Origin: Bacillota bacterium
GTDB lineage: Bacteria; Bacillota; UBA4882; UBA10575
Direction of reading: 5' to 3'
Length of the DNA: 64,000 nucleotides
NCBI GenBank assembly: GCA_012735135.1
Contig: JAAYHY010000104.1
Location: forward strand, 1 to 64,000
A program made the position numbers and the translations under genes. Below the pieces are notes generated by a model. It saw only the letters and a list, made by a program, of their open reading frames with translations, made no database searches and was not told where the DNA came from. This document shows, piece by piece, positions 1 to 64,000 of the stretch (position 1 is its first letter; each line of letters opens with the position of its first letter).

Positions 1-118
1 CAATCACATCCCCTTCTCTGGCGCCCGGTAAAAGTAGCACCAACATAGGTACAACCGAACCATTCTCCAACTCCACCAGGGCGTAATCGCCCTCAAAGCG
101 GTCGATAATCACCCGCAC
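1..118 (-). CDS. DUF3006-family protein, 3' end cut by window edge
   Basis: The visible 39 residues begin VRVIIDRFEGDYALVELENG and continue through a LLPGAREGDVI stretch, which is the pattern of the small DUF3006 family (a beta-rich domain of about 70 residues; biochemical role unknown to me). I chose a GTG start at 118, preceded by AAGGGGG eight bases upstream; no ATG is available in frame. The family is often found next to ComEC-like metallo-hydrolases, but the neighbour on that side is outside the window. The gene reads off the left edge, so its stop codon is not seen. Confidence 0.75.
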   Translation of the reverse strand, partial: MRVIIDRFEGDYALVELENGSVVPMLVLLLPGAREGDVI

Positions 119-423
119 TTTAACTACCCCCTTCCCGATACTGATTATAGCTTTTCCATTAAAGTAGATTCAATCAAATAAAAAATCCCGATCCGTGTTT
201 GCTTCTTATTAACATATTCGTCACAGCGCTTCAACAGATTTTGGCAACTTTATTCCAGGTGTTCCGCTAACATAATAATATAATAATATAATAAGAGATT
301 TTTCTTGTGGAAGTTAGAAAGAGAAATAAGGACGTTTGTCCTCCCAAAACAAGGTTAGACAAAATTCGGAGACTCCTGTAAGCTATAAATGAAACAGGAG
401 AAACCGACAAACTGAGGAGGACA
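119..423. other. Intergenic leader region of the small gene
   Basis: About 300 bases without a gene. It contains an AT-only run made of AATAATAT-like units near 267-292. Two small potential hairpins lie closer to the next gene: AGGAC/GTCCT near 331-345 and CTCCTGT/ACAGGAG near 373-400. I could not place a convincing promoter with correct spacing. Confidence 0.4.
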
Positions 424-708
424 ATGCAATTGGAAAAAGAAATACAAGAACGGATAGAAGCAAAAACTAGAGACAGCCTGCTTTATGAGACACTTGTCGT
501 GTACACCATGAGAGGTCAAACAATAGAGCGTGTTTTTGCGGGATGCCAAAGAGAAGCATTTTATGCGGTATACAAATTTAAGAGGCTTGGAAAGGCTGAA
601 GATGAAAGTTTTGCTTACTTATTCATGCATGAACCTGAAAAAACTGGCAAAATGGAGGAAATAACCCTTTGCTTTCTTCATTTATCCGTTATTTTTTCCG
701 AATTATGA
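424..708 (+). CDS. Small hypothetical protein (94 aa)
   Basis: I do not recognise the family. The ATG has a very good ribosome site (GAGGAGG, three bases before the ATG, slightly close). The protein starts with a charged helix (QLEKEIQERIEAKTR), has a mixed middle with a single Cys, and ends in a hydrophobic stretch (LCFLHLSVIFSEL). It is followed 12 bases later by a perfect inverted repeat that can act as a terminator, so it is likely a one-gene transcript convergent with the two-component pair. No signal peptide is visible. Coding status rests on the ribosome site and the downstream terminator only. Confidence 0.5.
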   Translation: MQLEKEIQERIEAKTRDSLLYETLVVYTMRGQTIERVFAGCQREAFYAVYKFKRLGKAEDESFAYLFMHEPEKTGKMEEITLCFLHLSVIFSEL

Positions 709-720
709 CTGTAAATTTTG

Positions 721-757
721 AAACGGCGGTTTTAGCTTCTTACTAAAACCGCCGTTT
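721..757 (+). terminator. Perfect 15-bp inverted repeat after the small gene
   Basis: AAACGGCGGTTTTAG and its exact complement are separated by seven bases. The right arm ends in TTTGTC, a weak T-run. It probably terminates the 94-aa gene. Confidence 0.7.
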
Positions 758-763
758 GTCTAC

Positions 764-803
764 AGTCTGAAATACCGAACACTTTTGTTCGGTATTTCAG
801 ACT
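764..803 (-). terminator. Perfect 18-bp inverted repeat after the response regulator
   Basis: AGTCTGAAATACCGAACA and its exact complement flank a four-base loop (CTTT). It begins three bases past the stop codon of the minus-strand response regulator, so it is most likely that operon's terminator; the symmetry would also work from the other side. Confidence 0.75.
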
Positions 804-805
804 AA

Positions 806-1585
806 CTAGTGGTTAACTAGGGACTTATATTCCTTGGGCGAACAGCCCACATACTTTTTGAAGACATAATTGAAATATTTATACTCACCGATCCCACATA
901 AGAACCCAATTTCAGAAATGGCTAGTTTATCCTCTTGGAGTAGGGCGATGGCCTTCTGGATGCGGTACCGATTCAGGTATTCGATCACCGTGGTGCCCAA
1001 CGCCTTTTGAAACCGCTGGTTTATATACCGTTCGGAATAATGGACATGCTCAGCAAGATCCGAAAGGGTGATTTTTTGGCTGTAATGGTCGGTAATAAAA
1101 TCTAAAATCGACGTGACCAAAGGATCGTCCGGTTCTTCCAGTTTTAAATTGCTCAGTAGGGAAAGATTCTTAAGCTCCGCTCTACTTTGATTTTCTTGCC
1201 GCAAGAGGCGGATGTTTTTACATTCCAGCGCCGCCCGGTCCAGCGCTTCGAGGATTTCTTCCTGATTCAGCGGTTTCAGAATATAGTCGGAGACCCCGAT
1301 GCGAATAGCCTCTCTGGCGTATTCAAATTCAGAATAGCCGGTCAAAAGAATGGCTACGTAATCATACTGGTATTTTGTTTCCATGATCATCTCCAGCCCG
1401 TTCATCACCGGCATTTCGATATCGGTAATGACGATATCCGGGTTTAAGGTTTGAATCAGCTCCTTTCCTTCAACACCGTTGCGGGCCTCCCCCACCACGA
1501 CATAGCCGTGTTCTTCCCAAGGCACTGAATAGCGGATGCCTTTTCTGATAATATCCTCGTCTTCTACCAACACCACACTATACAT
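806..1585 (-). CDS. YesN-type response regulator with AraC DNA-binding domain
   Basis: Cytoplasmic transcription factor of 259 residues. The N-terminal receiver domain (about 1-120) shows the acidic pocket VEDED, the phospho-acceptor Asp in DIVITDIEMPVMNG and the Lys of DYILKPLN. After a short linker, the C-terminal ~100 residues form two AraC-type helix-turn-helix motifs (ITLSDLAEHVHYSERYINQ and ISEIGFLCGIGEYKYFNYVF). I start at MYSVVLVEDE rather than the longer ORF start, because this ATG overlaps the upstream kinase gene by eight bases with GGGGGA ahead of it. It is co-transcribed with and presumably phosphorylated by that kinase. The target genes are not evident; the nearest candidates are the exported proteins at 3475-5748. 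Confidence 0.9.
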   Translation of the reverse strand: MYSVVLVEDEDIIRKGIRYSVPWEEHGYVVVGEARNGVEGKELIQTLNPDIVITDIEMPVMNGLEMIMETKYQYDYVAILLTGYSEFEYAREAIRIGVSDYILKPLNQEEILEALDRAALECKNIRLLRQENQSRAELKNLSLLSNLKLEEPDDPLVTSILDFITDHYSQKITLSDLAEHVHYSERYINQRFQKALGTTVIEYLNRYRIQKAIALLQEDKLAISEIGFLCGIGEYKYFNYVFKKYVGCSPKEYKSLVNH

Positions 1586-3275
1586 CTTTTTTCCCCCTAC
1601 AGAGCAGCTTTGCCGTGACCGTAAAAGATTTCCCCTCTTCGCTGTCGATGAAAAGCCCACACTCATTCCCATATTTCAAGATCAGCCGACGGGAGATGTT
1701 CTGTAAACCGTTGTGCTCCGTTTTAATCCCTTCGGAAACAATCATCCGCCGCAAGGTGGCCAATCTCTCCGCAGAAACCCCCGGACCGTCGTCTTTCACC
1801 TGCAAAAACAGATATCCACCCGCCAGCCAGCCCTTAATCTCAATCGAGAGCTCCATTTTTTTCTGGAATCCGTACTTAATACTGTTTTCAATCAAAGGTT
1901 GCAACAAAGGTTTTGGAATTGTGCAGCGGCCGCACTCGGGGGCGATTTCCACCCTAACCTTGAAACGCTCGCCAAATCTGGTTTTTTGAATAAAGAGGTA
2001 ATCTTCGATATACTCCATATCCTCGGCGAGCGCGACATCCCCCTTGGTGTTGTTGATGCTATAGCGGAGAATGTGGGTAAACCTTTCCAACAGATACATA
2101 GCTTTTTTTGGTTCCTCAAGGATTAGGTATTTGTTATTGTCCAAAGTATTGTAAATGAAATGAGGATTAATCTGCATCTGTAAGTTGCGCATTTCAATCA
2201 TGCTATTCAGTCTAATCAAATCGGTATTGCGCGTGTTTAGATCATTGATACTTTTCACCATTTTATTAATCTGGGTCCCGATCTCTTCAAACTCGTCGCC
2301 GGTATTAAGCTGGATGATATGCTCATTATCTTCGTACCGGAGAATACGAATCTCTTTCACCAGAGCATCGACGGATTTCGCATTCTTTTCGGCCATCATC
2401 TGCGCCAACTTCCTAAACATCACCAGCCAAATGTAGCCAAGCAAAACAATGGTGATCAAACCGATAATAATGTATAGCGAGTTCCGCGGGGAGTAGACCA
2501 GTGAATAAAGGATGGCATTTTTATCGGTCAGGATTCGTGTTCCAATCCGGTACCGGTTATTTTGAACGGTAATAAAGCGCCGTGTAGGGTCCATCTTGTA
2601 TTTGTTCGTGTTCCGTTCGGGGAGAAAGGCGTTTTTTGTATGGTAGATGATGGCGCCATCCAGATTTGTAATGATACAGTCATACTGATATTCGGAGAAA
2701 AGACTACCCCAGTCGTTCCCATTCAGATAAACCGTGACAAACCCGACCAATTCCCCCTTTTGGTAAAGGGGTTTGGCATAAACGCACTCCGAGCGGTCTC
2801 CGGAAAAATAATAGACCGTACTATAAATTGGCGTACCGGCCTTTAAAGCGTTGTCAGCCACGATTTTGTTAAATTCCGTCCGGTGTAAATTCAATGCCTC
2901 CTCACTGAAGCTGGTGTGGATGATCTCCCGCTGCCGGTTCATTAAAATGATATTAAGCCGTACCGGGCTGGTGTAGTTATACTTACTTAATGAGTACTGC
3001 ACTTCTTTACCGTTAGTAACACCGGTAATCCGGCGGACAAAAAGATCTTGGTTCTCCCGATCTTCCAGATAAGCAGTGACATCTGCATAGACCTCGTCAA
3101 AGCGGCGGTTTAAAAAATTAAGATGCCCTTCCACACTGAAGTTCTGTTCCAAATAGTTCAACCTGAAAATGGGAATGCAGAACAAGAGACAACCAATGAT
3201 CACTAAAAAAATGATCCTTTTTAGCGCCTGTTCTTCTAAATGCTTTTTAAATCGGCTCGTTGGTTTTTTATCCAT
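1578..3275 (-). CDS. YesM/LytS-type sensor histidine kinase
   Basis: Membrane sensor of about 565 residues. A first membrane segment (IIFLVIIGCLLFCIPIF) is followed by roughly 230 extracytoplasmic residues, a second membrane segment (YIIIGLITIVLLGYIWLV), and a HAMP-like linker. The His_kinase block MQINPHFIYNTLDNNKYLI carries the phosphorylated His. The ATPase domain shows LLQPLIENSIKYGF (N box), DDGPGVS and NGLQNISRRL. This is the class that usually senses extracellular carbohydrates or cell-surface cues and pairs with an AraC-type regulator, here the overlapping downstream gene. The start is uncertain: I prefer MDKKPTSRF at 3275 over an ATG ten codons upstream (3305), neither having a perfect ribosome site. 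Confidence 0.9.
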   Translation of the reverse strand: MDKKPTSRFKKHLEEQALKRIIFLVIIGCLLFCIPIFRLNYLEQNFSVEGHLNFLNRRFDEVYADVTAYLEDRENQDLFVRRITGVTNGKEVQYSLSKYNYTSPVRLNIILMNRQREIIHTSFSEEALNLHRTEFNKIVADNALKAGTPIYSTVYYFSGDRSECVYAKPLYQKGELVGFVTVYLNGNDWGSLFSEYQYDCIITNLDGAIIYHTKNAFLPERNTNKYKMDPTRRFITVQNNRYRIGTRILTDKNAILYSLVYSPRNSLYIIIGLITIVLLGYIWLVMFRKLAQMMAEKNAKSVDALVKEIRILRYEDNEHIIQLNTGDEFEEIGTQINKMVKSINDLNTRNTDLIRLNSMIEMRNLQMQINPHFIYNTLDNNKYLILEEPKKAMYLLERFTHILRYSINNTKGDVALAEDMEYIEDYLFIQKTRFGERFKVRVEIAPECGRCTIPKPLLQPLIENSIKYGFQKKMELSIEIKGWLAGGYLFLQVKDDGPGVSAERLATLRRMIVSEGIKTEHNGLQNISRRLILKYGNECGLFIDSEEGKSFTVTAKLLCRGKKDV

Positions 3276-3474
3276 TAATACATCCCACCGTAGTACCCAT
3301 GTCAACTAGCCTTTTAAATTGATACAAATTATTTCAGATTCGTCATTATTATAACACGATCGCTTCTCTGATCTCTATTCAACATGGACATTACGGTACA
3401 GGTAGATAGAGGTAATTCTAAAACTCTCCTGTTGTAGAAGGCGGCTAGGCCAGCATGATTATCTTACCCTTGAC

Positions 3475-4803
3475 TTAAAATACCTTGCCTACAAACGCAA
3501 AGACGGGTTCCATCCCTTCTTCCGTAAAGGCCAGATCCAAACAGATGTCAAACAAGGGAGTATTATAAAGGATACCCGTGCCCACACTTTTTTGGAGGGC
3601 AAAGTCGGCCTGGTCATTATAAACCGTACCGAGGTCGGTAAAGATTCTCCACTGCAGCGCTCCTAAAAATGGTTTCCGGGAACGGTGAAAAAGATTAAAA
3701 CTCCTTTCTAAACAGAGCAGGACGAGGTTAACCCCTTCCCGGTCATCAGAACCGTACCCCCGCACCAGGTTATTAAAATGCATGTTTATTTCCCGGCCCT
3801 GATTGATATGGCCTAAAAAGAGCAGGCCACGGTAGTTATGATAACGCAACGGCAGCCTTAGCCTGTAGACTTGGTAGTTTTCTTTTTCCACGGTACCGAA
3901 GGTAGCACTGAAACTGTAACTAAGGTTTTTCCCCCAATCGTCATAGAGATGACTCGCGGCAAAAACTGTGGCCAGTTGGGTATTGACCGGTTCTTTCATT
4001 TTGTCGCCACGTCCGATTTCCCCGGCGAAAAGCGCCAGATTAAAATAGCTACCCAAACCGTTATCGTAGGTAAACTGGGTCTTAAGACCATCCTGATAGT
4101 GGTAGCCCGGGTGGAGTGAGTTGCTTTCCCGAAAATAACCTAGTTCAGCCCAGGTGGGTAGGGTAAATGTATATTTTGCCGACAGATTGTAATAGAAAAG
4201 ATCATAGGATAAATCATAAGAACCACTGAGATTGGGCGAAAATTGTCTGTATTTAGCAGTCACGCCGGCGCCTAGCACCACTTCATTAAAAGGAAGAATT
4301 GGGTAGAAACTTACCTGAAAAGGTTTTTCCACTTGGGCCAGGATCTTGGCCAACTCGGCTTTGGCCGCCTCGTTCTTTTCGTAGATGGAAAGGAATTCGT
4401 TCAAGGCGGACAACGCTTTTTCCCTTTGTCCATCAAGGAGGTAGGCCCTTCCTAGGCGGCAGGCGGTAAGGGAATCCTGTTCTTCGTCTCCGAAGGAAGG
4501 CAGGTTCTCCAAAATTTTAATCGCTTTTTTCGGATGGTGGCCTAATAAATAGGGGGCTTGAATTAGATACTCGGCCATGAATCCCTGGGCATTGTAATTA
4601 TCCGGATCCGAAATTAATGTCTCCTCCAGTAAAAGATAGGCCTGGGGGAGGTAGGCAAACTCGTAAATAAAGCCGCGACCAGAGGGTCTTTCTAGAATCT
4701 CTTCAGCAAGTAACTGATGGTTCTCAATTTCACCCGCCAAGACTTGAACCCGACAAGTTAGGACCAAGGTTAGAAATAGAAGAATAAAAACCCTTTTTTT
4801 CAT
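3475..4803 (-). CDS. Exported TPR protein with Omp85-like C-terminal beta-barrel
   Basis: 442 residues with a clear signal peptide (MKKRVFILLFLTLVLTCRVQVLA). Residues about 30-165 are helical and read as tetratricopeptide-like repeats (DSLTACRLGRAYLLDGQREKALSALNEF). From about 170 on, the sequence alternates polar and aromatic residues like membrane beta-strands. It contains VRGYGSDDREG, matching the conserved (V/F)RG(Y/F) loop motif of the BamA/TpsB/Omp85 surface-antigen domain. It also has IFTDLGTVY, like the FxDxG strand motif, and ends in an aromatic residue (FVGKVF), the usual outer-membrane insertion signal. POTRA domains are absent; TPRs sit in their place. It lies just downstream of the LolA-like gene and a B repeat. 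I infer an outer-membrane protein. Confidence 0.65.
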   Translation of the reverse strand: MKKRVFILLFLTLVLTCRVQVLAGEIENHQLLAEEILERPSGRGFIYEFAYLPQAYLLLEETLISDPDNYNAQGFMAEYLIQAPYLLGHHPKKAIKILENLPSFGDEEQDSLTACRLGRAYLLDGQREKALSALNEFLSIYEKNEAAKAELAKILAQVEKPFQVSFYPILPFNEVVLGAGVTAKYRQFSPNLSGSYDLSYDLFYYNLSAKYTFTLPTWAELGYFRESNSLHPGYHYQDGLKTQFTYDNGLGSYFNLALFAGEIGRGDKMKEPVNTQLATVFAASHLYDDWGKNLSYSFSATFGTVEKENYQVYRLRLPLRYHNYRGLLFLGHINQGREINMHFNNLVRGYGSDDREGVNLVLLCLERSFNLFHRSRKPFLGALQWRIFTDLGTVYNDQADFALQKSVGTGILYNTPLFDICLDLAFTEEGMEPVFAFVGKVF

Positions 4804-4825
4804 AATATTTGACCTCCTTTACCTA

Positions 4826-4909
4826 GAAAACGCCTTCGAAGCTTGTCGACTCACCCGGCTTTAATTTCCATCCCTTCTTGTGCTGGCAGAAGCCGGCGTG
4901 GGCAACTAC
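4826..4909 (-). repeat. Element B copy 1 (hairpin repeat)
   Basis: Read on the minus strand, it starts at the stop codon of the upstream gene (GTAGTTGCCCACGCCGGCTT) and ends with AAAGCCGGGTGAGTCGAC plus a TTCGAAGGCGTTTTC tail, 23 bases before the ATG of the next gene. The two quoted blocks are imperfect reverse complements and would form a long hairpin. The right half aligns almost base for base with copies at 22612 and 42593. Confidence 0.7.
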
Positions 4910-5748
4910 TTATATGTTTTGTCCCTTTCGCTTTCAATAAGGGCCCCCCAATCCTCTTTACTCACCTTTTTAGCCCACTGTAACTCGAGAATTTGCCCGT
5001 TTGGATAATAGGAACCCACATCATTAAAATCTTCAATCTTCACGATCTTACAGGTATCATCATTGGCAATCCAGATGTAAAAATCTTTCCCGAACATCGC
5101 CGCGAGCAACCCTTTACCGGTAAATTTATATTTCTGGCAGCCCACCCCGTTGACGCTCTCTTGACCAAGGTCCTCTCCGGCAAGATCACAATAAAGACCG
5201 TAGCGGTAGTAACCTACCTCAAATTTCTTTTGTTTTTGATTTAAAAATTTCATCCCCAAGGCAAGTTCGGTTGTTCTTTCAAAGGTGGGAAGCCTTTTAA
5301 ACTTTATTTGCTCGACATAGCTATTGATTGCCCCTTTTTTATCCCTGGACTTGCCTTCGCATTGCCAGTAATAATCATAAAAATTATCAACCGTTCGGCG
5401 GTGACTGATCGTATAATTGGGCGGGACATTTTCAACCGGATTCAAACATCTTATCTCCCTGCGCTTTGGCATAAAATAACGCCAGTCATATTCATAAAGA
5501 TAATGATAGACCACTGTGGGGTTTTTATAGGTAAAAAGGGTTTCAACTACATCTTCCGCGCTTATGTAAATGTAGTAGTCGCATATTCCACCCGTCTCAT
5601 CCCCCACGCCGGCACTAGTGTAGTAATACAAGGTACCAACGGCTATTTTATTCCGGTCAAAAACAAACAGATCCAAACTGTCACGGGCATCCACCGTTGA
5701 GCCTATCGCCAAAATCAATAAAAAAAGAAACAAGGTTACTTTCTTCAT
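4906..5748 (-). CDS. Exported protein, LolA/LppX-like fold suspected
   Basis: 280 residues from MKKVTLF, chosen because GGAGGTG sits seven bases before that ATG (5748). It has a signal peptide (LFLFLLILAIGSTVDA) without a lipobox Cys. The mature part is rich in Tyr and short beta-strands. The C-terminal segment (VNGVGCQKYKFTGKG, FYIWIANDDTCKIVKIE, ILELQWAKKV) follows the order typical of outer-membrane lipoprotein-sorting-like or DUF4412-like proteins, where a strand with a reducible Cys precedes a pair of strands. I cannot assign a family with certainty. Its stop codon TAG lies inside element B copy 1, and the Omp85-like gene follows, so both are probably one transcript with an envelope role. 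Confidence 0.5.
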   Translation of the reverse strand: MKKVTLFLFLLILAIGSTVDARDSLDLFVFDRNKIAVGTLYYYTSAGVGDETGGICDYYIYISAEDVVETLFTYKNPTVVYHYLYEYDWRYFMPKRREIRCLNPVENVPPNYTISHRRTVDNFYDYYWQCEGKSRDKKGAINSYVEQIKFKRLPTFERTTELALGMKFLNQKQKKFEVGYYRYGLYCDLAGEDLGQESVNGVGCQKYKFTGKGLLAAMFGKDFYIWIANDDTCKIVKIEDFNDVGSYYPNGQILELQWAKKVSKEDWGALIESERDKTYK

Positions 5749-5989
5749 CTTTATCACCTCCAGTAAAAATTAGGGAAGATTGAGAAGAACAGCTTGTTTT
5801 CCCACATTTTACTACGGACAGTTCCTTTTGTCAAATTATTCTGACATCTTGGGTGGTCACTCGCGATGCAAGACTGAGGGTCTGCGCTTCGGCGCCACCG
5901 GGAACAGCAACCCACATTTGCTCCGGCAAAGGAAAATCTTGCTTTTCGGTCAATAAATGTGTACTATATTTAAAACTGAGGTGATGCCG
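5749..5989. other. Leader region before the methionine synthase genes
   Basis: The 240-base divergent region has a GC-rich block near 5870-5945 with a TCTGCGC-TTCG-GCGCCA hairpin and a CAACCCACATTTG segment. I looked for SAM-I, SAH and cobalamin riboswitch signatures and did not find a convincing match. A structured leader is possible but unproven. Confidence 0.3.
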
Positions 5990-6691
5990 GTGGAGATTGC
6001 GCAGGACGAAATCTTAAGGTATTTGGGTTACCGGAACCAGAATCCAGACCCGGCGACGGCCAAACTGATCGCGGAATGCCTGAGTGAACTCAAAGCGGTG
6101 ATACGAGCAGGCGTGGTCTATCAGCGCTACCCGCTGGAGAAGCAAGGGGACCGGATTGGGCTTTCGGGGACGAACTTAACGATTTACAGTAAAGACCTCA
6201 GCCATCATCTGCGGCAGGCGGACCAATGCCTCCTGCTGGCCGCCACCTTGGGTCTGGGGCCTGACCAAAGGATCGCCACCTACGCCAGGCTGGACTTGGC
6301 CAGAGGAATCGTCCTGGATGCTTGTGCCACCGCAGCCATCGAGGCCCTCTGCGCTGAAGCCCAAAATAAGCTAAAGGCCAAACTGGCAAAGGAAGGATAT
6401 GCTCTCACCGGCCGGTATAGCCCAGGGTATGGCGATCTAGCCATAACGCTCCAGAAAGCCATCCTTGAGGTGCTCCGCGCTTACCCCCGGATCGGTCTGA
6501 CCGTGAATGAAGAGCACATTCTGCTCCCCCGCAAGTCGGTGACGGCCTTCATCGGTCTGGAGAAAAGGGAAGAAAGCGGGCGGGCCCAGGAGAGACCGGC
6601 GCCGGCCGCCGGGGTCAAAGCTGATGACCACTGCCGCCGTTGTCCGGATCAAACTTGTCGGTACAGAAAAGGTGGGGATCGTAATGGATAA
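5990..6691 (+). CDS. Cobalamin-dependent methionine synthase reactivation-domain protein
   Basis: About 233 residues. The body resembles the SAM-binding activation domain of MetH (LLLAATLGLGPDQRI, ALTGRYSPGYGDLAI, then a helix and ILLPRKSVTAFIGL). It ends in a Cys cluster, CRRCPDQTCRYR, that is common in the stand-alone Bacillota version. The family is expected to bind SAM and re-methylate oxidised cob(II)alamin on MetH. The start is uncertain: GTG at 5990 has GAGGTG six bases upstream, while the ATG at 5984 is too close to it. Its last eight bases overlap the start of metH, implying translational coupling. MetH here lacks this domain, so the two genes together make the complete enzyme. Confidence 0.85.
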   Translation: MEIAQDEILRYLGYRNQNPDPATAKLIAECLSELKAVIRAGVVYQRYPLEKQGDRIGLSGTNLTIYSKDLSHHLRQADQCLLLAATLGLGPDQRIATYARLDLARGIVLDACATAAIEALCAEAQNKLKAKLAKEGYALTGRYSPGYGDLAITLQKAILEVLRAYPRIGLTVNEEHILLPRKSVTAFIGLEKREESGRAQERPAPAAGVKADDHCRRCPDQTCRYRKGGDRNG

Positions 6692-9062
6692 GAAGCTTAA
6701 TTTCGATAACTTTCTAATCTTTGACGGTGCCATGGGCACGATGCTGCAAGCCTCCGGAATGAAGGGAGGAGAGCTGGCGGAGAGGTATAACCTGGAAAAG
6801 CCGGAGGTCATTTCAGGGATTCACCGCGCTTACCTCGCGGCGGGCGCGGAGGTGATCACCACCAATACTTTTAGCGCCAACCGGTTTAAGCTGGCGGAGG
6901 CCGGTTTGGACTTGGCCGAGGTCATCGGCGCGGCGGTGGCCATTGCCCGTCAGGCGGCCGGCCAACGCCTGGTCGCTTTGGATATCGGGCCGTTGGGGCG
7001 ACTGATGGAGCCCTACGGCAACTTAAGTTTTGAGGCCGCCTATGAGGCCTTCGCCGAACAGATCAGGCTTGGCCAAGCGGCGGGCGCCGACTTAATCCTG
7101 ATTGAAACCATGTCCGACCTCTACGAAGCAAAAGCCGCAATCCTAGCGGCCCGGGAGAATGCGGAATTGCCCGTCTTCTGTACAATGACTTTCCAAGCGG
7201 ATGGCCGGACGCTGACCGGGGCCGACCCCCTGACGGTAGTCAATGTGCTGCAAAGTTTGGGTGTAACCGCTTTGGGGATCAATTGCTCGCTCGGTCCCAA
7301 GGAGATTCTGCCTTTGGTCCGTACCGTCCTCAAGTTCGCCCAAGTCCCTGTCATAGTGCAACCCAACGCCGGCCTCCCCCAGCTGATAGGGGAAAAAACC
7401 ATTTACCAAATCATGCCGGCAGAGTTTGCCGCCTACGGCAAAGAAATGGCCATGGCCGGAGTGGGTATCTTGGGCGGCTGTTGCGGCACCACTCCCGATC
7501 ATATCAAAGCCCTGAAGGAAGCGGTGGGCGGTTTAAAACCGGTGGAAAGGAAAGTTCCGCGGCTTACAGCCGCCAGTTCAGCCACTACCACCGTGGCCTT
7601 AGGGGGGGAGATTAAGATCATCGGGGAACGTCTCAACCCCAGCGGCAAGAAGAGATTGAAGGAAGCTTTGCGGGAAGGGGATCTGGATTATCTCCTCCGG
7701 GAAGCGGTGGACCAAAGGGACAACGGCGCCCATATTCTCGATGTTAATGTGGGCCTTCCGGAGATTGATGAAAAAACGGTCATGGTAAAAGTAATCAAAG
7801 AAATCCAAGGTGTCATCAACCTCCCCCTCCAGATTGACAGTGTCCGGCCGGAGGTAATTGAGGCCGCCGTCCGGATCTGCAACGGACGGCCGATTATCAA
7901 TTCGGTCAACGGTGAAGAAAAGGCCATGGCGGCTATTCTTCCCACTGCCAAAAAATACGGTTGCCTGGTGGTGGCCTTGACGATGGACGAGAAGGGCATC
8001 CCGCCCACGGCGGAGGAAAGATTAAGGATTGCGGAACGGATCATCAATAAAGCCGCCGCCTATGGCCTACCCAAGGAAGACATCATCGTTGACTGTTTGG
8101 TCCTAACCGCTTCCGCCCAACAACGGGAAGTTCAGGAAACCATCAAAGCAGTACGTCTGGTCAAAGAAAAACTGGGGGTCAAAACAACACTGGGGGTGAG
8201 TAATGTCTCTTTTGGGCTACCCGCCCGTCCCCTTTTAAACCGGACCTTCCTCGCGGCGGCACTGGCCGCCGGCCTGGATGCGCCGATCATGAATCCACTG
8301 GATGCGGAGATGCGGGACACGGTCCGCGCCTTTAATGTGCTTTGGAATCATGATCGGGAGAGCAGGGACTTTATCAAGGCGTACTCCACGCCGGAAGAGA
8401 AACCGGCACTCCACCCCAGACGGGAACGGAAAGATCTGAAAACTTTGATCATCGCCGGCCTGAAGGAAGAAGCGGCGGCCGTAGTACGGGACCTGCTCAA
8501 AGCGGAGAAAGGACTGGCCATCGTCGATCATTACCTCATCCCCGCCCTTGACCTCGTTGGTGAACGCTACGAAAAGGGGGAGTTATTCCTGCCCCAGCTG
8601 ATCCAAGCGGCGGAGACGGTGAAAAGGGCCTTTGCCGTCATAAAAGAAGACCTGCGTAAAGAGGCTGGCCCGGCCGCGGCGGTCAGCAAAGGAAAGATTG
8701 TCATCGCGACAGTCAAAGGGGATGTCCATGATATCGGCAAGAATATCGTCAAACTTCTCTTGGAGAATTACGGTTTTACCGTTTATGCCCTGGGCAAAGA
8801 TGTGCCCAGCGCCGTCATTGTCGAGAAAGTCCGGGAAGAACAGGCGGCTTTGGTTGGCTTGAGCGCTTTGATGACAACGACCGTCCGGAACATGGCGGAA
8901 GCGCTCACGGCTTTACGCCACGCCTGCCCGGAGGTGAAAATAATGGTGGGCGGCGCCGTGCTCAATGAAGACTACGCCCAAAGGATCGGCGCCGATTTCT
9001 ACGGTAAAGATGCCCGGGAGGCGGTGAAAATTGCGGAAATGGTCTACCGAGAAAAAAACTGA
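6684..9062 (+). CDS. metH: Cobalamin-dependent methionine synthase (MetH), three-domain form
   Basis: Makes methionine and tetrahydrofolate from homocysteine and 5-methyl-THF using B12. The 792 residues contain three modules. The homocysteine-binding barrel starts at LIFDGAMGTMLQ, with zinc Cys ligands in GINCSLGP and GILGGCCGTTPDH. The pterin-binding barrel runs from IIGERLNPSGKKR (about 315-580) and includes DVNVGLPEIDE. The B12 cap plus Rossmann domain carries GDVHDIGKNIV, whose His is the lower cobalt ligand. The C-terminal reactivation module of enterobacterial MetH (about 1200 residues) is missing and is supplied by the overlapping upstream gene. I start at MDKKLNF (6684), with AGGTGGGG ahead of it; the longer ORF is a reading-frame extension. 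Confidence 0.97.
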   Translation: MDKKLNFDNFLIFDGAMGTMLQASGMKGGELAERYNLEKPEVISGIHRAYLAAGAEVITTNTFSANRFKLAEAGLDLAEVIGAAVAIARQAAGQRLVALDIGPLGRLMEPYGNLSFEAAYEAFAEQIRLGQAAGADLILIETMSDLYEAKAAILAARENAELPVFCTMTFQADGRTLTGADPLTVVNVLQSLGVTALGINCSLGPKEILPLVRTVLKFAQVPVIVQPNAGLPQLIGEKTIYQIMPAEFAAYGKEMAMAGVGILGGCCGTTPDHIKALKEAVGGLKPVERKVPRLTAASSATTTVALGGEIKIIGERLNPSGKKRLKEALREGDLDYLLREAVDQRDNGAHILDVNVGLPEIDEKTVMVKVIKEIQGVINLPLQIDSVRPEVIEAAVRICNGRPIINSVNGEEKAMAAILPTAKKYGCLVVALTMDEKGIPPTAEERLRIAERIINKAAAYGLPKEDIIVDCLVLTASAQQREVQETIKAVRLVKEKLGVKTTLGVSNVSFGLPARPLLNRTFLAAALAAGLDAPIMNPLDAEMRDTVRAFNVLWNHDRESRDFIKAYSTPEEKPALHPRRERKDLKTLIIAGLKEEAAAVVRDLLKAEKGLAIVDHYLIPALDLVGERYEKGELFLPQLIQAAETVKRAFAVIKEDLRKEAGPAAAVSKGKIVIATVKGDVHDIGKNIVKLLLENYGFTVYALGKDVPSAVIVEKVREEQAALVGLSALMTTTVRNMAEALTALRHACPEVKIMVGGAVLNEDYAQRIGADFYGKDAREAVKIAEMVYREKN

Positions 9063-9101
9063 GGAGACCAGTTTCCCCCCTCTCCCAAAGAGATAAAGCA
9101 A

Positions 9102-9125
9102 AACCGGGTGGTGAACCACCCGGTT
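9102..9125. terminator. Bidirectional terminator between metH and the reductase
   Basis: AACCGGGTGGT and ACCACCCGGTT form an 11-bp perfect stem with a two-base loop (effectively four), placed between convergent genes. Confidence 0.75.
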
Positions 9126-9130
9126 ATCTA

Positions 9131-10078
9131 CTACGCCAAAGCCTCCTCAATCTTTTGGAGAAGCTCCGGTGCGAGCTTTAGATCGACGGCTTTAACATTC
9201 TCCTCCACCTGTTCCGGACAGCTAGCGCCGATAATGGCCGCACTGATCCCCGATAGGCGCAGCACCCAGGCTAAGGCCAGGCGGGCCAGGGGAATTCCGG
9301 CTTCATCGGCGATCTGCTTAAGCGTTTCCACCTTCTGCAGGTTTTCGGTGGTCAGCAACCGCTGGATAAACTCTTTCCCTGCGGCGGAAGTGGCTCTGCT
9401 CCCTTCGGGTAGGGGCTGGTTCAGACGGTATTTACCGGTCAACACCCCTTGGGCGAGGGGTGAGAAAACCACTTGTCCAATCCCCTCCCGGACACAGACC
9501 GGGAGAATCTCTTCTTCAATCCCCCGTTCAAACATATTGTAACGGGGTTGGTTGGAGATAATCCGGTGCAGGCCCAAGTGCTCCCCAGTGCGCACGGCGT
9601 CGGTGATCTGCGCCGCCGTCCATTCACTGACCCCCGCATAGAGGATCTTGCCTTGGGTGACCAGATCATCCAAAGCCCGTAAGGTCTCCTCCAACGGCAC
9701 GGAGGGGTCGTAACGGTGACACTGGTAAAGATCGATGTAGTCGGTCCGTAGCCGGCGCAGGCTGGCATGGCATTGCTCCATAATATGTTTCCGGCTGAGC
9801 CCCCGGTCATTCGGGCCGTCCCCCATCGGAAAGTAGACTTTGGTGGCCAGCACATAACTCTCCCGGGGATATGGTTGCAAGGCCTCACCCATTACGGTCT
9901 CCGCTGCCCCCCGGCCATAGACGTTGGCGGTATCAAAAAAGTTAACCCCCAGCTCATATGCTTTTTTAATACAAGTCAGGGACCGCTCCTTCTCCACTGA
10001 AACGCCATATGTCAGCCAACTCCCCAAGGCAATCGCGCTGACGCGCAGTCCGCTCTTTCCCAATTGCCGGTACTCCAT
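9131..10078 (-). CDS. Aldo/keto reductase
   Basis: 315-residue NADP(H)-dependent oxidoreductase of the (beta/alpha)8 aldo-keto reductase superfamily, closest in style to the voltage-gated K+ channel beta-subunit-like branch. The catalytic tetrad is readable: Asp and Tyr in FFDTANVYGRG, Lys in VLATKVYFPMG, His in YQCHRYDPS. The C-terminal IIGASCPEQVEENVKAVD is the usual cofactor-phosphate site. The ATG at 10078 has GGAAGGGAG upstream. The substrate cannot be deduced. It is the last gene on this strand before the metH terminator, and about 165 bases separate it from the ABC importer, so it may or may not be co-transcribed. Confidence 0.9.
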   Translation of the reverse strand: MEYRQLGKSGLRVSAIALGSWLTYGVSVEKERSLTCIKKAYELGVNFFDTANVYGRGAAETVMGEALQPYPRESYVLATKVYFPMGDGPNDRGLSRKHIMEQCHASLRRLRTDYIDLYQCHRYDPSVPLEETLRALDDLVTQGKILYAGVSEWTAAQITDAVRTGEHLGLHRIISNQPRYNMFERGIEEEILPVCVREGIGQVVFSPLAQGVLTGKYRLNQPLPEGSRATSAAGKEFIQRLLTTENLQKVETLKQIADEAGIPLARLALAWVLRLSGISAAIIGASCPEQVEENVKAVDLKLAPELLQKIEEALA

Positions 10079-10243
10079 GATTCTCCCTTCCTCCCCGCGT
10101 TTTATCATTCTGAATTTAACCCGTTATGAAGTAAACTTGGACAAAGCAAACGAAAAACCTGCTCCGCCCAGGATTTTTTGTGGTCGGCAAAGGATGAAAG
10201 CGGGTCATATCACGTGTCCCAGTTTACCGGCGGCAGCAACTAC

Positions 10244-11245
10244 CTAGAGCTCTTTATACCGCCGGCAGGCGACCAAGTGCTCCGGTTCCGCTTGAACCAG
10301 TTCCGGTTCGGGCAGGTTCCGGCACTCGTCAGTAGCGAAAAGGCAACGGGGGTGGAAACGGCACCCCGCCGGGATCTGGGCCGCCGACGGGATCTCCCCT
10401 TTAATGGGAATCTCTTTAATCACATTCACCCTCCCCGGGACCGGCTCCGGAACCGCCGCAATCAACGCCCTGGTATAAGGATGCAAAGGATGGTCGATCA
10501 GCTCGCCGGCCGGGCCCATCTCCACAATCCGGCCCAGGTACATGACGGCGATCCGGTCGGTAAAATACCGGGCCGTCGATAAATCATGGGTGATATAAAG
10601 ATAAGTCAGATCCAAGTCTTGTTGGATCTCTTTCATCATGTGCAAGAGTTCCGCCCGGGTGGAGAGGTCGACCATGGAGACCGGTTCATCAGCCACGATA
10701 AAGCGGGGCGAAAGAATCAGGGTCCGCGCCGTGGCCACCCTTTGGCGCTGTCCGCCGCTGAGCATATGGGAAAACCGGTCCAAAAAATCCGAGGGTGGGG
10801 TGAGCTTCACTTTGGTGAGAGCGTCGGCGGCCAGGGCCAACTTTTCCTGTTCATTGCCGCCGAGCCGGTGGATGACCAAAGGCTCGGTGAGCACCTCACG
10901 GATGCGAAAACGGGGATTCATGGAGGCGTAGGGATCCTGGAAGATCATCTGCACCTCCCTTTTATACGCCTGGAGGGCTTCGGGGGATAGGTGGGTCACA
11001 TCCTGCCCCCGATAGAGCATCTGACCGCCGGTGGGATCCATCAGCTTCATGATGAGTTTACCGGTGGTGGTTTTACCACAACCCGACTCCCCGATCAGAC
11101 CGAAAATCTCCCCTTTTTTAATCTGGAAAGAAACCCCGTCCACCGCCCGCACCCAGGTCCTTTGGCCCCGTAATAACTGGCCTAAAGAACGTTTCACCGG
11201 GAACCATTTTTGCAAATTTTTGACTTCGAAGATAACCTCACTCAT
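10244..11245 (-). CDS. Oligopeptide/oligosaccharide ABC importer, ATPase (DppF/OppF type)
   Basis: 333 residues. Walker A GESGCGKTTTGK, signature LSGGQRQRVATA, Walker B FIVADEPVSMVDLS and the switch His in YLYITHDLSTARYF are intact. The C-terminal CRFHPRCLFATDEC segment is the Cys-rich oligo_HPY extension of the Opp/Dpp family. The ATG at 11245 has GGAGG seven bases upstream and overlaps the previous gene by eight bases. As last gene of a binding protein-permease-permease-ATPase-ATPase operon it powers uptake with the upstream ATPase. Confidence 0.95.
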   Translation of the reverse strand: MSEVIFEVKNLQKWFPVKRSLGQLLRGQRTWVRAVDGVSFQIKKGEIFGLIGESGCGKTTTGKLIMKLMDPTGGQMLYRGQDVTHLSPEALQAYKREVQMIFQDPYASMNPRFRIREVLTEPLVIHRLGGNEQEKLALAADALTKVKLTPPSDFLDRFSHMLSGGQRQRVATARTLILSPRFIVADEPVSMVDLSTRAELLHMMKEIQQDLDLTYLYITHDLSTARYFTDRIAVMYLGRIVEMGPAGELIDHPLHPYTRALIAAVPEPVPGRVNVIKEIPIKGEIPSAAQIPAGCRFHPRCLFATDECRNLPEPELVQAEPEHLVACRRYKEL

Positions 11246-12206
11246 GACCACACCTCCAGCAGGCTACAGTATGCGCCGGTTCAACCTCGACAAGCGGCGG
11301 TTCTTCCTGCCGGCAACGCTCCATCACCTGCGGACAACGGAGATGAAAACGGCAACCGGCCGGGGGCGCCAATAAATCCGGTGGTGTACCCGGGATAAAT
11401 GCCAGCTGATCAACCTTCTGCCGCAGGCGGGGTGTGGCTGCCATCAAAAGTTGGGTGTAAGGATGGGCGGCCCTTTGCGGCCCGTAAATCTGCTCATTGG
11501 TCCCAATCTCAACCACCTTGCCCGCATACATGACCATAATCCGGTCGGCCACTTCCGCTTCGGTAGCCAAATCATGGGTGATAAAAATGAAGGAGAGCTT
11601 TAATTGTTCCTTTAGTTGTTTTAGCAAGTTGATAATCTGGGCCTGCACCACCACGTCTAAAGCAGTGGTCGGCTCATCGCAGATGACCACCTGCGGTTCG
11701 AGGAAAAGAGCGGTGGCGATGACGATCCGCTGTTTCATCCCTCCGGAAAGTTCATGGGGATACCGGCGGAGCACATCGGCGGACAGACCCACCAGATTCA
11801 AATATTTAATAATTCTCTCCTCCGCTTCCTGCTTCGTCATCTTCCGGTGGGTAAGAATGGTTTCCATCATCTGTTTCCGGATGGTATAAACGGGAGTCAG
11901 GCAGTTCATCGCCCCTTGAAAGACCATGGCGATCTTCTCCCACCGGATCTGCTTGCGTAACTCATCCTCATTGAGCTTCAGGATATCCAAGCCGTCGAAG
12001 AGGATCTCCCCGGCGACGATCCGCCCCGGCGGGGTCGGCATATTCAAAAGGGCGGTGCCCAATGTGGTTTTCCCGCATCCCGACTCTCCGACCACCCCCA
12101 GGGTCTCTCCGGCGCGCAGGTCAAAGGAGACCCCATCAAGGGCGCGGATCACTCCTTTGCTCGTAAAATAATGCAATTTGATATTTTTGATCGCTAACTT
12201 TTCCAT
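11238..12206 (-). CDS. Oligopeptide/oligosaccharide ABC importer, ATPase (DppD/OppD type)
   Basis: 322 residues. Walker A is GESGCGKTTLG, the signature LSGGMKQRIVIA, and Walker B VVICDEPTTALDV, followed by FIFITHDLATEAEVA. The oligo_HPY tail has CRFHLRCPQVMERC. It begins seven bases after the permease stop with AGGTAGGTG upstream. It forms the heterodimeric motor with the next gene. The importer class moves peptides, but many members next to glycosidase genes move oligosaccharides; a GH10 xylanase lies a few genes away. Confidence 0.95.
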   Translation of the reverse strand: MEKLAIKNIKLHYFTSKGVIRALDGVSFDLRAGETLGVVGESGCGKTTLGTALLNMPTPPGRIVAGEILFDGLDILKLNEDELRKQIRWEKIAMVFQGAMNCLTPVYTIRKQMMETILTHRKMTKQEAEERIIKYLNLVGLSADVLRRYPHELSGGMKQRIVIATALFLEPQVVICDEPTTALDVVVQAQIINLLKQLKEQLKLSFIFITHDLATEAEVADRIMVMYAGKVVEIGTNEQIYGPQRAAHPYTQLLMAATPRLRQKVDQLAFIPGTPPDLLAPPAGCRFHLRCPQVMERCRQEEPPLVEVEPAHTVACWRCGHE

Positions 12207-12213
12207 GGAGCAC

Positions 12214-13617
12214 CTACCTCGTTCTTAATTTTGGATTCAAGATTGTATCCATGGCAAAGCCGACAAAGGCAAAAGTCATGCCCATCAGCGCAATAAAGAG
12301 ACCCGGTGGAATAATCCACCACCATATCCCCTGTAAGACTGCTCCCCCTTGCATTGCATCATGGAGAATCTGCCCCCAGGTGACAATGGTGGCATCCCCT
12401 AACCCAAGAAGACTGACCGAAGCTTCATAGACAATGGAGACCGGAACCTGAAGCGCCATTGAGGCAAAGGCGTAGGGGATGACCTGGGGGAGCATATGTT
12501 TGAAAATGATCCGTCCGCGCGACGCCCCCAGGGCATGGGCGGCCTCCACGTAAATCTCTTCTTTAATCTGCAAGCCCATACTCCGGACGGTCCGGACGGA
12601 ACCAACCCAGAAAAAGGCGCACATCATCAGGATCATCGTCCAGATGCTAGGCTTAAAGACAGCGCTGACTACAATCATCACCGGGAGAAGGGGTATGCTT
12701 TGGAAAACTTCGTAGATCCGCATCATCACCAGATCAACAGCCCCGCCAAAATAGGCGCTGGTTACACCATAAAAAACACCGATAATCACCGCCACCGCCG
12801 AGGTCAGTAAACCGATGAGCAGGGCCCATTTCGTGCCCGCGATCACCCCGCTCCAGATATCCCGCTTGGAAGCATCGGTGCCCATTAAGCCAAAAACCCG
12901 CCCGGCGACCGTAAGGGCTGGTTCTTTCAGAAAAGCGCCGCTCCCTACGGCCACACAGGTTAACTTGATCCGGTATTCACCCTTCAGCGGCACCGGGTTC
13001 CGGAGAATCCCCGGTTCCGCCCGGGCAAAGAAGACCTCCACCGGTTTGACCGTAAATATAGAAACGCCACGGAGAACATCCGGGTCCTCGTAAGTTTTGA
13101 GAAAATCACCGACCGCGCCGGAGGCTTCCTTATCCAAGGAAAGGCGAACCGGGGCTTCACCGCTTAAGCGGATCGACTTTTTGGTCAGTTCAATGCTGAG
13201 GCCGTCGGGCCTTTCCAAATGAACAGCCAGATTAAGCAGGCCTTTCCCCGTCGCCCGCAACAGCAGATCGATCGGTGGCAGATCATACTTGTAATTATAT
13301 GTAAATACCGCCTCCACCATCTGGGTGTTGGCTGCCTTGCGCTCGCTTATTTCAGGTTTATCCAAAACCGCTTGGGGAGTGTAATCTTTCCTTGTGAACC
13401 AATTAACCCAAACCGGCGCCGCGTTTTTCGGGTTATCTTCCCAGTAGGTAATATCCCGCCACCGTCTCCCGGTCTCCGGGAAAGGGATTAACACCGGTTC
13501 CAAGATAACAATCAAAAGAAAGAGGCCGAACATGACCAAACCAACCATTCCGTACCTGACTTTACGGAACTCGCCCCAGAAATCGCGCAATGTCTCCCGT
13601 AAATCTTTCAACTTCAT
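12214..13617 (-). CDS. ABC importer permease, DppC type with large extracytoplasmic insertion
   Basis: 467 residues against about 300 for an ordinary DppC. The first membrane helix (YGMVGLVMFGLFLLIVILEPVL) is followed by roughly 190 non-membrane residues (about 45-235) rich in charged and beta-strand sequence before the remaining helices begin (WALLIGLLTSAVAVIIGVFYG). The cytoplasmic coupling motif EAAHALGASRGRIIFKHMLPQ is intact. The start codon overlaps the stop of the upstream permease (ATGA). The insertion probably makes an extra extracytoplasmic domain touching the binding protein; it shows no family I recognise. Confidence 0.9.
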   Translation of the reverse strand: MKLKDLRETLRDFWGEFRKVRYGMVGLVMFGLFLLIVILEPVLIPFPETGRRWRDITYWEDNPKNAAPVWVNWFTRKDYTPQAVLDKPEISERKAANTQMVEAVFTYNYKYDLPPIDLLLRATGKGLLNLAVHLERPDGLSIELTKKSIRLSGEAPVRLSLDKEASGAVGDFLKTYEDPDVLRGVSIFTVKPVEVFFARAEPGILRNPVPLKGEYRIKLTCVAVGSGAFLKEPALTVAGRVFGLMGTDASKRDIWSGVIAGTKWALLIGLLTSAVAVIIGVFYGVTSAYFGGAVDLVMMRIYEVFQSIPLLPVMIVVSAVFKPSIWTMILMMCAFFWVGSVRTVRSMGLQIKEEIYVEAAHALGASRGRIIFKHMLPQVIPYAFASMALQVPVSIVYEASVSLLGLGDATIVTWGQILHDAMQGGAVLQGIWWWIIPPGLFIALMGMTFAFVGFAMDTILNPKLRTR

Positions 13618-14657
13618 GCTTTACCACCCACCTTAATCCTGGGATCAAGGACACCGTAGATCAGATCCAGGAGGACGAGCCCCGAAAGGTAAAAGAGGGT
13701 CGTGACCGCCAGATTCCCCATAAGGACCGGAATGTCATTCTGTTGGATCGCCACCCAATAAAGATTGCCCATCCCCGGCCAACTAAAGATCCCCTCGAAA
13801 ATTAACCCGCCGCCGACCGAGAAAAGCAGGGATAGAATGGACATGGTGGCGATAGGCGGAGCGGCTGAACGCAGGGTATGGCCATAAAGGACTTGGCGCT
13901 CGGAAAGGCCCCTCGCCCGCGCCGCCATAATATAATCTTCCTGCAAGGTACTGAGGACAATGTTTCTGGTCAGATAAGCCCGGCCCCAGAAACCGATCAG
14001 TACCAGAGTGAGCAGGGGAAGCGCCAGGTGATAGAGGAGATCAAGAACATAAGCGAAGCCTTGGGGCGGTGGTACGGAATGAAGGCCCCCCGAAGGGAAA
14101 ATGGCAATTTTATATACAAAAAGCATGATCAAGATCATCGCCACCCACCAGGTGGGCATCCCGTAAACTACCATTGTCATAATGGAGGTGGATTGGTCGA
14201 GGAATTTTCCTGGTTTTTGTGCCTTTTTCATCCCCAAGAGCACCCCGATGATAATGTCAATGGCCGTGGCCAGCGTAAAGAGGAGGATGGTCCGGGGGAT
14301 CTTCTCGCCAACGATGGTTAAAACCTTCCGTTCGCCGGCGGCTGAACGAATAATGGTCGAATTACCAAAGTCAAATTTTAAAGTACTGATCGCCCGCCAG
14401 AAGACTCGCGAAAGAAACGGTTCGTCCAAATGGTATCTTTTATAGTGAAAAGCCAGTCGTTCTTCTTGATACCGCTTTAATTCCGCCGCGCTCATAATAT
14501 GGCTTTGCACCATCATCTCCTGTTTGACCTGCTCCCCTATTTGGGCCCGGATCGTCTTTTCCATTACCGTATTAAACAAAGCGGAGTAAATAAAGATAAT
14601 GATGACATAAGTAAAAAAAACAGAGACAATACGGCGGATTACATATTTCCAGTACAT
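13614..14657 (-). CDS. ABC importer permease, DppB type
   Basis: 347 residues with an N-terminal helix (RRIVSVFFTYVIIIFIYSAL), an extracytoplasmic segment with KRYHLDEPFLSRVF, then five helices. The EAA-like loop ARGLSERQVLYGHTLRSAAPP contacts the ATPases. I prefer ATG at 14657 (GGGGTG nine bases upstream) to a GTG four codons earlier. It is separated from the binding-protein gene by a terminator-like hairpin, so the membrane components are probably made in smaller amounts than the binding protein. Confidence 0.92.
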   Translation of the reverse strand: MYWKYVIRRIVSVFFTYVIIIFIYSALFNTVMEKTIRAQIGEQVKQEMMVQSHIMSAAELKRYQEERLAFHYKRYHLDEPFLSRVFWRAISTLKFDFGNSTIIRSAAGERKVLTIVGEKIPRTILLFTLATAIDIIIGVLLGMKKAQKPGKFLDQSTSIMTMVVYGMPTWWVAMILIMLFVYKIAIFPSGGLHSVPPPQGFAYVLDLLYHLALPLLTLVLIGFWGRAYLTRNIVLSTLQEDYIMAARARGLSERQVLYGHTLRSAAPPIATMSILSLLFSVGGGLIFEGIFSWPGMGNLYWVAIQQNDIPVLMGNLAVTTLFYLSGLVLLDLIYGVLDPRIKVGGKA

Positions 14658-14842
14658 TCGGTCTATCACCCCATCCGCAACAACATTGCTGTTTTTCCGT
14701 TGTTTCCCGCTTCAAGCCCTCTCCTGGAGGCCCGGTATTTATTTTCTCCAACCATATCTGTCCACCGGAGAGAAACACAACGGGTCATAGCCAGCTTTCT
14801 CTTTGAGTAGCTCTTGAGGAAACCAAGTAATCCATTAAGAAA

Positions 14843-14866
14843 GGGCGCTCCCTTCCGGGAGCGCCC
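14843..14866 (-). terminator. Hairpin between binding-protein and permease genes
   Basis: GGGCGCTCCC and GGGAGCGCCC form a perfect 10-bp stem followed on the minus strand by TTTCTT. Because the permease genes lie downstream on the same strand, it likely works as a partial terminator that keeps binding-protein mRNA more abundant. Confidence 0.7.
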
Positions 14867-14886
14867 CGGTTTATTTCCGGCAATGG

Positions 14887-17400
14887 TTAAAAGATAACCA
14901 GGCTTTCGGGTTTAACGGAAGGAACTGCCCCCTCGCCGGTGGCATTCCCCAGGATCGTATAGGAGCCGGCTTCCAGGTTCTTGGTGGCGCTGCCGGGGAT
15001 CACCACTTCATAAACGCCGGCTTTTACCTGTTTAGCGTCGAACCTTAGCTCAGCATCGTCGGTAATGAGGGTCAGGTAAACCTCGCCTTTCTCCACCGGA
15101 ATCCGGTCGTCTTCCGGATAAATCGTCTCGCTCACCGTCAAGGTGATTTTGATGTCTTTACCTTTTTCGTTAAAGACCGGAATATCCATCTGGTCAATGG
15201 AGAAGACAGGTGTTTTGAATTTGTTCACCCAGTCTTGCCCGGTGAAGGGATAGGACGAATCGCGGGATGCCCGTAACTCCGCATAGTTGGCGGATGTATC
15301 AAATTTGGCCAGGTAGAAGGGGCCATTACTGATATAGGCATGTTTGTAGGTATCGATGAATTTAACGGCCGCTTGATACCGCTTCACCGCCTGGTCCGGG
15401 GTGATATAGCCTTTAATCGAGACCGGAACATACTTTTCGGCGATCATCTTCTGAAGTTCCGCCTTGATATCGGCCACACAGGAAGGCCTTAAAACATCAA
15501 CCTGGGTCGTCCCCTGTTTTGTCTGGGAGAAACTGTAAACCGTCCCGGAAGCGCTGGTCTTACTGGCGACCATCCGCGCCAAGGCTTCGACAACCTCCCA
15601 GCAGACACCGATATGGTGACCGGAAGCGGTAACCGAAAAGCCCGGCGCAAAAGTGCCAACCATCCGTTCTTCGGAGGCCGGGAAGTAATAATCGAAGTAG
15701 GAGACGATCTCGTTCTTCTTGAAATCATAGATCCATCCCCGGTAAACCTTCGCATCCGGCCCCATTTTACTGGCGTATTCCTCGTCGTAGTAAGGATCGT
15801 TCTCCCCGTCCTTGCTGGCCCACTCTTGGAGGAAAGCCGCGGCATACATGTAATCGACCAACTCCATGGGCACGCCGTGGTGGTAGTTGGAGAAGACCAT
15901 TTTGTAGCGGACGGTGACCAGCGAATTCTGGCCGGCGCCCACCTTCACCCAAGCCTTTTTCGCCGGGTCGTAACGGACCGCTTCCGGATCGATGGACACC
16001 TTCCCGACCAGATTGCCTTCAGCGTCCAGTTCGGCGCCGTAACGGAGGGTGTTCATGAGCGGCACCGCCCGGTTGGGGGTCTGTATGGCCGTTACCGGGC
16101 TCTCAAAGAACTCCCAGTCCGTTAGGGGTCCAGCAATATAGTTACTATAAGTATCATTAAATCCGTCGACGCCCACCGGATCCCAGGCCGACATGAAAAG
16201 GGCGCCCTGGGCGGAAAATTGCGTCGCGCGTAATTCTTTATTTTTCGTATTGGCGGTGATTAAAGACCATTCGTTCAGCCCGTCGCCCAAGCCATAGGCA
16301 AATCTGTTGGTAAAGGCCGCTTTATTGGCCACAAAGTACTGATTCTGGTAGCAGACATAGATCCGGACCGCATCTTCCAGACCCAGCCTTAAAGCTTCCA
16401 AAGCGGTCTCCCAATACTCTTCTTCAGTCAAGCAGCTACCACTGTACGCCTTTTCCGTCAACCGGTCAATCTCGGCGTTGGTATAGTTCCAGTTGTCGGG
16501 GTTGGCGCCACCGGGCATGTAACCGTACCAAGGCGCATACATCTGGGCGACAATATGTTCCCACCAAGCCCGGGTCGCGCCGGCGCCCCAGCCCTCAGTA
16601 TAAATATGCCATTGGTAGTCGGCGGGGTTACCACCGTAAACCTCGTTGTTGCTTTTAGCCCGGTCCCACATCAACCGTTCCACTTTAATCTTGGCTTTCT
16701 CGATCTGTTGGGCGACATATTCGCCTTCTTTCGCCCGTCCCTCGGGATCATCCACCCGGATGGCGAATTTAACAGTGACCGGCTCCCCGTTAAAGGTCCA
16801 CCAGTCTTTGCCTTCTTTTAATTTACCTTTCAGCGCGGGCAGGTTCGCCGCCGCGGTCAACGCCGCTTTGATCTCCTGAAGGGCCCGTTCTTCATCGCCT
16901 TCTGGAGTTAGCCCTAACTTGGAAGCGATCAAGTTATAACGGTAAGTACCCGGTTGGCCGGGGGTAGCCATTGTCATCATCGCCCCGCCGGCGCCGCCAA
17001 GAATCTCGTCCACTATGTACTGGCGGTTAATCAAGTGGTTAATGGCAAACCTTACTTCCCGGATGGCAAAGGGGTTAAAATACTCTTTCCCATCAACCGT
17101 CACCGTATAAGGGGCTTCGTTGGGAATGGGGTTAAGGAGCAAGCTCCAACTCCCCGAAGGAATGGAGTAGATCTCCAATTTATCCAAGGTCGCCCGGTCC
17201 AACCCTTGGATGGCGGGACCATCCACCCCGTAATAGAAAATGTCGCTTTTGCCGGCAGCCACATCTTGGATGCCAATATCCTGTTGCATCCGGACATCAA
17301 AATAGACCCGGTCCAAAAAAGGCCCCTTTTCGGCAGCAAAGACCGTACTGGATAAGACTAACAAACACAACACCCAAAAGCAAACTCTTTTGAAGCTCAT
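14887..17400 (-). CDS. Extracellular solute-binding protein, family 5, oversized
   Basis: 837 residues; ordinary Opp/Dpp binding proteins have 500-600. It has a signal peptide (VCFWVLCLLVLSSTVFA) but no lipobox Cys, so the mature protein may be soluble in a periplasm rather than lipid-anchored, which fits a diderm. Family-5 features include FAIREVRFAINHLINRQYIV and WNYTNAEIDRLTEKA. The C-terminal ~95 residues (IKITLTVSETIYPEDDRI onward) look like an added beta-sandwich. AAGGAGG precedes the ATG. It is the first gene of the importer operon; the ligand is unknown, with oligosaccharide or peptide possible. Confidence 0.88.
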   Translation of the reverse strand: MSFKRVCFWVLCLLVLSSTVFAAEKGPFLDRVYFDVRMQQDIGIQDVAAGKSDIFYYGVDGPAIQGLDRATLDKLEIYSIPSGSWSLLLNPIPNEAPYTVTVDGKEYFNPFAIREVRFAINHLINRQYIVDEILGGAGGAMMTMATPGQPGTYRYNLIASKLGLTPEGDEERALQEIKAALTAAANLPALKGKLKEGKDWWTFNGEPVTVKFAIRVDDPEGRAKEGEYVAQQIEKAKIKVERLMWDRAKSNNEVYGGNPADYQWHIYTEGWGAGATRAWWEHIVAQMYAPWYGYMPGGANPDNWNYTNAEIDRLTEKAYSGSCLTEEEYWETALEALRLGLEDAVRIYVCYQNQYFVANKAAFTNRFAYGLGDGLNEWSLITANTKNKELRATQFSAQGALFMSAWDPVGVDGFNDTYSNYIAGPLTDWEFFESPVTAIQTPNRAVPLMNTLRYGAELDAEGNLVGKVSIDPEAVRYDPAKKAWVKVGAGQNSLVTVRYKMVFSNYHHGVPMELVDYMYAAAFLQEWASKDGENDPYYDEEYASKMGPDAKVYRGWIYDFKKNEIVSYFDYYFPASEERMVGTFAPGFSVTASGHHIGVCWEVVEALARMVASKTSASGTVYSFSQTKQGTTQVDVLRPSCVADIKAELQKMIAEKYVPVSIKGYITPDQAVKRYQAAVKFIDTYKHAYISNGPFYLAKFDTSANYAELRASRDSSYPFTGQDWVNKFKTPVFSIDQMDIPVFNEKGKDIKITLTVSETIYPEDDRIPVEKGEVYLTLITDDAELRFDAKQVKAGVYEVVIPGSATKNLEAGSYTILGNATGEGAVPSVKPESLVIF

Positions 17401-17703
17401 CCCTTGACCTCCTTATTTTAATCTTATTTTTTATTAAATTAGAAGAACCTTCCCCCCAGACTCACCTCCCAACTGGCCAGCAAGACATCGTTTTGCCTTA
17501 ACTTTGGTAAAGAACAAATCCATATGTTATGATTAAAATTTTAAATACATAAAGTTCTTCATAGAACTAGATTTATCCTTTTTTAATAACCAATATTATT
17601 ACAAAAAACCAAAAAGCATCCCTCCAGAGATGCTTTTTGGCTAAATCGCTCTCGCTACTTACTTCCGGCTTTACCCATCCAACAGGCGACTACTTTGCCT
17701 TTA
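17401..17703. other. Intergenic region upstream of the importer operon
   Basis: Contains AT-rich promoter-like sequence near 17515-17600, the terminator at 17609-17640, and near 17640-17700 a decayed B-like repeat (CCGGCTTTA followed later by GGCGACTAC). No gene was seen. Confidence 0.4.
17609..17640 (-). terminator. Terminator of the ABC-2 exporter operon
   Basis: CCAAAAAGCATC and GATGCTTTTTGG form a perfect 12-bp stem with built-in A/T tracts, about 65 bases beyond the exporter ATPase stop codon. Confidence 0.8.
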
Positions 17704-18678
17704 TCAACGTGCCTGATATAAAACCTTGATCACATCCTCAATCTGCGGTTCCCGGAGGGACAAATCCCTAATTGTGCTGCTCTTGTTCACCAAAGCAATA
17801 AATTCGTTGAGAGGAAAGGCGGTCAGATCCAGTTCCAATTCGACCTGATAAGTGGAGATCCGGTTGGTCACGGTGATCCCCGGCCGGTCCAGCGCGGGAA
17901 GGGGGTGGATGGTGGTCACGGCGATAATTTTCTTCTCCCCCAACTGCCGGCGTAAAGCGGGCAGGGCATCATCAAAGACCAGCTCCCCGTGGTTGATCAC
18001 AATCACCCTTTTGGCCAAATGCTCAATATCGCCCAGATCATGGGTGGTCAGGATGAAAGTCACCCCGCGCTGATTCATCTTCAGGATAAACTTGCGGATC
18101 TTGTCCTTGGCGATCACATCCAGACCGATGGTGGGTTCATCTAAAAAGACAATCTCTGGTTTATGGAGCATCGCCATGATAAACTCGCACTTCATCCGCT
18201 CCCCAAGGGAGAGTTGGCGGGTGGGTTTGCGGATCTGTCCCTCCACGTCCAGCAGTTCCACCATGTATTCCATGGTTCGTTTAAACTCCCGCTCCGGAAT
18301 GGCGTAGATGGCCTTGTTGAGATAAAAGGCGTCAATGGGCGGAATATCCCATAACAACTGGGATTTCTGGCCGAAAACCGCCCCGATTTTCGCCACGTAC
18401 TTTTTCCGGTCCCGCCAGGGCGTGTAACCCATAATATCAACTTTGCCGGAGGAAGGATAAAGAATCCCGGTTAAAATCTTGAGGGTGGTGGATTTTCCGG
18501 CGCCATTGGGCCCTAAAAAACCCACCAGTTCCCCCTGGTCAATCCGGAAGGAGATCCCTTTTAAGGCCTCAATATAAATGGGCTTCCGGACAAAGAGGCT
18601 TTTCAGCGTTTCCCCGAAACTGCTGCCCCGCTGGTATGATTTATATACCTTCTTTAAATCTTCAACGGTAATCAACAT
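17704..18678 (-). CDS. ABC-2 exporter ATPase
   Basis: 324 residues. Walker A is GPNGAGKSTTLK, the signature LSLGERMKCEF, and Walker B IVFLDEPTIGLDV, then ILTTHDLGDIEHLA. The N-terminal part has the longer loop of ABC-2/DrrA-like ATPases (YQRGSSFGETLKSLFVRK), and an accessory C-terminal domain follows. The ATG at 18678 has AGGTGG five bases upstream. It directly follows two DUF990-type permease genes, with the stop of the preceding gene two bases away. The trio forms an exporter of unknown cargo; related systems move drugs, lipids or polysaccharide parts. Confidence 0.93.
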   Translation of the reverse strand: MLITVEDLKKVYKSYQRGSSFGETLKSLFVRKPIYIEALKGISFRIDQGELVGFLGPNGAGKSTTLKILTGILYPSSGKVDIMGYTPWRDRKKYVAKIGAVFGQKSQLLWDIPPIDAFYLNKAIYAIPEREFKRTMEYMVELLDVEGQIRKPTRQLSLGERMKCEFIMAMLHKPEIVFLDEPTIGLDVIAKDKIRKFILKMNQRGVTFILTTHDLGDIEHLAKRVIVINHGELVFDDALPALRRQLGEKKIIAVTTIHPLPALDRPGITVTNRISTYQVELELDLTAFPLNEFIALVNKSSTIRDLSLREPQIEDVIKVLYQAR

Positions 18679-18679
18679 C

Positions 18680-19462
18680 TCAGCCACCTGCACTGGTATA
18701 TTTTTTTAGCATCGCCCGCCAAAACGACAGGCTCCCGGCCAGAAAAAGGAAGCTGACCCCTACGGCCCTCCAGGTGCCGGGGGAAGGACGGCCCAGCAAA
18801 ACCGTGGCCGGCACGGAGCCGAGAATCGCGATGGGAATAATGCCCGTAATCACCGTCTGGACTGGCTTGGAGAAGATGGCCGCCGGATACAAGCCAAAGT
18901 TGGTCAGAGAATTAAAGATATCGTAAACCCGGATATTCCCGATCCAGACGATCCCGATCCCCGCTAAAGTCACCCCGTAGGCAAAAAGGGTCAGCAGGGT
19001 AATGAGAAACAGGGCCAAAAACTGGAGCCATTCCCCCACCCCCGGGGGTGGCAGCCGGCGCAAGGCCAGCGTGAACAAAGTAGCGCCGCCAATCAATTTC
19101 CCCAGATCCTCAGCGTCAAAGCCGGTCACAATCGCCATAAAAAGGGCGGATTTGGGCTTAATCATCAATAAGTCAAAGGCGCCACCGCGCACCCGTTCAA
19201 CGGTGTTCCAGACGATCCCGAAAAAGAAGGGATAGGCGATCCCCTTGCCCAAAAGAAAGACCCCTTGAATGAGCAAGGCTTCATACATACTCCAGCCGGG
19301 GAAACTGGCTCCGTTTTCATAGATCAAAATGGTGATCAGCGGCGCCGCCATCTCCACCAGCAGCATGATCAGAATACTTAGGAAATAGTCACCCCGGTAT
19401 GCCATCCGGCTCGCCAGCGCCGTCTTGACCCCCGCCAAGTAAATCCGAAGGTTAGTTCTCAT
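18680..19462 (-). CDS. ABC-2 exporter permease (DUF990-like), second subunit
   Basis: 260 residues with six predicted membrane helices, for example FLSILIMLLVEMAAPLITILIY and GVTLAGIGIVWIGNI. The arrangement and the phrase GAFDLLMIKPKSALFMAIV match the ABC-2 transporter family often annotated DUF990. Its ATG overlaps the stop codon of the preceding permease by four bases (ATGA), so the two are made together and probably form a heterodimer. Confidence 0.85.
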   Translation of the reverse strand: MRTNLRIYLAGVKTALASRMAYRGDYFLSILIMLLVEMAAPLITILIYENGASFPGWSMYEALLIQGVFLLGKGIAYPFFFGIVWNTVERVRGGAFDLLMIKPKSALFMAIVTGFDAEDLGKLIGGATLFTLALRRLPPPGVGEWLQFLALFLITLLTLFAYGVTLAGIGIVWIGNIRVYDIFNSLTNFGLYPAAIFSKPVQTVITGIIPIAILGSVPATVLLGRPSPGTWRAVGVSFLFLAGSLSFWRAMLKKYTSAGG

Positions 19463-20307
19463 GCGCCCACCCCCGTAAACCGCTTAATCCCGAAATACCA
19501 CAAAATCCGGGAGAGCAGAAACATGAGCACAACCGCCAAGAACTGCAGGGCCACCACCTGAGGAATGGGAAGAGTGATCCCGGCCAGTTCGTAATGGCCG
19601 ATGAAGACCCGGATCGGCGCATAGGTAATAAACTGAAAAGGAAGGTAGAAAAGGACTTTTTGCATTCCTTCGGAAAAAAAGGTTAATGGGATCAGCATCC
19701 CCGCCGAGAGATCCCGGAGCGTCAGAAAGGCCCGCCGGAGTCCTTCCGTCCTCGTCAGCCAAAAGGCGCTGAGCCCGATACAATAGTTGGTTAGAAAGAC
19801 CAGGATGAAACTTAAAGCCAGGGAAAGCAAAGCCCAGCTGGGCGCGGCAGGGATTAATTTGATCTTAAAGACAAAATAGAAAATCACGTAAATCGGCAGC
19901 ACTTCCACTAAAAGGGCGAGCAGCCGGTGGCCGACCTTTTCCGCAAAGGCATAAAAGCAGTGGGAAACCGGCCGCAGCATAAAAGTTAGAAAACCGCCGG
20001 TCCGTACCAGCCACTGGAGATTCCAGTCGGCCGAATCATAGGTCAGGTAGCCAATCACCGCCGTTATCCCGTAGTAAGTCAGCATTTCTTCCAGCGTCAA
20101 GCCATTAAGGGTCGTCCGGGTGGCGTAAACCGCCCGCCAAATAAACATTTGGGTCAAAAAAAAGACCGGGCCGACGAAGACAGAAACTGCCATTTGGTTG
20201 CGGTAAGCGGCCCACTCTTTATAGGAAGAAAGGGCGGTGGCTTTTAAGACGTTGACCAGATGAGAAATTCGTTTTCCTGCTCCGGAACGGCTAAGCAAAA
20301 TCTTCAA
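19459..20307 (-). CDS. ABC-2 exporter permease (DUF990-like), first subunit
   Basis: Up to 282 residues, six helices. WLVRTGGFLTFMLRPVSHCFYAF is the cytoplasmic RP loop typical of this permease family. The start is unclear: the ORF begins with a TTG that touches its GGGAG ribosome site, and a second in-frame TTG three codons later (20298) has a better spacing of nine bases. First gene of the exporter operon, transcribed divergently from the xylanase. Confidence 0.83.
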   Translation of the reverse strand: MKILLSRSGAGKRISHLVNVLKATALSSYKEWAAYRNQMAVSVFVGPVFFLTQMFIWRAVYATRTTLNGLTLEEMLTYYGITAVIGYLTYDSADWNLQWLVRTGGFLTFMLRPVSHCFYAFAEKVGHRLLALLVEVLPIYVIFYFVFKIKLIPAAPSWALLSLALSFILVFLTNYCIGLSAFWLTRTEGLRRAFLTLRDLSAGMLIPLTFFSEGMQKVLFYLPFQFITYAPIRVFIGHYELAGITLPIPQVVALQFLAVVLMFLLSRILWYFGIKRFTGVGA

Positions 20308-20620
20308 CTCCCGGAAGAAAATAACTTTATAACCCAGATCATAGCAGAAACAATGGTTATAGACAAGAACAAATTAAAGAAAAGGAGACCAACCCCTCCG
20401 CTCTTGGTAAGGAAAGTCATTTCAATTTGCTAATTATAAAAATCATAAATCTAATTAATATTCATTTGCGACAATTACGAATAGGATTTCCTGGAGCGAT
20501 GTGGAAATAAAGAACTAATATTGCCGGTGGGGTCTTTCCTGACAAGCCATTTCGAAGATGGCTTCACCAGGTTTATAACCGCACCAGCTCTTAGAAGAGT
20601 AGAAGAGGAGGAGTAAACCC
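20308..20620. other. Divergent intergenic region, exporter / xylanase
   Basis: About 310 bases. The most visible structure is a 7-bp hairpin, AAGCCAT-TTCGAAG-ATGGCTT at 20544-20564, about 57 bases before the xylanase start. I saw no clear promoter pair or operator. Confidence 0.4.
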
Positions 20621-21862
20621 ATGAGAAAAATGGATGCCCGGATCAAAGAGGAACGGACGGCTGAGGTTACGCTGTTGATCACCACGGAGGATGATCACCC
20701 CCTGGCTGAACGGGAGGTGGAAATCGCCCAAACGAAACACCGCTTTCTCTTTGGCAGTAATGGATTTTTCCTTTTGCCCCTGGCCAACAACGAACTGACC
20801 GGGGCGGAAAAAGAACGGACGGCACAGATTGCCGAGCATTTTCTTGCCCTCATGAACTATGTGACCCTTCCCTTCTACTGGGGACGGTTTGAACCCGAAC
20901 CGGGCAAGCCCGATACCGAAAGATTACGGCAGACCGCCAAGTGGTGTGTGGAGCACGGTTTGCAGGTCAAAGGACACCCCCTTTGCTGGCATACGCTAAC
21001 GGCCCCCTGGCTGCTCCAGCTGACCAACGAAGAAATCATCGCCGCCCAGCTCGGCCGGATTAGACGGGATGTTTCCGCCTTTGCCGGCCTCATCGACTGC
21101 TGGGATGTGGTCAACGAAGCGGTAATCATGCCCAACTTCAATAAATACGACAACGGGATCACCCGGATCTGTAAAGAATTGGGGCGCATTAAAACCATCA
21201 AACTCATGTTTGAAGCGGCGCGCCAGACGAACCCCCAAGCCGTCTTGCTCTTAAACGACTTTGATGTGTCCCCGGCCTATGAGATCTTAATCGAGGGCTG
21301 TTTAGCGGCTGGTGTCCAGATCGACGTTATCGGGATCCAATCCCATATGCACCAAGGATACTGGGGCGTGGAAAAAACCGAACAGATCCTGGAACGTTTC
21401 GCCCGCTTTAACCTACCGCTGCATTTTACCGAAACGACCCTGGTCTCCGGGGCGCTGATGCCGCCGGAATATGAGGACCTCAACGACTACCAGGTTACCG
21501 ACTGGCCCAGCACTCAGGAGGGCGAGGAGCGCCAGGCCCGGGAGACCGTCCTTCACTACAAAACTCTCTTGGCCCATCCCTTGGTCACCGGGATCACCTG
21601 GTGGGACCTGCTCGACGGACAATGGCTCAATGCTCCCGGCGGTCTTTTGCGGAAGGACGGCTCCCCCAAACCGGCTTATGAGGAACTCCATAAATTAGTG
21701 AAGGGTGAATGGTGGCTGGCGCCGACCGTCTTCCGCACCGACCGGGAGGGAAAAGTTAAATTCCGGGGCTTTTTAGGAGATTACGAGCTACGCTACGCCG
21801 GCCGGCGGCTCCCCTTCCAACTGGAGGAAAAGGGCGAAGTTACGCTCAAACTCAAGCTTTAA
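20621..21862 (+). CDS. Endo-1,4-beta-xylanase, GH10, intracellular
   Basis: 413 residues that hydrolyse beta-1,4-xylan or xylo-oligosaccharides with retention. GH10 landmarks are KGHPLCWHTL, the acid/base Glu in CWDVVNEAV, GIQSHMH, the likely nucleophile Glu in HFTETTLVSG, and GITWWDLLDGQWL. There is no signal peptide; the protein begins with a short beta-rich domain (EVTLLITTEDDHPLAEREV), so it should act inside the cell on imported oligosaccharides, possibly those carried by the neighbouring importer. GAGGAGG precedes the ATG. The nucleophile context, FTETTL rather than the common TELD, places it in a divergent GH10 branch. Confidence 0.92.
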   Translation: MRKMDARIKEERTAEVTLLITTEDDHPLAEREVEIAQTKHRFLFGSNGFFLLPLANNELTGAEKERTAQIAEHFLALMNYVTLPFYWGRFEPEPGKPDTERLRQTAKWCVEHGLQVKGHPLCWHTLTAPWLLQLTNEEIIAAQLGRIRRDVSAFAGLIDCWDVVNEAVIMPNFNKYDNGITRICKELGRIKTIKLMFEAARQTNPQAVLLLNDFDVSPAYEILIEGCLAAGVQIDVIGIQSHMHQGYWGVEKTEQILERFARFNLPLHFTETTLVSGALMPPEYEDLNDYQVTDWPSTQEGEERQARETVLHYKTLLAHPLVTGITWWDLLDGQWLNAPGGLLRKDGSPKPAYEELHKLVKGEWWLAPTVFRTDREGKVKFRGFLGDYELRYAGRRLPFQLEEKGEVTLKLKL

Positions 21863-21887
21863 GCAAAGGAGAAGGCAGCGCAAAAGA

Positions 21888-21912
21888 GAAACCCGCTTTG
21901 GCAGCGGGTTTC
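21888..21912 (+). terminator. Terminator after the xylanase
   Basis: GAAACCCGCT and AGCGGGTTTC form a perfect 10-bp stem followed by TTATTATT. Confidence 0.8.
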
Positions 21913-21938
21913 TTATTATTGGGCAAAAGCTTACAAGG

Positions 21939-22487
21939 TTACTCCTTGAAGAGTTCTGCACTGATCTGCAGGTACAGTTCGTAATTTTCCCGGTCGAAGC
22001 AGACAAAAATAACCTTTTTGATCCGGGGATCCTTGGCTAAAAAATCCGTCACCGTCCGGAGGGCGATCTCCGCCGCTAGCGCTTTCGGGAAACGATAGAC
22101 TCCGGTACTAATGTTGGGAAAGGCAATGGTCCCTACCCCGTGGGCGACGGCCAGGGCCAGGCTGTTCCGGTAACAATCGGCGAGCATCCGGGGTTCATCC
22201 TGCGCTCCACCCCGCCAAACCGGGCCTACGGTATGGATGACGTATTTGGCCGGCAACTTGCCGGCGGTTGTGATCACCGCTTCCCCGGTGGGACAGCCCC
22301 CCTGCCGGCTCCGGATCCTTTGGCACGCCGCCAAGATCTCCGGTCCACCGGCCCGGTGGATCGCGCCGTCAACTCCGCCGCCCCCCAAGAGGCTGCTGTT
22401 GGCGGCATTGCCGATGGCGTCGGCCGGAATTTTGGTTATATCGCCCGGGATAATCTCGATCCTGTCTTTGCCTTTTATTACTGACAC
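21939..22487 (-). CDS. Macrodomain protein (O-acetyl-ADP-ribose deacetylase-like)
   Basis: 182 residues forming one macrodomain of the YmdB/MacroD type. The ADP-ribose loops are [20 protein letters not shown] and [12 protein letters not shown], with the conserved Asn and the GGGGVDG stretch intact. The expected activity is hydrolysis of ADP-ribose esters. The GTG start has GGAGGG eight bases upstream. It lies downstream of the phosphoglucomutase gene and is separated from it by the A1-B2 repeat region, so it may be read from that operon. Confidence 0.93.
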
Positions 22488-22611
22488 CAGATGTTCCCTC
22501 CCCGTGCCCCTATGCTCAATCTTCCCCTGCCAATGACATGTCTTGGTTTACGTACTCGCCGGTTATGCCAATTATCACCTCGAAGGGAACGAATAGTGTT
22601 CTTCGTTACTC

Positions 22612-22700
22612 AGAGAATACCTTCGATGTTTGTCGACTCACCCGGCTTTGAATTTCATTACTCAGTTCAAAACTGACAGTAGCCGGCGTGAGCGACTACC
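22612..22700 (-). repeat. Element B copy 2
   Basis: On the minus strand it starts GGTAGTCGCTCACGCCGGCT. It ends AAAGCCGGGTGAGTCGACA plus a CATCGAAGGTATTCTC tail. The halves are reverse complements with small bulges. It follows element A copy 1 directly, and the macrodomain gene starts about 125 bases further on. Confidence 0.75.
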
Positions 22701-22870
22701 TTGAATTTCTTCGTCAGATCTTTGCGAAGCGGAGCTTGAAAGCGGGTCGCGCGGCAGGGAAGCCGTGCGCCCTGTTGGTTAAGGAGGAACCATCAAGCGG
22801 TTACCCGCTTTCAACGGAGCTGAACTTTAGAATACGCGAAGAAATTCTTTGGAGCGAGGAAACACCATTC
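22693..22870 (-). ncRNA. Element A copy 1, candidate structured RNA
   Basis: Noncoding element between the phosphoglucomutase and macrodomain genes. On the minus strand its 63-base core (GCGTATTCTAAAG to TTAACCAA) matches element A copy 2 with only five differences. An outer stem GAATTTCTTCG (22703-22713)/CGAAGAAATTC (22837-22847) closes it with 11 perfect pairs. Inside are a hairpin AAGCGG-GTAA-CCGCTT with a GNRA loop and GGTT-CCTCCTT-AACC, whose loop equals the anti-Shine-Dalgarno sequence. A second 12-bp pairing (22736-22747 with 22803-22814) is mutually exclusive with the GNRA hairpin. The strand is inferred from the GNRA loop. The ORF drawn over it on the plus strand is not credible. Confidence 0.5.
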
Positions 22871-22894
22871 GGTCCCCGGGAGGAATAATGATCT

Positions 22895-24541
22895 CTACTC
22901 CAACCCCAAATAGGCGCTGATCTCCAGCGAGGCTTTGCGCGCCGTATCAAGGGATTCCCCTTGTTCCTCCCGGTAATCTTTGATGATGTTTTCGGTCCCG
23001 GAGGCCCGTTTCAGGACCCAGACGCCGCCGGTTAAGACCACTTTCACCCCGTCCCCGATCGCCAACCGTTCAATCGTCCGTCCGGCAATCTTCTTTCCGG
23101 CCAGTAAGGCCTTGACCTGGCCGGGATCGGCCGCCAACCGGGCGAGGCGGGCTTTTTGCTCCGGCCGGGCCGGGCGGTCCTCCCGTTCATACTGGTAGGG
23201 ACCGTACTCTTTTTCCAGTTCCTGGTAGAGGAGACCGATCTCCTTACCGGTCGCCGCCATGACCTCCATCATCAAGAGGACAGCGGCGATCCCGTCCTTT
23301 TCCGTCACCCATAAACTCCCGTCCCGCCGCGGAAAGGAGACCCCGGCGCTCTCTTCTCCGGCCAAGACATATTTCCCCGCCTGCAACCCGGCCACGTAAT
23401 GCTTGAAGCCGACATTCACCTCGTAGGCGGGACGGCCGTACCGGGCGGCGATCCGGTCCAGCAGATGGGTGGTGCCGATGGTGCGTCCCACCCCCATCGC
23501 CGCCGGGAAATTCCGGTGCGCCGCCAGGTAGTCAAAGAGCACACACAAAACATGATTGGGGTTTAAGATCCCGGTGGTGTCTTCGCCCCCAAAACGGTCG
23601 GCATCATTGTCATTGGCCCCGATGAAGGAGACCCGGAGCCTTTCCCGCATCCCCGCCACCGCCATCATCACATAACGGGAAGACGGATCCCCCCGGAGCT
23701 TACCGTCCCAATCGTAAGTCCGGTGGGAAGAAGCGGGATCCGGTTCCGCCAGCACCACGTCGATTTGGGTTCCGTACAGATCGTTAACCGCCTCATAATA
23801 CCCGTTGGCTGAACCGCCCAAGGGGGTAACGGCGAAGCGTTCCTTTTTGATCAGATCCATATCCACCACCGTGCCCAAGTCCCGGACATAGGGGGTGAGG
23901 AGATCCACCGGTTGGACCAGCCTCTTTTCGATGGCGGTTTGGTAGGGCATCCGTTTAATCGCCGCCGGATGCTCCAGGTAGTAATTGCTCTTTTCATCGA
24001 TGGGTTTCGTGTTTGTATTCGGCCCGCCGTCCAAACCGTTACTCTTATACCCGGCGTCTTCAGGAGGATTATGGGAAGCGGTGATGATCACCCCTTCCAC
24101 CTTTTCCCCGCGGGCCACCCGGGTCAGAATGGCATGGGAAATAACCGGGGTCGGTGTGCTCCTTCCTCCCTGATGGATTAATACCTCCATCCCATTGCCG
24201 GTAAAAACCTCGATGGCCGTTTCCTGAGCCAAATCGGAAGCGAAACGCACATCTTTCCCCATCACCACCGGACCAAGGGGTCGATCCCGCAAAGCGGCGG
24301 GGAGAACGGGCCCGAAAGTTCCATGTTCGTGCCGTAAATCCACCAGCGCCTGGGTCATCGCCGCCACATGGCGGTCGGAAAAACCCGGCCCAACCGGGCC
24401 CCGGTGGCCGGAAGTCCCGTTTTTAACCGGTTTTAATTCCCCTTGGGGATTAGTGTACCATGCCGTGATCTGTTCTTTGGAATAGAGATCCTCGGGCCGG
24501 GCTTGCTGACCGGCCAGCGGATGCAGTAAACGTGGCGCCAT
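22895..24541 (-). CDS. pgm: Phosphoglucomutase (alpha-D-glucose-specific)
   Basis: Interconverts glucose 1-phosphate and glucose 6-phosphate. The 548 residues from MAPRLLHPLAG match the length of the E. coli Pgm type. It shows the N-terminal NGTSGHRG, the phosphoserine loop IITASHNPPED, the metal loop GANDNDADRFGG, sugar loop LAGEESAGVSF and C-terminal phosphate site LKRASGTENIIKDY. I chose the ATG at 24541 because AAGGAGG is seven bases upstream; the longer ORF has no support. It would link glucose 1-phosphate made by disaccharide phosphorolysis or glycogen turnover with glycolysis. Confidence 0.95.
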   Translation of the reverse strand: MAPRLLHPLAGQQARPEDLYSKEQITAWYTNPQGELKPVKNGTSGHRGPVGPGFSDRHVAAMTQALVDLRHEHGTFGPVLPAALRDRPLGPVVMGKDVRFASDLAQETAIEVFTGNGMEVLIHQGGRSTPTPVISHAILTRVARGEKVEGVIITASHNPPEDAGYKSNGLDGGPNTNTKPIDEKSNYYLEHPAAIKRMPYQTAIEKRLVQPVDLLTPYVRDLGTVVDMDLIKKERFAVTPLGGSANGYYEAVNDLYGTQIDVVLAEPDPASSHRTYDWDGKLRGDPSSRYVMMAVAGMRERLRVSFIGANDNDADRFGGEDTTGILNPNHVLCVLFDYLAAHRNFPAAMGVGRTIGTTHLLDRIAARYGRPAYEVNVGFKHYVAGLQAGKYVLAGEESAGVSFPRRDGSLWVTEKDGIAAVLLMMEVMAATGKEIGLLYQELEKEYGPYQYEREDRPARPEQKARLARLAADPGQVKALLAGKKIAGRTIERLAIGDGVKVVLTGGVWVLKRASGTENIIKDYREEQGESLDTARKASLEISAYLGLE

Positions 24542-25008
24542 CTTCATTCCTCCTTGCGCATTGCCGCTTAAACAAGACGGTTTAAGCTTATCCTTACACC
24601 TATTATTACCATAAATCCACCGTGAACTGTCTGTTATTTCTTGACCCAACCAGTGTTTCCTGCTTTAAAGTTCACCCTTTGCCAGCGCTTTTATCTTTTT
24701 CCGTAATCTAAGGCAGGAATAAAAGATTTCATGTTTAATAATTATTTAGAATCACACTACCTACTTGGATCCTTAATTCCCATTACCTTAATCTGCACCT
24801 TGGTAAACGTTTGGGATAAATTTTTGTTAATTCTTGAAGAAGATATCCTGTCTTAGCCGTTCCATTCAATCACCACCTTGATGTAGTTTTATACCCAAGT
24901 GTAGTAGAACAGAAATGGGGTGGTAGCGGAGAGAAAGTTTCCACATGTTACACCTTAGATTTTTCCTGAAGGTAAAAATTACTAAAAGGAAAGGGGTAAA
25001 AAAGACCA
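24542..25008. other. Intergenic region before the ChvE-like operon
   Basis: About 470 AT-rich bases. Near 24801-24815 is TGGTAAACGTTTGGGA, whose AAACGTTT centre resembles LacI/CcpA-family operators (imperfect match). I did not find a confident promoter pair. No gene was seen. Confidence 0.35.
24800..24816. promoter_or_regulatory. Possible LacI/CcpA-family operator
   Basis: TGGTAAACGTTTGGGA has the palindromic AAACGTTT centre usual for LacI-family and catabolite-control sites, but its outer bases do not match the cre consensus well. It lies about 200 bases before the sugar-binding protein gene, so a role in sugar-responsive control is plausible only. Confidence 0.25.
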
Positions 25009-26079
25009 ATGAAAAAATACTTACTCTGCTTAATGGTTGTTCTTCTTGCCCTCAGCTTAACCGGTTGCTTCCAAAAGAAAGCCGATGAGAAGTTAATCGG
25101 TGTGGCCATGCCGACCCAGTCGTTACAACGTTGGAACCAAGACGGCGCCAATATGAAAGCGAAACTGGAAGAGAAGGGGTACAAAGTTGACCTCCAGTAT
25201 GCCAACAATGACGTCAACACCCAGATTCAACAGTTGGAAAATATGATTACGAAAAAAGCTAAGGTACTGGTCATTGCTTCGATCGACGGTTCGGCGCTGA
25301 CCGAAGTCTTACGGAAAGCGGCGGAGAACAAGATTAAAGTCATCGCTTACGACCGGTTAATTATGAACTCCGAACATGTGGACTACTATGCCACTTTTGA
25401 CAATTTCAAAGTAGGTGTGATCCAGGGCCAATACATCGAAGAAAAACTGGGCTTGAAATCGAATGACGGTCCCTTCAATATTGAATTATTTGCCGGCTCC
25501 CCCGACGACAATAACGCCTACTTCTTCAACAATGGGGCCATGAGCATCCTCCAGCCGTATATCGACGCCGGAAAACTGATTGTCCCCAGTAAGCAAACGG
25601 ATTTTACAACCATCGCCATTCACGGCTGGGATTCGGCCGACGCGCAAGCCCGCATGGATAACCTGATCACCGCCCACTACGCCGGTGGCCGCAAACTCGA
25701 TGCGGTGCTCTCCCCCAACGACAGCCTGGCGATTGGGATCATCACCTCCCTCAGGTACGCGGGATACGGCACTCCTGATAAACCGTTCCCGATCATTACC
25801 GGGCAAGACTGCGATAAAGCCAACGTGATCGCCATGATCAAAGGCGAGCAGTCCATGTCCATCTTTAAAGACACCAGAACCTTGGCGGCCCAAGTGGTGG
25901 AAATGGTGGAAGCCATCATGAAAGGGGAAGAAGCGCCGGTCAACGATACGACAACCTATCATAATGGTGTCAAATACGTGCCGTCCTTCCTTTGCGAGCC
26001 TGTCTATGCCGATGTCAACAACTACCGGCAACTCCTCATCGAGAGTGGCTATTACACCGAAGCCGATCTGCAGCTATAA
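25009..26079 (+). CDS. Sugar-binding lipoprotein of a ChvE/CUT2-type ABC importer
   Basis: 356 residues. A lipoprotein signal peptide ends in the lipobox LTGC. The mature protein is a periplasmic-binding-protein family 1 fold, seen in IGVAMPTQSLQRWNQDG, LVIASIDGSALTEVLRKA, KVIAYDRLIMN and ITGQDCDKANVIAMIKGEQ, close to ChvE, which binds xylose, glucose, galactose and related monosaccharides. It delivers sugar to the permease and ATPase encoded next. A strong hairpin separates it from the ATPase gene, which should favour its expression. Confidence 0.93.
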   Translation: MKKYLLCLMVVLLALSLTGCFQKKADEKLIGVAMPTQSLQRWNQDGANMKAKLEEKGYKVDLQYANNDVNTQIQQLENMITKKAKVLVIASIDGSALTEVLRKAAENKIKVIAYDRLIMNSEHVDYYATFDNFKVGVIQGQYIEEKLGLKSNDGPFNIELFAGSPDDNNAYFFNNGAMSILQPYIDAGKLIVPSKQTDFTTIAIHGWDSADAQARMDNLITAHYAGGRKLDAVLSPNDSLAIGIITSLRYAGYGTPDKPFPIITGQDCDKANVIAMIKGEQSMSIFKDTRTLAAQVVEMVEAIMKGEEAPVNDTTTYHNGVKYVPSFLCEPVYADVNNYRQLLIESGYYTEADLQL

Positions 26080-26145
26080 TCTTTCAAAAATAAAACTGGT
26101 TCAATTCGGATGACATTTAGTCAACCATTGAAAACCAACAGTGAT

Positions 26146-26176
26146 CTGGGCAGATTCCATTTTCGAATCTGCCCAG
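26146..26176 (+). terminator. Intercistronic hairpin after the sugar-binding protein
   Basis: CTGGGCAGATTC and GAATCTGCCCAG form a perfect 12-bp stem. No T-run follows (AAACTC), so partial termination or protection of the upstream mRNA end is more likely than a full stop. Confidence 0.6.
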
Positions 26177-26217
26177 AAACTCTATACCATGGGAACATGC
26201 GCAAAGGGCGGGATTAA

Positions 26218-27753
26218 ATGCAAACTATACTTGAGATGAGAAACATTACCAAGTGTTTTGGTAGTGTCAAAGCGCTCGATAATGTCAATTTCCAAGTTGA
26301 AGCCGGCGAGATCCATGCGCTGGTCGGCGAAAACGGAGCGGGTAAATCTACGCTCATGAATGTCTTAAGCGGTGTGCATCCTTATGGCACCTATAGCGGA
26401 GAGATTATTTATCAGGGTAAACACTGTATTTTCCGGAGTATCAGAGATAGTGAAAAAAACGGGATTGTTATTATCCACCAAGAACTGGCGCTCATTCCTT
26501 ACCTTTCCATCGGCGAAAATATCTTTCTCGGTAATGAACGGGCAAAAATGGCCGTGATTGACTGGGAAAAAACCCATTGGGACGCAACCCAGATCTTGAG
26601 AAAGGTTGGTCTCAAAGAAAACTCTCACGTGCTGATTAAAGATCTCGGGGTTGGAAAACAACAACTGGTGGAGATCGCCAAAGCTTTAGCCAAGAATGTG
26701 CAGCTTTTGATCTTGGATGAACCCACGGCAGCGCTCAACGAAGAAGATGCCGATAATTTGTTACGGCTCTTATTAGAATTGAAAAAAACCGGAATCACTT
26801 CCATCCTTATCTCCCATAAACTACACGAAGTGATTAAAGTCGCAGATTCCATCACCATCCTTCGGGACGGCGCCACCATCGAAACCCTCAAAGTTAACCA
26901 CGGGGAGATCAGTGAGGACCGGATCATTAAAGGAATGGTCGGCCGGGAACTGGTAGACCGTTTCCCCAAACGCCGTCCAAGAATTGGTGATGTCTACTTT
27001 GAGGTCAGGAACTGGAACGTCGATGACCCCCTCATTGACGGACGTAGGGTAATTAAAGATGTCAATATCAAAGTCCATAAAGGGGAGATTGTGGGCATCG
27101 CGGGCCTGATGGGTTCGGGGCGAACCGAGTTTGCCATGAGTGTTTTTGGCAAGGCTTATGGTAAAAATATCAGCGGGCAGATCTTCAAAGAGGGACAAGA
27201 AATTGAGCTTAACAATGTCCAACAAGCCATCAATAATGGACTGGCCTATGTGACCGAAGACCGGAAAACGGCCGGTCTCATTGCCATCGAAGATATCAAA
27301 CACAATATCTCTTTATCAAGTTTGAAAAAGATCAGTAAACGATGGATCATTAATGATCACCAAGAGAATGAAGCGGCGCTGACCTATCGTCAAAAACTGA
27401 ATATTAAATCCTCAAGCATCTTCCAGAAAGTCCAGAACCTCTCCGGCGGGAATCAACAAAAAGTAGTGCTTGCCAAATGGATCTTTGCGGCGCCGGATAT
27501 TTTAATCCTGGACGAGCCGACCCGGGGCATTGATGTCGGCGCCAAATATGAAATTTATACGATCATAAATCACCTGGCTGAGGAGGGTAAAGCAATTATC
27601 TTTATCTCCTCGGAACTTCCCGAAATACTGGGAATCTGCGATCGGATCTATGTAATGAACGAAGGAAGAATCGTTGGCGAACTCATGAAAGAAGAGGCAT
27701 CGCAGGAAAGTATAATGAAATGCATAATGCAAAGTAATAGGGGGCGTTACTGA
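26218..27753 (+). CDS. Sugar ABC importer ATPase, two fused ATPase domains (GguA/MglA type)
   Basis: 511 residues, a tandem ATPase of CUT2 importers. The first half has Walker [13 protein letters not shown] and [16 protein letters not shown]. The second half has a degenerate Walker [14 protein letters not shown], the signature [14 protein letters not shown], and [15 protein letters not shown]. That asymmetry is normal for the family. Its stop overlaps the permease ATG by one base. Together with the ChvE-like protein it matches the gguAB-chvE (multiple monosaccharide) arrangement. Confidence 0.95.
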
Positions 27754-28955
27754 TGGAGACCGTAAAGGCGAAACCCGTTAAATTTGAATCGATCGGATTT
27801 GCCTTAAAGAGCAATATCCGCCAATATGCAATGCTTATTGCCTTAATTGTCATCATGTTATTCTTCCAAATTGCCACCAACGGTATTCTGCTGGTCCCGA
27901 TGAATGTGACCAATCTAATCCTCCAAAACAGTTATGTCTTGATTTTGGCCATCGGGATGACCCTTTGTATTCTGACCGGTGGTAATATTGACCTGTCGGT
28001 TGGCTCGGTCGCCGCTTTTATCTCCGCGATCGTGGGGACACTGATCATCCGCCAAAAAGTGGACGTCACCGTGTCCATCGTTATCGGGTTGATCATTGGC
28101 GCCGTAATCGGACTCTGGCAGGGTTTCTGGATTGCTTATGTGCGCATCCCCGCCTTTATTGTTACCTTAGCCGGAATGCTTATGTTCCGGGGGTTAACCA
28201 ACACCATTTTAAAGGGGCTTACTTTATCACCGTTCCCAAAATCCTTCCAAATGATTAGTTCCGGTTATATTCCGGATCTCTTTCCTTTCTTCGGATCCAG
28301 CTTCAACCTCACGCCGATCGTTGTTTCCGTTATCTTATCCATTATCCTCCTTTATTTTCAGATCAAGAAGCGAAGAAATAAAATAAAAAACGAGACGGAA
28401 TTAATACCCCGTTCCTTGTTTGTTACCCAAATCCTCTTTACCCTCGTGGCGATCAACCTTTTTGCCTACGCTTTAGCCGCCTACAAAGGTATCCCGATTA
28501 TCTTGGTTATTCTAGGTGTGCTCATTGGCGCCTACCACTTTTTCACCACCAAGACGGTCCCGGGGCGCTACATCTATGCGATGGGCGGTAACGAAAAAGC
28601 GGCCAAACTCTCGGGGATTAACACCAATAAGGTCCTTTTCTTTGTCTATTTGAACATGTCGGTGCTGGCGGCGTTAGCCGGGATTGCCTTTTCCGCCCGG
28701 ACCGACTCGGCCTTCCCGTTACTTGGCACCAACTTTGAACTGGACGCCATCGCCGCCTGCTTTATCGGTGGCGCTTCCGCCACCGGCGGAATCGGCTCGG
28801 TAGTCGGGACGATTATCGGCGCTTTGGTCATGGGGGTCCTCAATAACGGGATGTCCATCATGGGGATTGGGATCGATTGGCAGATGACGATTAAAGGTTT
28901 TGTCCTCTTAATGGCTGTCGCCTTTGATGTGTACTCGAAAAATAAAGCCAAATAG
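27753..28955 (+). CDS. Sugar ABC importer permease (GguB/MmsB type)
   Basis: 400 residues, about 10-12 membrane segments, BPD_transp_2 family. The family signature region ILTGGNIDLSVGSVAAFISA and the second conserved segment AMGGNEKAAKLSGINTNKVLFFVY are present, and the C-terminal GGASATGGIGSVVGTIIGALVMG is intact. The length of 400 residues, about 80 more than RbsC, matches the GguB subgroup. It presumably works as a homodimer with the fused ATPase encoded just upstream. A strong terminator ends the operon. Confidence 0.94.
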   Translation: METVKAKPVKFESIGFALKSNIRQYAMLIALIVIMLFFQIATNGILLVPMNVTNLILQNSYVLILAIGMTLCILTGGNIDLSVGSVAAFISAIVGTLIIRQKVDVTVSIVIGLIIGAVIGLWQGFWIAYVRIPAFIVTLAGMLMFRGLTNTILKGLTLSPFPKSFQMISSGYIPDLFPFFGSSFNLTPIVVSVILSIILLYFQIKKRRNKIKNETELIPRSLFVTQILFTLVAINLFAYALAAYKGIPIILVILGVLIGAYHFFTTKTVPGRYIYAMGGNEKAAKLSGINTNKVLFFVYLNMSVLAALAGIAFSARTDSAFPLLGTNFELDAIAACFIGGASATGGIGSVVGTIIGALVMGVLNNGMSIMGIGIDWQMTIKGFVLLMAVAFDVYSKNKAK

Positions 28956-29017
28956 TCCCCCGCCCCAGCAAGCCGGGCACATGATCGGCGGTTCCCCACG
29001 GAGGACTTGAAGCAATG

Positions 29018-29045
29018 AAAAACCTGCTTAAAAAGCAGGTTTTTT
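29018..29045 (+). terminator. Terminator after the sugar importer operon
   Basis: AAAAACCTGCTT and AAGCAGGTTTTT form a 12-bp stem with intrinsic A and T tracts, flanked by GCAA/TTGC that extends it. It serves both convergent operons. Confidence 0.85.
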
Positions 29046-29061
29046 CGTTGCTTTAATTTAC

Positions 29062-29107
29062 ATCACCCGGTCCAAGCTAGGCGATGGCCAACTTGGGGAA
29101 CTACCTA
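29062..29107 (-). repeat. Decayed element B copy
   Basis: Starting at the TAG stop of the NSS transporter, the minus strand reads GGTAGTTCCCCAAGTTGGCC and later GGACCGGGTGATG, following the order of the full B copies with several changes and shortening. Confidence 0.4.
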
Positions 29108-30484
29108 AAAGAAATTGGCGGCAATAAGATTGATAATAATTATCGCTGGAACCAGGTATTTGATTAACGGCTCCCACCAGTCTTCCACCTTAATCTTTTC
29201 CGCGCCGAGGTTAACCTGTTCTTTGAATTTCTTGAAACCAATGCTCCAGGCGGTGAAGAGGCACATAATCAGACCGGAAAGGATCAGGAAGATATTGGCG
29301 GAAACAACATCAAAGAAGGTGAACATATCCATCCCAAACCATTTGATGTGGGCCAGGGGTCCACAAGCCAGCACGGAGAAGAGACTCAGCGCGAAGGTGA
29401 CTGCAATGCTGAGCCAGGTGGCTTTCACCCGGTCTTTACTCCGGTCCATCTTAAAGAGGTCCATAATCGAACTGGATAGAAACTCGGTAAAAGCGATGGC
29501 GGAAGTAAGCGCGGCAATCAGGACACCTATGAAGAACAAGATACCGATAATCGTGCCGCCGGGCATAGTCGCAAAGACGCTGGGCATTGTTTTAAAGAGG
29601 AGGCCAAAACCGGCGTCGGGCTGGACACCAACGGCAAAAGCGGCGGGGAAGATCACCAGGCCGGCCAGTAAAGCAAAACCGGTGTCCATGAATACAACTT
29701 TGGTGATGTCGGAAGGAATATCCGCATCTTTCTTAAGATAACTCCCATAGACCCAACTGGCGCCTTGTCCAACGCCAATGGATAAAAAGACCTGTCCGAT
29801 GGCGGCAACGACCGCACTGAAACTGAGCTTGGAAAAATCGGGTTTAAGGTAAAATTTTAGTCCTTGTCCCGCCCCGGGTAATGTCATCGAATAAACAGCC
29901 AGACCGGCAAATAAAAGAACCATGAGGGGCATGGCCACTTTCGCCACGGCTTCCACCCCTTTGACCAACCCCCGGGCCACGATAACCCCAAGCATTACGA
30001 GGACAAGAATTTCATAGATCAGGGTTGTGCCGGTGTTGGTATAAAGGGAGTCAAACCAGAGGGAAATTGCTTGGAGATTCATGCCCCTGAAAGTACCGGT
30101 CAGGAAAGCAACGGCATACTTTAAAACCCACCCGATAATCATCACGTAGTAGGAGAAGATCATGAGACCACCGATAAAACCAAAGATCCCGCCTAACTGC
30201 CAGAATTTATTCTTTGTTAGCTTAATATTCCCGGTGATCGGCGAACTTTGCGACTCCCGGCCCAAGTTATATTCGACAATCATGAGCGGGATCCCCATCA
30301 CTACGGCCACTGCCAGGTAGACCAAAAGAAAGGCCGCCCCGCCGTATTGACCGGTAATATAAGGGAATCTCCAAATATTACCTAGCCCAATACTCCAACT
30401 GGCGGCGGCAAAGATGAATCCGATCCGGGAAGCCCAAGATTCCCGCTTGGCCACGGTGGATACTTCTGTAGTTTTGTTTGACAT
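29105..30484 (-). CDS. Sodium-dependent transporter, NSS family
   Basis: 459 residues with about eleven membrane helices; sodium-coupled amino-acid uptake is the expected role. The family hallmark at helix 1 is GLGNIWRFPYITGQYGG, and GVGQGASWVYGSYL and ALTSAIAFTEFLSSSIMD follow the LeuT/MhsT layout. The ATG at 30484 has AGGAGG eight bases upstream; the longer ORF runs into the ridA gene. It is the third gene after a cysteine desulfidase and a RidA protein, so cysteine is a reasonable guess for its substrate, though not proven by sequence. Confidence 0.92.
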   Translation of the reverse strand: MSNKTTEVSTVAKRESWASRIGFIFAAASWSIGLGNIWRFPYITGQYGGAAFLLVYLAVAVVMGIPLMIVEYNLGRESQSSPITGNIKLTKNKFWQLGGIFGFIGGLMIFSYYVMIIGWVLKYAVAFLTGTFRGMNLQAISLWFDSLYTNTGTTLIYEILVLVMLGVIVARGLVKGVEAVAKVAMPLMVLLFAGLAVYSMTLPGAGQGLKFYLKPDFSKLSFSAVVAAIGQVFLSIGVGQGASWVYGSYLKKDADIPSDITKVVFMDTGFALLAGLVIFPAAFAVGVQPDAGFGLLFKTMPSVFATMPGGTIIGILFFIGVLIAALTSAIAFTEFLSSSIMDLFKMDRSKDRVKATWLSIAVTFALSLFSVLACGPLAHIKWFGMDMFTFFDVVSANIFLILSGLIMCLFTAWSIGFKKFKEQVNLGAEKIKVEDWWEPLIKYLVPAIIIINLIAANFF

Positions 30485-30512
30485 CCTTTCATCCTCCTTT
30501 GCATATTCAGTT

Positions 30513-30896
30513 TTAGATTCCGGCAATAACATCGATTTCGACCCGCAGACCGCCAAAGATCTGAACCCCGGAAACACATAACCTGGCCGGAAAGTCGGTC
30601 CCGAAAAATTCCCGGTAAACTTGGTTCATTTCATCAAAATCATTAATATCCGCTAAATAAACATGACATTTCAGCACGTTCTTCAGGTCGCTGCCGGCTG
30701 CTTCCAACACAGCTTTAATATTAAGAAGCACTCTTCTGGTCTGTTCCGCAACTGTTCCATGTTGTAACATTCCACTTTCCGGGTCGATCGCAACCTGTCC
30801 GGAGAGAAAGAGTAAATTTCCAAAACGGACTGCTTGCGAATAAGGTCCTACTGCTTCCGGCGCCTGTTCCGTAGTGATGATTTCCCGCACCTGCAT
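30513..30896 (-). CDS. ridA: RidA-family 2-iminoacid/enamine deaminase
   Basis: 127 residues, full-length RidA (YjgF/TdcF). Family residues are visible: GPYSQAVRFGNLLFLSGQ, VLKCHVYLADINDFDEMN and the catalytic Arg in FPARLCVSGV. RidA hydrolyses 2-aminoacrylate-derived imines released by PLP- or FeS-type dehydratases and desulfhydrases. Here it follows an L-cysteine desulfidase gene, which gives exactly that intermediate, so the two probably act in sequence. The ribosome site GGGGGG abuts the ATG; a GTG two codons later (30890) is an alternative start. Confidence 0.93.
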   Translation of the reverse strand: MQVREIITTEQAPEAVGPYSQAVRFGNLLFLSGQVAIDPESGMLQHGTVAEQTRRVLLNIKAVLEAAGSDLKNVLKCHVYLADINDFDEMNQVYREFFGTDFPARLCVSGVQIFGGLRVEIDVIAGI

Positions 30897-30932
30897 CCCC
30901 CCTTTCTATCTGGAATTTCCGCCCGCCCATGT

Positions 30933-32222
30933 TCATTTCTGGGCTTGGATCTCTTCTATTATTTCCAAGAGGCACTTGTCGGTTTCCACCATTCCCGGGT
31001 TGTTGAGCTGCCCCAGCTTGGCAAAGGTGTGTTCAATGTTATGGGAGACGATTCCGTTGGCCGGAGGGATAAAGACTTTTTTCTTTGTCGCAAGATAAGC
31101 ATATTCGATCGCCGTGGCCGTCGCCGTACTCAGCTTGTAAGCGCAGGATTCCTTTGCGCCGTCACAAACGATGCCGGCCAGGGCGCCTAAAACCGAATGC
31201 ATTGCGTTGACCATATCCGTATAGCTTCCATCCAACAGATACACAGTTGCTGCCGCCACACCGGTCGCTGCCGCCACCGAACAGCCACAAAAAGCAGTCA
31301 TTCTTTTGATATGACCTTTAATATAAATGGTTATCGCTGAACTGATCGCCAGCGCCCTGGCCAATTTGACTTCAGGAGCCTTTAAAGCTTCCGCCGCCGC
31401 CAAAACTCCCAGGAAATTAGTGATTCCATGGTTCCCGCTACCGGCGATGGCCATAATCGGGACTTTTAGACCGATCATCCGGGCTTCCGCCGCCGCTGCC
31501 GTATACAGCTTACCTAGGATCATACCGGAATAGGGAAATTCGCTTTCTTTGACCATCCCGGAAAGGGCGGGGCCCATGACGGTGTTTTTATTACGGATCC
31601 CTTCTTCGGCCGCGGCTTTGTTTACCTTGGCGTCTTCAAGTAAAAAGCGGAGTTCTTCAAGGCCGAGCCCTTGGATCGTTTCGATCAGATCGGCAATTTT
31701 ATAATGAATTAGTTCATCGACACTCCCCTCCGTTGCGTCCACTGGTTTTTGGAAGAGGATTTGGTTATTTCGACCCGTTTCCGTTATGTTGGAGTAATCC
31801 CCCTGAATTACCGTCCAAGCCCGGTTACGGGCGCTTAAGACCTCGGCCTTGATGTACAAAGGATCGGGCGTGCTCTTTAGGTATGAGACTTCCACCCGGT
31901 TGGCTTTTAACAACTCCTGAGCGGCCTGAACAATTTGGTCATCGACATGGTCAAGTAAGCCAAGGCCCTCGGCGGTCCACTGGGCCAAGTAAATACCTAA
32001 AGCGGCCGCCTGGCGCAACCCCCGCTGGTTGGTTCCCGGGACCCCCACACTAATCCCATTCTTATATACATTGGGACTAACCGCTACTCGAATTTGGTCG
32101 GGCTTATCACCCAAAACCGCAGTGGCTTCGGCCACGGCCAGCGCCACCGCCCCCGGATCCGTGCAACCAGTCGATTTTTCGATCTCTTTCTTCAGGACTT
32201 CAATCAGCAGCGCTTTATCCAT
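30933..32222 (-). CDS. L-cysteine desulfidase family protein (CyuA/YhaM, UPF0597)
   Basis: 429 residues, the usual length. The family is an iron-sulfur enzyme that breaks L-cysteine to pyruvate, ammonia and sulfide. Conserved Cys sites are in EKSTGCTDPGAVALA, TAFCGCSVAAATG and GIVCDGAKESCAYK, plus the loop IAGSGNHGITNFLG. The C-terminal FIPPANGIVSHNIEHTFAKLG is also typical. AAGGAGATGGAGG precedes the ATG. It heads a unit with ridA and an NSS transporter, mirroring the E. coli desulfidase-transporter pair but with another transporter family. Serine dehydratase-like activity is the alternative. Confidence 0.9.
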   Translation of the reverse strand: MDKALLIEVLKKEIEKSTGCTDPGAVALAVAEATAVLGDKPDQIRVAVSPNVYKNGISVGVPGTNQRGLRQAAALGIYLAQWTAEGLGLLDHVDDQIVQAAQELLKANRVEVSYLKSTPDPLYIKAEVLSARNRAWTVIQGDYSNITETGRNNQILFQKPVDATEGSVDELIHYKIADLIETIQGLGLEELRFLLEDAKVNKAAAEEGIRNKNTVMGPALSGMVKESEFPYSGMILGKLYTAAAAEARMIGLKVPIMAIAGSGNHGITNFLGVLAAAEALKAPEVKLARALAISSAITIYIKGHIKRMTAFCGCSVAAATGVAAATVYLLDGSYTDMVNAMHSVLGALAGIVCDGAKESCAYKLSTATATAIEYAYLATKKKVFIPPANGIVSHNIEHTFAKLGQLNNPGMVETDKCLLEIIEEIQAQK

Positions 32223-32542
32223 TCCTCCATCTCCTTTATCAATGATGCAGCATAACCCAACTTCTCTGTTCGCTTCAATAAATTTAATAATTAAGATTAA
32301 TGATCGGTCACCTCTTTCCTCTGGAGTTCTAACCTCTTTGTCCTCAAGAATAATACTTTGGTCTTATAGTTGACATAAACTTTCTTGGTTTTTTTAACCC
32401 CCTTCTCACCTTTTATTACCTTATCTGTAACATCCGGATAAAGGCAATAAAAATCCCTGATCGATCGGGAGTAACAGAAATCCCCGGATCAATCAGGGGT
32501 TACATCAGAAAGGCCCACGCTGCTGGTCGACCCACCCGGGTT
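32223..32542. other. Intergenic region between regulator and desulfidase operon
   Basis: Holds the regulator operon's terminator (32453-32502) and the right half of an element B copy. The part nearest the desulfidase gene is AT-rich and could hold its promoter, but I could not identify one firmly. Confidence 0.4.
32453..32502 (-). terminator. Terminator of the PocR-kinase/regulator operon
   Basis: On the minus strand, CCCCTGATTGATC pairs with GATCGATCAGGG around an internal loop, and is followed by ATTTTTATT. Confidence 0.7.
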
Positions 32543-32550
32543 TTATAAAA
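32507..32550 (-). repeat. Partial element B copy (right half)
   Basis: Immediately after the regulator stop, the minus strand reads ACCCGGGTGGGTCGACCAGC and then a GGCCTTTC tail. This aligns with the right half of full B copies; the left half is absent. Confidence 0.5.
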
Positions 32551-33985
32551 CTAATTCTTTATATTCGCTGGGACTTATCCCTTCATGCTTGCGGAAAGCT
32601 TCACTGAAATAGTTTGGATCCGCATAACCCACCGCCGCCGCAACCTGGGAAACCGCAAGCCCGTTTTGGCTTAGCAGTTGCTTGGCTTTATCCATCCGGA
32701 TGGCAATCAGATAACTCTTAAAGGGAACGCCAATTTCTTCTTTAAAGAGACGGCTAAAATAACCGGGGCTGATGTTCAGTTCCCGGGCGACCGTGACAAG
32801 GGAAATATCTTCGGAATAGTGTTCGAGTAGGTAATTAACCGCTTTCGCCACCAATGGTTGCCGGCTCGGAATTCCCGCGCTGATCTGCCCATGAATTTTA
32901 CCCACCAACCATTGGAAATCCCGCTCCAGGTGAGCGACGGAAAACCAAAAGGAAGCCGGTTTGAGAACGGAAGCACCGTTTAACCACAGGCCTTCACTGA
33001 TTCCCACCATCTTCAAGGCGTTGATTAAAGCTTCAACCCATGTCCTCAACACCGGATAGCTATGCTCACTCAAGGCCACCAGCCGGGGGACCATATTATG
33101 CAACATCTCATCAATTTGACCGGTTTCACCCCGGCGCACCAGGTTAACCAACTGTTGTTCCATGGTTACGGGATAGTCATAGCGTTTCTTCCTTCTCTCC
33201 TTTACAGTCTGGGCATATTCGAGGATCCGGGCCGCCGGATAAAAGATCTTATGGTTACAGGCCATCAGCGCCTGTTGGTACAGTTCGGCTAAAGCCCCGG
33301 AACCCCCCAGTCCAAGAACCAACTCTTGGCCGAAACGGCGGACAAAACCCGCGGCAATGCCGGATAATGTCTTCTTGATCTCCGACAGATCATCCTTTAG
33401 GTAAGCAATGACCCGCTCTTCCATTACTTCGACTTTACTCCCCGCCGGTAACTCCGAAGCAAAAAAAGCCGCATAGTCGTCTAACTTGTCACCGGTCTCG
33501 GCAAAACCGGCGACAATAACCGTCGACACACTAAAGCCCAGACAGTCTTGGGCTTTGCGTGTGCGGTCCGTTTCCAGCAAAGGCCAGACCGGTTGGGCGC
33601 CGGCGCTGATCAGGGCGTTATGTTTTTGCAAGGCTTCCCCGATCGTAGCCAGGAGAAGTTTTGGTCTGACCGGTTTGGAAAGGTAATGGTTGATGCCGAA
33701 AGACATCGCTTCCCGGGCGTATTCAAATTCGTTATAAGCAGTAACGATAATAATTTCCGTCCGTAACCGCTGTTTCCGTACATACCTGGCTACTTCAAGC
33801 CCGGATTTTCCCTTTAATCTAATATCCAGGAGGATCAGGTCGGGCTTCCAGACGGCGATCACGTCGATTGCCTCTTCCACGGTTTCTGCCACTTTAACCA
33901 TTGTCTGGCCATAAACCGCAGAAATCTCCGCCTGAAGTTCGTTTCTTTCGTAGGGTTCATCCTCAATAATCAAAATTTTACTCAT
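32543..33985 (-). CDS. YesN-type response regulator with AraC domain
   Basis: 480 residues. The receiver domain (1-125) has IIEDEPYERN, the phospho-Asp in DLILLDIRLKGKSG and the Lys of YLSKPVRPK. A long middle region (about 130-370) without a named domain follows, as is usual for YesN proteins. Two C-terminal AraC helix-turn-helix motifs end it (ISLVTVARELNISPGYFSRLF and LAVSQVAAAVGYADPNYFSEAF). I use the MSKILIIEDE start, which overlaps the kinase stop by eight bases. Its partner is the PocR-histidine kinase encoded just upstream, which is split by a stop codon. The target is unknown. Confidence 0.92.
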   Translation of the reverse strand: MSKILIIEDEPYERNELQAEISAVYGQTMVKVAETVEEAIDVIAVWKPDLILLDIRLKGKSGLEVARYVRKQRLRTEIIIVTAYNEFEYAREAMSFGINHYLSKPVRPKLLLATIGEALQKHNALISAGAQPVWPLLETDRTRKAQDCLGFSVSTVIVAGFAETGDKLDDYAAFFASELPAGSKVEVMEERVIAYLKDDLSEIKKTLSGIAAGFVRRFGQELVLGLGGSGALAELYQQALMACNHKIFYPAARILEYAQTVKERRKKRYDYPVTMEQQLVNLVRRGETGQIDEMLHNMVPRLVALSEHSYPVLRTWVEALINALKMVGISEGLWLNGASVLKPASFWFSVAHLERDFQWLVGKIHGQISAGIPSRQPLVAKAVNYLLEHYSEDISLVTVARELNISPGYFSRLFKEEIGVPFKSYLIAIRMDKAKQLLSQNGLAVSQVAAAVGYADPNYFSEAFRKHEGISPSEYKELVL

Positions 33986-34679
33986 TCTCCGCACCTCGGC
34001 CTAGATTTATGGGTAAAGACAAGGTCACTTCCGTACCACGCCCAGGTCTGCTCTTGATGGAAAAACAATAGCGGTCACCGTAAAACAGATCCAGCCTTGC
34101 TTTGACATTTTTGATCCCCATCCCGCTGGTTTGAACCCGGGAAGGCTCAATTTGCCCGTTTAAAATCTGATCCACCTTCTCCTGGTTCATACCGACGCCA
34201 TTATCGATTATTTTAATGATGACTTCAGCACCGTCCCGCGCCGCAGAAACGTTGATGGAACCTTTTCTTGAAAGGGGCTCCACCCCATGGATCACCGCAT
34301 TCTCGACCAAAGGTTGCAGGGAGAAGACGGGAATCATCGTGTCTTCCACTGCTTTTTCCAGCCAAATTTCGGTTTCCAACTGACCTATATACCGCATCCT
34401 TTGGATCTTTAAGTAACTTTCCAGATGGTGGAATTCTTCCCCAAGGGTACAACTGGAATAAGATGTGGTATAACTGCGCCGTAAAAGATCGGATAAGTTA
34501 TAAATAAGGTCGGCGGTCTGTTCCGCCTTTTCCTTTAAGGCTACCCTCGCCACTAAATTCAGGGTGTTAAAGAGGAAGTGGGGACTGATTTGCGCTTGTA
34601 AAAAACGGAACTGGGTCTCCCGTAAATTCTTCTCCAGCTTGATTTTGTCGGTCAATTGTTTGGCCTGCAATTCACCCAT
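33978..34679 (-). CDS. Histidine kinase module of a split PocR-kinase
   Basis: 233 residues with only the catalytic parts. The His_kinase block is FLQAQISPHFLFNTLNLVARV (phospho-His inside), followed by the ATPase domain SLQPLVENAVIHGVEP, IDNGVGMNQEKV and GMGIKNVKARL. No membrane segment is present. It is in the same reading frame as the PocR gene upstream, separated by one TAG codon and a GAA. If translated alone it would start at ATG 34679, which has only AGGAA two bases upstream, so reinitiation or read-through would be needed. See the finding on the amber codon. Confidence 0.8.
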   Translation of the reverse strand: MGELQAKQLTDKIKLEKNLRETQFRFLQAQISPHFLFNTLNLVARVALKEKAEQTADLIYNLSDLLRRSYTTSYSSCTLGEEFHHLESYLKIQRMRYIGQLETEIWLEKAVEDTMIPVFSLQPLVENAVIHGVEPLSRKGSINVSAARDGAEVIIKIIDNGVGMNQEKVDQILNGQIEPSRVQTSGMGIKNVKARLDLFYGDRYCFSIKSRPGRGTEVTLSLPINLGRGAENE

Positions 34680-34682
34680 TTC

Positions 34683-35192
34683 CTACTGGGTTTCGGTGAT
34701 GGAGATATATTCGGCCAGCAAGGACAGGAACATCATCGTGGTCGCCAGATCCCTTTCGTTCACCACTTTTACCTTTTTCCCATAGGCAATCAGTTTTTTC
34801 GCATCCAGCGCCAGTTCTTTTGCTTTTAACGGCAAAGCCGATAAAAACTTCTTTTTTTCACCCGCCATCAGCATCTGTCCACAGGTGACGCTATAATTGC
34901 ATTTACCATTGATCACAATCGGGATCGTAATCATCGTCAAACCCATATAACATTGGGTTATTCTTGGTTTAAGCTCTTTTTCCGCTTCTTCGCATAAATT
35001 ATTACATTCCATACACTTGGGGCCGCCTTTTTCACTATTAATCACATACTTACAAAACTCGGAGAAAATGTTTAAGTTAAAGGGAAGAACCGATCGCCCT
35101 TGGCTATCCATAAACGAGATCGAATGTCCAGTCACAGAAATAAATGTATGGTTAACCTTTTCCATCATTTTGATAATATTCTGCTGCGACAA
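34683..35192 (-). CDS. PocR-type sensory domain protein, probably N-terminal half of a split kinase
   Basis: 169 residues forming one PocR domain, a cytoplasmic PAS-like ligand sensor with Cys-rich core. Visible are FCKYVINSEKGGPKCMECN (CxxC), ITQCYMGLTMITIPI and YSVTCGQMLM. The family (first known from propanediol regulation) often sits at the N-terminus of a YesM-like histidine kinase. The reading frame continues after the TAG into a coiled-coil linker and the kinase module, a strong hint that this was one protein of about 404 residues. Other genes here also use TAG as an ordinary stop. Confidence 0.8.
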   Translation of the reverse strand: MSQQNIIKMMEKVNHTFISVTGHSISFMDSQGRSVLPFNLNIFSEFCKYVINSEKGGPKCMECNNLCEEAEKELKPRITQCYMGLTMITIPIVINGKCNYSVTCGQMLMAGEKKKFLSALPLKAKELALDAKKLIAYGKKVKVVNERDLATTMMFLSLLAEYISITETQ

Positions 35193-35550
35193 AGCAACCC
35201 CCCCTTATCCGAATGCGCCTTTGGTCCTTATTACCTTTTCTTCGGCCCTTCAAAAATACCTTTAATTGAGGTCTTCTCTTTCTCCCTGTTTAGCCGGGAC
35301 GGCCAAGGATGGGAACAAAGAAAAGATCAACATTGCTCAGCCGGATATTTAAGTATTTTGTGATCATCACGACCTAATCGACGCCCAAGGTAGAGATAGA
35401 GAATCCCCTGAAGAATTTTTAGCGCCTGTTTTGTGCCGGCAGGTGAGACAGAGTAAAACAGCAACCGGCGTTAAGGCCGGTTGCTGTTCGTTAGAATCAC
35501 TCATTTTTCCTGGCAAGGCCGCCTTGGAAGGCCGGAAAGCTTGAAAACCC
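35193..35550. other. Intergenic region with terminator
   Basis: About 360 bases between the PocR gene and the SIMPL gene. It holds the terminator of the SIMPL gene (35457-35488) and an AT-rich stretch that should contain the promoter of the PocR operon, which I could not place. Confidence 0.4.
35457..35488 (-). terminator. Terminator downstream of the SIMPL gene
   Basis: AACAGCAACCGGC and GCCGGTTGCTGTT form a perfect 13-bp stem with a six-base loop. Confidence 0.75.
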
Positions 35551-36264
35551 CTATTTCAAGCCAAAGGTCACATGGGCCGTAACCCGGATCTGTTGCTGCC
35601 GGGTTGAGGTGTCGTGGATCCCGCCCGATTCAACCCGGGTCGAATTGGGTTCGGTGATCTGAAACACACCCGAACGGACCGATACGATCTTGCCGACTTT
35701 CACATCGGTCTGTTCCACCATCTTTTCCGCCCGTTCCCGGGCATTTTTCGTTGCTTCCCCCACCAGTTCCTTTTTGAGTTCATCGATGCCGGAATAAAAA
35801 TATTCCAGATTCGAATTGATCGTTCCTCCGTCCAGGAGTTCCATCGGGTCGAAGGCCATCTTTTCCACCGTATCCACCTGGTCGGTGATGATATAAATCG
35901 TCTGTTGGAAGTGGTATCCCCGGAAGATCCGCGCCTCTGAGGTATAATCGTACTCCTTGTAAACCTGGGCTGGTTTCATCGTCACACAGTCACGCCCGAT
36001 GCCTTTCGTTTCAAGTAAAGCGAAGATCTTTTCCCGGACCGTTTTTAGCCTCTCATAACCGGCGGATAGATTGTCGCCCAAAATATCCTCTTCAATATTG
36101 AGCGTCCATTTCACGGTATCCGCTTCAAAGTTTTGGGAAGCCGCCCCGACCACAGTGATGGTCTGTCCCGGATTCTGCGCCCGGTAAAAATAGGAGCCAA
36201 AGATAACCGCGGAAATGATTAATGAGACCCCAAGGATTAACCCCGCTTTTATTCCGGAATTCAT
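35551..36264 (-). CDS. SIMPL-domain (DUF541) exported or membrane-anchored protein
   Basis: 237 residues. An N-terminal hydrophobic segment (AGLILGVSLIISAVIFGSYFY) acts as anchor or signal. The rest is one SIMPL domain, starting ITVVGAASQNFEADTVKW and containing LKTVREKIFALLETKGI and the C-terminal Lys/Val-rich strands (KVGKIVSVRSGVFQI, IRVTAHVTFGLK). The family forms oligomeric rings in the envelope; its function is poorly known. I start at MNSGIKAG (36264), preceded by GGGGGGAAAC. It appears to be a single-gene unit with its own terminator. Confidence 0.88.
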   Translation of the reverse strand: MNSGIKAGLILGVSLIISAVIFGSYFYRAQNPGQTITVVGAASQNFEADTVKWTLNIEEDILGDNLSAGYERLKTVREKIFALLETKGIGRDCVTMKPAQVYKEYDYTSEARIFRGYHFQQTIYIITDQVDTVEKMAFDPMELLDGGTINSNLEYFYSGIDELKKELVGEATKNARERAEKMVEQTDVKVGKIVSVRSGVFQITEPNSTRVESGGIHDTSTRQQQIRVTAHVTFGLK

Positions 36265-36716
36265 TTTGTTTCCCCCCTCTATAGCCTTAAATTTCCCCCA
36301 TAAAATTTGGAAAACCAACGGTAATCACCATGCCATCCTTTCTAAAAGTACATTATGGGGTTTCTTTTTCCTCTATGCATTTCCTGGGAATCATTTCGCC
36401 AAACCCCCATGCTTATCCTCCAGAGGAAAAGGCAATCCTTGCCACAAGCGATAAGAGGTTTTTCTTGGTAGTCCTCCACCCCATCTCAAAGCCGGATGAA
36501 GAATAATTTTGGTCTCAGGGAACTTTCCGGCAAGTTTAATTAAAATTAATTAAAAATTAAAAGAAGGAAAACAGGGAATAATGGGTTCAAACCTGTATCC
36601 TTCCAGGGGGAAAATGAGGGGGAATAATCAAAACAGATGAACCGGGGGAACCCTTCTCCACCATGAGAAGGAGTGGTCGTGGAAACCCACTAAAAAAAAC
36701 AAAGGAGCGGTTGGAT
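36265..36716. other. Intergenic region before the VUT transporter
   Basis: About 450 bases. Contains a decayed B-like repeat (GGTAGTC-CTCCACC at 36467, then CAAAGCCGGATGAAG) and an AT-only block of TTAATTAAAATTAATTAAAA near 36538. I looked for preQ1 riboswitch signatures, because the next gene is a VUT transporter, and saw none. No convincing gene. Confidence 0.35.
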
Positions 36717-37340
36717 TTGGTAAAAAAAGACTCTCTTCATCTCACTATAATGCTCTCCGTTTTTTACGTGGCCGCACAGATGTTATCGGACATTACCAGT
36801 TTAAAGATTATTTCCTTGTTCGGCTGGAGTATGGACGCGGGGACTTTAATTTATCCAATTACCTTCACCTTGCGGGATCTGGTCCATAAAGTGGCCGGCC
36901 TAAAAGTAGCGCGCCTGCTGATTTTTCTCGCCGCCGGGATCAACCTCTTTATGGCCGGGTTGTTTTGGTTGGTCTCGATTTTGCCGCCGGATCTGTCCGT
37001 CGGGTTACAAACCGAATTTGGGCTGGTTCTATCCCCGGTTTTCCGGATTACGCTTGCTTCCATCGTTGCCGAAGTGGTGGCGGAATTGATTGACGGGCAA
37101 GTCTATGAAATCTGGGTGAAGAAGTTTAAGGACAGTTGGCAATGGGGGCGGGTTTTAGCCTCAAATCTGATCAGTGTGCCGGTGGATTCTTTTATCTTTG
37201 TATGTGTCGCCTTTTCCGGTGTGCTTCCTTTTTCCGTGCTGATCTCTATTTTCACCACCAATGTTCTTTTAAAATTGCTGGTGGCGATCTTGTCGATGCC
37301 GGCCATTTATTTGGTTCGCGGGACCAAACCGGCTTCTTAA
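36717..37340 (+). CDS. VUT-family transporter (YhhQ-like, queuosine-precursor uptake)
   Basis: About 207 residues with five to six membrane helices. The family features are YVAAQMLSDITSLKI, the substrate-motif region IYPITFTLRDLVHKV, IVAEVVAELIDGQVYE and SNLISVPVDSFIF, characteristic of YhhQ/VUT proteins that import queuosine precursors such as preQ0 or preQ1. The start is uncertain: a TTG at 36717 has AAAGGAG nine bases upstream, while the ORF's ATG at 36663 lacks a ribosome site. It stands alone and is followed by its own terminator. Confidence 0.88.
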   Translation: MVKKDSLHLTIMLSVFYVAAQMLSDITSLKIISLFGWSMDAGTLIYPITFTLRDLVHKVAGLKVARLLIFLAAGINLFMAGLFWLVSILPPDLSVGLQTEFGLVLSPVFRITLASIVAEVVAELIDGQVYEIWVKKFKDSWQWGRVLASNLISVPVDSFIFVCVAFSGVLPFSVLISIFTTNVLLKLLVAILSMPAIYLVRGTKPAS

Positions 37341-37437
37341 CCAATTCCGGTCAGACCCTATCTTGGTTGTGGATTATTCCTCCCCTGTTCATTATTACTC
37401 CATCTCTTCACCGGAAACACGACCGTTAATTGCAAAG

Positions 37438-37460
37438 AACCCCCCTGTTGGGGGGTTTTT
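37438..37460 (+). terminator. Terminator between VUT gene and antiporter
   Basis: AACCCCCC-TGTT-GGGGGGTT with a run of five T on the plus strand (and A-rich flank for the convergent gene). Confidence 0.85.
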
Positions 37461-37512
37461 AGGTTATTCGGTTTTTTTCCGTGACCGGTTAATGTTAAAG
37501 CAAGGCCTTTCC

Positions 37513-38697
37513 TTAAACATCCTTGCCGGCGCCCACTTCGCCGGCTTTCGTGATCGCCAATTTAGCAAAGAAGGGACCAATAATTTCATAGATCACCACC
37601 GCGCCTAAGACTACCGTCGTCACCACCTCGGCAATTTCGGCAAAATTCTGTTGCACCATTAAGCTAAGACCAATCGCCACCCCGGCCTGAGGAATCAAGC
37701 CCAACCCCAGATACTTTTGGACGGTGCGCGGCGCGTGACTTAAAACCGCACCTAACCAAGCTCCCAACATCTTCCCTAGCACACGGCTGATAATAAAGAC
37801 AACGCCGATTACCCCTACCTTCTGTAAGACGGCCAACTCCAGATTGGCGCCGGCCAGCACAAAAAAGAGAACATAAATGGGGGTGTCAATCGATTTCACC
37901 AGGGCGAAAAGGCGGCCGCTTTCCTGTGGGAAGAGGTTGACCGCCATACAACCCATAGTCATACAGGTTAACAAGGAAGACAGATGAAGGGCTTCGGCCA
38001 GCCCGGTTAAGCCCAAGATTAAGCCTAGGGTCACCACCAGTTTATCTTCTTGCTCTTTAAAGCGGGAACTGATGAGGAGGAGCAGCCACCCAAAGATGAT
38101 ACCCAGTAAAAGTGAACCGAGGATTTCCCAGAGCGGCGTAGCCACCATCGCCAGTAAACCACCGCTTACTTTCCCCGCCATCACTTTGGCGACGGCCATA
38201 CATAAACCGAAAATAATCAGGCAAAGGGCATCATCAATGGCCACTACGGCCAAAAGGTTCTCCGTCAATGGTCCTTTCGCTTTATACTGGCGAAGCACCA
38301 TAATGGTGGCGGCCGGCGCCGTCGCCGTGGAAATGGCGCCAAAGATTAAAGCCTTATACAGTTCCACCCCGGCGAGCAGGGTCAGGGATAAAGTTACGAA
38401 GAGAAAGGCGCCAATCACCTGAACAACCGCGATCACAACTGAAGTCTTTCCGCATTGCTTCAACTGTTTTAGGGAAAACTCTCCTCCGATTAAAAAGGCG
38501 ATCAGCCCCAAGGCAATAGAATTAACCGGCGTCAACTCGGTGATAAGCTCTGGGGAAACAATCCCAAGCAGGGAGGGGCCGAAAAACAAGCCGGCCACTA
38601 AATAACCGGTTACCGCCGGCAATTTAAGATAGTTAATCAATTTGCCAAACGTAAAGCCTGCCACAAGGATTAAACCGATAAAAAGTACCATCTCCAT
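37513..38697 (-). CDS. Cation/proton antiporter, CPA2 (KefB/NapA-like)
   Basis: 394 residues, about 12 membrane helices. Conserved parts are AVTGYLVAGLFFGPSLLG, the helix-5-like FGAISTATAPAATIMVLRQY and the acidic pair in LLAVVAIDDALCLIIFG, where the neighbouring Asp residues are the transport site. It lacks the C-terminal TrkA domains of KefB. I start at MEMVLFIG (38697), but MVLFIG six bases later is almost as good. It is encoded 62 bases after a PII-like protein gene, which probably regulates it. Na+ or K+ for H+ exchange is expected; the ion is not determined. Confidence 0.9.
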   Translation of the reverse strand: MEMVLFIGLILVAGFTFGKLINYLKLPAVTGYLVAGLFFGPSLLGIVSPELITELTPVNSIALGLIAFLIGGEFSLKQLKQCGKTSVVIAVVQVIGAFLFVTLSLTLLAGVELYKALIFGAISTATAPAATIMVLRQYKAKGPLTENLLAVVAIDDALCLIIFGLCMAVAKVMAGKVSGGLLAMVATPLWEILGSLLLGIIFGWLLLLISSRFKEQEDKLVVTLGLILGLTGLAEALHLSSLLTCMTMGCMAVNLFPQESGRLFALVKSIDTPIYVLFFVLAGANLELAVLQKVGVIGVVFIISRVLGKMLGAWLGAVLSHAPRTVQKYLGLGLIPQAGVAIGLSLMVQQNFAEIAEVVTTVVLGAVVIYEIIGPFFAKLAITKAGEVGAGKDV

Positions 38698-38758
38698 CCT
38701 CTCCGACTCCCGTTTCAAGATTCTTAATTAAGCATTAAGTAAGCATTAGCACCTTACG

Positions 38759-39142
38759 TTAACCATTATCCTGCTCGGATTGGTTTTGAATAAATTTTCT
38801 CCCCAACCCGACCGCTTTGACCACCGGCACCACAAACATCAGACCGGTACAAGCCTCTGCAAAATTATGGAACATAGTCGATAATTTCTCCATCGCCTGG
38901 TTGATCTTCTCCGGATGTTTGGAAAGGGCAAAAATGGTTCGATTATGCGCATGTTCTTTGGTCATCAACCCTTTAAGGCCAAAAAAGATCGGAATATTGG
39001 CGGATAGCACTTTCGCCATGCCCTGGGTCTCGATGACGGTAGCGCCCCGCATTTCACATTCTAAAAGGACCTCCAAAACTTGCTCTGTTTTCTCCGGATC
39101 ATCAACAATAATAAATAAAGCTTGAATCATTTCCTCACTCAT
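38759..39142 (-). CDS. PII-like regulatory protein
   Basis: 127 residues. The ferredoxin-like fold of PII relatives is suggested by IQALFIIVDDPEKTEQVLEVL and a second copy-like segment NRTIFALSKHPEKINQAMEKL, with a loop between them (MAKVLSANIPIFFG). It lacks the Tyr-containing T-loop of true GlnB. A C-terminal extension (FVVPVVKAVGLGRKF) follows. AGGAGGG lies eight bases before the ATG at 39142. Such proteins bind small nucleotides and regulate a transporter encoded beside them, here the cation/proton antiporter on the same transcript. The exact ligand is unknown. Confidence 0.75.
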   Translation of the reverse strand: MSEEMIQALFIIVDDPEKTEQVLEVLLECEMRGATVIETQGMAKVLSANIPIFFGLKGLMTKEHAHNRTIFALSKHPEKINQAMEKLSTMFHNFAEACTGLMFVVPVVKAVGLGRKFIQNQSEQDNG

Positions 39143-39300
39143 CTTTTTACCCTCCTGCACTCCTTATCTTCGCTCCTCTTGCCAAAAAGGCCGAAGTTTT
39201 CGGTCCGAATCCTTCACCACTCAATTCTACTCCTTGCCGTCTTGACAATTCAAGGTCAACTCGTTAAATAAACGGTAAACTATGGCATAGAAATAGATCA

Positions 39301-39334
39301 GAAAAGGAGCCAGCTTTACCGCTGCCTCCTTCTC
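39301..39334 (-). terminator. Terminator after yjbQ
   Basis: On the minus strand GAGAAGGAGGCAGC pairs with GCTGGCTCCTTTTC (one mismatch), starting within ten bases of the yjbQ stop. Confidence 0.65.
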
Positions 39335-39339
39335 TTGTT

Positions 39340-39759
39340 TTATTCCCCGATAATTTTGATTAGCACCTTTTTCCGCCGCTGGCCATCAAACTCGCCATAA
39401 AAGATCTGCTCCCAAGGGCCGAAATCTAATTTACCCCCGGTTACCGCCACCACTACTTCCCTTCCCATAACCTGCCTTTTCAGGTGGGCGTCGCCGTTAT
39501 CTTCCCCGGTGAGGTTGTGGTAATATTGGGAGGTGGGTTCATGGGGAGCGAGCTTTTCCAACCAGTTCCGGAAATCCTGCCATAAACCCCTTTCATGGTC
39601 ATTGATAAAGACACTGGCTGTGATATGCATCGCATTGACCAGGCATAGACCTTCCTTGATTCCGCTTTCCGCCAAGGCGGCTTCAACCTGGTCGGTGATG
39701 TTAATTAGCTCGACCCGCTCTTTGGTCTGGAAAACCAGTTCTTTTCGGTACGACTTCAT
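39340..39759 (-). CDS. YjbQ/UPF0047 family protein
   Basis: 139 residues, full length for the family (secondary thiamine-phosphate synthase enzyme in databases, physiological role unsettled). Conserved residues are [18 protein letters not shown], the His/Asp cluster in [17 protein letters not shown], and [22 protein letters not shown]. The fold is a beta-sandwich trimer with a metal site. Independent transcription unit with terminators on both sides. Confidence 0.92.
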
Positions 39760-39844
39760 GCGATCACCTCATTTATGATTCTTATCAACAGTATGGTAAT
39801 TCTGCTTTCTTCTCTCCTTCCCTCGTTAGCTTTTCATCCCGCCA

Positions 39845-39868
39845 ATAAAAAATCCGCCCTGGGGGCGG
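39845..39868 (-). terminator. Terminator of the EIIA-end of the GlcNAc operon
   Basis: On the minus strand CCGCCC-CCA-GGGCGG followed by ATTTTTTATT. Confidence 0.85.
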
Positions 39869-39912
39869 TTGACCTGTTCCGATCCGGATCTCCCTAATGA
39901 TTGGTTAACCTT

Positions 39913-40389
39913 TCAGAGCTTTACCTTCATCACCGTCGAACGGGGAGTTACTTTCCCCGGGTAAAGATGGAGTTCTCGCACCGCTTCCATATTGGTGATC
40001 AATAACGGGATCAGAGTCGATTTGGCCTTTTCGGAAATGAGCTTCAAATCAAACTCCATAAGTTTCTCACCGGCTTTTACCTGTTGGTTTGTCCGGACAA
40101 AGCTTTTGAATCCTTCTCCTTGCATCTCCACGGTATCGATGCCAATATGAATCAGAATCTCCAATCCTTCTTTCGTCCGCAAGCCGATGGCATGTTGTGT
40201 CGGGAAGACCTGTACGACTTCACAGTTGACCGGAGCATACAGCACTCCTTCCTCCGGTCTGAAGGCCAAACCATCACCAACCATTTTCCCGGCAAATACC
40301 TCGTCGGGAACTTCCATCAGATCAACGGTATCTCCCTTGACCGGTGCTTTAATTTCCACAATTTTTTCCTTTTTAAAGAGGCCCAGCAC
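39913..40389 (-). CDS. PTS glucose/GlcNAc-family EIIA protein (Crr-like)
   Basis: 158 residues, a stand-alone EIIA domain of the glucose superfamily. The HPr-facing His is in EILIHIGIDTV and the second conserved His in FPTQHAIGLRT. It would accept phosphate from HPr and pass it to an EIIB. The GTG start has GGAGG ten bases upstream. It is the last gene after nagA in a GlcNAc-type unit, but the matching EIICB gene upstream is broken, so it may now serve another permease elsewhere. Confidence 0.93.
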   Translation of the reverse strand: MLGLFKKEKIVEIKAPVKGDTVDLMEVPDEVFAGKMVGDGLAFRPEEGVLYAPVNCEVVQVFPTQHAIGLRTKEGLEILIHIGIDTVEMQGEGFKSFVRTNQQVKAGEKLMEFDLKLISEKAKSTLIPLLITNMEAVRELHLYPGKVTPRSTVMKVKL

Positions 40390-40471
40390 TTTCCAATTTC
40401 CTCCTCAGCCAGCAATATTCGCTTTGCCTGGTTAGTAGTTATTTACTCCTTTGTAGATTTTTCCGCTCCGC

Positions 40472-41611
40472 TCACCGCAGGGGAAAGACTTGTTCCCCGG
40501 CCACATAGGTCATTAATACATGAAAATCTTCATCCCACAAGACCAGATCCGCATCCATACCCGGAGCGATGTTCCCTTTCCGGTTTTCAAGCCGGAGGAT
40601 CCGGGCCGGATTGACGGTAGCCAGCTTGATAACTTCCTCGAAAGGTAGTCCTGTATTCCGCCGGAAATTGGCGAGCGCCCGGTTCATCACTAGCGTACTT
40701 CCGGCTAAGGTGCCATCCGGCAGACGGGCTTGACCGGCTTTAACCTGCACCGCCAGACCGCCCAGGTCATATCTGCCGTCCGCCAAAAGACAAGCCCGCA
40801 TCGCATCGGTAATCAAAACCAGTCTCTCCGGGCCCTTCATTTTTAGGACCAGTTCTTGGACGGCCGGCGCCACGTGAATATTATCGGCGATCAATTCACA
40901 ATCTACCGGTTGTAAAAGAGCCGCCCCGACGGCGCCCGGCTGACGATGGTGGAGAGGGGACATTGCGTTAAACAGGTGGGTAACATGGGTAGCACCGGCA
41001 TTCATCCCTCGGATCATCTCTTCGTAAGTGGCATTGGTATGACCAAGCGAGACCACTACCCCGGCGTCAACCATTTTTTTGATGAACGCTAAAGCCCCTT
41101 CGCTCTCCGGGGCGACCGTAATCAGCCGGATCACTTCCAGATAGGGCTGGAGCCAAGCCCAGTCCGGCGGGATAATATAACGTTCATCATGGGCCCCTTT
41201 ATACTTTACATTGATAAAGGGGCCTTCCAGATTACACCCTAAGATTTGCGCGCCGGGGCCGCAGTCCCCGGCCATGGCCGCCTTAATCCGGCGCAAGGCC
41301 TGTTCGATCCTGGTTTTTTCCATCGTGATCGTGGTGGGCAGAAAAGCAGTGACCCCGGTCGCCACCAAATGACGGGCCATTTCTCTTAAAGCCCGCTCGT
41401 CCTCATCCATCACATCATAACCGGCGCAGCCATGGATGTGAAGGTCAATAAATCCGGCGGACAGAAAGGCGCCGCCCCCGTCGACCACTTCCAAACCGGG
41501 GCCAAGCCGGTTTTCGCCGGTAATTTCCCTGATTCTTTGGTCAAATATTACTCCTTGGTGTTCTTTAATCCCTTCTGCGGTGACTAATTTAATGTTCTTA
41601 ATTGCCTTCAT
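40472..41611 (-). CDS. nagA: N-acetylglucosamine-6-phosphate deacetylase
   Basis: 379 residues from MKAIKNIK. Converts GlcNAc-6-phosphate to glucosamine-6-phosphate and acetate. Amidohydrolase landmarks are FIDLHIHGCAGYDVMD, the metal Glu in LGCNLEGPFIN, VSLGHTNATYEEM, THLFNAMSPLHHR, and the catalytic Asp in LVLITDAMRA. ATG at 41611 with GGGAG nine bases upstream. It follows the TIM-barrel-like gene by about 67 bases. No nagB (deaminase) is in the window, so that step must be encoded elsewhere. Confidence 0.95.
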   Translation of the reverse strand: MKAIKNIKLVTAEGIKEHQGVIFDQRIREITGENRLGPGLEVVDGGGAFLSAGFIDLHIHGCAGYDVMDEDERALREMARHLVATGVTAFLPTTITMEKTRIEQALRRIKAAMAGDCGPGAQILGCNLEGPFINVKYKGAHDERYIIPPDWAWLQPYLEVIRLITVAPESEGALAFIKKMVDAGVVVSLGHTNATYEEMIRGMNAGATHVTHLFNAMSPLHHRQPGAVGAALLQPVDCELIADNIHVAPAVQELVLKMKGPERLVLITDAMRACLLADGRYDLGGLAVQVKAGQARLPDGTLAGSTLVMNRALANFRRNTGLPFEEVIKLATVNPARILRLENRKGNIAPGMDADLVLWDEDFHVLMTYVAGEQVFPLR

Positions 41612-41678
41612 CACACTAAACTCCCTAACTCCACCATGTTGCTTAATGATTTACGAAAACAGGAAAATAAAACTATTT

Positions 41679-42578
41679 TCAGCGGTTCACCGAACGGGCC
41701 ATCCGCCGGTAAGTATGGCGACGGCCGCGAATGGCTAGACTGTAACGGAGAATATTCTCCGGAACCGCAATTCCGGGGTAACCCGCATCACCAATATGGT
41801 GAAGATCGGTTCCGGTCATTTTGCAAAGGAGGGCAATCTCCCGAATCGTTTCCGCATCAGCCCCTTCTTGTGAAGTTCCGATGGTGGTCATCGTCAGAAC
41901 TCCACGGCGATGGGCTACTTGCACCAAACCCCTGATATACTCCATCGTAATCCCCGGTACTGTTCCGGGGGCCGGGAGTAAAAGCACATCACAACCCGCA
42001 GCGATAAACTCTTCCACCTCTTCGGCGGTGACCAGTTCCGTTCCGCTCTCTTCGATGACACCGGCAGCATGCATTTTACCGGCGCCGATAAACAGTTCAT
42101 CCCCGACTTCCTGCTTAATTTGGGTTAGTGCTTTGGTGATCTCCCGGTTCGAGGCGGCGGTACCGGGGTTCCCGGTCAGAACGATAAAATCGGCGCCCAT
42201 CTCCCGCGCCCGCCGGGCGTTAAGGATAGAAGCGCGACGCCCAGGGGGCACCCGGGTGGACTCGCCTACCGCTTCCAGATTAACCCCAATTAGCCTTCCC
42301 GTCAACCTTTTAATCTCCCTGATTACCGCGGCGGGTTCATGGGGAGGGAGACCATAATAGACCGGATTTTCCAGATCAAGCATATTCAGAAGGAGCAGGT
42401 CGGCGCCGCAGGCGGCGGCCAGTTCCGCATTGCTGATATCAAATAACAAGGGAGGAAAGGCGCCGATGACTTCACTAACTAACACCCGGCCTTCACTGGC
42501 GGCAATGGACGCCAAGATCTCCGCTTTGGTCATCCCTTGCCAATCAGAAGTACTACAATCAAGAAAGCGCTGAACCAT
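41679..42578 (-). CDS. Conserved TIM-barrel-like protein of GlcNAc loci (PEP-mutase-like in some databases)
   Basis: 299 residues from MVQRFLDC, with GAGGTG six bases before this ATG. The sequence alternates strands ending in DLLLLNMLDLE, RLIGVNLEAVG, DFIVLTGNPG, ELFIGAGKMHA and CDVLLLPAPGTVPG, a typical eight-fold barrel order. The middle GESTRVPPGRRAS and the end LHHIGDAGYPGIAVPENI look like phosphate or active-site loops. Proteins of this kind are sometimes annotated as PEP phosphonomutase-like or DUF7916; the reaction is not established to my knowledge. Placement between PTS components and nagA suggests a role in amino-sugar or PTS-linked metabolism. Confidence 0.6.
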   Translation of the reverse strand: MVQRFLDCSTSDWQGMTKAEILASIAASEGRVLVSEVIGAFPPLLFDISNAELAAACGADLLLLNMLDLENPVYYGLPPHEPAAVIREIKRLTGRLIGVNLEAVGESTRVPPGRRASILNARRAREMGADFIVLTGNPGTAASNREITKALTQIKQEVGDELFIGAGKMHAAGVIEESGTELVTAEEVEEFIAAGCDVLLLPAPGTVPGITMEYIRGLVQVAHRRGVLTMTTIGTSQEGADAETIREIALLCKMTGTDLHHIGDAGYPGIAVPENILRYSLAIRGRRHTYRRMARSVNR

Positions 42579-42592
42579 CTTGACCACCTCGA

Positions 42593-42681
42593 ATCAGAAA
42601 ATGCTATGATGCTTGTCGCCTCATCAAGCTTTGATTTAATACCCTTTTGAAATTGATGCGTCGCTGGTATGGGCGATTACC
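42593..42681 (-). repeat. Element B copy 3
   Basis: On the minus strand, GGTAATCGCCCATACCAGCG begins it. It ends AATCAAAGCTTGATGAGGCG plus an ACAAGCATCATAGCATTTTC tail, only 15 bases before the next ATG. Its inner stem bases differ from copies 1 and 2 but are still complementary (ATCAA/TTGAT, GGGCGAT region with GGCGAC), suggesting structure is preserved. Confidence 0.65.
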
Positions 42682-42698
42682 ATTAATTTTATAAGGAT

Positions 42699-42722
42699 TG
42701 CAGGAGCCTTTAGGCTCCTGCA
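42699..42722 (-). terminator. Terminator after the EIICB remnant
   Basis: TGCAGGAGCC-TTTA-GGCTCCTGCA, a perfect 10-bp stem, 25 bases beyond the EIIB stop on the minus strand. Confidence 0.75.
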
Positions 42723-42746
42723 GACCTTTTACTTGGTTATGACGCT

Positions 42747-43023
42747 TCAGTTCTTGTTGGCCATGACCGCTTTCATATGGGTCACCAACGGGTCGGCGAC
42801 AGTACCAACTACAATTTGGAAGTTGTTCCCCGCCAGCTTCAAGACGCCGGTCGCGCCCAGTTCCTTCAGGCGGGTTTCTTCAACCTGCGCGCTGTTGTCC
42901 ACCGTTATCGATGAACCCGGCGGAAAAAGTAAACCCGCACCGCATGCCTAACGCGGTCGTCACCGCCAAGCTGATTCCGCTTAGTAAAGCATGCAAGATG
43001 TAGAGGACCGGCGCCAGGAACAT
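42747..43023 (-). pseudogene. PTS EIICB (NagE/PtsG-like) remnant: part of EIIC joined to end of EIIB
   Basis: Translated on the minus strand from 43023, the sequence reads MFLAPVLYILHALLSGISLA and on to FTFSAGFID, an internal EIIC segment. Then, in a shifted frame, it jumps to ITVDNSAQVEETRLKELGAT and VADPLVTHMKAVMANKN-stop, the C-terminal part of EIIB. The EIIC end and the phospho-Cys region of EIIB, which should lie between, are missing here and appear inverted on the other strand next door. The start of EIIC is absent. The protein cannot be functional as assembled. The ORF track shows only an antisense shadow here. Confidence 0.85.
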
Positions 43024-43277
43024 ACTACGTGCTCAGTTACGGAATCTCCTCCAAACCCATCGGCCTCTTGGTGGTCGGTCTGATCATCGGCGTTATCTAC
43101 TACTTCACCTTTGTTTACTTCATTAAAAAGCTTAATATCCCCACGCCTGGACGGATTGAAGAAGAGTCCGGCGCTTTACTCAACTTAAGCAATCCCGAAC
43201 TCCGGGAGAAGGCCGCCGCCATCTTGGCCGCCCTGGGGGGTAAAGAAAACATCAAAGCATTGGATGCTTGTATTACC
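43024..43277 (+). pseudogene. Inverted EIIC-EIIB segment of the same PTS permease
   Basis: On the plus strand the frame reads YVLSYGISSKPIGLLVVGLI, then KKLNIPTPGR (end of EIIC and linker) and KENIKALDACIT, which carries the EIIB phospho-acceptor Cys. This is precisely the piece missing between FSAGFID and ITVDNSAQV in the minus-strand remnant. It runs into the antiterminator gene at 43275-43280, where ACCGAC would be shared by both original sequences, a microhomology junction. Confidence 0.85.
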
Positions 43278-44066
43278 GACCTCCTCGTCGGGCACCGCGG
43301 CGTAAAGCTCTTCTTCCATCATCGCGGCGACCTGCTTCGCTAAGCGGTAAGAACTTTTATAGGTCTTTTTGATGACCGGAAGCAGTTCGTTTTTGATAGA
43401 AATCTGTTTGAGGATCCGCTCCACCGCATAACGGATATGGGAGGCGAAACGGGCGTAATCAATAGATTTACGGTCGATCTCCACCTTAAGCTCATCCTCA
43501 ATAATCTCGATGGCGGAATTGCAGAGATAAGCGTATTTGACCGTATTGGAGAGGCGGTCTTTTGTCTTCAGGGAATGGATATGCAGGGCAATAAATCCGG
43601 CCTCCTCCTCGGGAATCCGCATGTTAAGCGCTTTTTCCAACAGTTGGGTCGCTTCTTTGGCGATGGCCAGTTCTTGGGGGTATAAAGTTTCAATCTCCAC
43701 CATGAACGGGTTTTCAATCTGGTCGTTGTCTTGCAAGCGGAAAACGGTAAAGGCAATATGGTCGGTCAACCGCACGTGCATCTCTTCATCCAGTTCGCCG
43801 GTGGCGGAAGAGATCAGGTGTATTACCTCCTCGCAGGTTCCCACCAACCCATCATCGATCTCGGTGATCAATTGTTGAAAACGCCGCTTGGTTTCGGGAT
43901 TTTCGATCACAAAGACCCGTTCAAAAACGGTATCAGCCGGAATCTGATCCCCCGCTTTGGCACCGAAGCCGATCCCCTTTTTAATTAAGATCTTCTCAAT
44001 CCCTTTGTGTTGCGCTAAGACTACATTGTTGTTGAATGGTTTAAGCACGGTATAAGTGGCCGGCAA
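43185..44066 (-). CDS. GlcT/LicT-type transcriptional antiterminator, damaged C-terminus
   Basis: BglG-family RNA-binding antiterminator. The N-terminal CAT domain (LKPFNNNVVLAQ to RVFVIENPETK) binds a RAT hairpin. PRD1 carries LTDHIAFTVFRLQ and GFIALHIHSLK; PRD2 carries FASHIRYAVERIL. Phosphorylation of PRD His residues normally controls it. I start at TTG 44066, six bases after GGGGGG. After PDEEVG the protein should continue into a few more PRD2 residues, but here it runs into antisense EIIB sequence (NTSIQCFDVFF), so the last ~30 residues are an artefact of the rearrangement. It is divergent from ptsI, whose leader has a matching RAT. Confidence 0.85.
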   Translation of the reverse strand: MPATYTVLKPFNNNVVLAQHKGIEKILIKKGIGFGAKAGDQIPADTVFERVFVIENPETKRRFQQLITEIDDGLVGTCEEVIHLISSATGELDEEMHVRLTDHIAFTVFRLQDNDQIENPFMVEIETLYPQELAIAKEATQLLEKALNMRIPEEEAGFIALHIHSLKTKDRLSNTVKYAYLCNSAIEIIEDELKVEIDRKSIDYARFASHIRYAVERILKQISIKNELLPVIKKTYKSSYRLAKQVAAMMEEELYAAVPDEEVGNTSIQCFDVFFTPQGGQDGGGLLPEFGIA

Positions 44067-44205
44067 AGCTCGCCCCCCACCTTTCTTGACCAATTCCCCA
44101 GTTTAAACTATTCATCCTTTAACAACATTATAACATACCGGTCAAAAATGCAACCCCGATCCGTCCTTCTTTTCTTCCCGACCCAAGCTTGAGTTTAAAA
44201 TTTTG

Positions 44206-44234
44206 TTGCCAAAAGGCCCATTCTTGAGTAAAAT
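44206..44234 (+). promoter_or_regulatory. Sigma-A-type promoter of ptsI-ptsH
   Basis: TTGCCA at 44206-44211 and TAAAAT at 44229-44234 with exactly 17 bases between. Transcription would start near 44241, about 15 bases before the RAT. Confidence 0.7.
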
Positions 44235-44255
44235 AAAGATAAAGAAATAATGACA

Positions 44256-44286
44256 GGTGTGTCACTGGTAACCCCAGGCATTAACC
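44256..44286 (+). promoter_or_regulatory. RAT (ribonucleic antiterminator) site
   Basis: The 31 bases have the order GGTGTGTCACTG, GTAACC, CCAGGCATTAACC, which follows the BglG-family RAT pattern: a short stem-loop with two asymmetric internal loops. The last ten bases are also the left arm of the terminator, so protein binding would block termination. Confidence 0.8.
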
Positions 44287-44322
44287 TAACCTTATTTAAG
44301 GTTTGTGGTTAATGCCTTTTAA
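44277..44322 (+). terminator. Leader terminator overlapping the RAT
   Basis: GGCATTAACC pairs with GGTTAATGCC, extended inside by AACCTTA/TAAGGTT, and is followed by TTTTAATTT. It lies 25 bases before the ptsI start. Confidence 0.85.
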
Positions 44323-44346
44323 TTTATCCGCAGGAGGTGGTTCCCC

Positions 44347-46050
44347 ATGTACACGGGTATACCGGCTTCCCCCGGGATCGCCATCGGTAAAGCCCTGGTG
44401 CTCACCAAAAAAAAGGTGGCGTCGGAGAAAAAGACCGTTACAGACGTAACCGCAGAAAAGAACCGTTTTCATCAGGCCTTAAACGCCGCCAAAGCCAAGC
44501 TGGACCAGTTAATTGGCCAGGCCTATGCGGAGCAACAAAAGGAGACCGCGGCCATCCTGGAAACCCACCGCCTCATCTTAGAGGATCCGGACCTTTTGGC
44601 TAAAGTCGAAACTGAAATCACGGAAAAAAAGGTTAATGCCGAGTTCGCCCTGGAAAAAGCCTTGGGTTTCTACATCGAGCTTTTGGCCGGGAGTGATAAT
44701 GCCTACTTTCAAGAAAGAACCGCCGATCTCAAAGATGTGCTGAGCTACGTTAATCCTTTTTTGACCGGAGAAGAAGAGATCGATCCCTTTCCCATCAAAG
44801 GTAAGTGCATTCTTGTGGCTCCCGAACTTACCCCCTCTGATACAGCCCGGCTACCGCTCAACCTGGTGCAGGGGTTCATCACCGAAAGCGGCGGCCCTAC
44901 TTCCCATACGGCAATCATCGCCCGCTCCTTGGAATTGCCGGCCGTCGTCGGGGTCGCCCGGATTACGGCCGAGGTTAAAAATGATGATTTGTTAATTATT
45001 GACGGCGGGGAGGGGACGGTCCTGGTCAACCCCGCCCCAGAAACGGTCGAAACCTACCGGAAAAAAGAAAGGGCGCTTCGCGCGGAAAGAGAGGCGCTCT
45101 CCGCCTTAAAGAACGCTCCCGCCCGGACCAAAGACGGCAAAACCATTAATCTGCTGGCCAACATCGGTGAACCCTGGGAGTTAACCAAAGCGCTGGAGTA
45201 TGGCGCCGACGGGATCGGTCTCTACCGGACCGAATATTTGTTTATGAACCGGGACACCCTGCCCACCGAGGAAGAACAGTTTGAGGCCTATAAAGAAGTT
45301 TTAACCAAGATGGAAGGCAAACCGGTCGTCATCCGGACGCTGGATATCGGCGGCGACAAAAATGTGCCTGCTATAGGGTTAGCGCCGGAGAGCAACCCCT
45401 TCCTCGGGTACCGGGCTATCCGGCTGTGTCTTGCGGACCGGAATTTATTCGTTACCCAACTCCGCGCCCTTTACCGGGCTTCCGTCTATGGTCAGCTCAG
45501 AATAATGTTTCCGCTGATCTCCAGTATTGAGGAATACCGATCCGCCGTAAAAATCGCCGGTGAAGTCCGGTTGGCGTTAATCAAGGAAGGGCGCCAGATC
45601 GGCTGCCACGTCCCGCTCGGGATTATGGTCGAGGTTCCCTCCGTCGCCCTCCTGGCTGATGTCTTCGCGAAAGAAGTGGATTTCTTCAGTATCGGCACCA
45701 ATGACCTCATCCAGTATACCTTGGCGGTCGACCGGATGAATGAACGCATCTCCCATCTATATAGCCCCTTCCACCCCGCTGTGTTGCGTTTAATTAAAAT
45801 GGTGATCGACCACGCCCGGCGGGAAGGGATCGAAGTCAGCATGTGCGGGGAGATGGCCGGCGATCCCCGTCTCACCCGTCTTTTAATCGGTCTCGGGCTC
45901 CAATCCTTTAGCGTAAGTCCCTCCTCCCTGTGGACGGTGAAGAAAGAGATCATGAAGGTGAAAACCAAACCGGCCAAAACTTTCGCCAGGAAAGTTCTTC
46001 TCCAGTCAACCGCCGCCGAAATTAAGGAGTATATAGAAACCAAAGCATAA
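44347..46050 (+). CDS. ptsI: PTS Enzyme I (phosphoenolpyruvate-protein phosphotransferase)
   Basis: 567 residues, first step of the PTS: takes phosphate from PEP and gives it to HPr. The N-terminal HPr-binding domain is followed by the phospho-His loop GGPTSHTAIIARS, the PEP-binding barrel with LYRTEYLFMNRD and RTLDIGGDKNVP, and the active-site Cys in VSMCGEMAGDPR. CAGGAGGTGG precedes the ATG. Expression is likely controlled by the RAT/terminator leader and the divergently encoded antiterminator. ptsH follows after 13 bases, the reverse of the common ptsH-ptsI order. Confidence 0.97.
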   Translation: MYTGIPASPGIAIGKALVLTKKKVASEKKTVTDVTAEKNRFHQALNAAKAKLDQLIGQAYAEQQKETAAILETHRLILEDPDLLAKVETEITEKKVNAEFALEKALGFYIELLAGSDNAYFQERTADLKDVLSYVNPFLTGEEEIDPFPIKGKCILVAPELTPSDTARLPLNLVQGFITESGGPTSHTAIIARSLELPAVVGVARITAEVKNDDLLIIDGGEGTVLVNPAPETVETYRKKERALRAEREALSALKNAPARTKDGKTINLLANIGEPWELTKALEYGADGIGLYRTEYLFMNRDTLPTEEEQFEAYKEVLTKMEGKPVVIRTLDIGGDKNVPAIGLAPESNPFLGYRAIRLCLADRNLFVTQLRALYRASVYGQLRIMFPLISSIEEYRSAVKIAGEVRLALIKEGRQIGCHVPLGIMVEVPSVALLADVFAKEVDFFSIGTNDLIQYTLAVDRMNERISHLYSPFHPAVLRLIKMVIDHARREGIEVSMCGEMAGDPRLTRLLIGLGLQSFSVSPSSLWTVKKEIMKVKTKPAKTFARKVLLQSTAAEIKEYIETKA

Positions 46051-46063
46051 GGAGTGATTCGTC

Positions 46064-46327
46064 ATGCGGGAACTAACCGTGACCATTAAAACGAAAACCG
46101 GATTGCACGCCCGGCCGGCCGCCCTCCTCGTCAATACAGTATCAAAAGGAAAGAGCAAGGTAACGATCGAAAAGAACGGAAAGGAAGCAAACCTCAAAAG
46201 CCTCCTCGGTTTATTAAGCCTGGGGGTGGAAGAAAACGATACGGTCACCATCAAAGTGGACGGCAAAGATGAGGATGAGATCATCGCCGCCTTAAGCCAA
46301 TGTGCTAAAGAGAATGAACTCTGGTAG
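46064..46327 (+). CDS. ptsH: PTS phosphocarrier protein HPr
   Basis: 87 residues. The active His is in TGLHARPAALLV and the HPr-kinase-type Ser site in NLKSLLGLLSLGV, so both PTS transfer and Bacillota-style catabolite signalling are possible. AAGGAGTG precedes the ATG. Second gene of the ptsI unit; a hairpin follows directly. Confidence 0.97.
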   Translation: MRELTVTIKTKTGLHARPAALLVNTVSKGKSKVTIEKNGKEANLKSLLGLLSLGVEENDTVTIKVDGKDEDEIIAALSQCAKENELW

Positions 46328-46356
46328 CCGGAGCTGAATGGTGTCCCTTGCTCCGG
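46328..46356 (+). terminator. Hairpin after ptsH, entering element A copy 2
   Basis: CCGGAGC and GCTCCGG form a 7-bp stem around a 15-base loop beginning one base past the ptsH stop. There is no T-run, so terminator function is tentative; it overlaps the first bases of element A. Confidence 0.4.
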
Positions 46357-46456
46357 TGAATCGCCTGGCGTATTCTAAAGCTCAGCTTCGTTGAAAGCGG
46401 GCAACCGCTTGATGGTTCCTCTTGAACCAAAAGCGGCCGGCGGCGATCCCATTACC
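46336..46456 (+). ncRNA. Element A copy 2, candidate structured RNA
   Basis: Noncoding stretch between convergent ptsH and the metallo-hydrolase gene. It shares GAATGGTGT and the 63-base core with element A copy 1 (five differences). Outer stem ATCGCC (46360-46365)/GGCGAT (46442-46447) occupies the same position as the unrelated 11-bp stem of copy 1. Inner hairpins are AAGCGG-GCAA-CCGCTT, where the loop stays GNRA although its base changed, and GGTTC-CTCTT-GAACC. Confidence 0.5.
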
Positions 46457-47178
46457 TAGCCGCATTCACCTTTGAGTACCTTTTGGTTTGCCGCATGGAT
46501 CAGGCGTTCCTCTTCGGTGACGAAGACAACTTCCGTTCCTGCCTTTAAGTGGCGGAGATAATCAATGTTCCCCTCCACCTCTTCAAGAGTTAAGTTTTTA
46601 GCATGACCGGCCATCAGCAGCTGTGGCCGGTATTTTTTATACTCCTCCAAAGTCCGGAGGTAAGCGTCAAGATCCGGATCTTCCACATAAACCAGGGGCC
46701 GTTCCAGATTATCACCCACATAGAGGAGACGGTCCTCATGGTCAAAAAGGGAAATACTGTCGGCGGTATGACCGGGGCTGTAAAAGAGTTCGATCCCTTC
46801 CTCCGGAAAGAAAAGCCGCTGCTCAAAGGTGATGGTCGGTAGTCGCCGCTCTACCCTGCCCCGGCGGTATTTTCCGTATTTCGCCAACTCCTGCTCCCAG
46901 CCCGCCGCCAACAACTCCCGGCAGCGCCGGTGGCTGACCACTTCCCCTGTAAAAGCACAGTTCCCCCAGACATGATCCCAGTGAAAATGGGTATTGACCA
47001 CCATTACCTCCCGCCCTTCCGGCATATCCTGTAGAACCGGTTCCATGCTCAGGCTGCCACAGAAAGTATCGATCACCCAGACCCGCCGGGCAGATTTGAT
47101 CACGTACACAAAGGTCGCCATCGGAAGATCAGAAAAATGGTAAGCAGTCGCCCGGGTGGTTATCTTTTCTTTCGTCAA
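46456..47178 (-). CDS. Metallo-beta-lactamase-fold hydrolase
   Basis: 240 residues. The metal site motif is THFHWDHVWGN, with further ligands in FYSPGHTADSIS, YVGDNLERP and LLMAGHAKN. The C-terminal helices (LEEVEGNIDYLRHL) are typical of glyoxalase-II-like or lactonase-like hydrolases. The substrate is unknown. The TTG start at 47178 has GGAGGG seven bases upstream. The TAG stop lies at the edge of element A copy 2. Confidence 0.9.
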   Translation of the reverse strand: MTKEKITTRATAYHFSDLPMATFVYVIKSARRVWVIDTFCGSLSMEPVLQDMPEGREVMVVNTHFHWDHVWGNCAFTGEVVSHRRCRELLAAGWEQELAKYGKYRRGRVERRLPTITFEQRLFFPEEGIELFYSPGHTADSISLFDHEDRLLYVGDNLERPLVYVEDPDLDAYLRTLEEYKKYRPQLLMAGHAKNLTLEEVEGNIDYLRHLKAGTEVVFVTEEERLIHAANQKVLKGECG

Positions 47179-47514
47179 TCCAATGCCCTCCTTCTTCTTC
47201 CTCCCGGAATGATGAGCGCGCCCCTGATTGTTCTCCCCTGTTTTATCTTTTTGAAAAACTTATCTTCACGCAAGGAATCATCTCCTGGATTTTTTTGGGA
47301 ATAAACTCCATATAATAAGTAGGCTAATCGAATTAAAACTGGGCTTTACCACATTTTTTAGCTAAGCCCGACAAAAAATTGGCCAAAAACTAACCAGTGC
47401 GGAAAATTCAATCTTCTTTTGCATCTTTTTTTCCCGGGCGCATATTATTTTAGTAACTTGCCGGTAGTCGCTCACGCCGGCTTCCGCCAGAAAAACAGTT
47501 AACGGGGGATTTCC
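47179..47514. other. Divergent region before the chaperone/usher-like locus
   Basis: About 335 bases, AT-rich from 47290 to 47420, presumably with promoters in both directions, though none was placed firmly. The last 55 bases include a left-half B element. Confidence 0.4.
47459..47495 (+). repeat. Partial element B copy (left half)
   Basis: GGTAGTCGCTCACGCCGGCT followed by TCCGCCAG matches the left half of B copies 1 and 2 and ends 20 bases before the ATG at 47515. The right half is absent. Confidence 0.55.
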
Positions 47515-48396
47515 ATGAAAAACCGTGTTCATTTATGGGTCTGCCTGATCTTTACAGTAACGTTTTGTCTTATCGCGCCGGCGGCGGCAGGGGAGTTGCA
47601 ATTCTTAACTTTTCCGGCGGTGGCGCCGGTCACTGAGACAAGTCTTTCCTTACCCTTTACCCTACCGGCGTCCACCGCATCAGCCGTTAGCTTCCGGTGC
47701 TCCGCCTTAATGGATACAGCAACCGGAAACCGGATTAGTCCGGACCGCATTTCGCTCTCCTACAATCAGAAAACGGTTGGCCCCAACCAACTGCTCACCC
47801 TGACCCCGCAGCCAACGGGAGGGCCGGAAGCAGGGAGCACCCGTGAATTTGGGCTGCAGATCAATTTTCTTCCCTCCGATCCCCCGGGCGAATACGAGGG
47901 AATAATCGAAGCGGTTCTTCACCATTCAACGCAAGACACGGAACGGATCTCCCTTTGGGTAAAAACCCGGGTCTTGCCCTGGATTAAACTGGAACGAGTA
48001 TCGGGCCAGCCTTTTCCGGGCTTCGATTCTCTTTCTTCCCTTACTGAAAGCAATTTGACGATCACCGAACCACTCAAACTGTTACTTGCCTCCAACACCC
48101 ACTGGCAGCTGTATCTGAGAGTCGGGACGGCCATACCCCATCATGATCCGGAATTTCCTCTCCAGATTAGGATTGGGCGCCCCGGTAAAGCAGGGGAGGA
48201 GAAAAAAACGCTCCTGGCCAACGGCCCCGCTCAGCTGGTCGCGGCTGGCCCGCCGACGGTGGTTGGAGATGGTTTGACGCCTGCCAATTACTGGACCGAA
48301 CTTTATCTTTCCGCTTCCATTGCCGACTGGCGCCAATACCCCACCGGAAATCATCAGTTGACTTTTTACCTTTCCGGTCAGACTATCACCCCGTAA
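47515..48396 (+). CDS. Exported pilin-like/surface subunit candidate (tandem beta domains)
   Basis: 293 residues with a signal peptide ending APAAAG. I do not recognise a named family. The mature protein looks like two all-beta domains. Each ends in a short pilin-like closing pattern, Gly-x-(Tyr/His)-x-x-x-(Ile/Leu)-x-(Ala/Phe): PPGEYEGIIEAVLHH near 140 and PTGNHQLTFYLSG at the C-terminus. Only one Cys is left after cleavage. It is the first of four exported genes on the same strand ahead of a PapD-like chaperone and usher-like gene, so a structural or adaptor subunit is the best guess. GGGGGAT precedes the ATG. Confidence 0.5.
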   Translation: MKNRVHLWVCLIFTVTFCLIAPAAAGELQFLTFPAVAPVTETSLSLPFTLPASTASAVSFRCSALMDTATGNRISPDRISLSYNQKTVGPNQLLTLTPQPTGGPEAGSTREFGLQINFLPSDPPGEYEGIIEAVLHHSTQDTERISLWVKTRVLPWIKLERVSGQPFPGFDSLSSLTESNLTITEPLKLLLASNTHWQLYLRVGTAIPHHDPEFPLQIRIGRPGKAGEEKKTLLANGPAQLVAAGPPTVVGDGLTPANYWTELYLSASIADWRQYPTGNHQLTFYLSGQTITP

Positions 48397-48477
48397 GGGA
48401 AAACCCAGAGGTTACATACCGGTAGGTGGCGCGGATCACCGGTTTGTAATAAATAAAATAAATGCGAGGTCGATACA

Positions 48478-49299
48478 ATGAGGAAATCTCTTTCTCTCTT
48501 CCTAACCTTAACTCTCCTGATGCTCACCACCTTAGCGTTCGCCCAAAGTGTCTGGGGCAACCCGCCTCCGCCATGGTGGGATCCCCAATGGATCAATTAT
48601 GATAATCACTTGTGGGATGACGGAGCAATCACTTGGACGGAGGTCGACGAAAAACACGTCAATGTCCCCTGGATTGACCGGGATAACGCCCTTTATGACG
48701 AGAACAATCCGGAACGGGGTCAATCCGTGGAGATGACGCTCCTGACCCGGGCTTATATCCCCTGCTATCTCGAGATGCGGGTCACCGGGAACGAGGGCCA
48801 GACCACCATCCAAAGCTTCGGGCCTTTGGCAAAACCGGAAGCCGAACCCACTAGCTATATCTTAGCTTTTGATAATGAAATCGGCGGTTTTGTCGATGAA
48901 AACTGGAATTCGCTGGGGCATGGACGCAACGCCGAAATTTATCCCGGCGATTTCTGGAAAAATGTATATATCCAAGGTTGCGACATCTTTAAAGTTGAAG
49001 TTTACGCCAATGATGATTATAAGTACGAAGTACAGGCCAGCCCTCTCACCCCCTATGACGCCAATACCGAAGGGAATGCCCTTGATAGCCTTTATCTCCA
49101 GATGAGGTATAAGTTGGGTCTTTACGGGAATTTTAGCCGGACCCACACCTTTGACCGGCCGGACGAGATTGAAGAGATCGCTGTTATGGACGCCTGTGAG
49201 GAACTGACCGTTTACCACCAATTCCGGGTTCCTTATTCCCGTAACATCGCCCATGGCCGCTACGACGGAAAGGTAATCTTCCGCGCCTATACCCTCTAA
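48478..49299 (+). CDS. Exported pilin-like subunit candidate
   Basis: 273 residues with a signal peptide (LFLTLTLLMLTTLAFAQS). The mature start is rich in Trp and Pro (NPPPPWWDPQW). A mostly beta domain follows, with paired Cys residues spread through it, and ends GRYDGKVIFRAYTL. That ending resembles the final strand of chaperone-usher and spore-coat-U-like subunits (GxYxGxVxF). GAGGTC precedes the ATG. A hairpin with a weak T-run follows and the chaperone gene starts behind it, an order typical of a major subunit followed by its assembly genes. Family assignment is inference. Confidence 0.5.
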   Translation: MRKSLSLFLTLTLLMLTTLAFAQSVWGNPPPPWWDPQWINYDNHLWDDGAITWTEVDEKHVNVPWIDRDNALYDENNPERGQSVEMTLLTRAYIPCYLEMRVTGNEGQTTIQSFGPLAKPEAEPTSYILAFDNEIGGFVDENWNSLGHGRNAEIYPGDFWKNVYIQGCDIFKVEVYANDDYKYEVQASPLTPYDANTEGNALDSLYLQMRYKLGLYGNFSRTHTFDRPDEIEEIAVMDACEELTVYHQFRVPYSRNIAHGRYDGKVIFRAYTL

Positions 49300-49325
49300 A
49301 CCGCTTTGCGCTTTTGATGAAATCC

Positions 49326-49350
49326 GGCTGGTGTTCGCGCCGCACCAGCC
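49326..49350 (+). terminator. Hairpin between subunit and chaperone genes
   Basis: GGCTGGTG and CACCAGCC form an 8-bp stem with a nine-base loop, followed by GATCTTTTAC. A partial terminator that would keep subunit mRNA in excess over assembly genes. Confidence 0.6.
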
Positions 49351-49383
49351 GATCTTTTACTATCCCTAAGGGAGGAACGGACA

Positions 49384-50187
49384 ATGTTTAAACCATCCCA
49401 ACCCAAGTTTTTATACCGTCTGGTTACAGTAACCCTGGCCCTGGCGCTCTTCGCGTCAAGCGTTTATGGCGTCGCCCGGGTCGAACCCAGTAAATTCCTT
49501 TTTACGCTAAAACCGGGCGAACGGATCACAGAGGCGATTAAAGTCACCAATACCCAAGCGACGGTGGCGGAATATACGGCCGTCATTTATGATTGGACGC
49601 TGAACGACGAAGGCCACCTGGTAACTTCTCCCGCCGGACAACGGGCAGATACTTTAGCCGGCCTGATAAAATTTAACCCCCGCCGCTTTAAACTGGAACC
49701 AGGCCAAAGCCAGTATGTCCGTTTTACCCTGACCGCTCCCAAAGACGGCGATTGGTTGGAGAGAAGGGGGATTATCTTTTTTGAGGAAAGCCGTCCCCCG
49801 GAAGACAATGCGGTTGGCTCGACCGTCGTCATCCAAGTCGGCGCCACCGTTTATCTAAGCTTTACGGAAACGGTCAATTCTTTCCGCGCCTATGGCCTAA
49901 AAATCGAAACCGGGGAAGAAGGCCCGCCCGTTCTCCTCATTGATCTGGCCAATGAAGGGCAAGCCCATATCAGCTACCGGGTCAACTACCGGATCACTAA
50001 AGAAAGTGGCGGACTTTTCGAAGAAAACACCTCCGGGGAACAACTGATTCTGCCGGGCAGTCGATATGTTGCCCGCTTTCCCTTTACGAACACCCCGCCG
50101 GCGGGTAACTACAAAATTACGGTCAACATCAGTTTTACCGGGACAGCACGGACCCTCTCGAAAGTAGTCCCGTTTTCCATACCCTGA
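49384..50187 (+). CDS. PapD-like periplasmic chaperone
   Basis: 267 residues with a signal peptide (LVTVTLALALFASSVYG). The N-terminal Ig-like domain begins RVEPSKFLFTLKPGERITEA and contains IKVTNTQATVAEYTAVIYDW and KLEPGQSQYVRFTLTAP, the strand order of PapD-like chaperones. FEESRPPEDN and a second beta domain follow (VLLIDLANEGQAHISYRV, PPAGNYKITVNISF). In chaperone-usher systems this protein lends a strand to subunits until the usher takes them. The gene sits between a subunit-like gene and the usher-like gene with 41 bases to the latter. A DUF916-like cell-surface protein is the main alternative. Confidence 0.75.
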   Translation: MFKPSQPKFLYRLVTVTLALALFASSVYGVARVEPSKFLFTLKPGERITEAIKVTNTQATVAEYTAVIYDWTLNDEGHLVTSPAGQRADTLAGLIKFNPRRFKLEPGQSQYVRFTLTAPKDGDWLERRGIIFFEESRPPEDNAVGSTVVIQVGATVYLSFTETVNSFRAYGLKIETGEEGPPVLLIDLANEGQAHISYRVNYRITKESGGLFEENTSGEQLILPGSRYVARFPFTNTPPAGNYKITVNISFTGTARTLSKVVPFSIP

Positions 50188-50228
50188 GTTATGTCCTTGT
50201 GGCGGACCGGAATTAGGGGGAATCAAAA

Positions 50229-53200
50229 ATGGTAAACAAAAGCAATCATGCTTTTTGCTTTAAATCACTAAGCGCTGTTCTGATCTGTTTCTTCCTTGCG
50301 TTAGGCGCCGGAACGCAGCTTTACGGCCAAGAATCCACCCCCATGGAGACCAGCATCGCCCTGCTGGTAATTAAAGTGGGAGATAATATTTACTTCCAGG
50401 ACCCCGCCTTTGAACTTCTGGACCTTGACACTCATCTCTTAGTCCCGGTCAACCGTCTGGCAACCAGCCTTGACCTGGATCTGTCTTATCACCGGAGCGA
50501 AAAGAAACTGGTGCTTACCAATAACCTTAACCAAAAGAAAGCCGAGATCTTTTGGGAAGAGAAACTCTACCGGATCGACAACCGCCTTTTTTTAAGCAAA
50601 GAACCACCCCTTTTCTTCCAGGGGAATGTCTTTGTCAGTCTTCCTTTTCTCGCATCCTTCCTGGAGGCTGAATTTGACTGGGATTTTCGTTATCAAGCGC
50701 TTACGCTTAATGTAGAAGAAGGTTTACTTAAAGCAACGCCAGCCACGATCAGGCCGGAACTTTCGGAAAAGGCCGCCCAAAAAGAACTGCCGCCCAAAGA
50801 AGGCCCGCCCTTCGCCTTAAGTTCAGTCCGGTATAAATTCGGGCTGGAACACCGGAAGGAGGCCCCTAACGATAAGAGCCTCGACGGACTCTTTAAACTA
50901 CGGTTGGATGGCTATGCCGGAGAGTGGGCGCTTTCTGCCGCCGGTGGGGTTAGACAGGATTTTTACAACGGGGTTCTTACGCCCGAACTCTCCCTTTTGC
51001 GAGCCGAGTACCATAAAGATAATGAACTCATCATCATCGGCAATGCCGATCTTGATCTAGAGAAAACCTTCGGGAAAAAAGAGATCTGGGGCGCTTTATA
51101 TATGACCCCCGACTTCCAGTTCCGCAGGGAATTGTTTGCCTATACCGACGTGTCCGGCCCTGCGGAAGCCGGCGATCAGGTTTTACTTTATCTAAATGAT
51201 CTGCTCTGGGAGACTAAACAGTTGGATGCCGACGGCACATACCTTTTTCTTGATGTACCTTTACAGATTAACCGGGTGAATCGCCTCCGGGTGGTGATCC
51301 AAAAAGCCGACGGGGAGACTTATGAAACGATCCGTGAGGTCGCTGCTAGTCCCCGTATCTTATCGAAAGACCGGAACGAACTGACGGTCGCCACCGGTCT
51401 TTACCGGAAAAACGGCGTTAACGAGTGGGAAGGGGCTATGGTCGGCTACCGGCAACAGATCGCCTTAACGGAAAATATCACCTTTGGCCAAGAAACCTCG
51501 GTATCCGCTCCCTACATCAATTTTCCCGAATATAGCTATATCGGTGCTGACACAGGTATCGCTTTTCGGCTGAATAAAAACCTTATTTTTACCCTCGACT
51601 GGTTAATCGGGGGGGAAATTGGGAAAGAGGTCAACACCGGAATTGAATCTTCCCTTTTATACTGTTTAGAGAAGGGTTTTTTCGAAAGCGTGATCTACTA
51701 TATACCGGAGCCGGTGACCAAAGGGGTCCGCTCACAAGCCGGTCAAGGAACCAAGCTCCGTTCCGAACATGAACTCCAAAATAACCTGCTCTTCGAGGCC
51801 GAGGGGTATTTATCCAAATCCACTCCGGAATCCCCCCCCTGGTCTGCAGACGGCGTTAACCTGTCCCTGACGAAAAGATACGGCCATTATAACCAAAACA
51901 GTCTGGCCGGACAGGTAAATAAAAAGTGGTTGACCCAAGAGGTCAAGGCCGGCCACTATAAAGCAGACGTAACTAGCGGCGCCGTCAAACATACCCTCCG
52001 GGAACGGACCGTCGGCGCCAGTACGGAAGGGGAAGTGGTGAACACCAGGTATTATTGGGACAACAACGGTCCATATCGCCGGCTTAATCTAAACGTCAAA
52101 ACCGATTTGACTTTGGCTTTGACCAATAACTTCCTTTTTGGTCTGGCTTTGGATACGGTCAATACTTGGCAGGAAGAAACCTATAGAGGCTTACGCCTCC
52201 TCGGCGAAACCGACGCCAAATGGAGCTTAACCGATGATACCCTGTTGGCCGGAAATATAACCCTCGAAAGCAGCAATGACCCGCAAAAAGATCCTTCTTT
52301 TCACCTGAAAAAATTAAAAACCGGCCTTCTCTTTCAGCATTTTTTCAACCCGGAATTAAATATGTACGCCGAAGCCAGCCGTGCCCGCGAGTCGTTTCGG
52401 GTTGAAGCGAACGTTTATCGCTATACCACCGCCCGCCTAGGGCTCAATTGGCATACCACCGACCGGACCGGAAAGATCGGGGGGCAAATCGGTTACCGCT
52501 CGCCGGTGGGAAGCCGGGTATTCCCCCAGTGGTCTTACCGTTTAAGCTTGGAGAAATACCTGCCTTCCGCCTTTTTAGTGGAATTGACCCTTGAACGCCT
52601 TTTTGATGGAATCTGGGATCCGAATCCGGAGGATGTGATCCGTTTCACGGTCAGCCGTGCCCTTAGTTTTGCCGACGGGAAGATCAAACCTTACCGCTAT
52701 ACCGAAGAAGATCTGTCCGCACGGGTCGGCGGGGTGGTCTATTTGGATATCAACGCCAACGGCCGGTTTGATGAAGGAGACAAAACCCTCGCCGGAATTA
52801 AAATTCTCGCCGATGGACGGCTTGCCATCTCCAATGAGAAGGGGGAATATATGTTCTCGAATTTACCCCCCGGTATTTACCGCGTGGATTTTCATCTTCC
52901 TTCGTTGCCGGCAAATTACACCCCCGTCACCGAGCCCCAGTTAATTCGGCTCCGCGCGCAAGAAAACTTCTTTATCGATTTCGCGGTGACTGTTAATGGC
53001 TCCGTCAGTGGTCTTGTTTTCCATGACATCAATGCCGACGGACAATTGAACCCCGGTGAACAACCTTTATCCTGGGTCGGTGTGATCCTTGATGAGGGCC
53101 GGCAAAAAATCTTTACCGGTGCGGACGGCACTTTCTACTTCGAAGGGGTCTCCCTGGGCGCCCATACCATTACCCTGGACCCGGAGAGTCTCCCTGCCGG

Positions 53201-53297
53201 TCTCACCATTTCCGGCCATGATCTAAAAACCGTAATCCTAACGGAAGAGGAGTTGGATGTGGCGGATCTTCTTTTCCCGTTGGTCAAAACCGATTAG
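50229..53297 (+). CDS. Outer-membrane usher-like protein
   Basis: 1022 residues with a signal peptide (LIFFLALGAG-like region before QLYGQES). Domain order: two copper-amine-oxidase-N-like modules (about 35-170; LLVPVNRLATSLDLDLSY and FVSLPFLASFLEAEFDW); then long beta-barrel sequence. Near 300-375 lies a plug-like domain (AGDQVLLYLNDLLWETKQL, DADGTYLFLDVPL), matching the usher plug in order. Barrel strands continue to about 850, followed by two SdrD-B/CarboxypepD-like repeats (VYLDINANGRFDEGDKTLAG and VFHDINADGQLNPGEQPLSW). Ushers of the alternative and archaic classes share this layout. It would form the outer-membrane secretion pore for the subunits upstream. Confidence 0.75.
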   Translation: MVNKSNHAFCFKSLSAVLICFFLALGAGTQLYGQESTPMETSIALLVIKVGDNIYFQDPAFELLDLDTHLLVPVNRLATSLDLDLSYHRSEKKLVLTNNLNQKKAEIFWEEKLYRIDNRLFLSKEPPLFFQGNVFVSLPFLASFLEAEFDWDFRYQALTLNVEEGLLKATPATIRPELSEKAAQKELPPKEGPPFALSSVRYKFGLEHRKEAPNDKSLDGLFKLRLDGYAGEWALSAAGGVRQDFYNGVLTPELSLLRAEYHKDNELIIIGNADLDLEKTFGKKEIWGALYMTPDFQFRRELFAYTDVSGPAEAGDQVLLYLNDLLWETKQLDADGTYLFLDVPLQINRVNRLRVVIQKADGETYETIREVAASPRILSKDRNELTVATGLYRKNGVNEWEGAMVGYRQQIALTENITFGQETSVSAPYINFPEYSYIGADTGIAFRLNKNLIFTLDWLIGGEIGKEVNTGIESSLLYCLEKGFFESVIYYIPEPVTKGVRSQAGQGTKLRSEHELQNNLLFEAEGYLSKSTPESPPWSADGVNLSLTKRYGHYNQNSLAGQVNKKWLTQEVKAGHYKADVTSGAVKHTLRERTVGASTEGEVVNTRYYWDNNGPYRRLNLNVKTDLTLALTNNFLFGLALDTVNTWQEETYRGLRLLGETDAKWSLTDDTLLAGNITLESSNDPQKDPSFHLKKLKTGLLFQHFFNPELNMYAEASRARESFRVEANVYRYTTARLGLNWHTTDRTGKIGGQIGYRSPVGSRVFPQWSYRLSLEKYLPSAFLVELTLERLFDGIWDPNPEDVIRFTVSRALSFADGKIKPYRYTEEDLSARVGGVVYLDINANGRFDEGDKTLAGIKILADGRLAISNEKGEYMFSNLPPGIYRVDFHLPSLPANYTPVTEPQLIRLRAQENFFIDFAVTVNGSVSGLVFHDINADGQLNPGEQPLSWVGVILDEGRQKIFTGADGTFYFEGVSLGAHTITLDPESLPAGLTISGHDLKTVILTEEELDVADLLFPLVKTD

Positions 53298-53383
53298 TCT
53301 GCCTCCCGGCTTTACGCTTTCCCGGATCTTCGGTTTTGACTAGGTGTTCAATATTAAGGAGAAAAGGTTCATCATTTAAAATT

Positions 53384-53411
53384 AAGGCAGTGCCGGCCAC
53401 AGCACTGCCTT
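53384..53411. terminator. Bidirectional terminator after the usher-like gene
   Basis: AAGGCAGTGC and GCACTGCCTT form a perfect 10-bp stem followed by TTATTT, between convergent genes and touching the DUF2164 stop. Confidence 0.85.
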
Positions 53412-53657
53412 TTATTTCTCCCTATACCGGTATAAGAGATCAAAATCGGTCTCAAGATTTTCCATTTTTTTGCTGAACCAAACTCGCGCGTCATCCAAAG
53501 CTTTGTTATAGATTACCGTGCCGAGGTTGTTAAGGAAAAAGTCTAATATGTTTTCCGCGGCGATTACGCCAATGGTTTCTTCTCTTTCCTGTTCAAAAAA
53601 AGTTTGCACCTCCTGAACCAGGAGCTTCTTTTCTTCCGGAGAAAGATTGATTGCCAT
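53412..53657 (-). CDS. DUF2164 family protein
   Basis: 81 residues, the normal size. The family pattern is visible: INLSPEEKKLLVQEVQTFFE, then REETIGVIAAENILDFFL and GTVIYNKALDDARVWF. Function unknown. I start at MAINLSPEE (53657), six bases after AGAGGG; the 129-aa ORF is an unsupported extension. It is separated from the beta-phosphoglucomutase gene by about 70 bases on the same strand. Confidence 0.9.
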   Translation of the reverse strand: MAINLSPEEKKLLVQEVQTFFEQEREETIGVIAAENILDFFLNNLGTVIYNKALDDARVWFSKKMENLETDFDLLYRYREK

Positions 53658-53730
53658 CCCCATCCCTCTTTCCACAGTTATTGACGTATCCGGAAACGCC
53701 CACCGGTGCCCTATCTTTCCTTTACAAACA

Positions 53731-54387
53731 TTAGCACCCCAAAAGGTGACAAAATTCTTCCGGGCAAAAAACAGCAAGTGTCGCTGCTCTCCAGGTAACA
53801 CGGGGGTTATCGGCAGCGGTCCCTACCCCGATGACCCGCATACCGGCAGCCAAGGCTGCTTCCACCCCGGCATCGGCATCTTCAACAACAACACAATGGG
53901 AGGGGGCAACCCGTAGCCTCTCCGCCGCCAGCAAAAAAACTTCCGGGTCAGGTTTGCTTTTCGTAAGGTCATTCCCATCAACAACCACATCAAAGTAGTC
54001 TTTTAGACCAATCCGTTCCAGAATTAACGGTGTATTCTTACTGGAAGAACCAACTGCAATCTTGATCCCCTTTTTTCTTAGCTCTGTCAAGATTACCATA
54101 ACTCCGGGTAAAATACAATCGGGTGTCAACTCCTGAACAAACTGACGATAATAAGCGTTTTTCCGATCGGCCAGCGCTTTGATCTCCTCCGGATAATAGG
54201 TCCGTTCCGCCTTTTCCAAGATAATCGCCAAAGAATCCATCCGGCCGACACCCCGTAACCGCCGGTTAATCTCCGCATCGAAATAGATGCCTTCCTCCCC
54301 GGTCAATCTTTTCCAGGCCCGGTAATGGCAATCATCCGTCGCCACAATAACCCCATCCAGATCAAAAATAACCGCTTCCGTCTTCAA
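53731..54387 (-). CDS. pgmB: Beta-phosphoglucomutase
   Basis: 218 residues of the HAD family. Converts beta-glucose 1-phosphate to glucose 6-phosphate. The nucleophile loop is VIFDLDGVIVATD, with the cap signature WKRLTGEEGI, the Ser/Lys region VGSSSKNTP, KSKPDPEVFLLAAERL, and VVVEDADAGVEAA. I start at TTG 54387, seven bases after GGAGGAGG. It follows the GH65 phosphorylase stop by two bases, so the two enzymes are made together and act in sequence. Confidence 0.95.
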   Translation of the reverse strand: MKTEAVIFDLDGVIVATDDCHYRAWKRLTGEEGIYFDAEINRRLRGVGRMDSLAIILEKAERTYYPEEIKALADRKNAYYRQFVQELTPDCILPGVMVILTELRKKGIKIAVGSSSKNTPLILERIGLKDYFDVVVDGNDLTKSKPDPEVFLLAAERLRVAPSHCVVVEDADAGVEAALAAGMRVIGVGTAADNPRVTWRAATLAVFCPEEFCHLLGC

Positions 54388-54389
54388 AG

Positions 54390-56777
54390 TCAATCCTCCT
54401 CCGGTCCACCTTGATCTAGCGGCCCATGCCAAGGTTCCTTACCGAGCATTTTTTCCTCGGCAAAGTGATAGATGACGAGAGGATCGCCCTGTAGCAACCG
54501 GTAAGCGGCCCCGTTCCGGTCCACAGTTACCATGATTTTCCTCCCCCGGTAGCTTACCTGGAACCTGTATCCTTGCCAATGGGCGGGTAAATAGGGGGCA
54601 AAACATAAGCGATCTCCGCAAACCCGCATCCCGGCAAAACCATAGACCACACCCATCCAAGCTCCCCCCATGCTCGCCGTGTGAATTCCATCTTTCGTAT
54701 TGCCATTATAATCATCCAGATCCAAACGGACCGTCGCCCTAAAGTAGTCATAAGCCTTCCCATGATAAGCAGGAAGGCGGCTGGTAGTGCCGATTTCAGA
54801 AGCGACAATACTGAAGATCGCGGGCGAAAGGGAGGAGTCATGGGTGGTCAGGGGTTCATAATAGTCGTAGTTTCGTTTCTTCTGGTCGGCGGAGAAATAA
54901 TGGCCAAGCAAAAACAAGGCCAGTACCACATCGGCTTGTTTGCAGACTTGGGCCCGGTAAAGGAGTAAAGGATGGTAATGAAGGAGTAAAGGAAACTTCT
55001 CCGGTGGAGTCGCTTCCAGATCCCAAACGGGTTTATCTAAAAAGGTATCATCCTGGGCCAAGATCCCCCGGCTCGGATCATAGGGAAGATACATTTCTTC
55101 CCCTGCTTTCACCCAGAGGCCAACCTCTTCCGCCGTCAGACCGATTTTAGTCGCTAACCTCCGGTAAACAGCGGGAGCCTCTTCCTCTAGCCAGATGGCG
55201 ACACGGGCGGCAAAGGCCAGATGTTCCCTGGCCATCAGATTGGTGTAACAGTTATTATCCACCAAAGCCGTGTATTCATCAGGTCCGGTGACAACGTTGA
55301 TACAGAACCGTCCATCTTTACGGGGGTTAAAAAAACCCACCGCCATCCAGAACCGGGCGGTCTCAAAGAGAATCTCCGCGCCATAGTCCGTTAAAAAATC
55401 CCAGTCTCCCGTGATCTCCACATATTTTTGGATGGCATAGGCGATATCGGCATTGATATGATACTGGGCGGTTCCCGCCGGAAAGAAGGTGGAACACTCC
55501 GCGCCTCCGATCGTGCGCCATGGGTAAAGGGCCCCCCGGGAGAGACCAATCTCCCAAGCCCGCCTGCGGGCTTGGTCCAATGTACGGTAGCGGTAAAGTA
55601 ATAAGGCTTTAGCCACGGCTGGATTGTAATTGAGAAAGAACGGCATGATGTAGATCTCCGTGTCCCAGAAATAGTGCCCTTCGTAGCCTTCGCCGGTCAA
55701 CCCTTTGGCGCCGATGCTGGTGAAGCCGTCGGTTCCAGCCGCCTGGAGCAAGTGAAAGGCATTAAACCGCAGGCCTTGTTGTACATGATCGTCCCCTTCT
55801 ATTTCAATGTCGGCCTGTTCCCAAAAGCCGTCGAGAAAAGCTTTTTGTTCTTGACACAAATACGCAAAGCCGTCCCTTTCCGCTTCTTTGGCCCAAGTTT
55901 CGGCCGCTGTCATCAGATCGGCCCCGGCCTCCCCCTGGCGGGCAGTTAAATAGGCTAAATATTTGTAAAGCCGTACCGGTTTCCCCGCTTCCGCGGCAAA
56001 TTCATAGCTGGCCCCGACCATTAAAGGCCGGACAATCGTCTCCACCTTACTCAAGGGGCCGTCGGTTTGGTTGCACATCGCACAAGCCAAATAAAGACCG
56101 GATTTCTTCGTCCTTTGCCAGAGGATTCCCCCTCTGGAATCGATCTTGCGCTTTTCCACTTCCAAACTTCTTCCTTTTAGAGCTGAGCCGACCCGGGGAT
56201 CCTTTTTCATTTCCAGATTCCGTACGTCGCCATCAAGGGCGGAAAAGAGGCGGATCTTTCCACAAAAATTGAGGGGGGTTACTTCATAAGCGATGGCGGC
56301 CACCGGTTTCCTGGTTAATGAGACTAACCGGGTGATCGCCAGCCTCACCTCGCGCCCAGCCGGCGACCGCCATACCAAAGCACGGCGTAAAACCCCATTT
56401 TTCAGATCCAGTGTTCTCCGGTAAGTCAGCAGCTCACCGGTGAAGATCTGAAACTCCTCCTCTTCCAGATAAAGTTTGATCAATTTCCCGTTGGTAATGT
56501 TCAGCATGGTCTGGCTTTTTTCCGGATAACCGAAGGCGGCCTCCGGATATTTCAGATCTCCCGTCTCATAAAAGCCATTAATATAAGTCCCTTCCACGCT
56601 GGTTCCAGCCGGTCCGTTATATCCTTCCTCAAAATTACCCCGCATGCCCAGATAACCGTTGCCCAGTGAAAAAATGGTCTCATTCCGTAAATTATAAGCC
56701 GGTAAAAATTGCTCTTCGCTAACTTCCCACGGGGACACAGGATAAATCGGCGCCCCTTCTTTCGGTCGCTTTTTCAA
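54390..56777 (-). CDS. GH65 disaccharide phosphorylase (kojibiose/nigerose/trehalose/maltose type)
   Basis: 795 residues, usual GH65 length. Phosphorolyses an alpha-linked glucose disaccharide to beta-glucose 1-phosphate plus glucose. The N-terminal beta-sandwich (TIFSLGNGYLGMRGNFEEG) is followed by the (alpha/alpha)6 barrel with GYEGHYFWDTEIYIMPFF. The general-acid Glu lies in VVTGPDEYTALVDNNCYTN, and a phosphate-binding segment in THDSSLSPAIFSIVAS. The TALVDNN variant after the catalytic Glu resembles kojibiose or nigerose phosphorylases more than maltose ones, but I cannot set the linkage. TTG start with AAAGGAG seven bases upstream. Genes of an ABC sugar importer follow upstream. Confidence 0.92.
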   Translation of the reverse strand: MKKRPKEGAPIYPVSPWEVSEEQFLPAYNLRNETIFSLGNGYLGMRGNFEEGYNGPAGTSVEGTYINGFYETGDLKYPEAAFGYPEKSQTMLNITNGKLIKLYLEEEEFQIFTGELLTYRRTLDLKNGVLRRALVWRSPAGREVRLAITRLVSLTRKPVAAIAYEVTPLNFCGKIRLFSALDGDVRNLEMKKDPRVGSALKGRSLEVEKRKIDSRGGILWQRTKKSGLYLACAMCNQTDGPLSKVETIVRPLMVGASYEFAAEAGKPVRLYKYLAYLTARQGEAGADLMTAAETWAKEAERDGFAYLCQEQKAFLDGFWEQADIEIEGDDHVQQGLRFNAFHLLQAAGTDGFTSIGAKGLTGEGYEGHYFWDTEIYIMPFFLNYNPAVAKALLLYRYRTLDQARRRAWEIGLSRGALYPWRTIGGAECSTFFPAGTAQYHINADIAYAIQKYVEITGDWDFLTDYGAEILFETARFWMAVGFFNPRKDGRFCINVVTGPDEYTALVDNNCYTNLMAREHLAFAARVAIWLEEEAPAVYRRLATKIGLTAEEVGLWVKAGEEMYLPYDPSRGILAQDDTFLDKPVWDLEATPPEKFPLLLHYHPLLLYRAQVCKQADVVLALFLLGHYFSADQKKRNYDYYEPLTTHDSSLSPAIFSIVASEIGTTSRLPAYHGKAYDYFRATVRLDLDDYNGNTKDGIHTASMGGAWMGVVYGFAGMRVCGDRLCFAPYLPAHWQGYRFQVSYRGRKIMVTVDRNGAAYRLLQGDPLVIYHFAEEKMLGKEPWHGPLDQGGPEED

Positions 56778-56837
56778 GATGCTTCTCCTTTGCCATGCTG
56801 ATTAGTGGTTAACCATTCGGGTTAGGTATCCTAGGGG

Positions 56838-56866
56838 ACGGGTCCGGATTGACCACCCGGACCCGT
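56838..56866 (-). terminator. Hairpin between sugar-binding protein and GH65 genes
   Basis: ACGGGTCCGG and CCGGACCCGT form a 10-bp perfect stem. Located where expression of the binding protein should exceed that of the enzymes. Confidence 0.65.
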
Positions 56867-56882
56867 TTCTCCCCATTGGGTT

Positions 56883-58085
56883 TTATCGCTTGTTATCTTC
56901 GATATACTTCGCCCATTTTTCCAAAGTCGGTTTGACCGGCTTACCTTCGATGACACATTCCCGGAAAGCTTCGTTCAATGCCTTTTCCACCGCGGAGTAG
57001 TAGACCAGGTTCGGCCGGGCTTCGGCGTGGGCCAGGGCTTCATTGATCGCGTCAAAGTACGGTTGTTGCCAGGCGGCTACTTTTCCGTAGGCATCGCTCC
57101 GCACCGCCGGCCAACCATTATGCGTCGTCAGGACCTCCTGAACTTCTTTGGAGATCAAGTATTTAGCCAGCTCAATCGCGAGCATTTTGTTGGGAGCGCC
57201 TTTCGGAATGCCGATTACTTCCCCGCCAAGGACGTGCGATTCTTTCACCGGACCACGCCAACCGTGGTAGGCTAAAACTTCTTTCTTGCCGCCATCCTTA
57301 ACAATGACATTCATCCCAAAAGGCCAGTTTTGGCCCAGATAAACCGATTCGGTGGCAATATGTTGGTTCATAAAGTTCCAATTGGCTGTCTTCGAGTCGG
57401 GGGAGAGATAAGGCCAGAGTTTTTGGAGGAACATGAAAGCTTCAAAACAGCCTTTATCATTCAACACCACCGGATCCCCGCCGGCGCTGCGGCAGAAATC
57501 AAAGAGATGGGCTGCGGTGCAAGACGAAAGGTCGGCTTTGATCGCCACCCGGCCGACGCCTTCTTTTTCATAGAAAAACTTCGCCACTTCGAAGAGTTGA
57601 TCCCAATTGGCCGGGGGCTCCAAACCATACTGGGCAAACTTGGCCGAATTGTAGAAAGCAATCTCCACATTGGGACGGTAAGGCAAAAAGTATAATTTTC
57701 CGTCAAATTCACCCACTTCCACCAGGGAAGGATAGACGGTGGCCGGGATCAGGGAACGAAAGGCGCTGAGATCTTCCACTAAATCTTTCTCCACCAAAGT
57801 AGCCAAACGCATATTATCCTGGGCAATCAGGTCAATATCCATCCGGTTGGCCCGGACCCGGGCTTCCAGAATTTTTTCGGTGTCCTGCGCTTCTGCTTGG
57901 TAGGCTTCGATTTTGACGTTATGCTCTTTTTCAAAAGCGGGGAAGACCAACTCCCGCATAACCTTCCATTCTTCTTCCGCCAGTCCCATAATCACCTTAA
58001 TACTTTTGGGCGCCGCCGCGGTCACAAGGGAAAAGACCAAACTGAGCAGCGCCAAACCGAACAGGAAGCGAAGGGTTCTTTTCAT
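56883..58085 (-). CDS. Sugar ABC importer binding protein, family 1
   Basis: 400 residues with signal peptide (LFGLALLSLVFSLVTAAA) and no lipobox Cys. The solute-binding family-1 features are KIEAYQAEAQDTEKILEARV, LIAQDNMRLATLVEKDLVEDLS, LYFLPYRPNVEIAFYN and GGEVIGIPKGAPNKMLAIELAKYL. It likely binds the disaccharide used by the GH65 enzyme. ATG at 58085 with AGGAGG nine bases upstream. Lack of a lipid anchor supports a periplasmic location in a diderm. Confidence 0.93.
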   Translation of the reverse strand: MKRTLRFLFGLALLSLVFSLVTAAAPKSIKVIMGLAEEEWKVMRELVFPAFEKEHNVKIEAYQAEAQDTEKILEARVRANRMDIDLIAQDNMRLATLVEKDLVEDLSAFRSLIPATVYPSLVEVGEFDGKLYFLPYRPNVEIAFYNSAKFAQYGLEPPANWDQLFEVAKFFYEKEGVGRVAIKADLSSCTAAHLFDFCRSAGGDPVVLNDKGCFEAFMFLQKLWPYLSPDSKTANWNFMNQHIATESVYLGQNWPFGMNVIVKDGGKKEVLAYHGWRGPVKESHVLGGEVIGIPKGAPNKMLAIELAKYLISKEVQEVLTTHNGWPAVRSDAYGKVAAWQQPYFDAINEALAHAEARPNLVYYSAVEKALNEAFRECVIEGKPVKPTLEKWAKYIEDNKR

Positions 58086-58162
58086 CAATCGGATCCTCCT
58101 CTATTATTTTTTGATCTTACTTACCCATAACCGGTAAAAACTTTTTTTCCGTGTCCACCTCC

Positions 58163-59038
58163 TCAATACTTTATAGCGCCGGAGAGATAATCATTTCGCA
58201 GGAAGTTTTGCAGAACAAAAGTAACCACCATAACCGGGATCGTTAAGAAAACTGCATAGGCGGCCGATTCAAACCAGTTTCCCCGGCGCACGTAATAATA
58301 GGTTTTGATCGGAAGGGTCGACTCGGCCAGACAAAGGTAAACAGCATAGGTGAATTCATTCCAAGACTCCAGCCAGCATAAGATACTGGCCGCCGCGATC
58401 CCGGTCAGGGAGAGCGGTAAAACCACCTTAGCCAAGGCCTGTACCTTATCACACCCGTCCACCATGGCTGATTGTTCCAGATCCTTGGGAATTGAATCAA
58501 AAGTTCCCGTTAAGATCCAGGCCATCAAGGGTAAAACCTTGATCAGATGGGCCAGGATCAAGCCCAAATTGGTGTCGACCAACCCCCAGCGGACAAAGGT
58601 AACCGAGATCGGCAGGGCGATTCCGACCTCGGGAAACATCCGGGTGGAAAAGATCGCGAGCAAGACGCCATATTTTATCTTCCGTGGCAAGCGGGAGATG
58701 ACATAAGCCCCCGGAGCGGCGATAATTATACCGGAAAGAGCGACAAAAGTGGCCACCACTATACTTTTCCAGAGAGGGACCCAGATGTGGCCGGCGGCCA
58801 AAACTTTGCGCCAATGGCTCCAAGTAAAATTCTTAATTAAAAAGGGCGGGTGTTGCGTGAGAATATCTTGGGGCGCGCTGACGGAGATCTTAATCAGGAG
58901 CAGAATCGGGGCCAGGATAAAGAAGATCGTCAGCGCAATAAAGAGGACCCGCATACTTCGGCTAAAGGCCCGGTAAAACTTTTTCCGATTCCTGGTTCTC
59001 TCCACCAAGGCAAGGTCCATCCGTTTCACTGTTTTCAT
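58163..59038 (-). CDS. Sugar ABC importer permease, MalG type
   Basis: 291 residues, six membrane helices (MRVLFIALTIFFILAPILLLI at the N-terminus). The EAA loop is LEQSAMVDGCDKVQALAKVVLPLSLTG. It overlaps the previous permease by four bases (ATGA). With the MalF-type partner it forms the membrane channel for the binding protein encoded next. No ATPase gene is present, so it must share an MsmK-type ATPase from elsewhere, as is common in Bacillota. Confidence 0.94.
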   Translation of the reverse strand: MKTVKRMDLALVERTRNRKKFYRAFSRSMRVLFIALTIFFILAPILLLIKISVSAPQDILTQHPPFLIKNFTWSHWRKVLAAGHIWVPLWKSIVVATFVALSGIIIAAPGAYVISRLPRKIKYGVLLAIFSTRMFPEVGIALPISVTFVRWGLVDTNLGLILAHLIKVLPLMAWILTGTFDSIPKDLEQSAMVDGCDKVQALAKVVLPLSLTGIAAASILCWLESWNEFTYAVYLCLAESTLPIKTYYYVRRGNWFESAAYAVFLTIPVMVVTFVLQNFLRNDYLSGAIKY

Positions 59039-59901
59039 TGGTCAACCTCCCTTGAACCAACCGTTAAAATATAACCGAAGACAAACAGGGCGATCACGAT
59101 TAACAAAATGGTGGAAGCCGCGCCGGAGGCGTGGATATTATTGTAATCAAAATATTCACTATAGGCATAGGTTCCAAGAAACATCGTGTTCCGCCCGGCA
59201 AGCACCATCGGTAATTCAAAGATACGGAAGGCGTCAATCGCCCGTAAGATCAGGGCGATGGTAAAGAAGGGTTTAATCAGAGGCAAAGTTATCCGGAAAA
59301 AATGTTGCGCCGGGGAAGCGCCGTCAATTGCCGAAGCTTCGTAAACATCGGCCGGAATACTCTCCAAACCGGAAAGGAGCAGAATGATCACCAGCGGCGT
59401 AACTTTCCACATATCGGCAACGGCAACCATAAATAGGGTCCGGAGGCCTCCCTGCGCCCAGTCAATAGGTAACTTAATCAAACCTAGCCGGTAGAGGAAT
59501 TCATTTAGGTATCCGTTCGAACTGAAAATGTATAACATAACTACCCCGGAGACAATCGTCGGGACCCCCATCGGAATCATGGTAATCGCCCGGAAAATGC
59601 CGCGGAACCTGCTTTTGGTGGTTAAAAGCAAGGCAACAACCATCCCGGTACTCATTTCCAACGCCAAACCGATGAACGTGACCAGAATGGTATTCTTCAA
59701 AGCATCACCAAACTTACGGTTACCCACAATCACCCGGTAGTTTTCCAGGGTTGGAAAGGCGCCGCTAACCGGATCCTGAAAGCTATAGAAGATACACTGT
59801 AAGACCGGATAAAGGGTAAAACCGAGGATAAAAAGGAGGAGCGGTAAGACCATCACCATCTCCAGTTTATGGTGTTTAAAAAGGTTTCTTAAGGTTGACA
59901 C
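59035..59901 (-). CDS. Sugar ABC importer permease, MalF type
   Basis: 288 residues, six helices (EMVMVLPLLLFILGFTLYPV first). The EAA loop is DVYEASAIDGASPAQHFFRI. GTG start with GGCGGTG upstream. First gene of the importer-phosphorylase operon, divergent from the response regulator gene across a 280-base gap. That regulator is the obvious candidate activator. Confidence 0.94.
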   Translation of the reverse strand: MSTLRNLFKHHKLEMVMVLPLLLFILGFTLYPVLQCIFYSFQDPVSGAFPTLENYRVIVGNRKFGDALKNTILVTFIGLALEMSTGMVVALLLTTKSRFRGIFRAITMIPMGVPTIVSGVVMLYIFSSNGYLNEFLYRLGLIKLPIDWAQGGLRTLFMVAVADMWKVTPLVIILLLSGLESIPADVYEASAIDGASPAQHFFRITLPLIKPFFTIALILRAIDAFRIFELPMVLAGRNTMFLGTYAYSEYFDYNNIHASGAASTILLIVIALFVFGYILTVGSREVDQ

Positions 59902-60183
59902 CTATTTCACCGCCTTAATTGGTCTTGCTTCCACCAACCCGATGGGGACTGGCAAGTAAATGGTAACAAACAAATAGGTTAAAATGGAGTGAATATCTTT
60001 TGACTTCTGTTGTATTCTTGACGAATTCACCGGGGCAAAATAACAACCCCGGCCGCCGGGTGGCGGAAAGGGTTAATTTCTTTTAATCTGTAGCAAATTT
60101 TTGCAATTATCCGGAACCGGTTGCCGCCCAGGAGTGGATCTTGTAAACTAAAAGGGAAACCAACCTCATAAAGGATGGCGCCC

Positions 60184-61812
60184 ATGTATCGAGTAATGTT
60201 AATCGATGATGAACCGATTATTTTGGAAAAATTACAAAATGTAATCGATTGGGAGAAAGAGAATTGCCGGATCGTGGCGGTGGCCGGCAACGGCGCCGAA
60301 GCCATGAAACTCTGCCGCGATTTGAAACCGCAGATTATCTTCTCCGATATTTACATGCCGCTCATGGACGGGCTGGAACTGGCGGAAGAGATTAAAAACC
60401 TCCTCCCCGAGAGCCTGGTCATCCTGATCAGCGGGTATAATGAATTCGCCTATGCCCAAAAAGCGATTGAAGCGGGAGTCTTTCGTTACCTCCTCAAACC
60501 AATCCGCGCCGGCGAACTCAGTAAAATCCTGGCGGAAGCCAAAAACTGTTTGACTGAACGCCGGCAGGCGGCGGAAGAAAAAATCCGTCTGCAGAACTTG
60601 ATCAAAAAAAATCTCCCGGGGTTACGGGAGAAATTCTTCGTTAAACTAATCAACGGCCAACTGGGTCCGGAAGACTTAAAGGAACAACTGGCTTTTTTGG
60701 AGATCAAACTTCAGGGGGAATGGTGGGGAATAATCCTCTTTCACCTTGACAACTATCCCCAACTGGCGCTGAAAAAGAAAGAAGCCGAACTCCAATTCTA
60801 CCAGTTCCATCTCCTGGAGTTAATTAAGAAACGGTATACCACCCCCTCCTTTTTATATCCCTTTATCCATAGACCCGCCGAAATCGTCCTGCTTTATGGT
60901 TTGACTGATCCCGGCGAAGAAAAGAAGTTATACGAAACCACCCTCTTTGTCCAGGACGAGATCCTGAAGACCGATGGCGTTTCCTTCTCCGCCGGTTTTG
61001 GCGGCCTCTATCCTGAACTGGTTTCCCTGGAACGTTCTTACCAGGAAGCCCTGCTCGCGTTGGAATTCAAGGTCTGGACCGGCGCCAACGCCCTCATTCC
61101 CTACAAAGATATTGAAAGTTCCAAATCTGGCCGGTTACTCCACCACCGGGAACAGGAAACCTTCTCCTCTCTCCTCCGGGAAGGCAACCGGGAGAAGATC
61201 CTTGGCTTTATACAGCAGATCTTCGCCACCCTCAAAACCGAAAATTACCTGCACATGCCGAAAAGTTATCTGCTGTTGACCGTTTTGGATCTGGTCAACC
61301 AGATCATCCGTTCCCTTCTTGAATTTAACGGCTCCTTAGAAGAAATTTACGGTCCGGCTTTTGATCCGGTCCGGGAGATCAACAGCTTCGAAACCTTGGA
61401 CCAACTCCAGACCTGGCTGGAAAAAATGGCCTGCCAAGCGTTGGCGTTTATCAACGACCATAAACAAAAGGTCGGCCGGAACTTTGTGGAGAAAGCCCGG
61501 GAATATATTGAGGAGAACTTCCGCGATCCCGACCTGAACCTGGAGAAAGTCGCTGACCAGGTTTATATCAGTTCTTGCTACCTGAGTCGTTTGTTCAAAG
61601 AAGTCACCGCCTATTCCTTCACCGAATACCTGAACCGGCGGCGGGTGAGCGAAGCGGAAAAACTCCTCCTCACCACGGGGGCGAAAATCTATGAAGTCGC
61701 CGAAGCGGTAGGGTTCCGTGATAGTCACTATTTCGGGATTGTCTTCAAAAAAATAACCGGACTGGCCCCCAGCGAATACCGGGACCAAATCCGGTCCAAT
61801 CCCTTTGCCTAA
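60184..61812 (+). CDS. YesN-type response regulator with AraC domain
   Basis: 542 residues from MYRVMLIDDEP (ATG at 60184 has AAAGG nine bases upstream; the ATG nine bases earlier overlaps the ribosome site). Receiver domain: phospho-Asp in IIFSDIYMPLMDGLEL and Lys of YLLKPIRAG. Long middle region (about 120-430), then two AraC helix-turn-helix motifs (LNLEKVADQVYISSCYLSRLF and KIYEVAEAVGFRDSHYFGIVF). Divergent from the sugar importer and convergent with its partner kinase; the stop codons overlap, which is unusual for a cognate pair. Confidence 0.93.
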   Translation: MYRVMLIDDEPIILEKLQNVIDWEKENCRIVAVAGNGAEAMKLCRDLKPQIIFSDIYMPLMDGLELAEEIKNLLPESLVILISGYNEFAYAQKAIEAGVFRYLLKPIRAGELSKILAEAKNCLTERRQAAEEKIRLQNLIKKNLPGLREKFFVKLINGQLGPEDLKEQLAFLEIKLQGEWWGIILFHLDNYPQLALKKKEAELQFYQFHLLELIKKRYTTPSFLYPFIHRPAEIVLLYGLTDPGEEKKLYETTLFVQDEILKTDGVSFSAGFGGLYPELVSLERSYQEALLALEFKVWTGANALIPYKDIESSKSGRLLHHREQETFSSLLREGNREKILGFIQQIFATLKTENYLHMPKSYLLLTVLDLVNQIIRSLLEFNGSLEEIYGPAFDPVREINSFETLDQLQTWLEKMACQALAFINDHKQKVGRNFVEKAREYIEENFRDPDLNLEKVADQVYISSCYLSRLFKEVTAYSFTEYLNRRRVSEAEKLLLTTGAKIYEVAEAVGFRDSHYFGIVFKKITGLAPSEYRDQIRSNPFA

Positions 61813-63704
61813 AGCGTTTTCCCCTCCTCCGGCGCTTTGACGGGCAGCAATATATCGACCCGGGTGCCGGTCCCCTCCTTACTGCTGTAAGTTAACCCGT
61901 AGGCCGCTCCGAAGTATAATTTGATCCTGGAATTAATATTGACCACACTATACCCTTTACCTTCCGTCTCCGGATTCAATTGGGGTTCCGCCAACAAAAC
62001 CTGGAGCGCAGCCAGTTTTTCCGGACTCATCCCTACGCCGTCGTCGAGCACTGACAGCTTAACCAGGTCAGGACCGATCCGGCGCCCCAAGATGACAATG
62101 GCGCCCCGTCCGTCCAACTTCGGTTTGATCCCATGGTAAATGGCATTTTCAATCAGAGGCTGCAAGGTTATCTTGACAATCAGGTGCTTTTTGATCTCTT
62201 CATCAACATTGATCACATAATCCAACTTGTCTTGATAGCGGATCCTCTGCACACGCAGGTAATTTTCGGCATGTTCCAGCTCTTCGCCAATCTGGATTAT
62301 GTCGCGTCCCCCCGAGAGGGTCACCCGGAAGATCGTCGATAAGGACTCCAGCAGTTCCATCGCGATCTCCCGCCGGCCGGTCGCTACCATCCAGGAGATG
62401 GAATCCAGGGTGTTATACAGAAAATGCGGATTGATTTGGGCATGAAGCATCTTCAAAGCTATTTTCCGCTTAAAGATCTGTTCCTGGTAAATTTCCTCCA
62501 ATAAGCGGGCCAGATGCTCAATCATCCGGTTTAACTGTTGGGAAAGCTGCTCGATTTCGATACTTCCTGTTTCATGGACCCGTAGGCTTAAGTCTCCAGT
62601 CTCCACCTTTTGCATAAAAGCACAGATGTTCTTGATTGGCCGGGTAATCTTCCCGGCAGCCAGCACTGCCATGGCGGTAAAAGCGGCCAACACCAAAATG
62701 CCTCCGGTCAGAATGCGATTTCGCACCTTCCGGGCGGAAGCCTGAAATTCTTGACTGGCGATGACTCCCACTAACTTCCAGCGGTTGGGGGTGATCTCCT
62801 GAAAATGAATAAAACTGTTCCGCCCGTTAAACTTTCCTTCCATACTTCCTTCCGGGGCGGTTTCCAATTGCCGGAGGGAGGCGTCGTCCAGGGGAATCGG
62901 GCAGAGTATCAAATTTTTTTCCCCGGCGGCCAGAATCTGCAGCTTCCGGTCGATAATATACAGCCGCCCGGTCTTCCCGAGGACAATATCTTCGATCAGA
63001 TCGGAAAGCCGGGCCAGATTAATACTGGCCACCAGGTATCCGAGGCCCGTTTTGGTCTGAGGATCAGCGAGCCATTTCCCTACCACCAACTGGTTGAGTT
63101 CTTCCCGGAGGATCTCTTGGGGCAAATTCACCATCAGGCGGGCGCCTACTTGGTTATAGAAAATATCAGACCAGACTACTTTTCCTTGGGCTGACCGGAT
63201 CATCGCGAGGAGCTCGGGGGATAAGTAATGCTCGATCCCATAAACCGTGAAATGATCCCGCCGTCCAATGATCACGGTGGGCTTTTGCGGATCAGCGCCA
63301 TAGATGATCAAATCATCAATCAGGTTCTTCGTCAGCCGCCGGTTTCCGGTGCTGACTTGGTAGTTATTAAGGTTGATCGAATCCACCAACAGCTTGGCCA
63401 GACTGCGCTGGGAGACTTTTAGATCTTGTTTGCCCAACATTTGCAGCCTGTAATCGGCGGCGATAAAATTTAACGTGTTTTCCACCAGATTAAACTTGGT
63501 TTCGATCTCATCTTTGGTGCGTTTGAGGATCGAGGCCGTATAAAGTTTAAAGTTGGCCTTTAACTCGGTAATCGCCTGGATGTATGCGATTACTGAAACA
63601 AAGACCATCATCAACACCGCCGTGATTAAAAAAAAGATCGATAATTGCCGTTGAAAAGTTAACCGGTCAAAGACCGATCTTCCTTTCGCCAGGTTAATGA
63701 TCAC
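61809..63704 (-). CDS. YesM-type sensor histidine kinase
   Basis: 631 residues. Two membrane segments (LSIFFLITAVLMMVFVSVIAYI and ILTGGILVLAAFTAMAVLAAG) enclose a large extracytoplasmic Cache-like sensor. A HAMP domain (ITRPIKNICAFMQKVETG) is followed by the His block MLHAQINPHFLYNTLDSISWM and the ATPase domain (TLQPLIENAIYHGIKP, VLDDGVGMSPEKL, GYSVVNINSRIKLYFG). GTG start near GGGGGTGG. Paired by position with the convergent YesN regulator; likely senses an extracellular sugar or the binding-protein complex. Confidence 0.93.
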   Translation of the reverse strand: MIINLAKGRSVFDRLTFQRQLSIFFLITAVLMMVFVSVIAYIQAITELKANFKLYTASILKRTKDEIETKFNLVENTLNFIAADYRLQMLGKQDLKVSQRSLAKLLVDSINLNNYQVSTGNRRLTKNLIDDLIIYGADPQKPTVIIGRRDHFTVYGIEHYLSPELLAMIRSAQGKVVWSDIFYNQVGARLMVNLPQEILREELNQLVVGKWLADPQTKTGLGYLVASINLARLSDLIEDIVLGKTGRLYIIDRKLQILAAGEKNLILCPIPLDDASLRQLETAPEGSMEGKFNGRNSFIHFQEITPNRWKLVGVIASQEFQASARKVRNRILTGGILVLAAFTAMAVLAAGKITRPIKNICAFMQKVETGDLSLRVHETGSIEIEQLSQQLNRMIEHLARLLEEIYQEQIFKRKIALKMLHAQINPHFLYNTLDSISWMVATGRREIAMELLESLSTIFRVTLSGGRDIIQIGEELEHAENYLRVQRIRYQDKLDYVINVDEEIKKHLIVKITLQPLIENAIYHGIKPKLDGRGAIVILGRRIGPDLVKLSVLDDGVGMSPEKLAALQVLLAEPQLNPETEGKGYSVVNINSRIKLYFGAAYGLTYSSKEGTGTRVDILLPVKAPEEGKTL

Positions 63705-63725
63705 CCACCCCCTACGGCCCCGGCT

Positions 63726-64000
63726 TTACTCATCCTCATAATACTGCTTTATTTCCCGTTCGATATTGGCAATCGCTTCGGCAGGGTCAATTATTCCGGA
63801 GAGGGCTTGATGGAAATTAATCTGCATTGCTTCGGAAAGCGCTGGATAATAGGGGGAGACCGGCCGGGGTCTGGCCGCTAAAAAATTCGGCAACAACTCT
63901 TCATAATAGGGGTTGACCGCCAACACCTCTTCATCACGGTAGACCGCGATCCGGGTCGGCAGACGGCCCCCAACCATCGCATGAAACTTTTGGGCGTCAA
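63726..64000 (-). CDS. Sugar ABC binding protein, C-terminal part (5' end outside window)
   Basis: The visible 91 residues start DAQKFHAMVGGRLPTRIAVY and end HQALSGIIDPAEAIANIERE plus IKQYYEDE. This is the C-terminal helical part of an extracellular solute-binding family-1 protein (multi-sugar or cellobiose type). It precedes the histidine kinase on the same strand by about 22 bases, so this importer and the YesM kinase are probably one operon; the kinase may respond to this protein's ligand. Confidence 0.8.
   Translation of the reverse strand, partial: DAQKFHAMVGGRLPTRIAVYRDEEVLAVNPYYEELLPNFLAARPRPVSPYYPALSEAMQINFHQALSGIIDPAEAIANIEREIKQYYEDE

Follow-up and report, generated by a model that had tools for sequence, protein, structure and literature searches.

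Repeats of the REP type are considered dependent on RAYT transposases, and a head-to-tail order is rare among such repeats. The GTAG repeats described by Di Nocera and co-workers occur in Proteobacteria, Cyanobacteria, Chloroflexi and the PVC group; their stems are mostly 6-13 bp long, with short loops, and they often supply a TAG stop (PMC3733652). TnpA-REP recognises the GTAG together with a bulge and cleaves at the CT next to the hairpin (PMC8266576). In the B. cereus group, the bcr repeats are, as far as the description in PMC6542083 goes, interspersed elements of 100-400 nt that are mobile with no known enzyme, and their short, repeated end motif suggests a mechanism resembling site-specific recombination.

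Here, we describe element B, a repeat found in the window, by which we mean the whole 64,000-nucleotide stretch of DNA that was analysed. Element B is a family of small mobile DNA elements that are non-autonomous and probably move as a single-strand hairpin. The family is REP-like, and is filed outside REP proper on account of its size and of the outcome of the RAYT search. An earlier note on this DNA had offered two readings, a REP-like palindrome family or a conserved leader RNA. The former is well supported by the many copies, the GTAG foot, the bulged imperfect palindrome, the compensatory stem variants and the TAG stops provided for neighbouring genes.

Copies of element B in the window and in related genomes

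Read along the minus strand, the element consists of GGTAGTCGCYCACGCCGGCT, a loop of 30-38 nt, AAAGCCGGGTGAGTCGACAAGC and, last, TCGAAGGYRTTTTCTAGGTAG. The window contains three full copies, two halves and a decayed one, as follows.

4820-4911, minus strand: full copy 1; covariance model R1, E 2e-21 in the unfiltered window scan (match 4826-4911)
4909-4906 (GTAG foot), 4906-4891 (left arm), then the loop, 4860-4845 (right arm), minus strand: parts of copy 1, read from the sequence
4839-4820, minus strand: tail and end box of copy 1, TTTTCTAGGTA, read from the sequence
22607-22701, minus strand: full copy 2; R1, E 5e-23
22696-22681 (left arm), 22647-22632 (right arm), tail with end box TATTCTCTGAGTA, as far as 22607, minus strand: parts of copy 2
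42590-42682, minus strand: copy 3, full but decayed; R1, E 2e-8
42677-42662 (left arm), 42630-42615 (right arm), tail to 42590, minus strand: parts of copy 3
47463-47490, plus strand: left half copy only, GGTAGTCGCTCACGCCGGCTTCCGCCAG; exact 20-mer arm match, directly upstream of the gene at 47515
32500-32546, minus strand: right half copy, CCCGGGTGGGTCGACCAGCAGCGTGGGCCTTTCTGATG; arm-2 search and inspection by eye, right behind the upstream TAA stop
29038-29106, minus strand: probable decayed copy starting with TTTTAGGTAG; R1, E 0.59 only, and context

The three full copies listed in the earlier note are therefore real, and so are the half copies it had placed near 47459 and 32507, the former through its exact 20-mer arm and the latter as a right half evident by eye. 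The decayed copy it had reported at 29062 is less firm: its TTTTAGGTAG start lies at the stop codon of the gene at 29105-30484, as in real copies, but the model returned the E value of 0.59 only. Two further decayed copies, at 17640 and 36467, were indistinguishable from chance. The TAG of copy 1 is the stop of the upstream gene (4906-5748, minus strand), and the next gene starts at 4803 (genes were called by a hexamer-based caller, and start codons are approximate). Copy 3 has a terminator (42698-42723) on one side and the ribosome-binding site of the gene at 41679-42578 on the other.

Copy 2 is located on the edge of another repeat (22712-22860). This repeat and the one at 46346-46433 represent a second, larger family with a AAAGCGGG hairpin and GAAATTTCTTCGCG ends; the pair, 88 nt and 84% alike, lies in opposite orientation. 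Element B was seen at or within the right end of the second repeat in several loci (C7, C48, C69, C142).

In the 2.56-Mb draft genome that contains the window, the 20-nt left arm gave 49 matches with ≤3 mismatches, and the reversed-pattern control gave 1. From 34 units, a covariance model was built, which gave 69 matches genome-wide at E≤0.01; this count is far above the figure of about ten copies below which the earlier note would have given up the family, and the structure is conserved too. Among 16 genomes of the host's family, seven gave 69 (own genome), 51, 59, 31, 26, 111 and 135 matches and the other nine 0-8. The low-copy genomes include members of the same genus, within which copy number ranges from 1 to 69. 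Pattern counts outside the family were close to those of the controls, and the carriers identified in a species-genome scan were digester and other Bacillota MAGs. Annotated phages and plasmids searched for the element gave no match, and viral contigs gave 66 matches of a 16-mer, all of them devoid of the right arm, and no complete hairpin.

Hairpin units and stem covariation

Each unit forms an imperfect hairpin, ~65-70 nt in length. It comprises a GTAG foot, a stem of 15 bp, with a single G bulging out of the left arm and a single T out of the right, and a loop of at least 30 nt. A complete element comprises 1-3 such units, arranged head-to-tail or rarely nested, and then a fixed end box, TATTTTCTARGTAG. 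In two relatives, G011 (UBA5486) and G012 (UBA5388), two or three different units stand head-to-tail and are closed by GGGCTATTTTCTARGTAG, and some units are nested inside the loop of another. Tandem elements are joined exactly at the end box.

Other forms were also seen. Four loci of relatives (L033, L177, L186, L148) have the 5' and 3' ends of element B with other middles (e.g. CAGCTGGTCGTTCGGAGCGGCGTC ... GAGAATCGACAGACTAGTATTTTCTAATGTAG), which suggests a mosaic set of elements with common termini. Neighbouring repeats, GGCGAAATGTGAGACTAATCTCATTTTTGGCCTACCTTAAA ..., finish in the same TATTTTCTAGGTAG box at three loci (L069, L156, L136). In addition, relatives have a longer palindromic repeat, bounded by GGGAATTGCATAATTA / TAATTATGCAATTCCC, with a B-like hairpin mid-repeat (L089 1-190, L090 near 3035, and L076), indicating that the hairpin units are also carried by inverted-repeat elements.

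The pairing of the arms was evaluated against two kinds of control. In 34 sequences, 95.5% of cells were paired, compared with ≤49% when the partner was slid, and 35 cells were double-changed, compared with 9.0 (sd 2.5) after shuffling. Among 72 distinct arm pairs, pairing was 93.4% versus 87.0% (sd 0.5) in shuffles, and the bulges were retained (G in 65/72, T in 68/72). The pair types GTCG/CGAC, GTTG/CAAC, CCGGC/GCCGG, CCGCC/GGCGG and CCGAC/GTCGG coexist. The copies of the own genome alone showed 32 double changes versus 12.5±3.0 in shuffles, with 12.6% of cells broken. Since the copies are kin, the shuffles overstate significance, and as evidence of covariation more weight falls on the slid controls and on the bulges having persisted. 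The covariation could partly come from the spread of a few subfamily masters and not from per-locus selection.

Copy 2 folds better than chance (z -2.7 as RNA, -3.9 as DNA); copies 1 and 3 as RNA fold no better than shuffled sequence. The earlier observation that copy 3 had changed its stem and kept complementarity applies to 12 of the 15 pairs, but the other three are broken, and its fold is the shuffle-like one just mentioned. Rfam scans gave no match in the window at the gathering score, and six loci from relatives yielded none at E≤1 either. The idea that the left arm codes for a peptide (VVAHAGYRQ) was dropped because, by eye, the frame differs between copies.

Insertion sites, orientation and mobility

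In 95 non-tandem insertions in relatives, the left flank reads TWWYTAR immediately before the GTAG, with 1.0 bit of information at A, 0.65 at R and 0.3-0.4 bits further left; past the end box, the right side of these insertions has no consensus. The GTAG itself is kept as G in 82/95, T in 83/95, A in 93/95 and G in 95/95, the last G being adjacent to the search motif; this G is able to pair in the stem. Neither terminal inverted repeats nor a target-site duplication was seen, and direct repeats of TARGTAG stand at the two ends of the element.

These direct repeats, the arrays joined exactly at the box and the likeness of the target to the end box might also be produced by a site-specific recombinase, tyrosine or serine, that integrates a circle at end-box-like sites with TTTTCTARGTAG as the attachment core. 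We consider this unlikely, because the constraint is confined to the left half of the target, and the conserved bulged hairpins would lack a reason. No excision or circular form was observed.

TARGTAG provides stop codons in two frames, and the upstream gene terminates inside it in ~9 of 35 tandem loci of the own genome and in ~17 in relatives; the earlier remark that copies start at a stop codon thus proved to be general. Insertions lie at stop codons and between genes; both neighbouring genes run in the direction of the element at 72 loci and against it at 16. At gene-neutral (divergent) loci, the element followed the replication strand 4 to 3, and at loci opposing both genes 3 to 5; a replication-strand cause of the sense bias was rejected as not supported by the 4 to 3 split, in few cases. 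Targets resembling stop codons and T-tracts, or selection on transcripts, are more likely sources of the bias than the fork, although the numbers are small. Throughout the window (1-64000), the plus strand shows a negative GC skew, both in intergenic DNA and in genes of either direction, which makes the minus strand the leading strand there.

The bias of 72 to 16, and the double changes above shuffles in the own genome, would also be expected if the hairpin, after arriving as a mobile element, had been retained locus by locus as an intercistronic RNA element, such as an mRNA stabiliser or a processing site. The bias is, however, explicable by the target, many own-genome copies have broken pairs (the 12.6% of cells given above), and half copies persist, so that retention of this kind seems improbable to us.

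Mobility was shown by empty sites in sister species. Between secY and adk, a two-hairpin element sits exactly at the secY stop codon in the own genome only (1/8), and the seven sister genomes are free of it; in G006, the unoccupied target, TTTTCTAAAGTAG followed directly by GTGAAC, is visible. The leuD-leuB and ftsK-rodZ sites are each filled in 1/7, again the own genome only. At a bcrAD-like locus, one insertion point is common to the own genome and G006; the insertion in G005 is an independent one. The site of window copy 3 is empty in 3/3 sister species, in which the terminator and the ribosome-binding site are adjacent. The site of copy 1 is uninformative, as its upstream gene is not conserved in the single sister with an ortholog.

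Since the insertions sit in otherwise conserved operons, the other reading of the earlier note, a conserved leader RNA, fails. A structured leader (a riboswitch or a protein-binding leader) controlling the downstream genes would account for the sense orientation, the strong covariation and the fact that copies often stand right in front of a ribosome-binding site. It is nevertheless extremely unlikely: the element is missing from orthologous leaders in sister species, its copy number is patchy within the genus, Rfam gave no match, and the copies lie next to unrelated genes (DUF7916, phosphomannomutase, macro domain, symporter, secY, leuD, ftsK).

Moving enzyme and comparison with known systems

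The earlier note had proposed looking for a REP-associated transposase. Y1_Tnp (RAYT/IS200) had no match in six copy-rich genomes that are 83-99% complete, namely the own genome (99% complete), G001, G005, G006, G007 and G011. The copy-rich G012 has an IS200-like Y1 transposase gene (L090, about 1500-1950) that is broken by an in-frame TGA and TAG; it was rejected as the mover, as it is broken and its ends are without the element hairpin. An autonomous copy, with a coding element between both ends, was not seen in ~80 loci, a search limited by assembly gaps. The absence of inverted repeats, the sense bias and the structured, transcript-like body would suit a retro-copied (SINE-like) RNA or a miniature IS110-type element. 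Such an origin is very improbable: 15 of the 16 family genomes have no reverse transcriptase, and the own genome, G001, G005, G007 and G011 have no IS110 transposase.

We therefore return to a mobile single-strand hairpin as the preferred reading. The element inserts one way round, just 3' of a TWWYTAR target resembling its own end box. It would move in single-stranded form, and an enzyme would recognise the hairpin with its bulges and cut beside the foot, in the manner of the IS200/IS605 and REP transposases. Recognition of the hairpin by the mover is likely, and the GTAG foot, the bulged hairpin, the one-sided YT-AR target and the target-like right end make up the kind of trace left by single-strand HUH transposition. 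Against a single-strand mechanism, there is no orientation bias by replication strand (4 to 3, small numbers), and a lagging-strand route might predict one. The enzyme may have been lost, may be missing from the bins (e.g. on a plasmid), or may be of a kind missed by the profiles used. For the host, most copies would be hairpins that are tolerated between cistrons and provide stop codons, with any RNA effect secondary.

Dozens of recent insertions with visible pre-insertion sites are thus at hand, yet no RAYT in six copy-rich genomes, and the question of what moves REP-like hairpins without a RAYT becomes directly testable. This makes the family a good place to seek a new or hidden mover. More specifically, the family may have spread in Bacillota via single-strand recognition by an enzyme unrelated to RAYT/IS200, which copied head-to-tail modules while the stems diversified by compensatory change; we put this forward as a rather doubtful proposal.

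Non-autonomous derivatives of IS200/IS605 resemble element B in having no inverted repeats, no target duplication, a left-sided target, a target-like right end and hairpins with unpaired bases near the ends. However, the hairpin of element B begins at the cut site and theirs is subterminal, and element B has several repeated hairpins, with no tnpA found. The folded hairpin of integron attC likewise has an extrahelical G and T by eye; attC identity was rejected, also by eye, as the GTT/AAC cores stand in reversed order and there are no cassette arrays. Like element B, bcr1 and its relatives are, in the description of PMC6542083, interspersed Bacillota elements mobile without a known enzyme and with a repeated end motif. 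Compared by that description only, the motif is TTTAT in bcr and TARGTAG in element B, and the GTAG foot with a G/T-bulged stem does not form part of the description of bcr1.

The closest likeness to the GTAG-REPs lies in the GTAG tag, the bulged imperfect palindrome, the stem sub-families with complementary changes and the TAG stops supplied to open reading frames (PMC3733652, PMC8266576). In addition, CT adjoins the foot in the target consensus. Element B might accordingly be a strict GTAG-REP, spread by a RAYT recently lost from the lineages or missing from the bins, which we hold to be possible but tentative. Apart from the missing Y1_Tnp, its loop (30+ nt, mostly 2-15 in GTAG-REPs and REPINs) and total length (75-240 nt; the 3' end carries a fixed box) are far above those of REPs, its hairpin measures 65-70 nt compared with 20-40 bp for a whole REP palindrome, and its units are head-to-tail and nested, whereas theirs form head-head pairs. 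No RAYT was found in the six copy-rich genomes, and the hosts of element B are Bacillota, a phylum not listed in PMC3733652. Element B thus extends GTAG-tagged repeats to uncultured digester Bacillota, and its modular hairpins with compensatory stem types provide a natural data set on what the mover reads.
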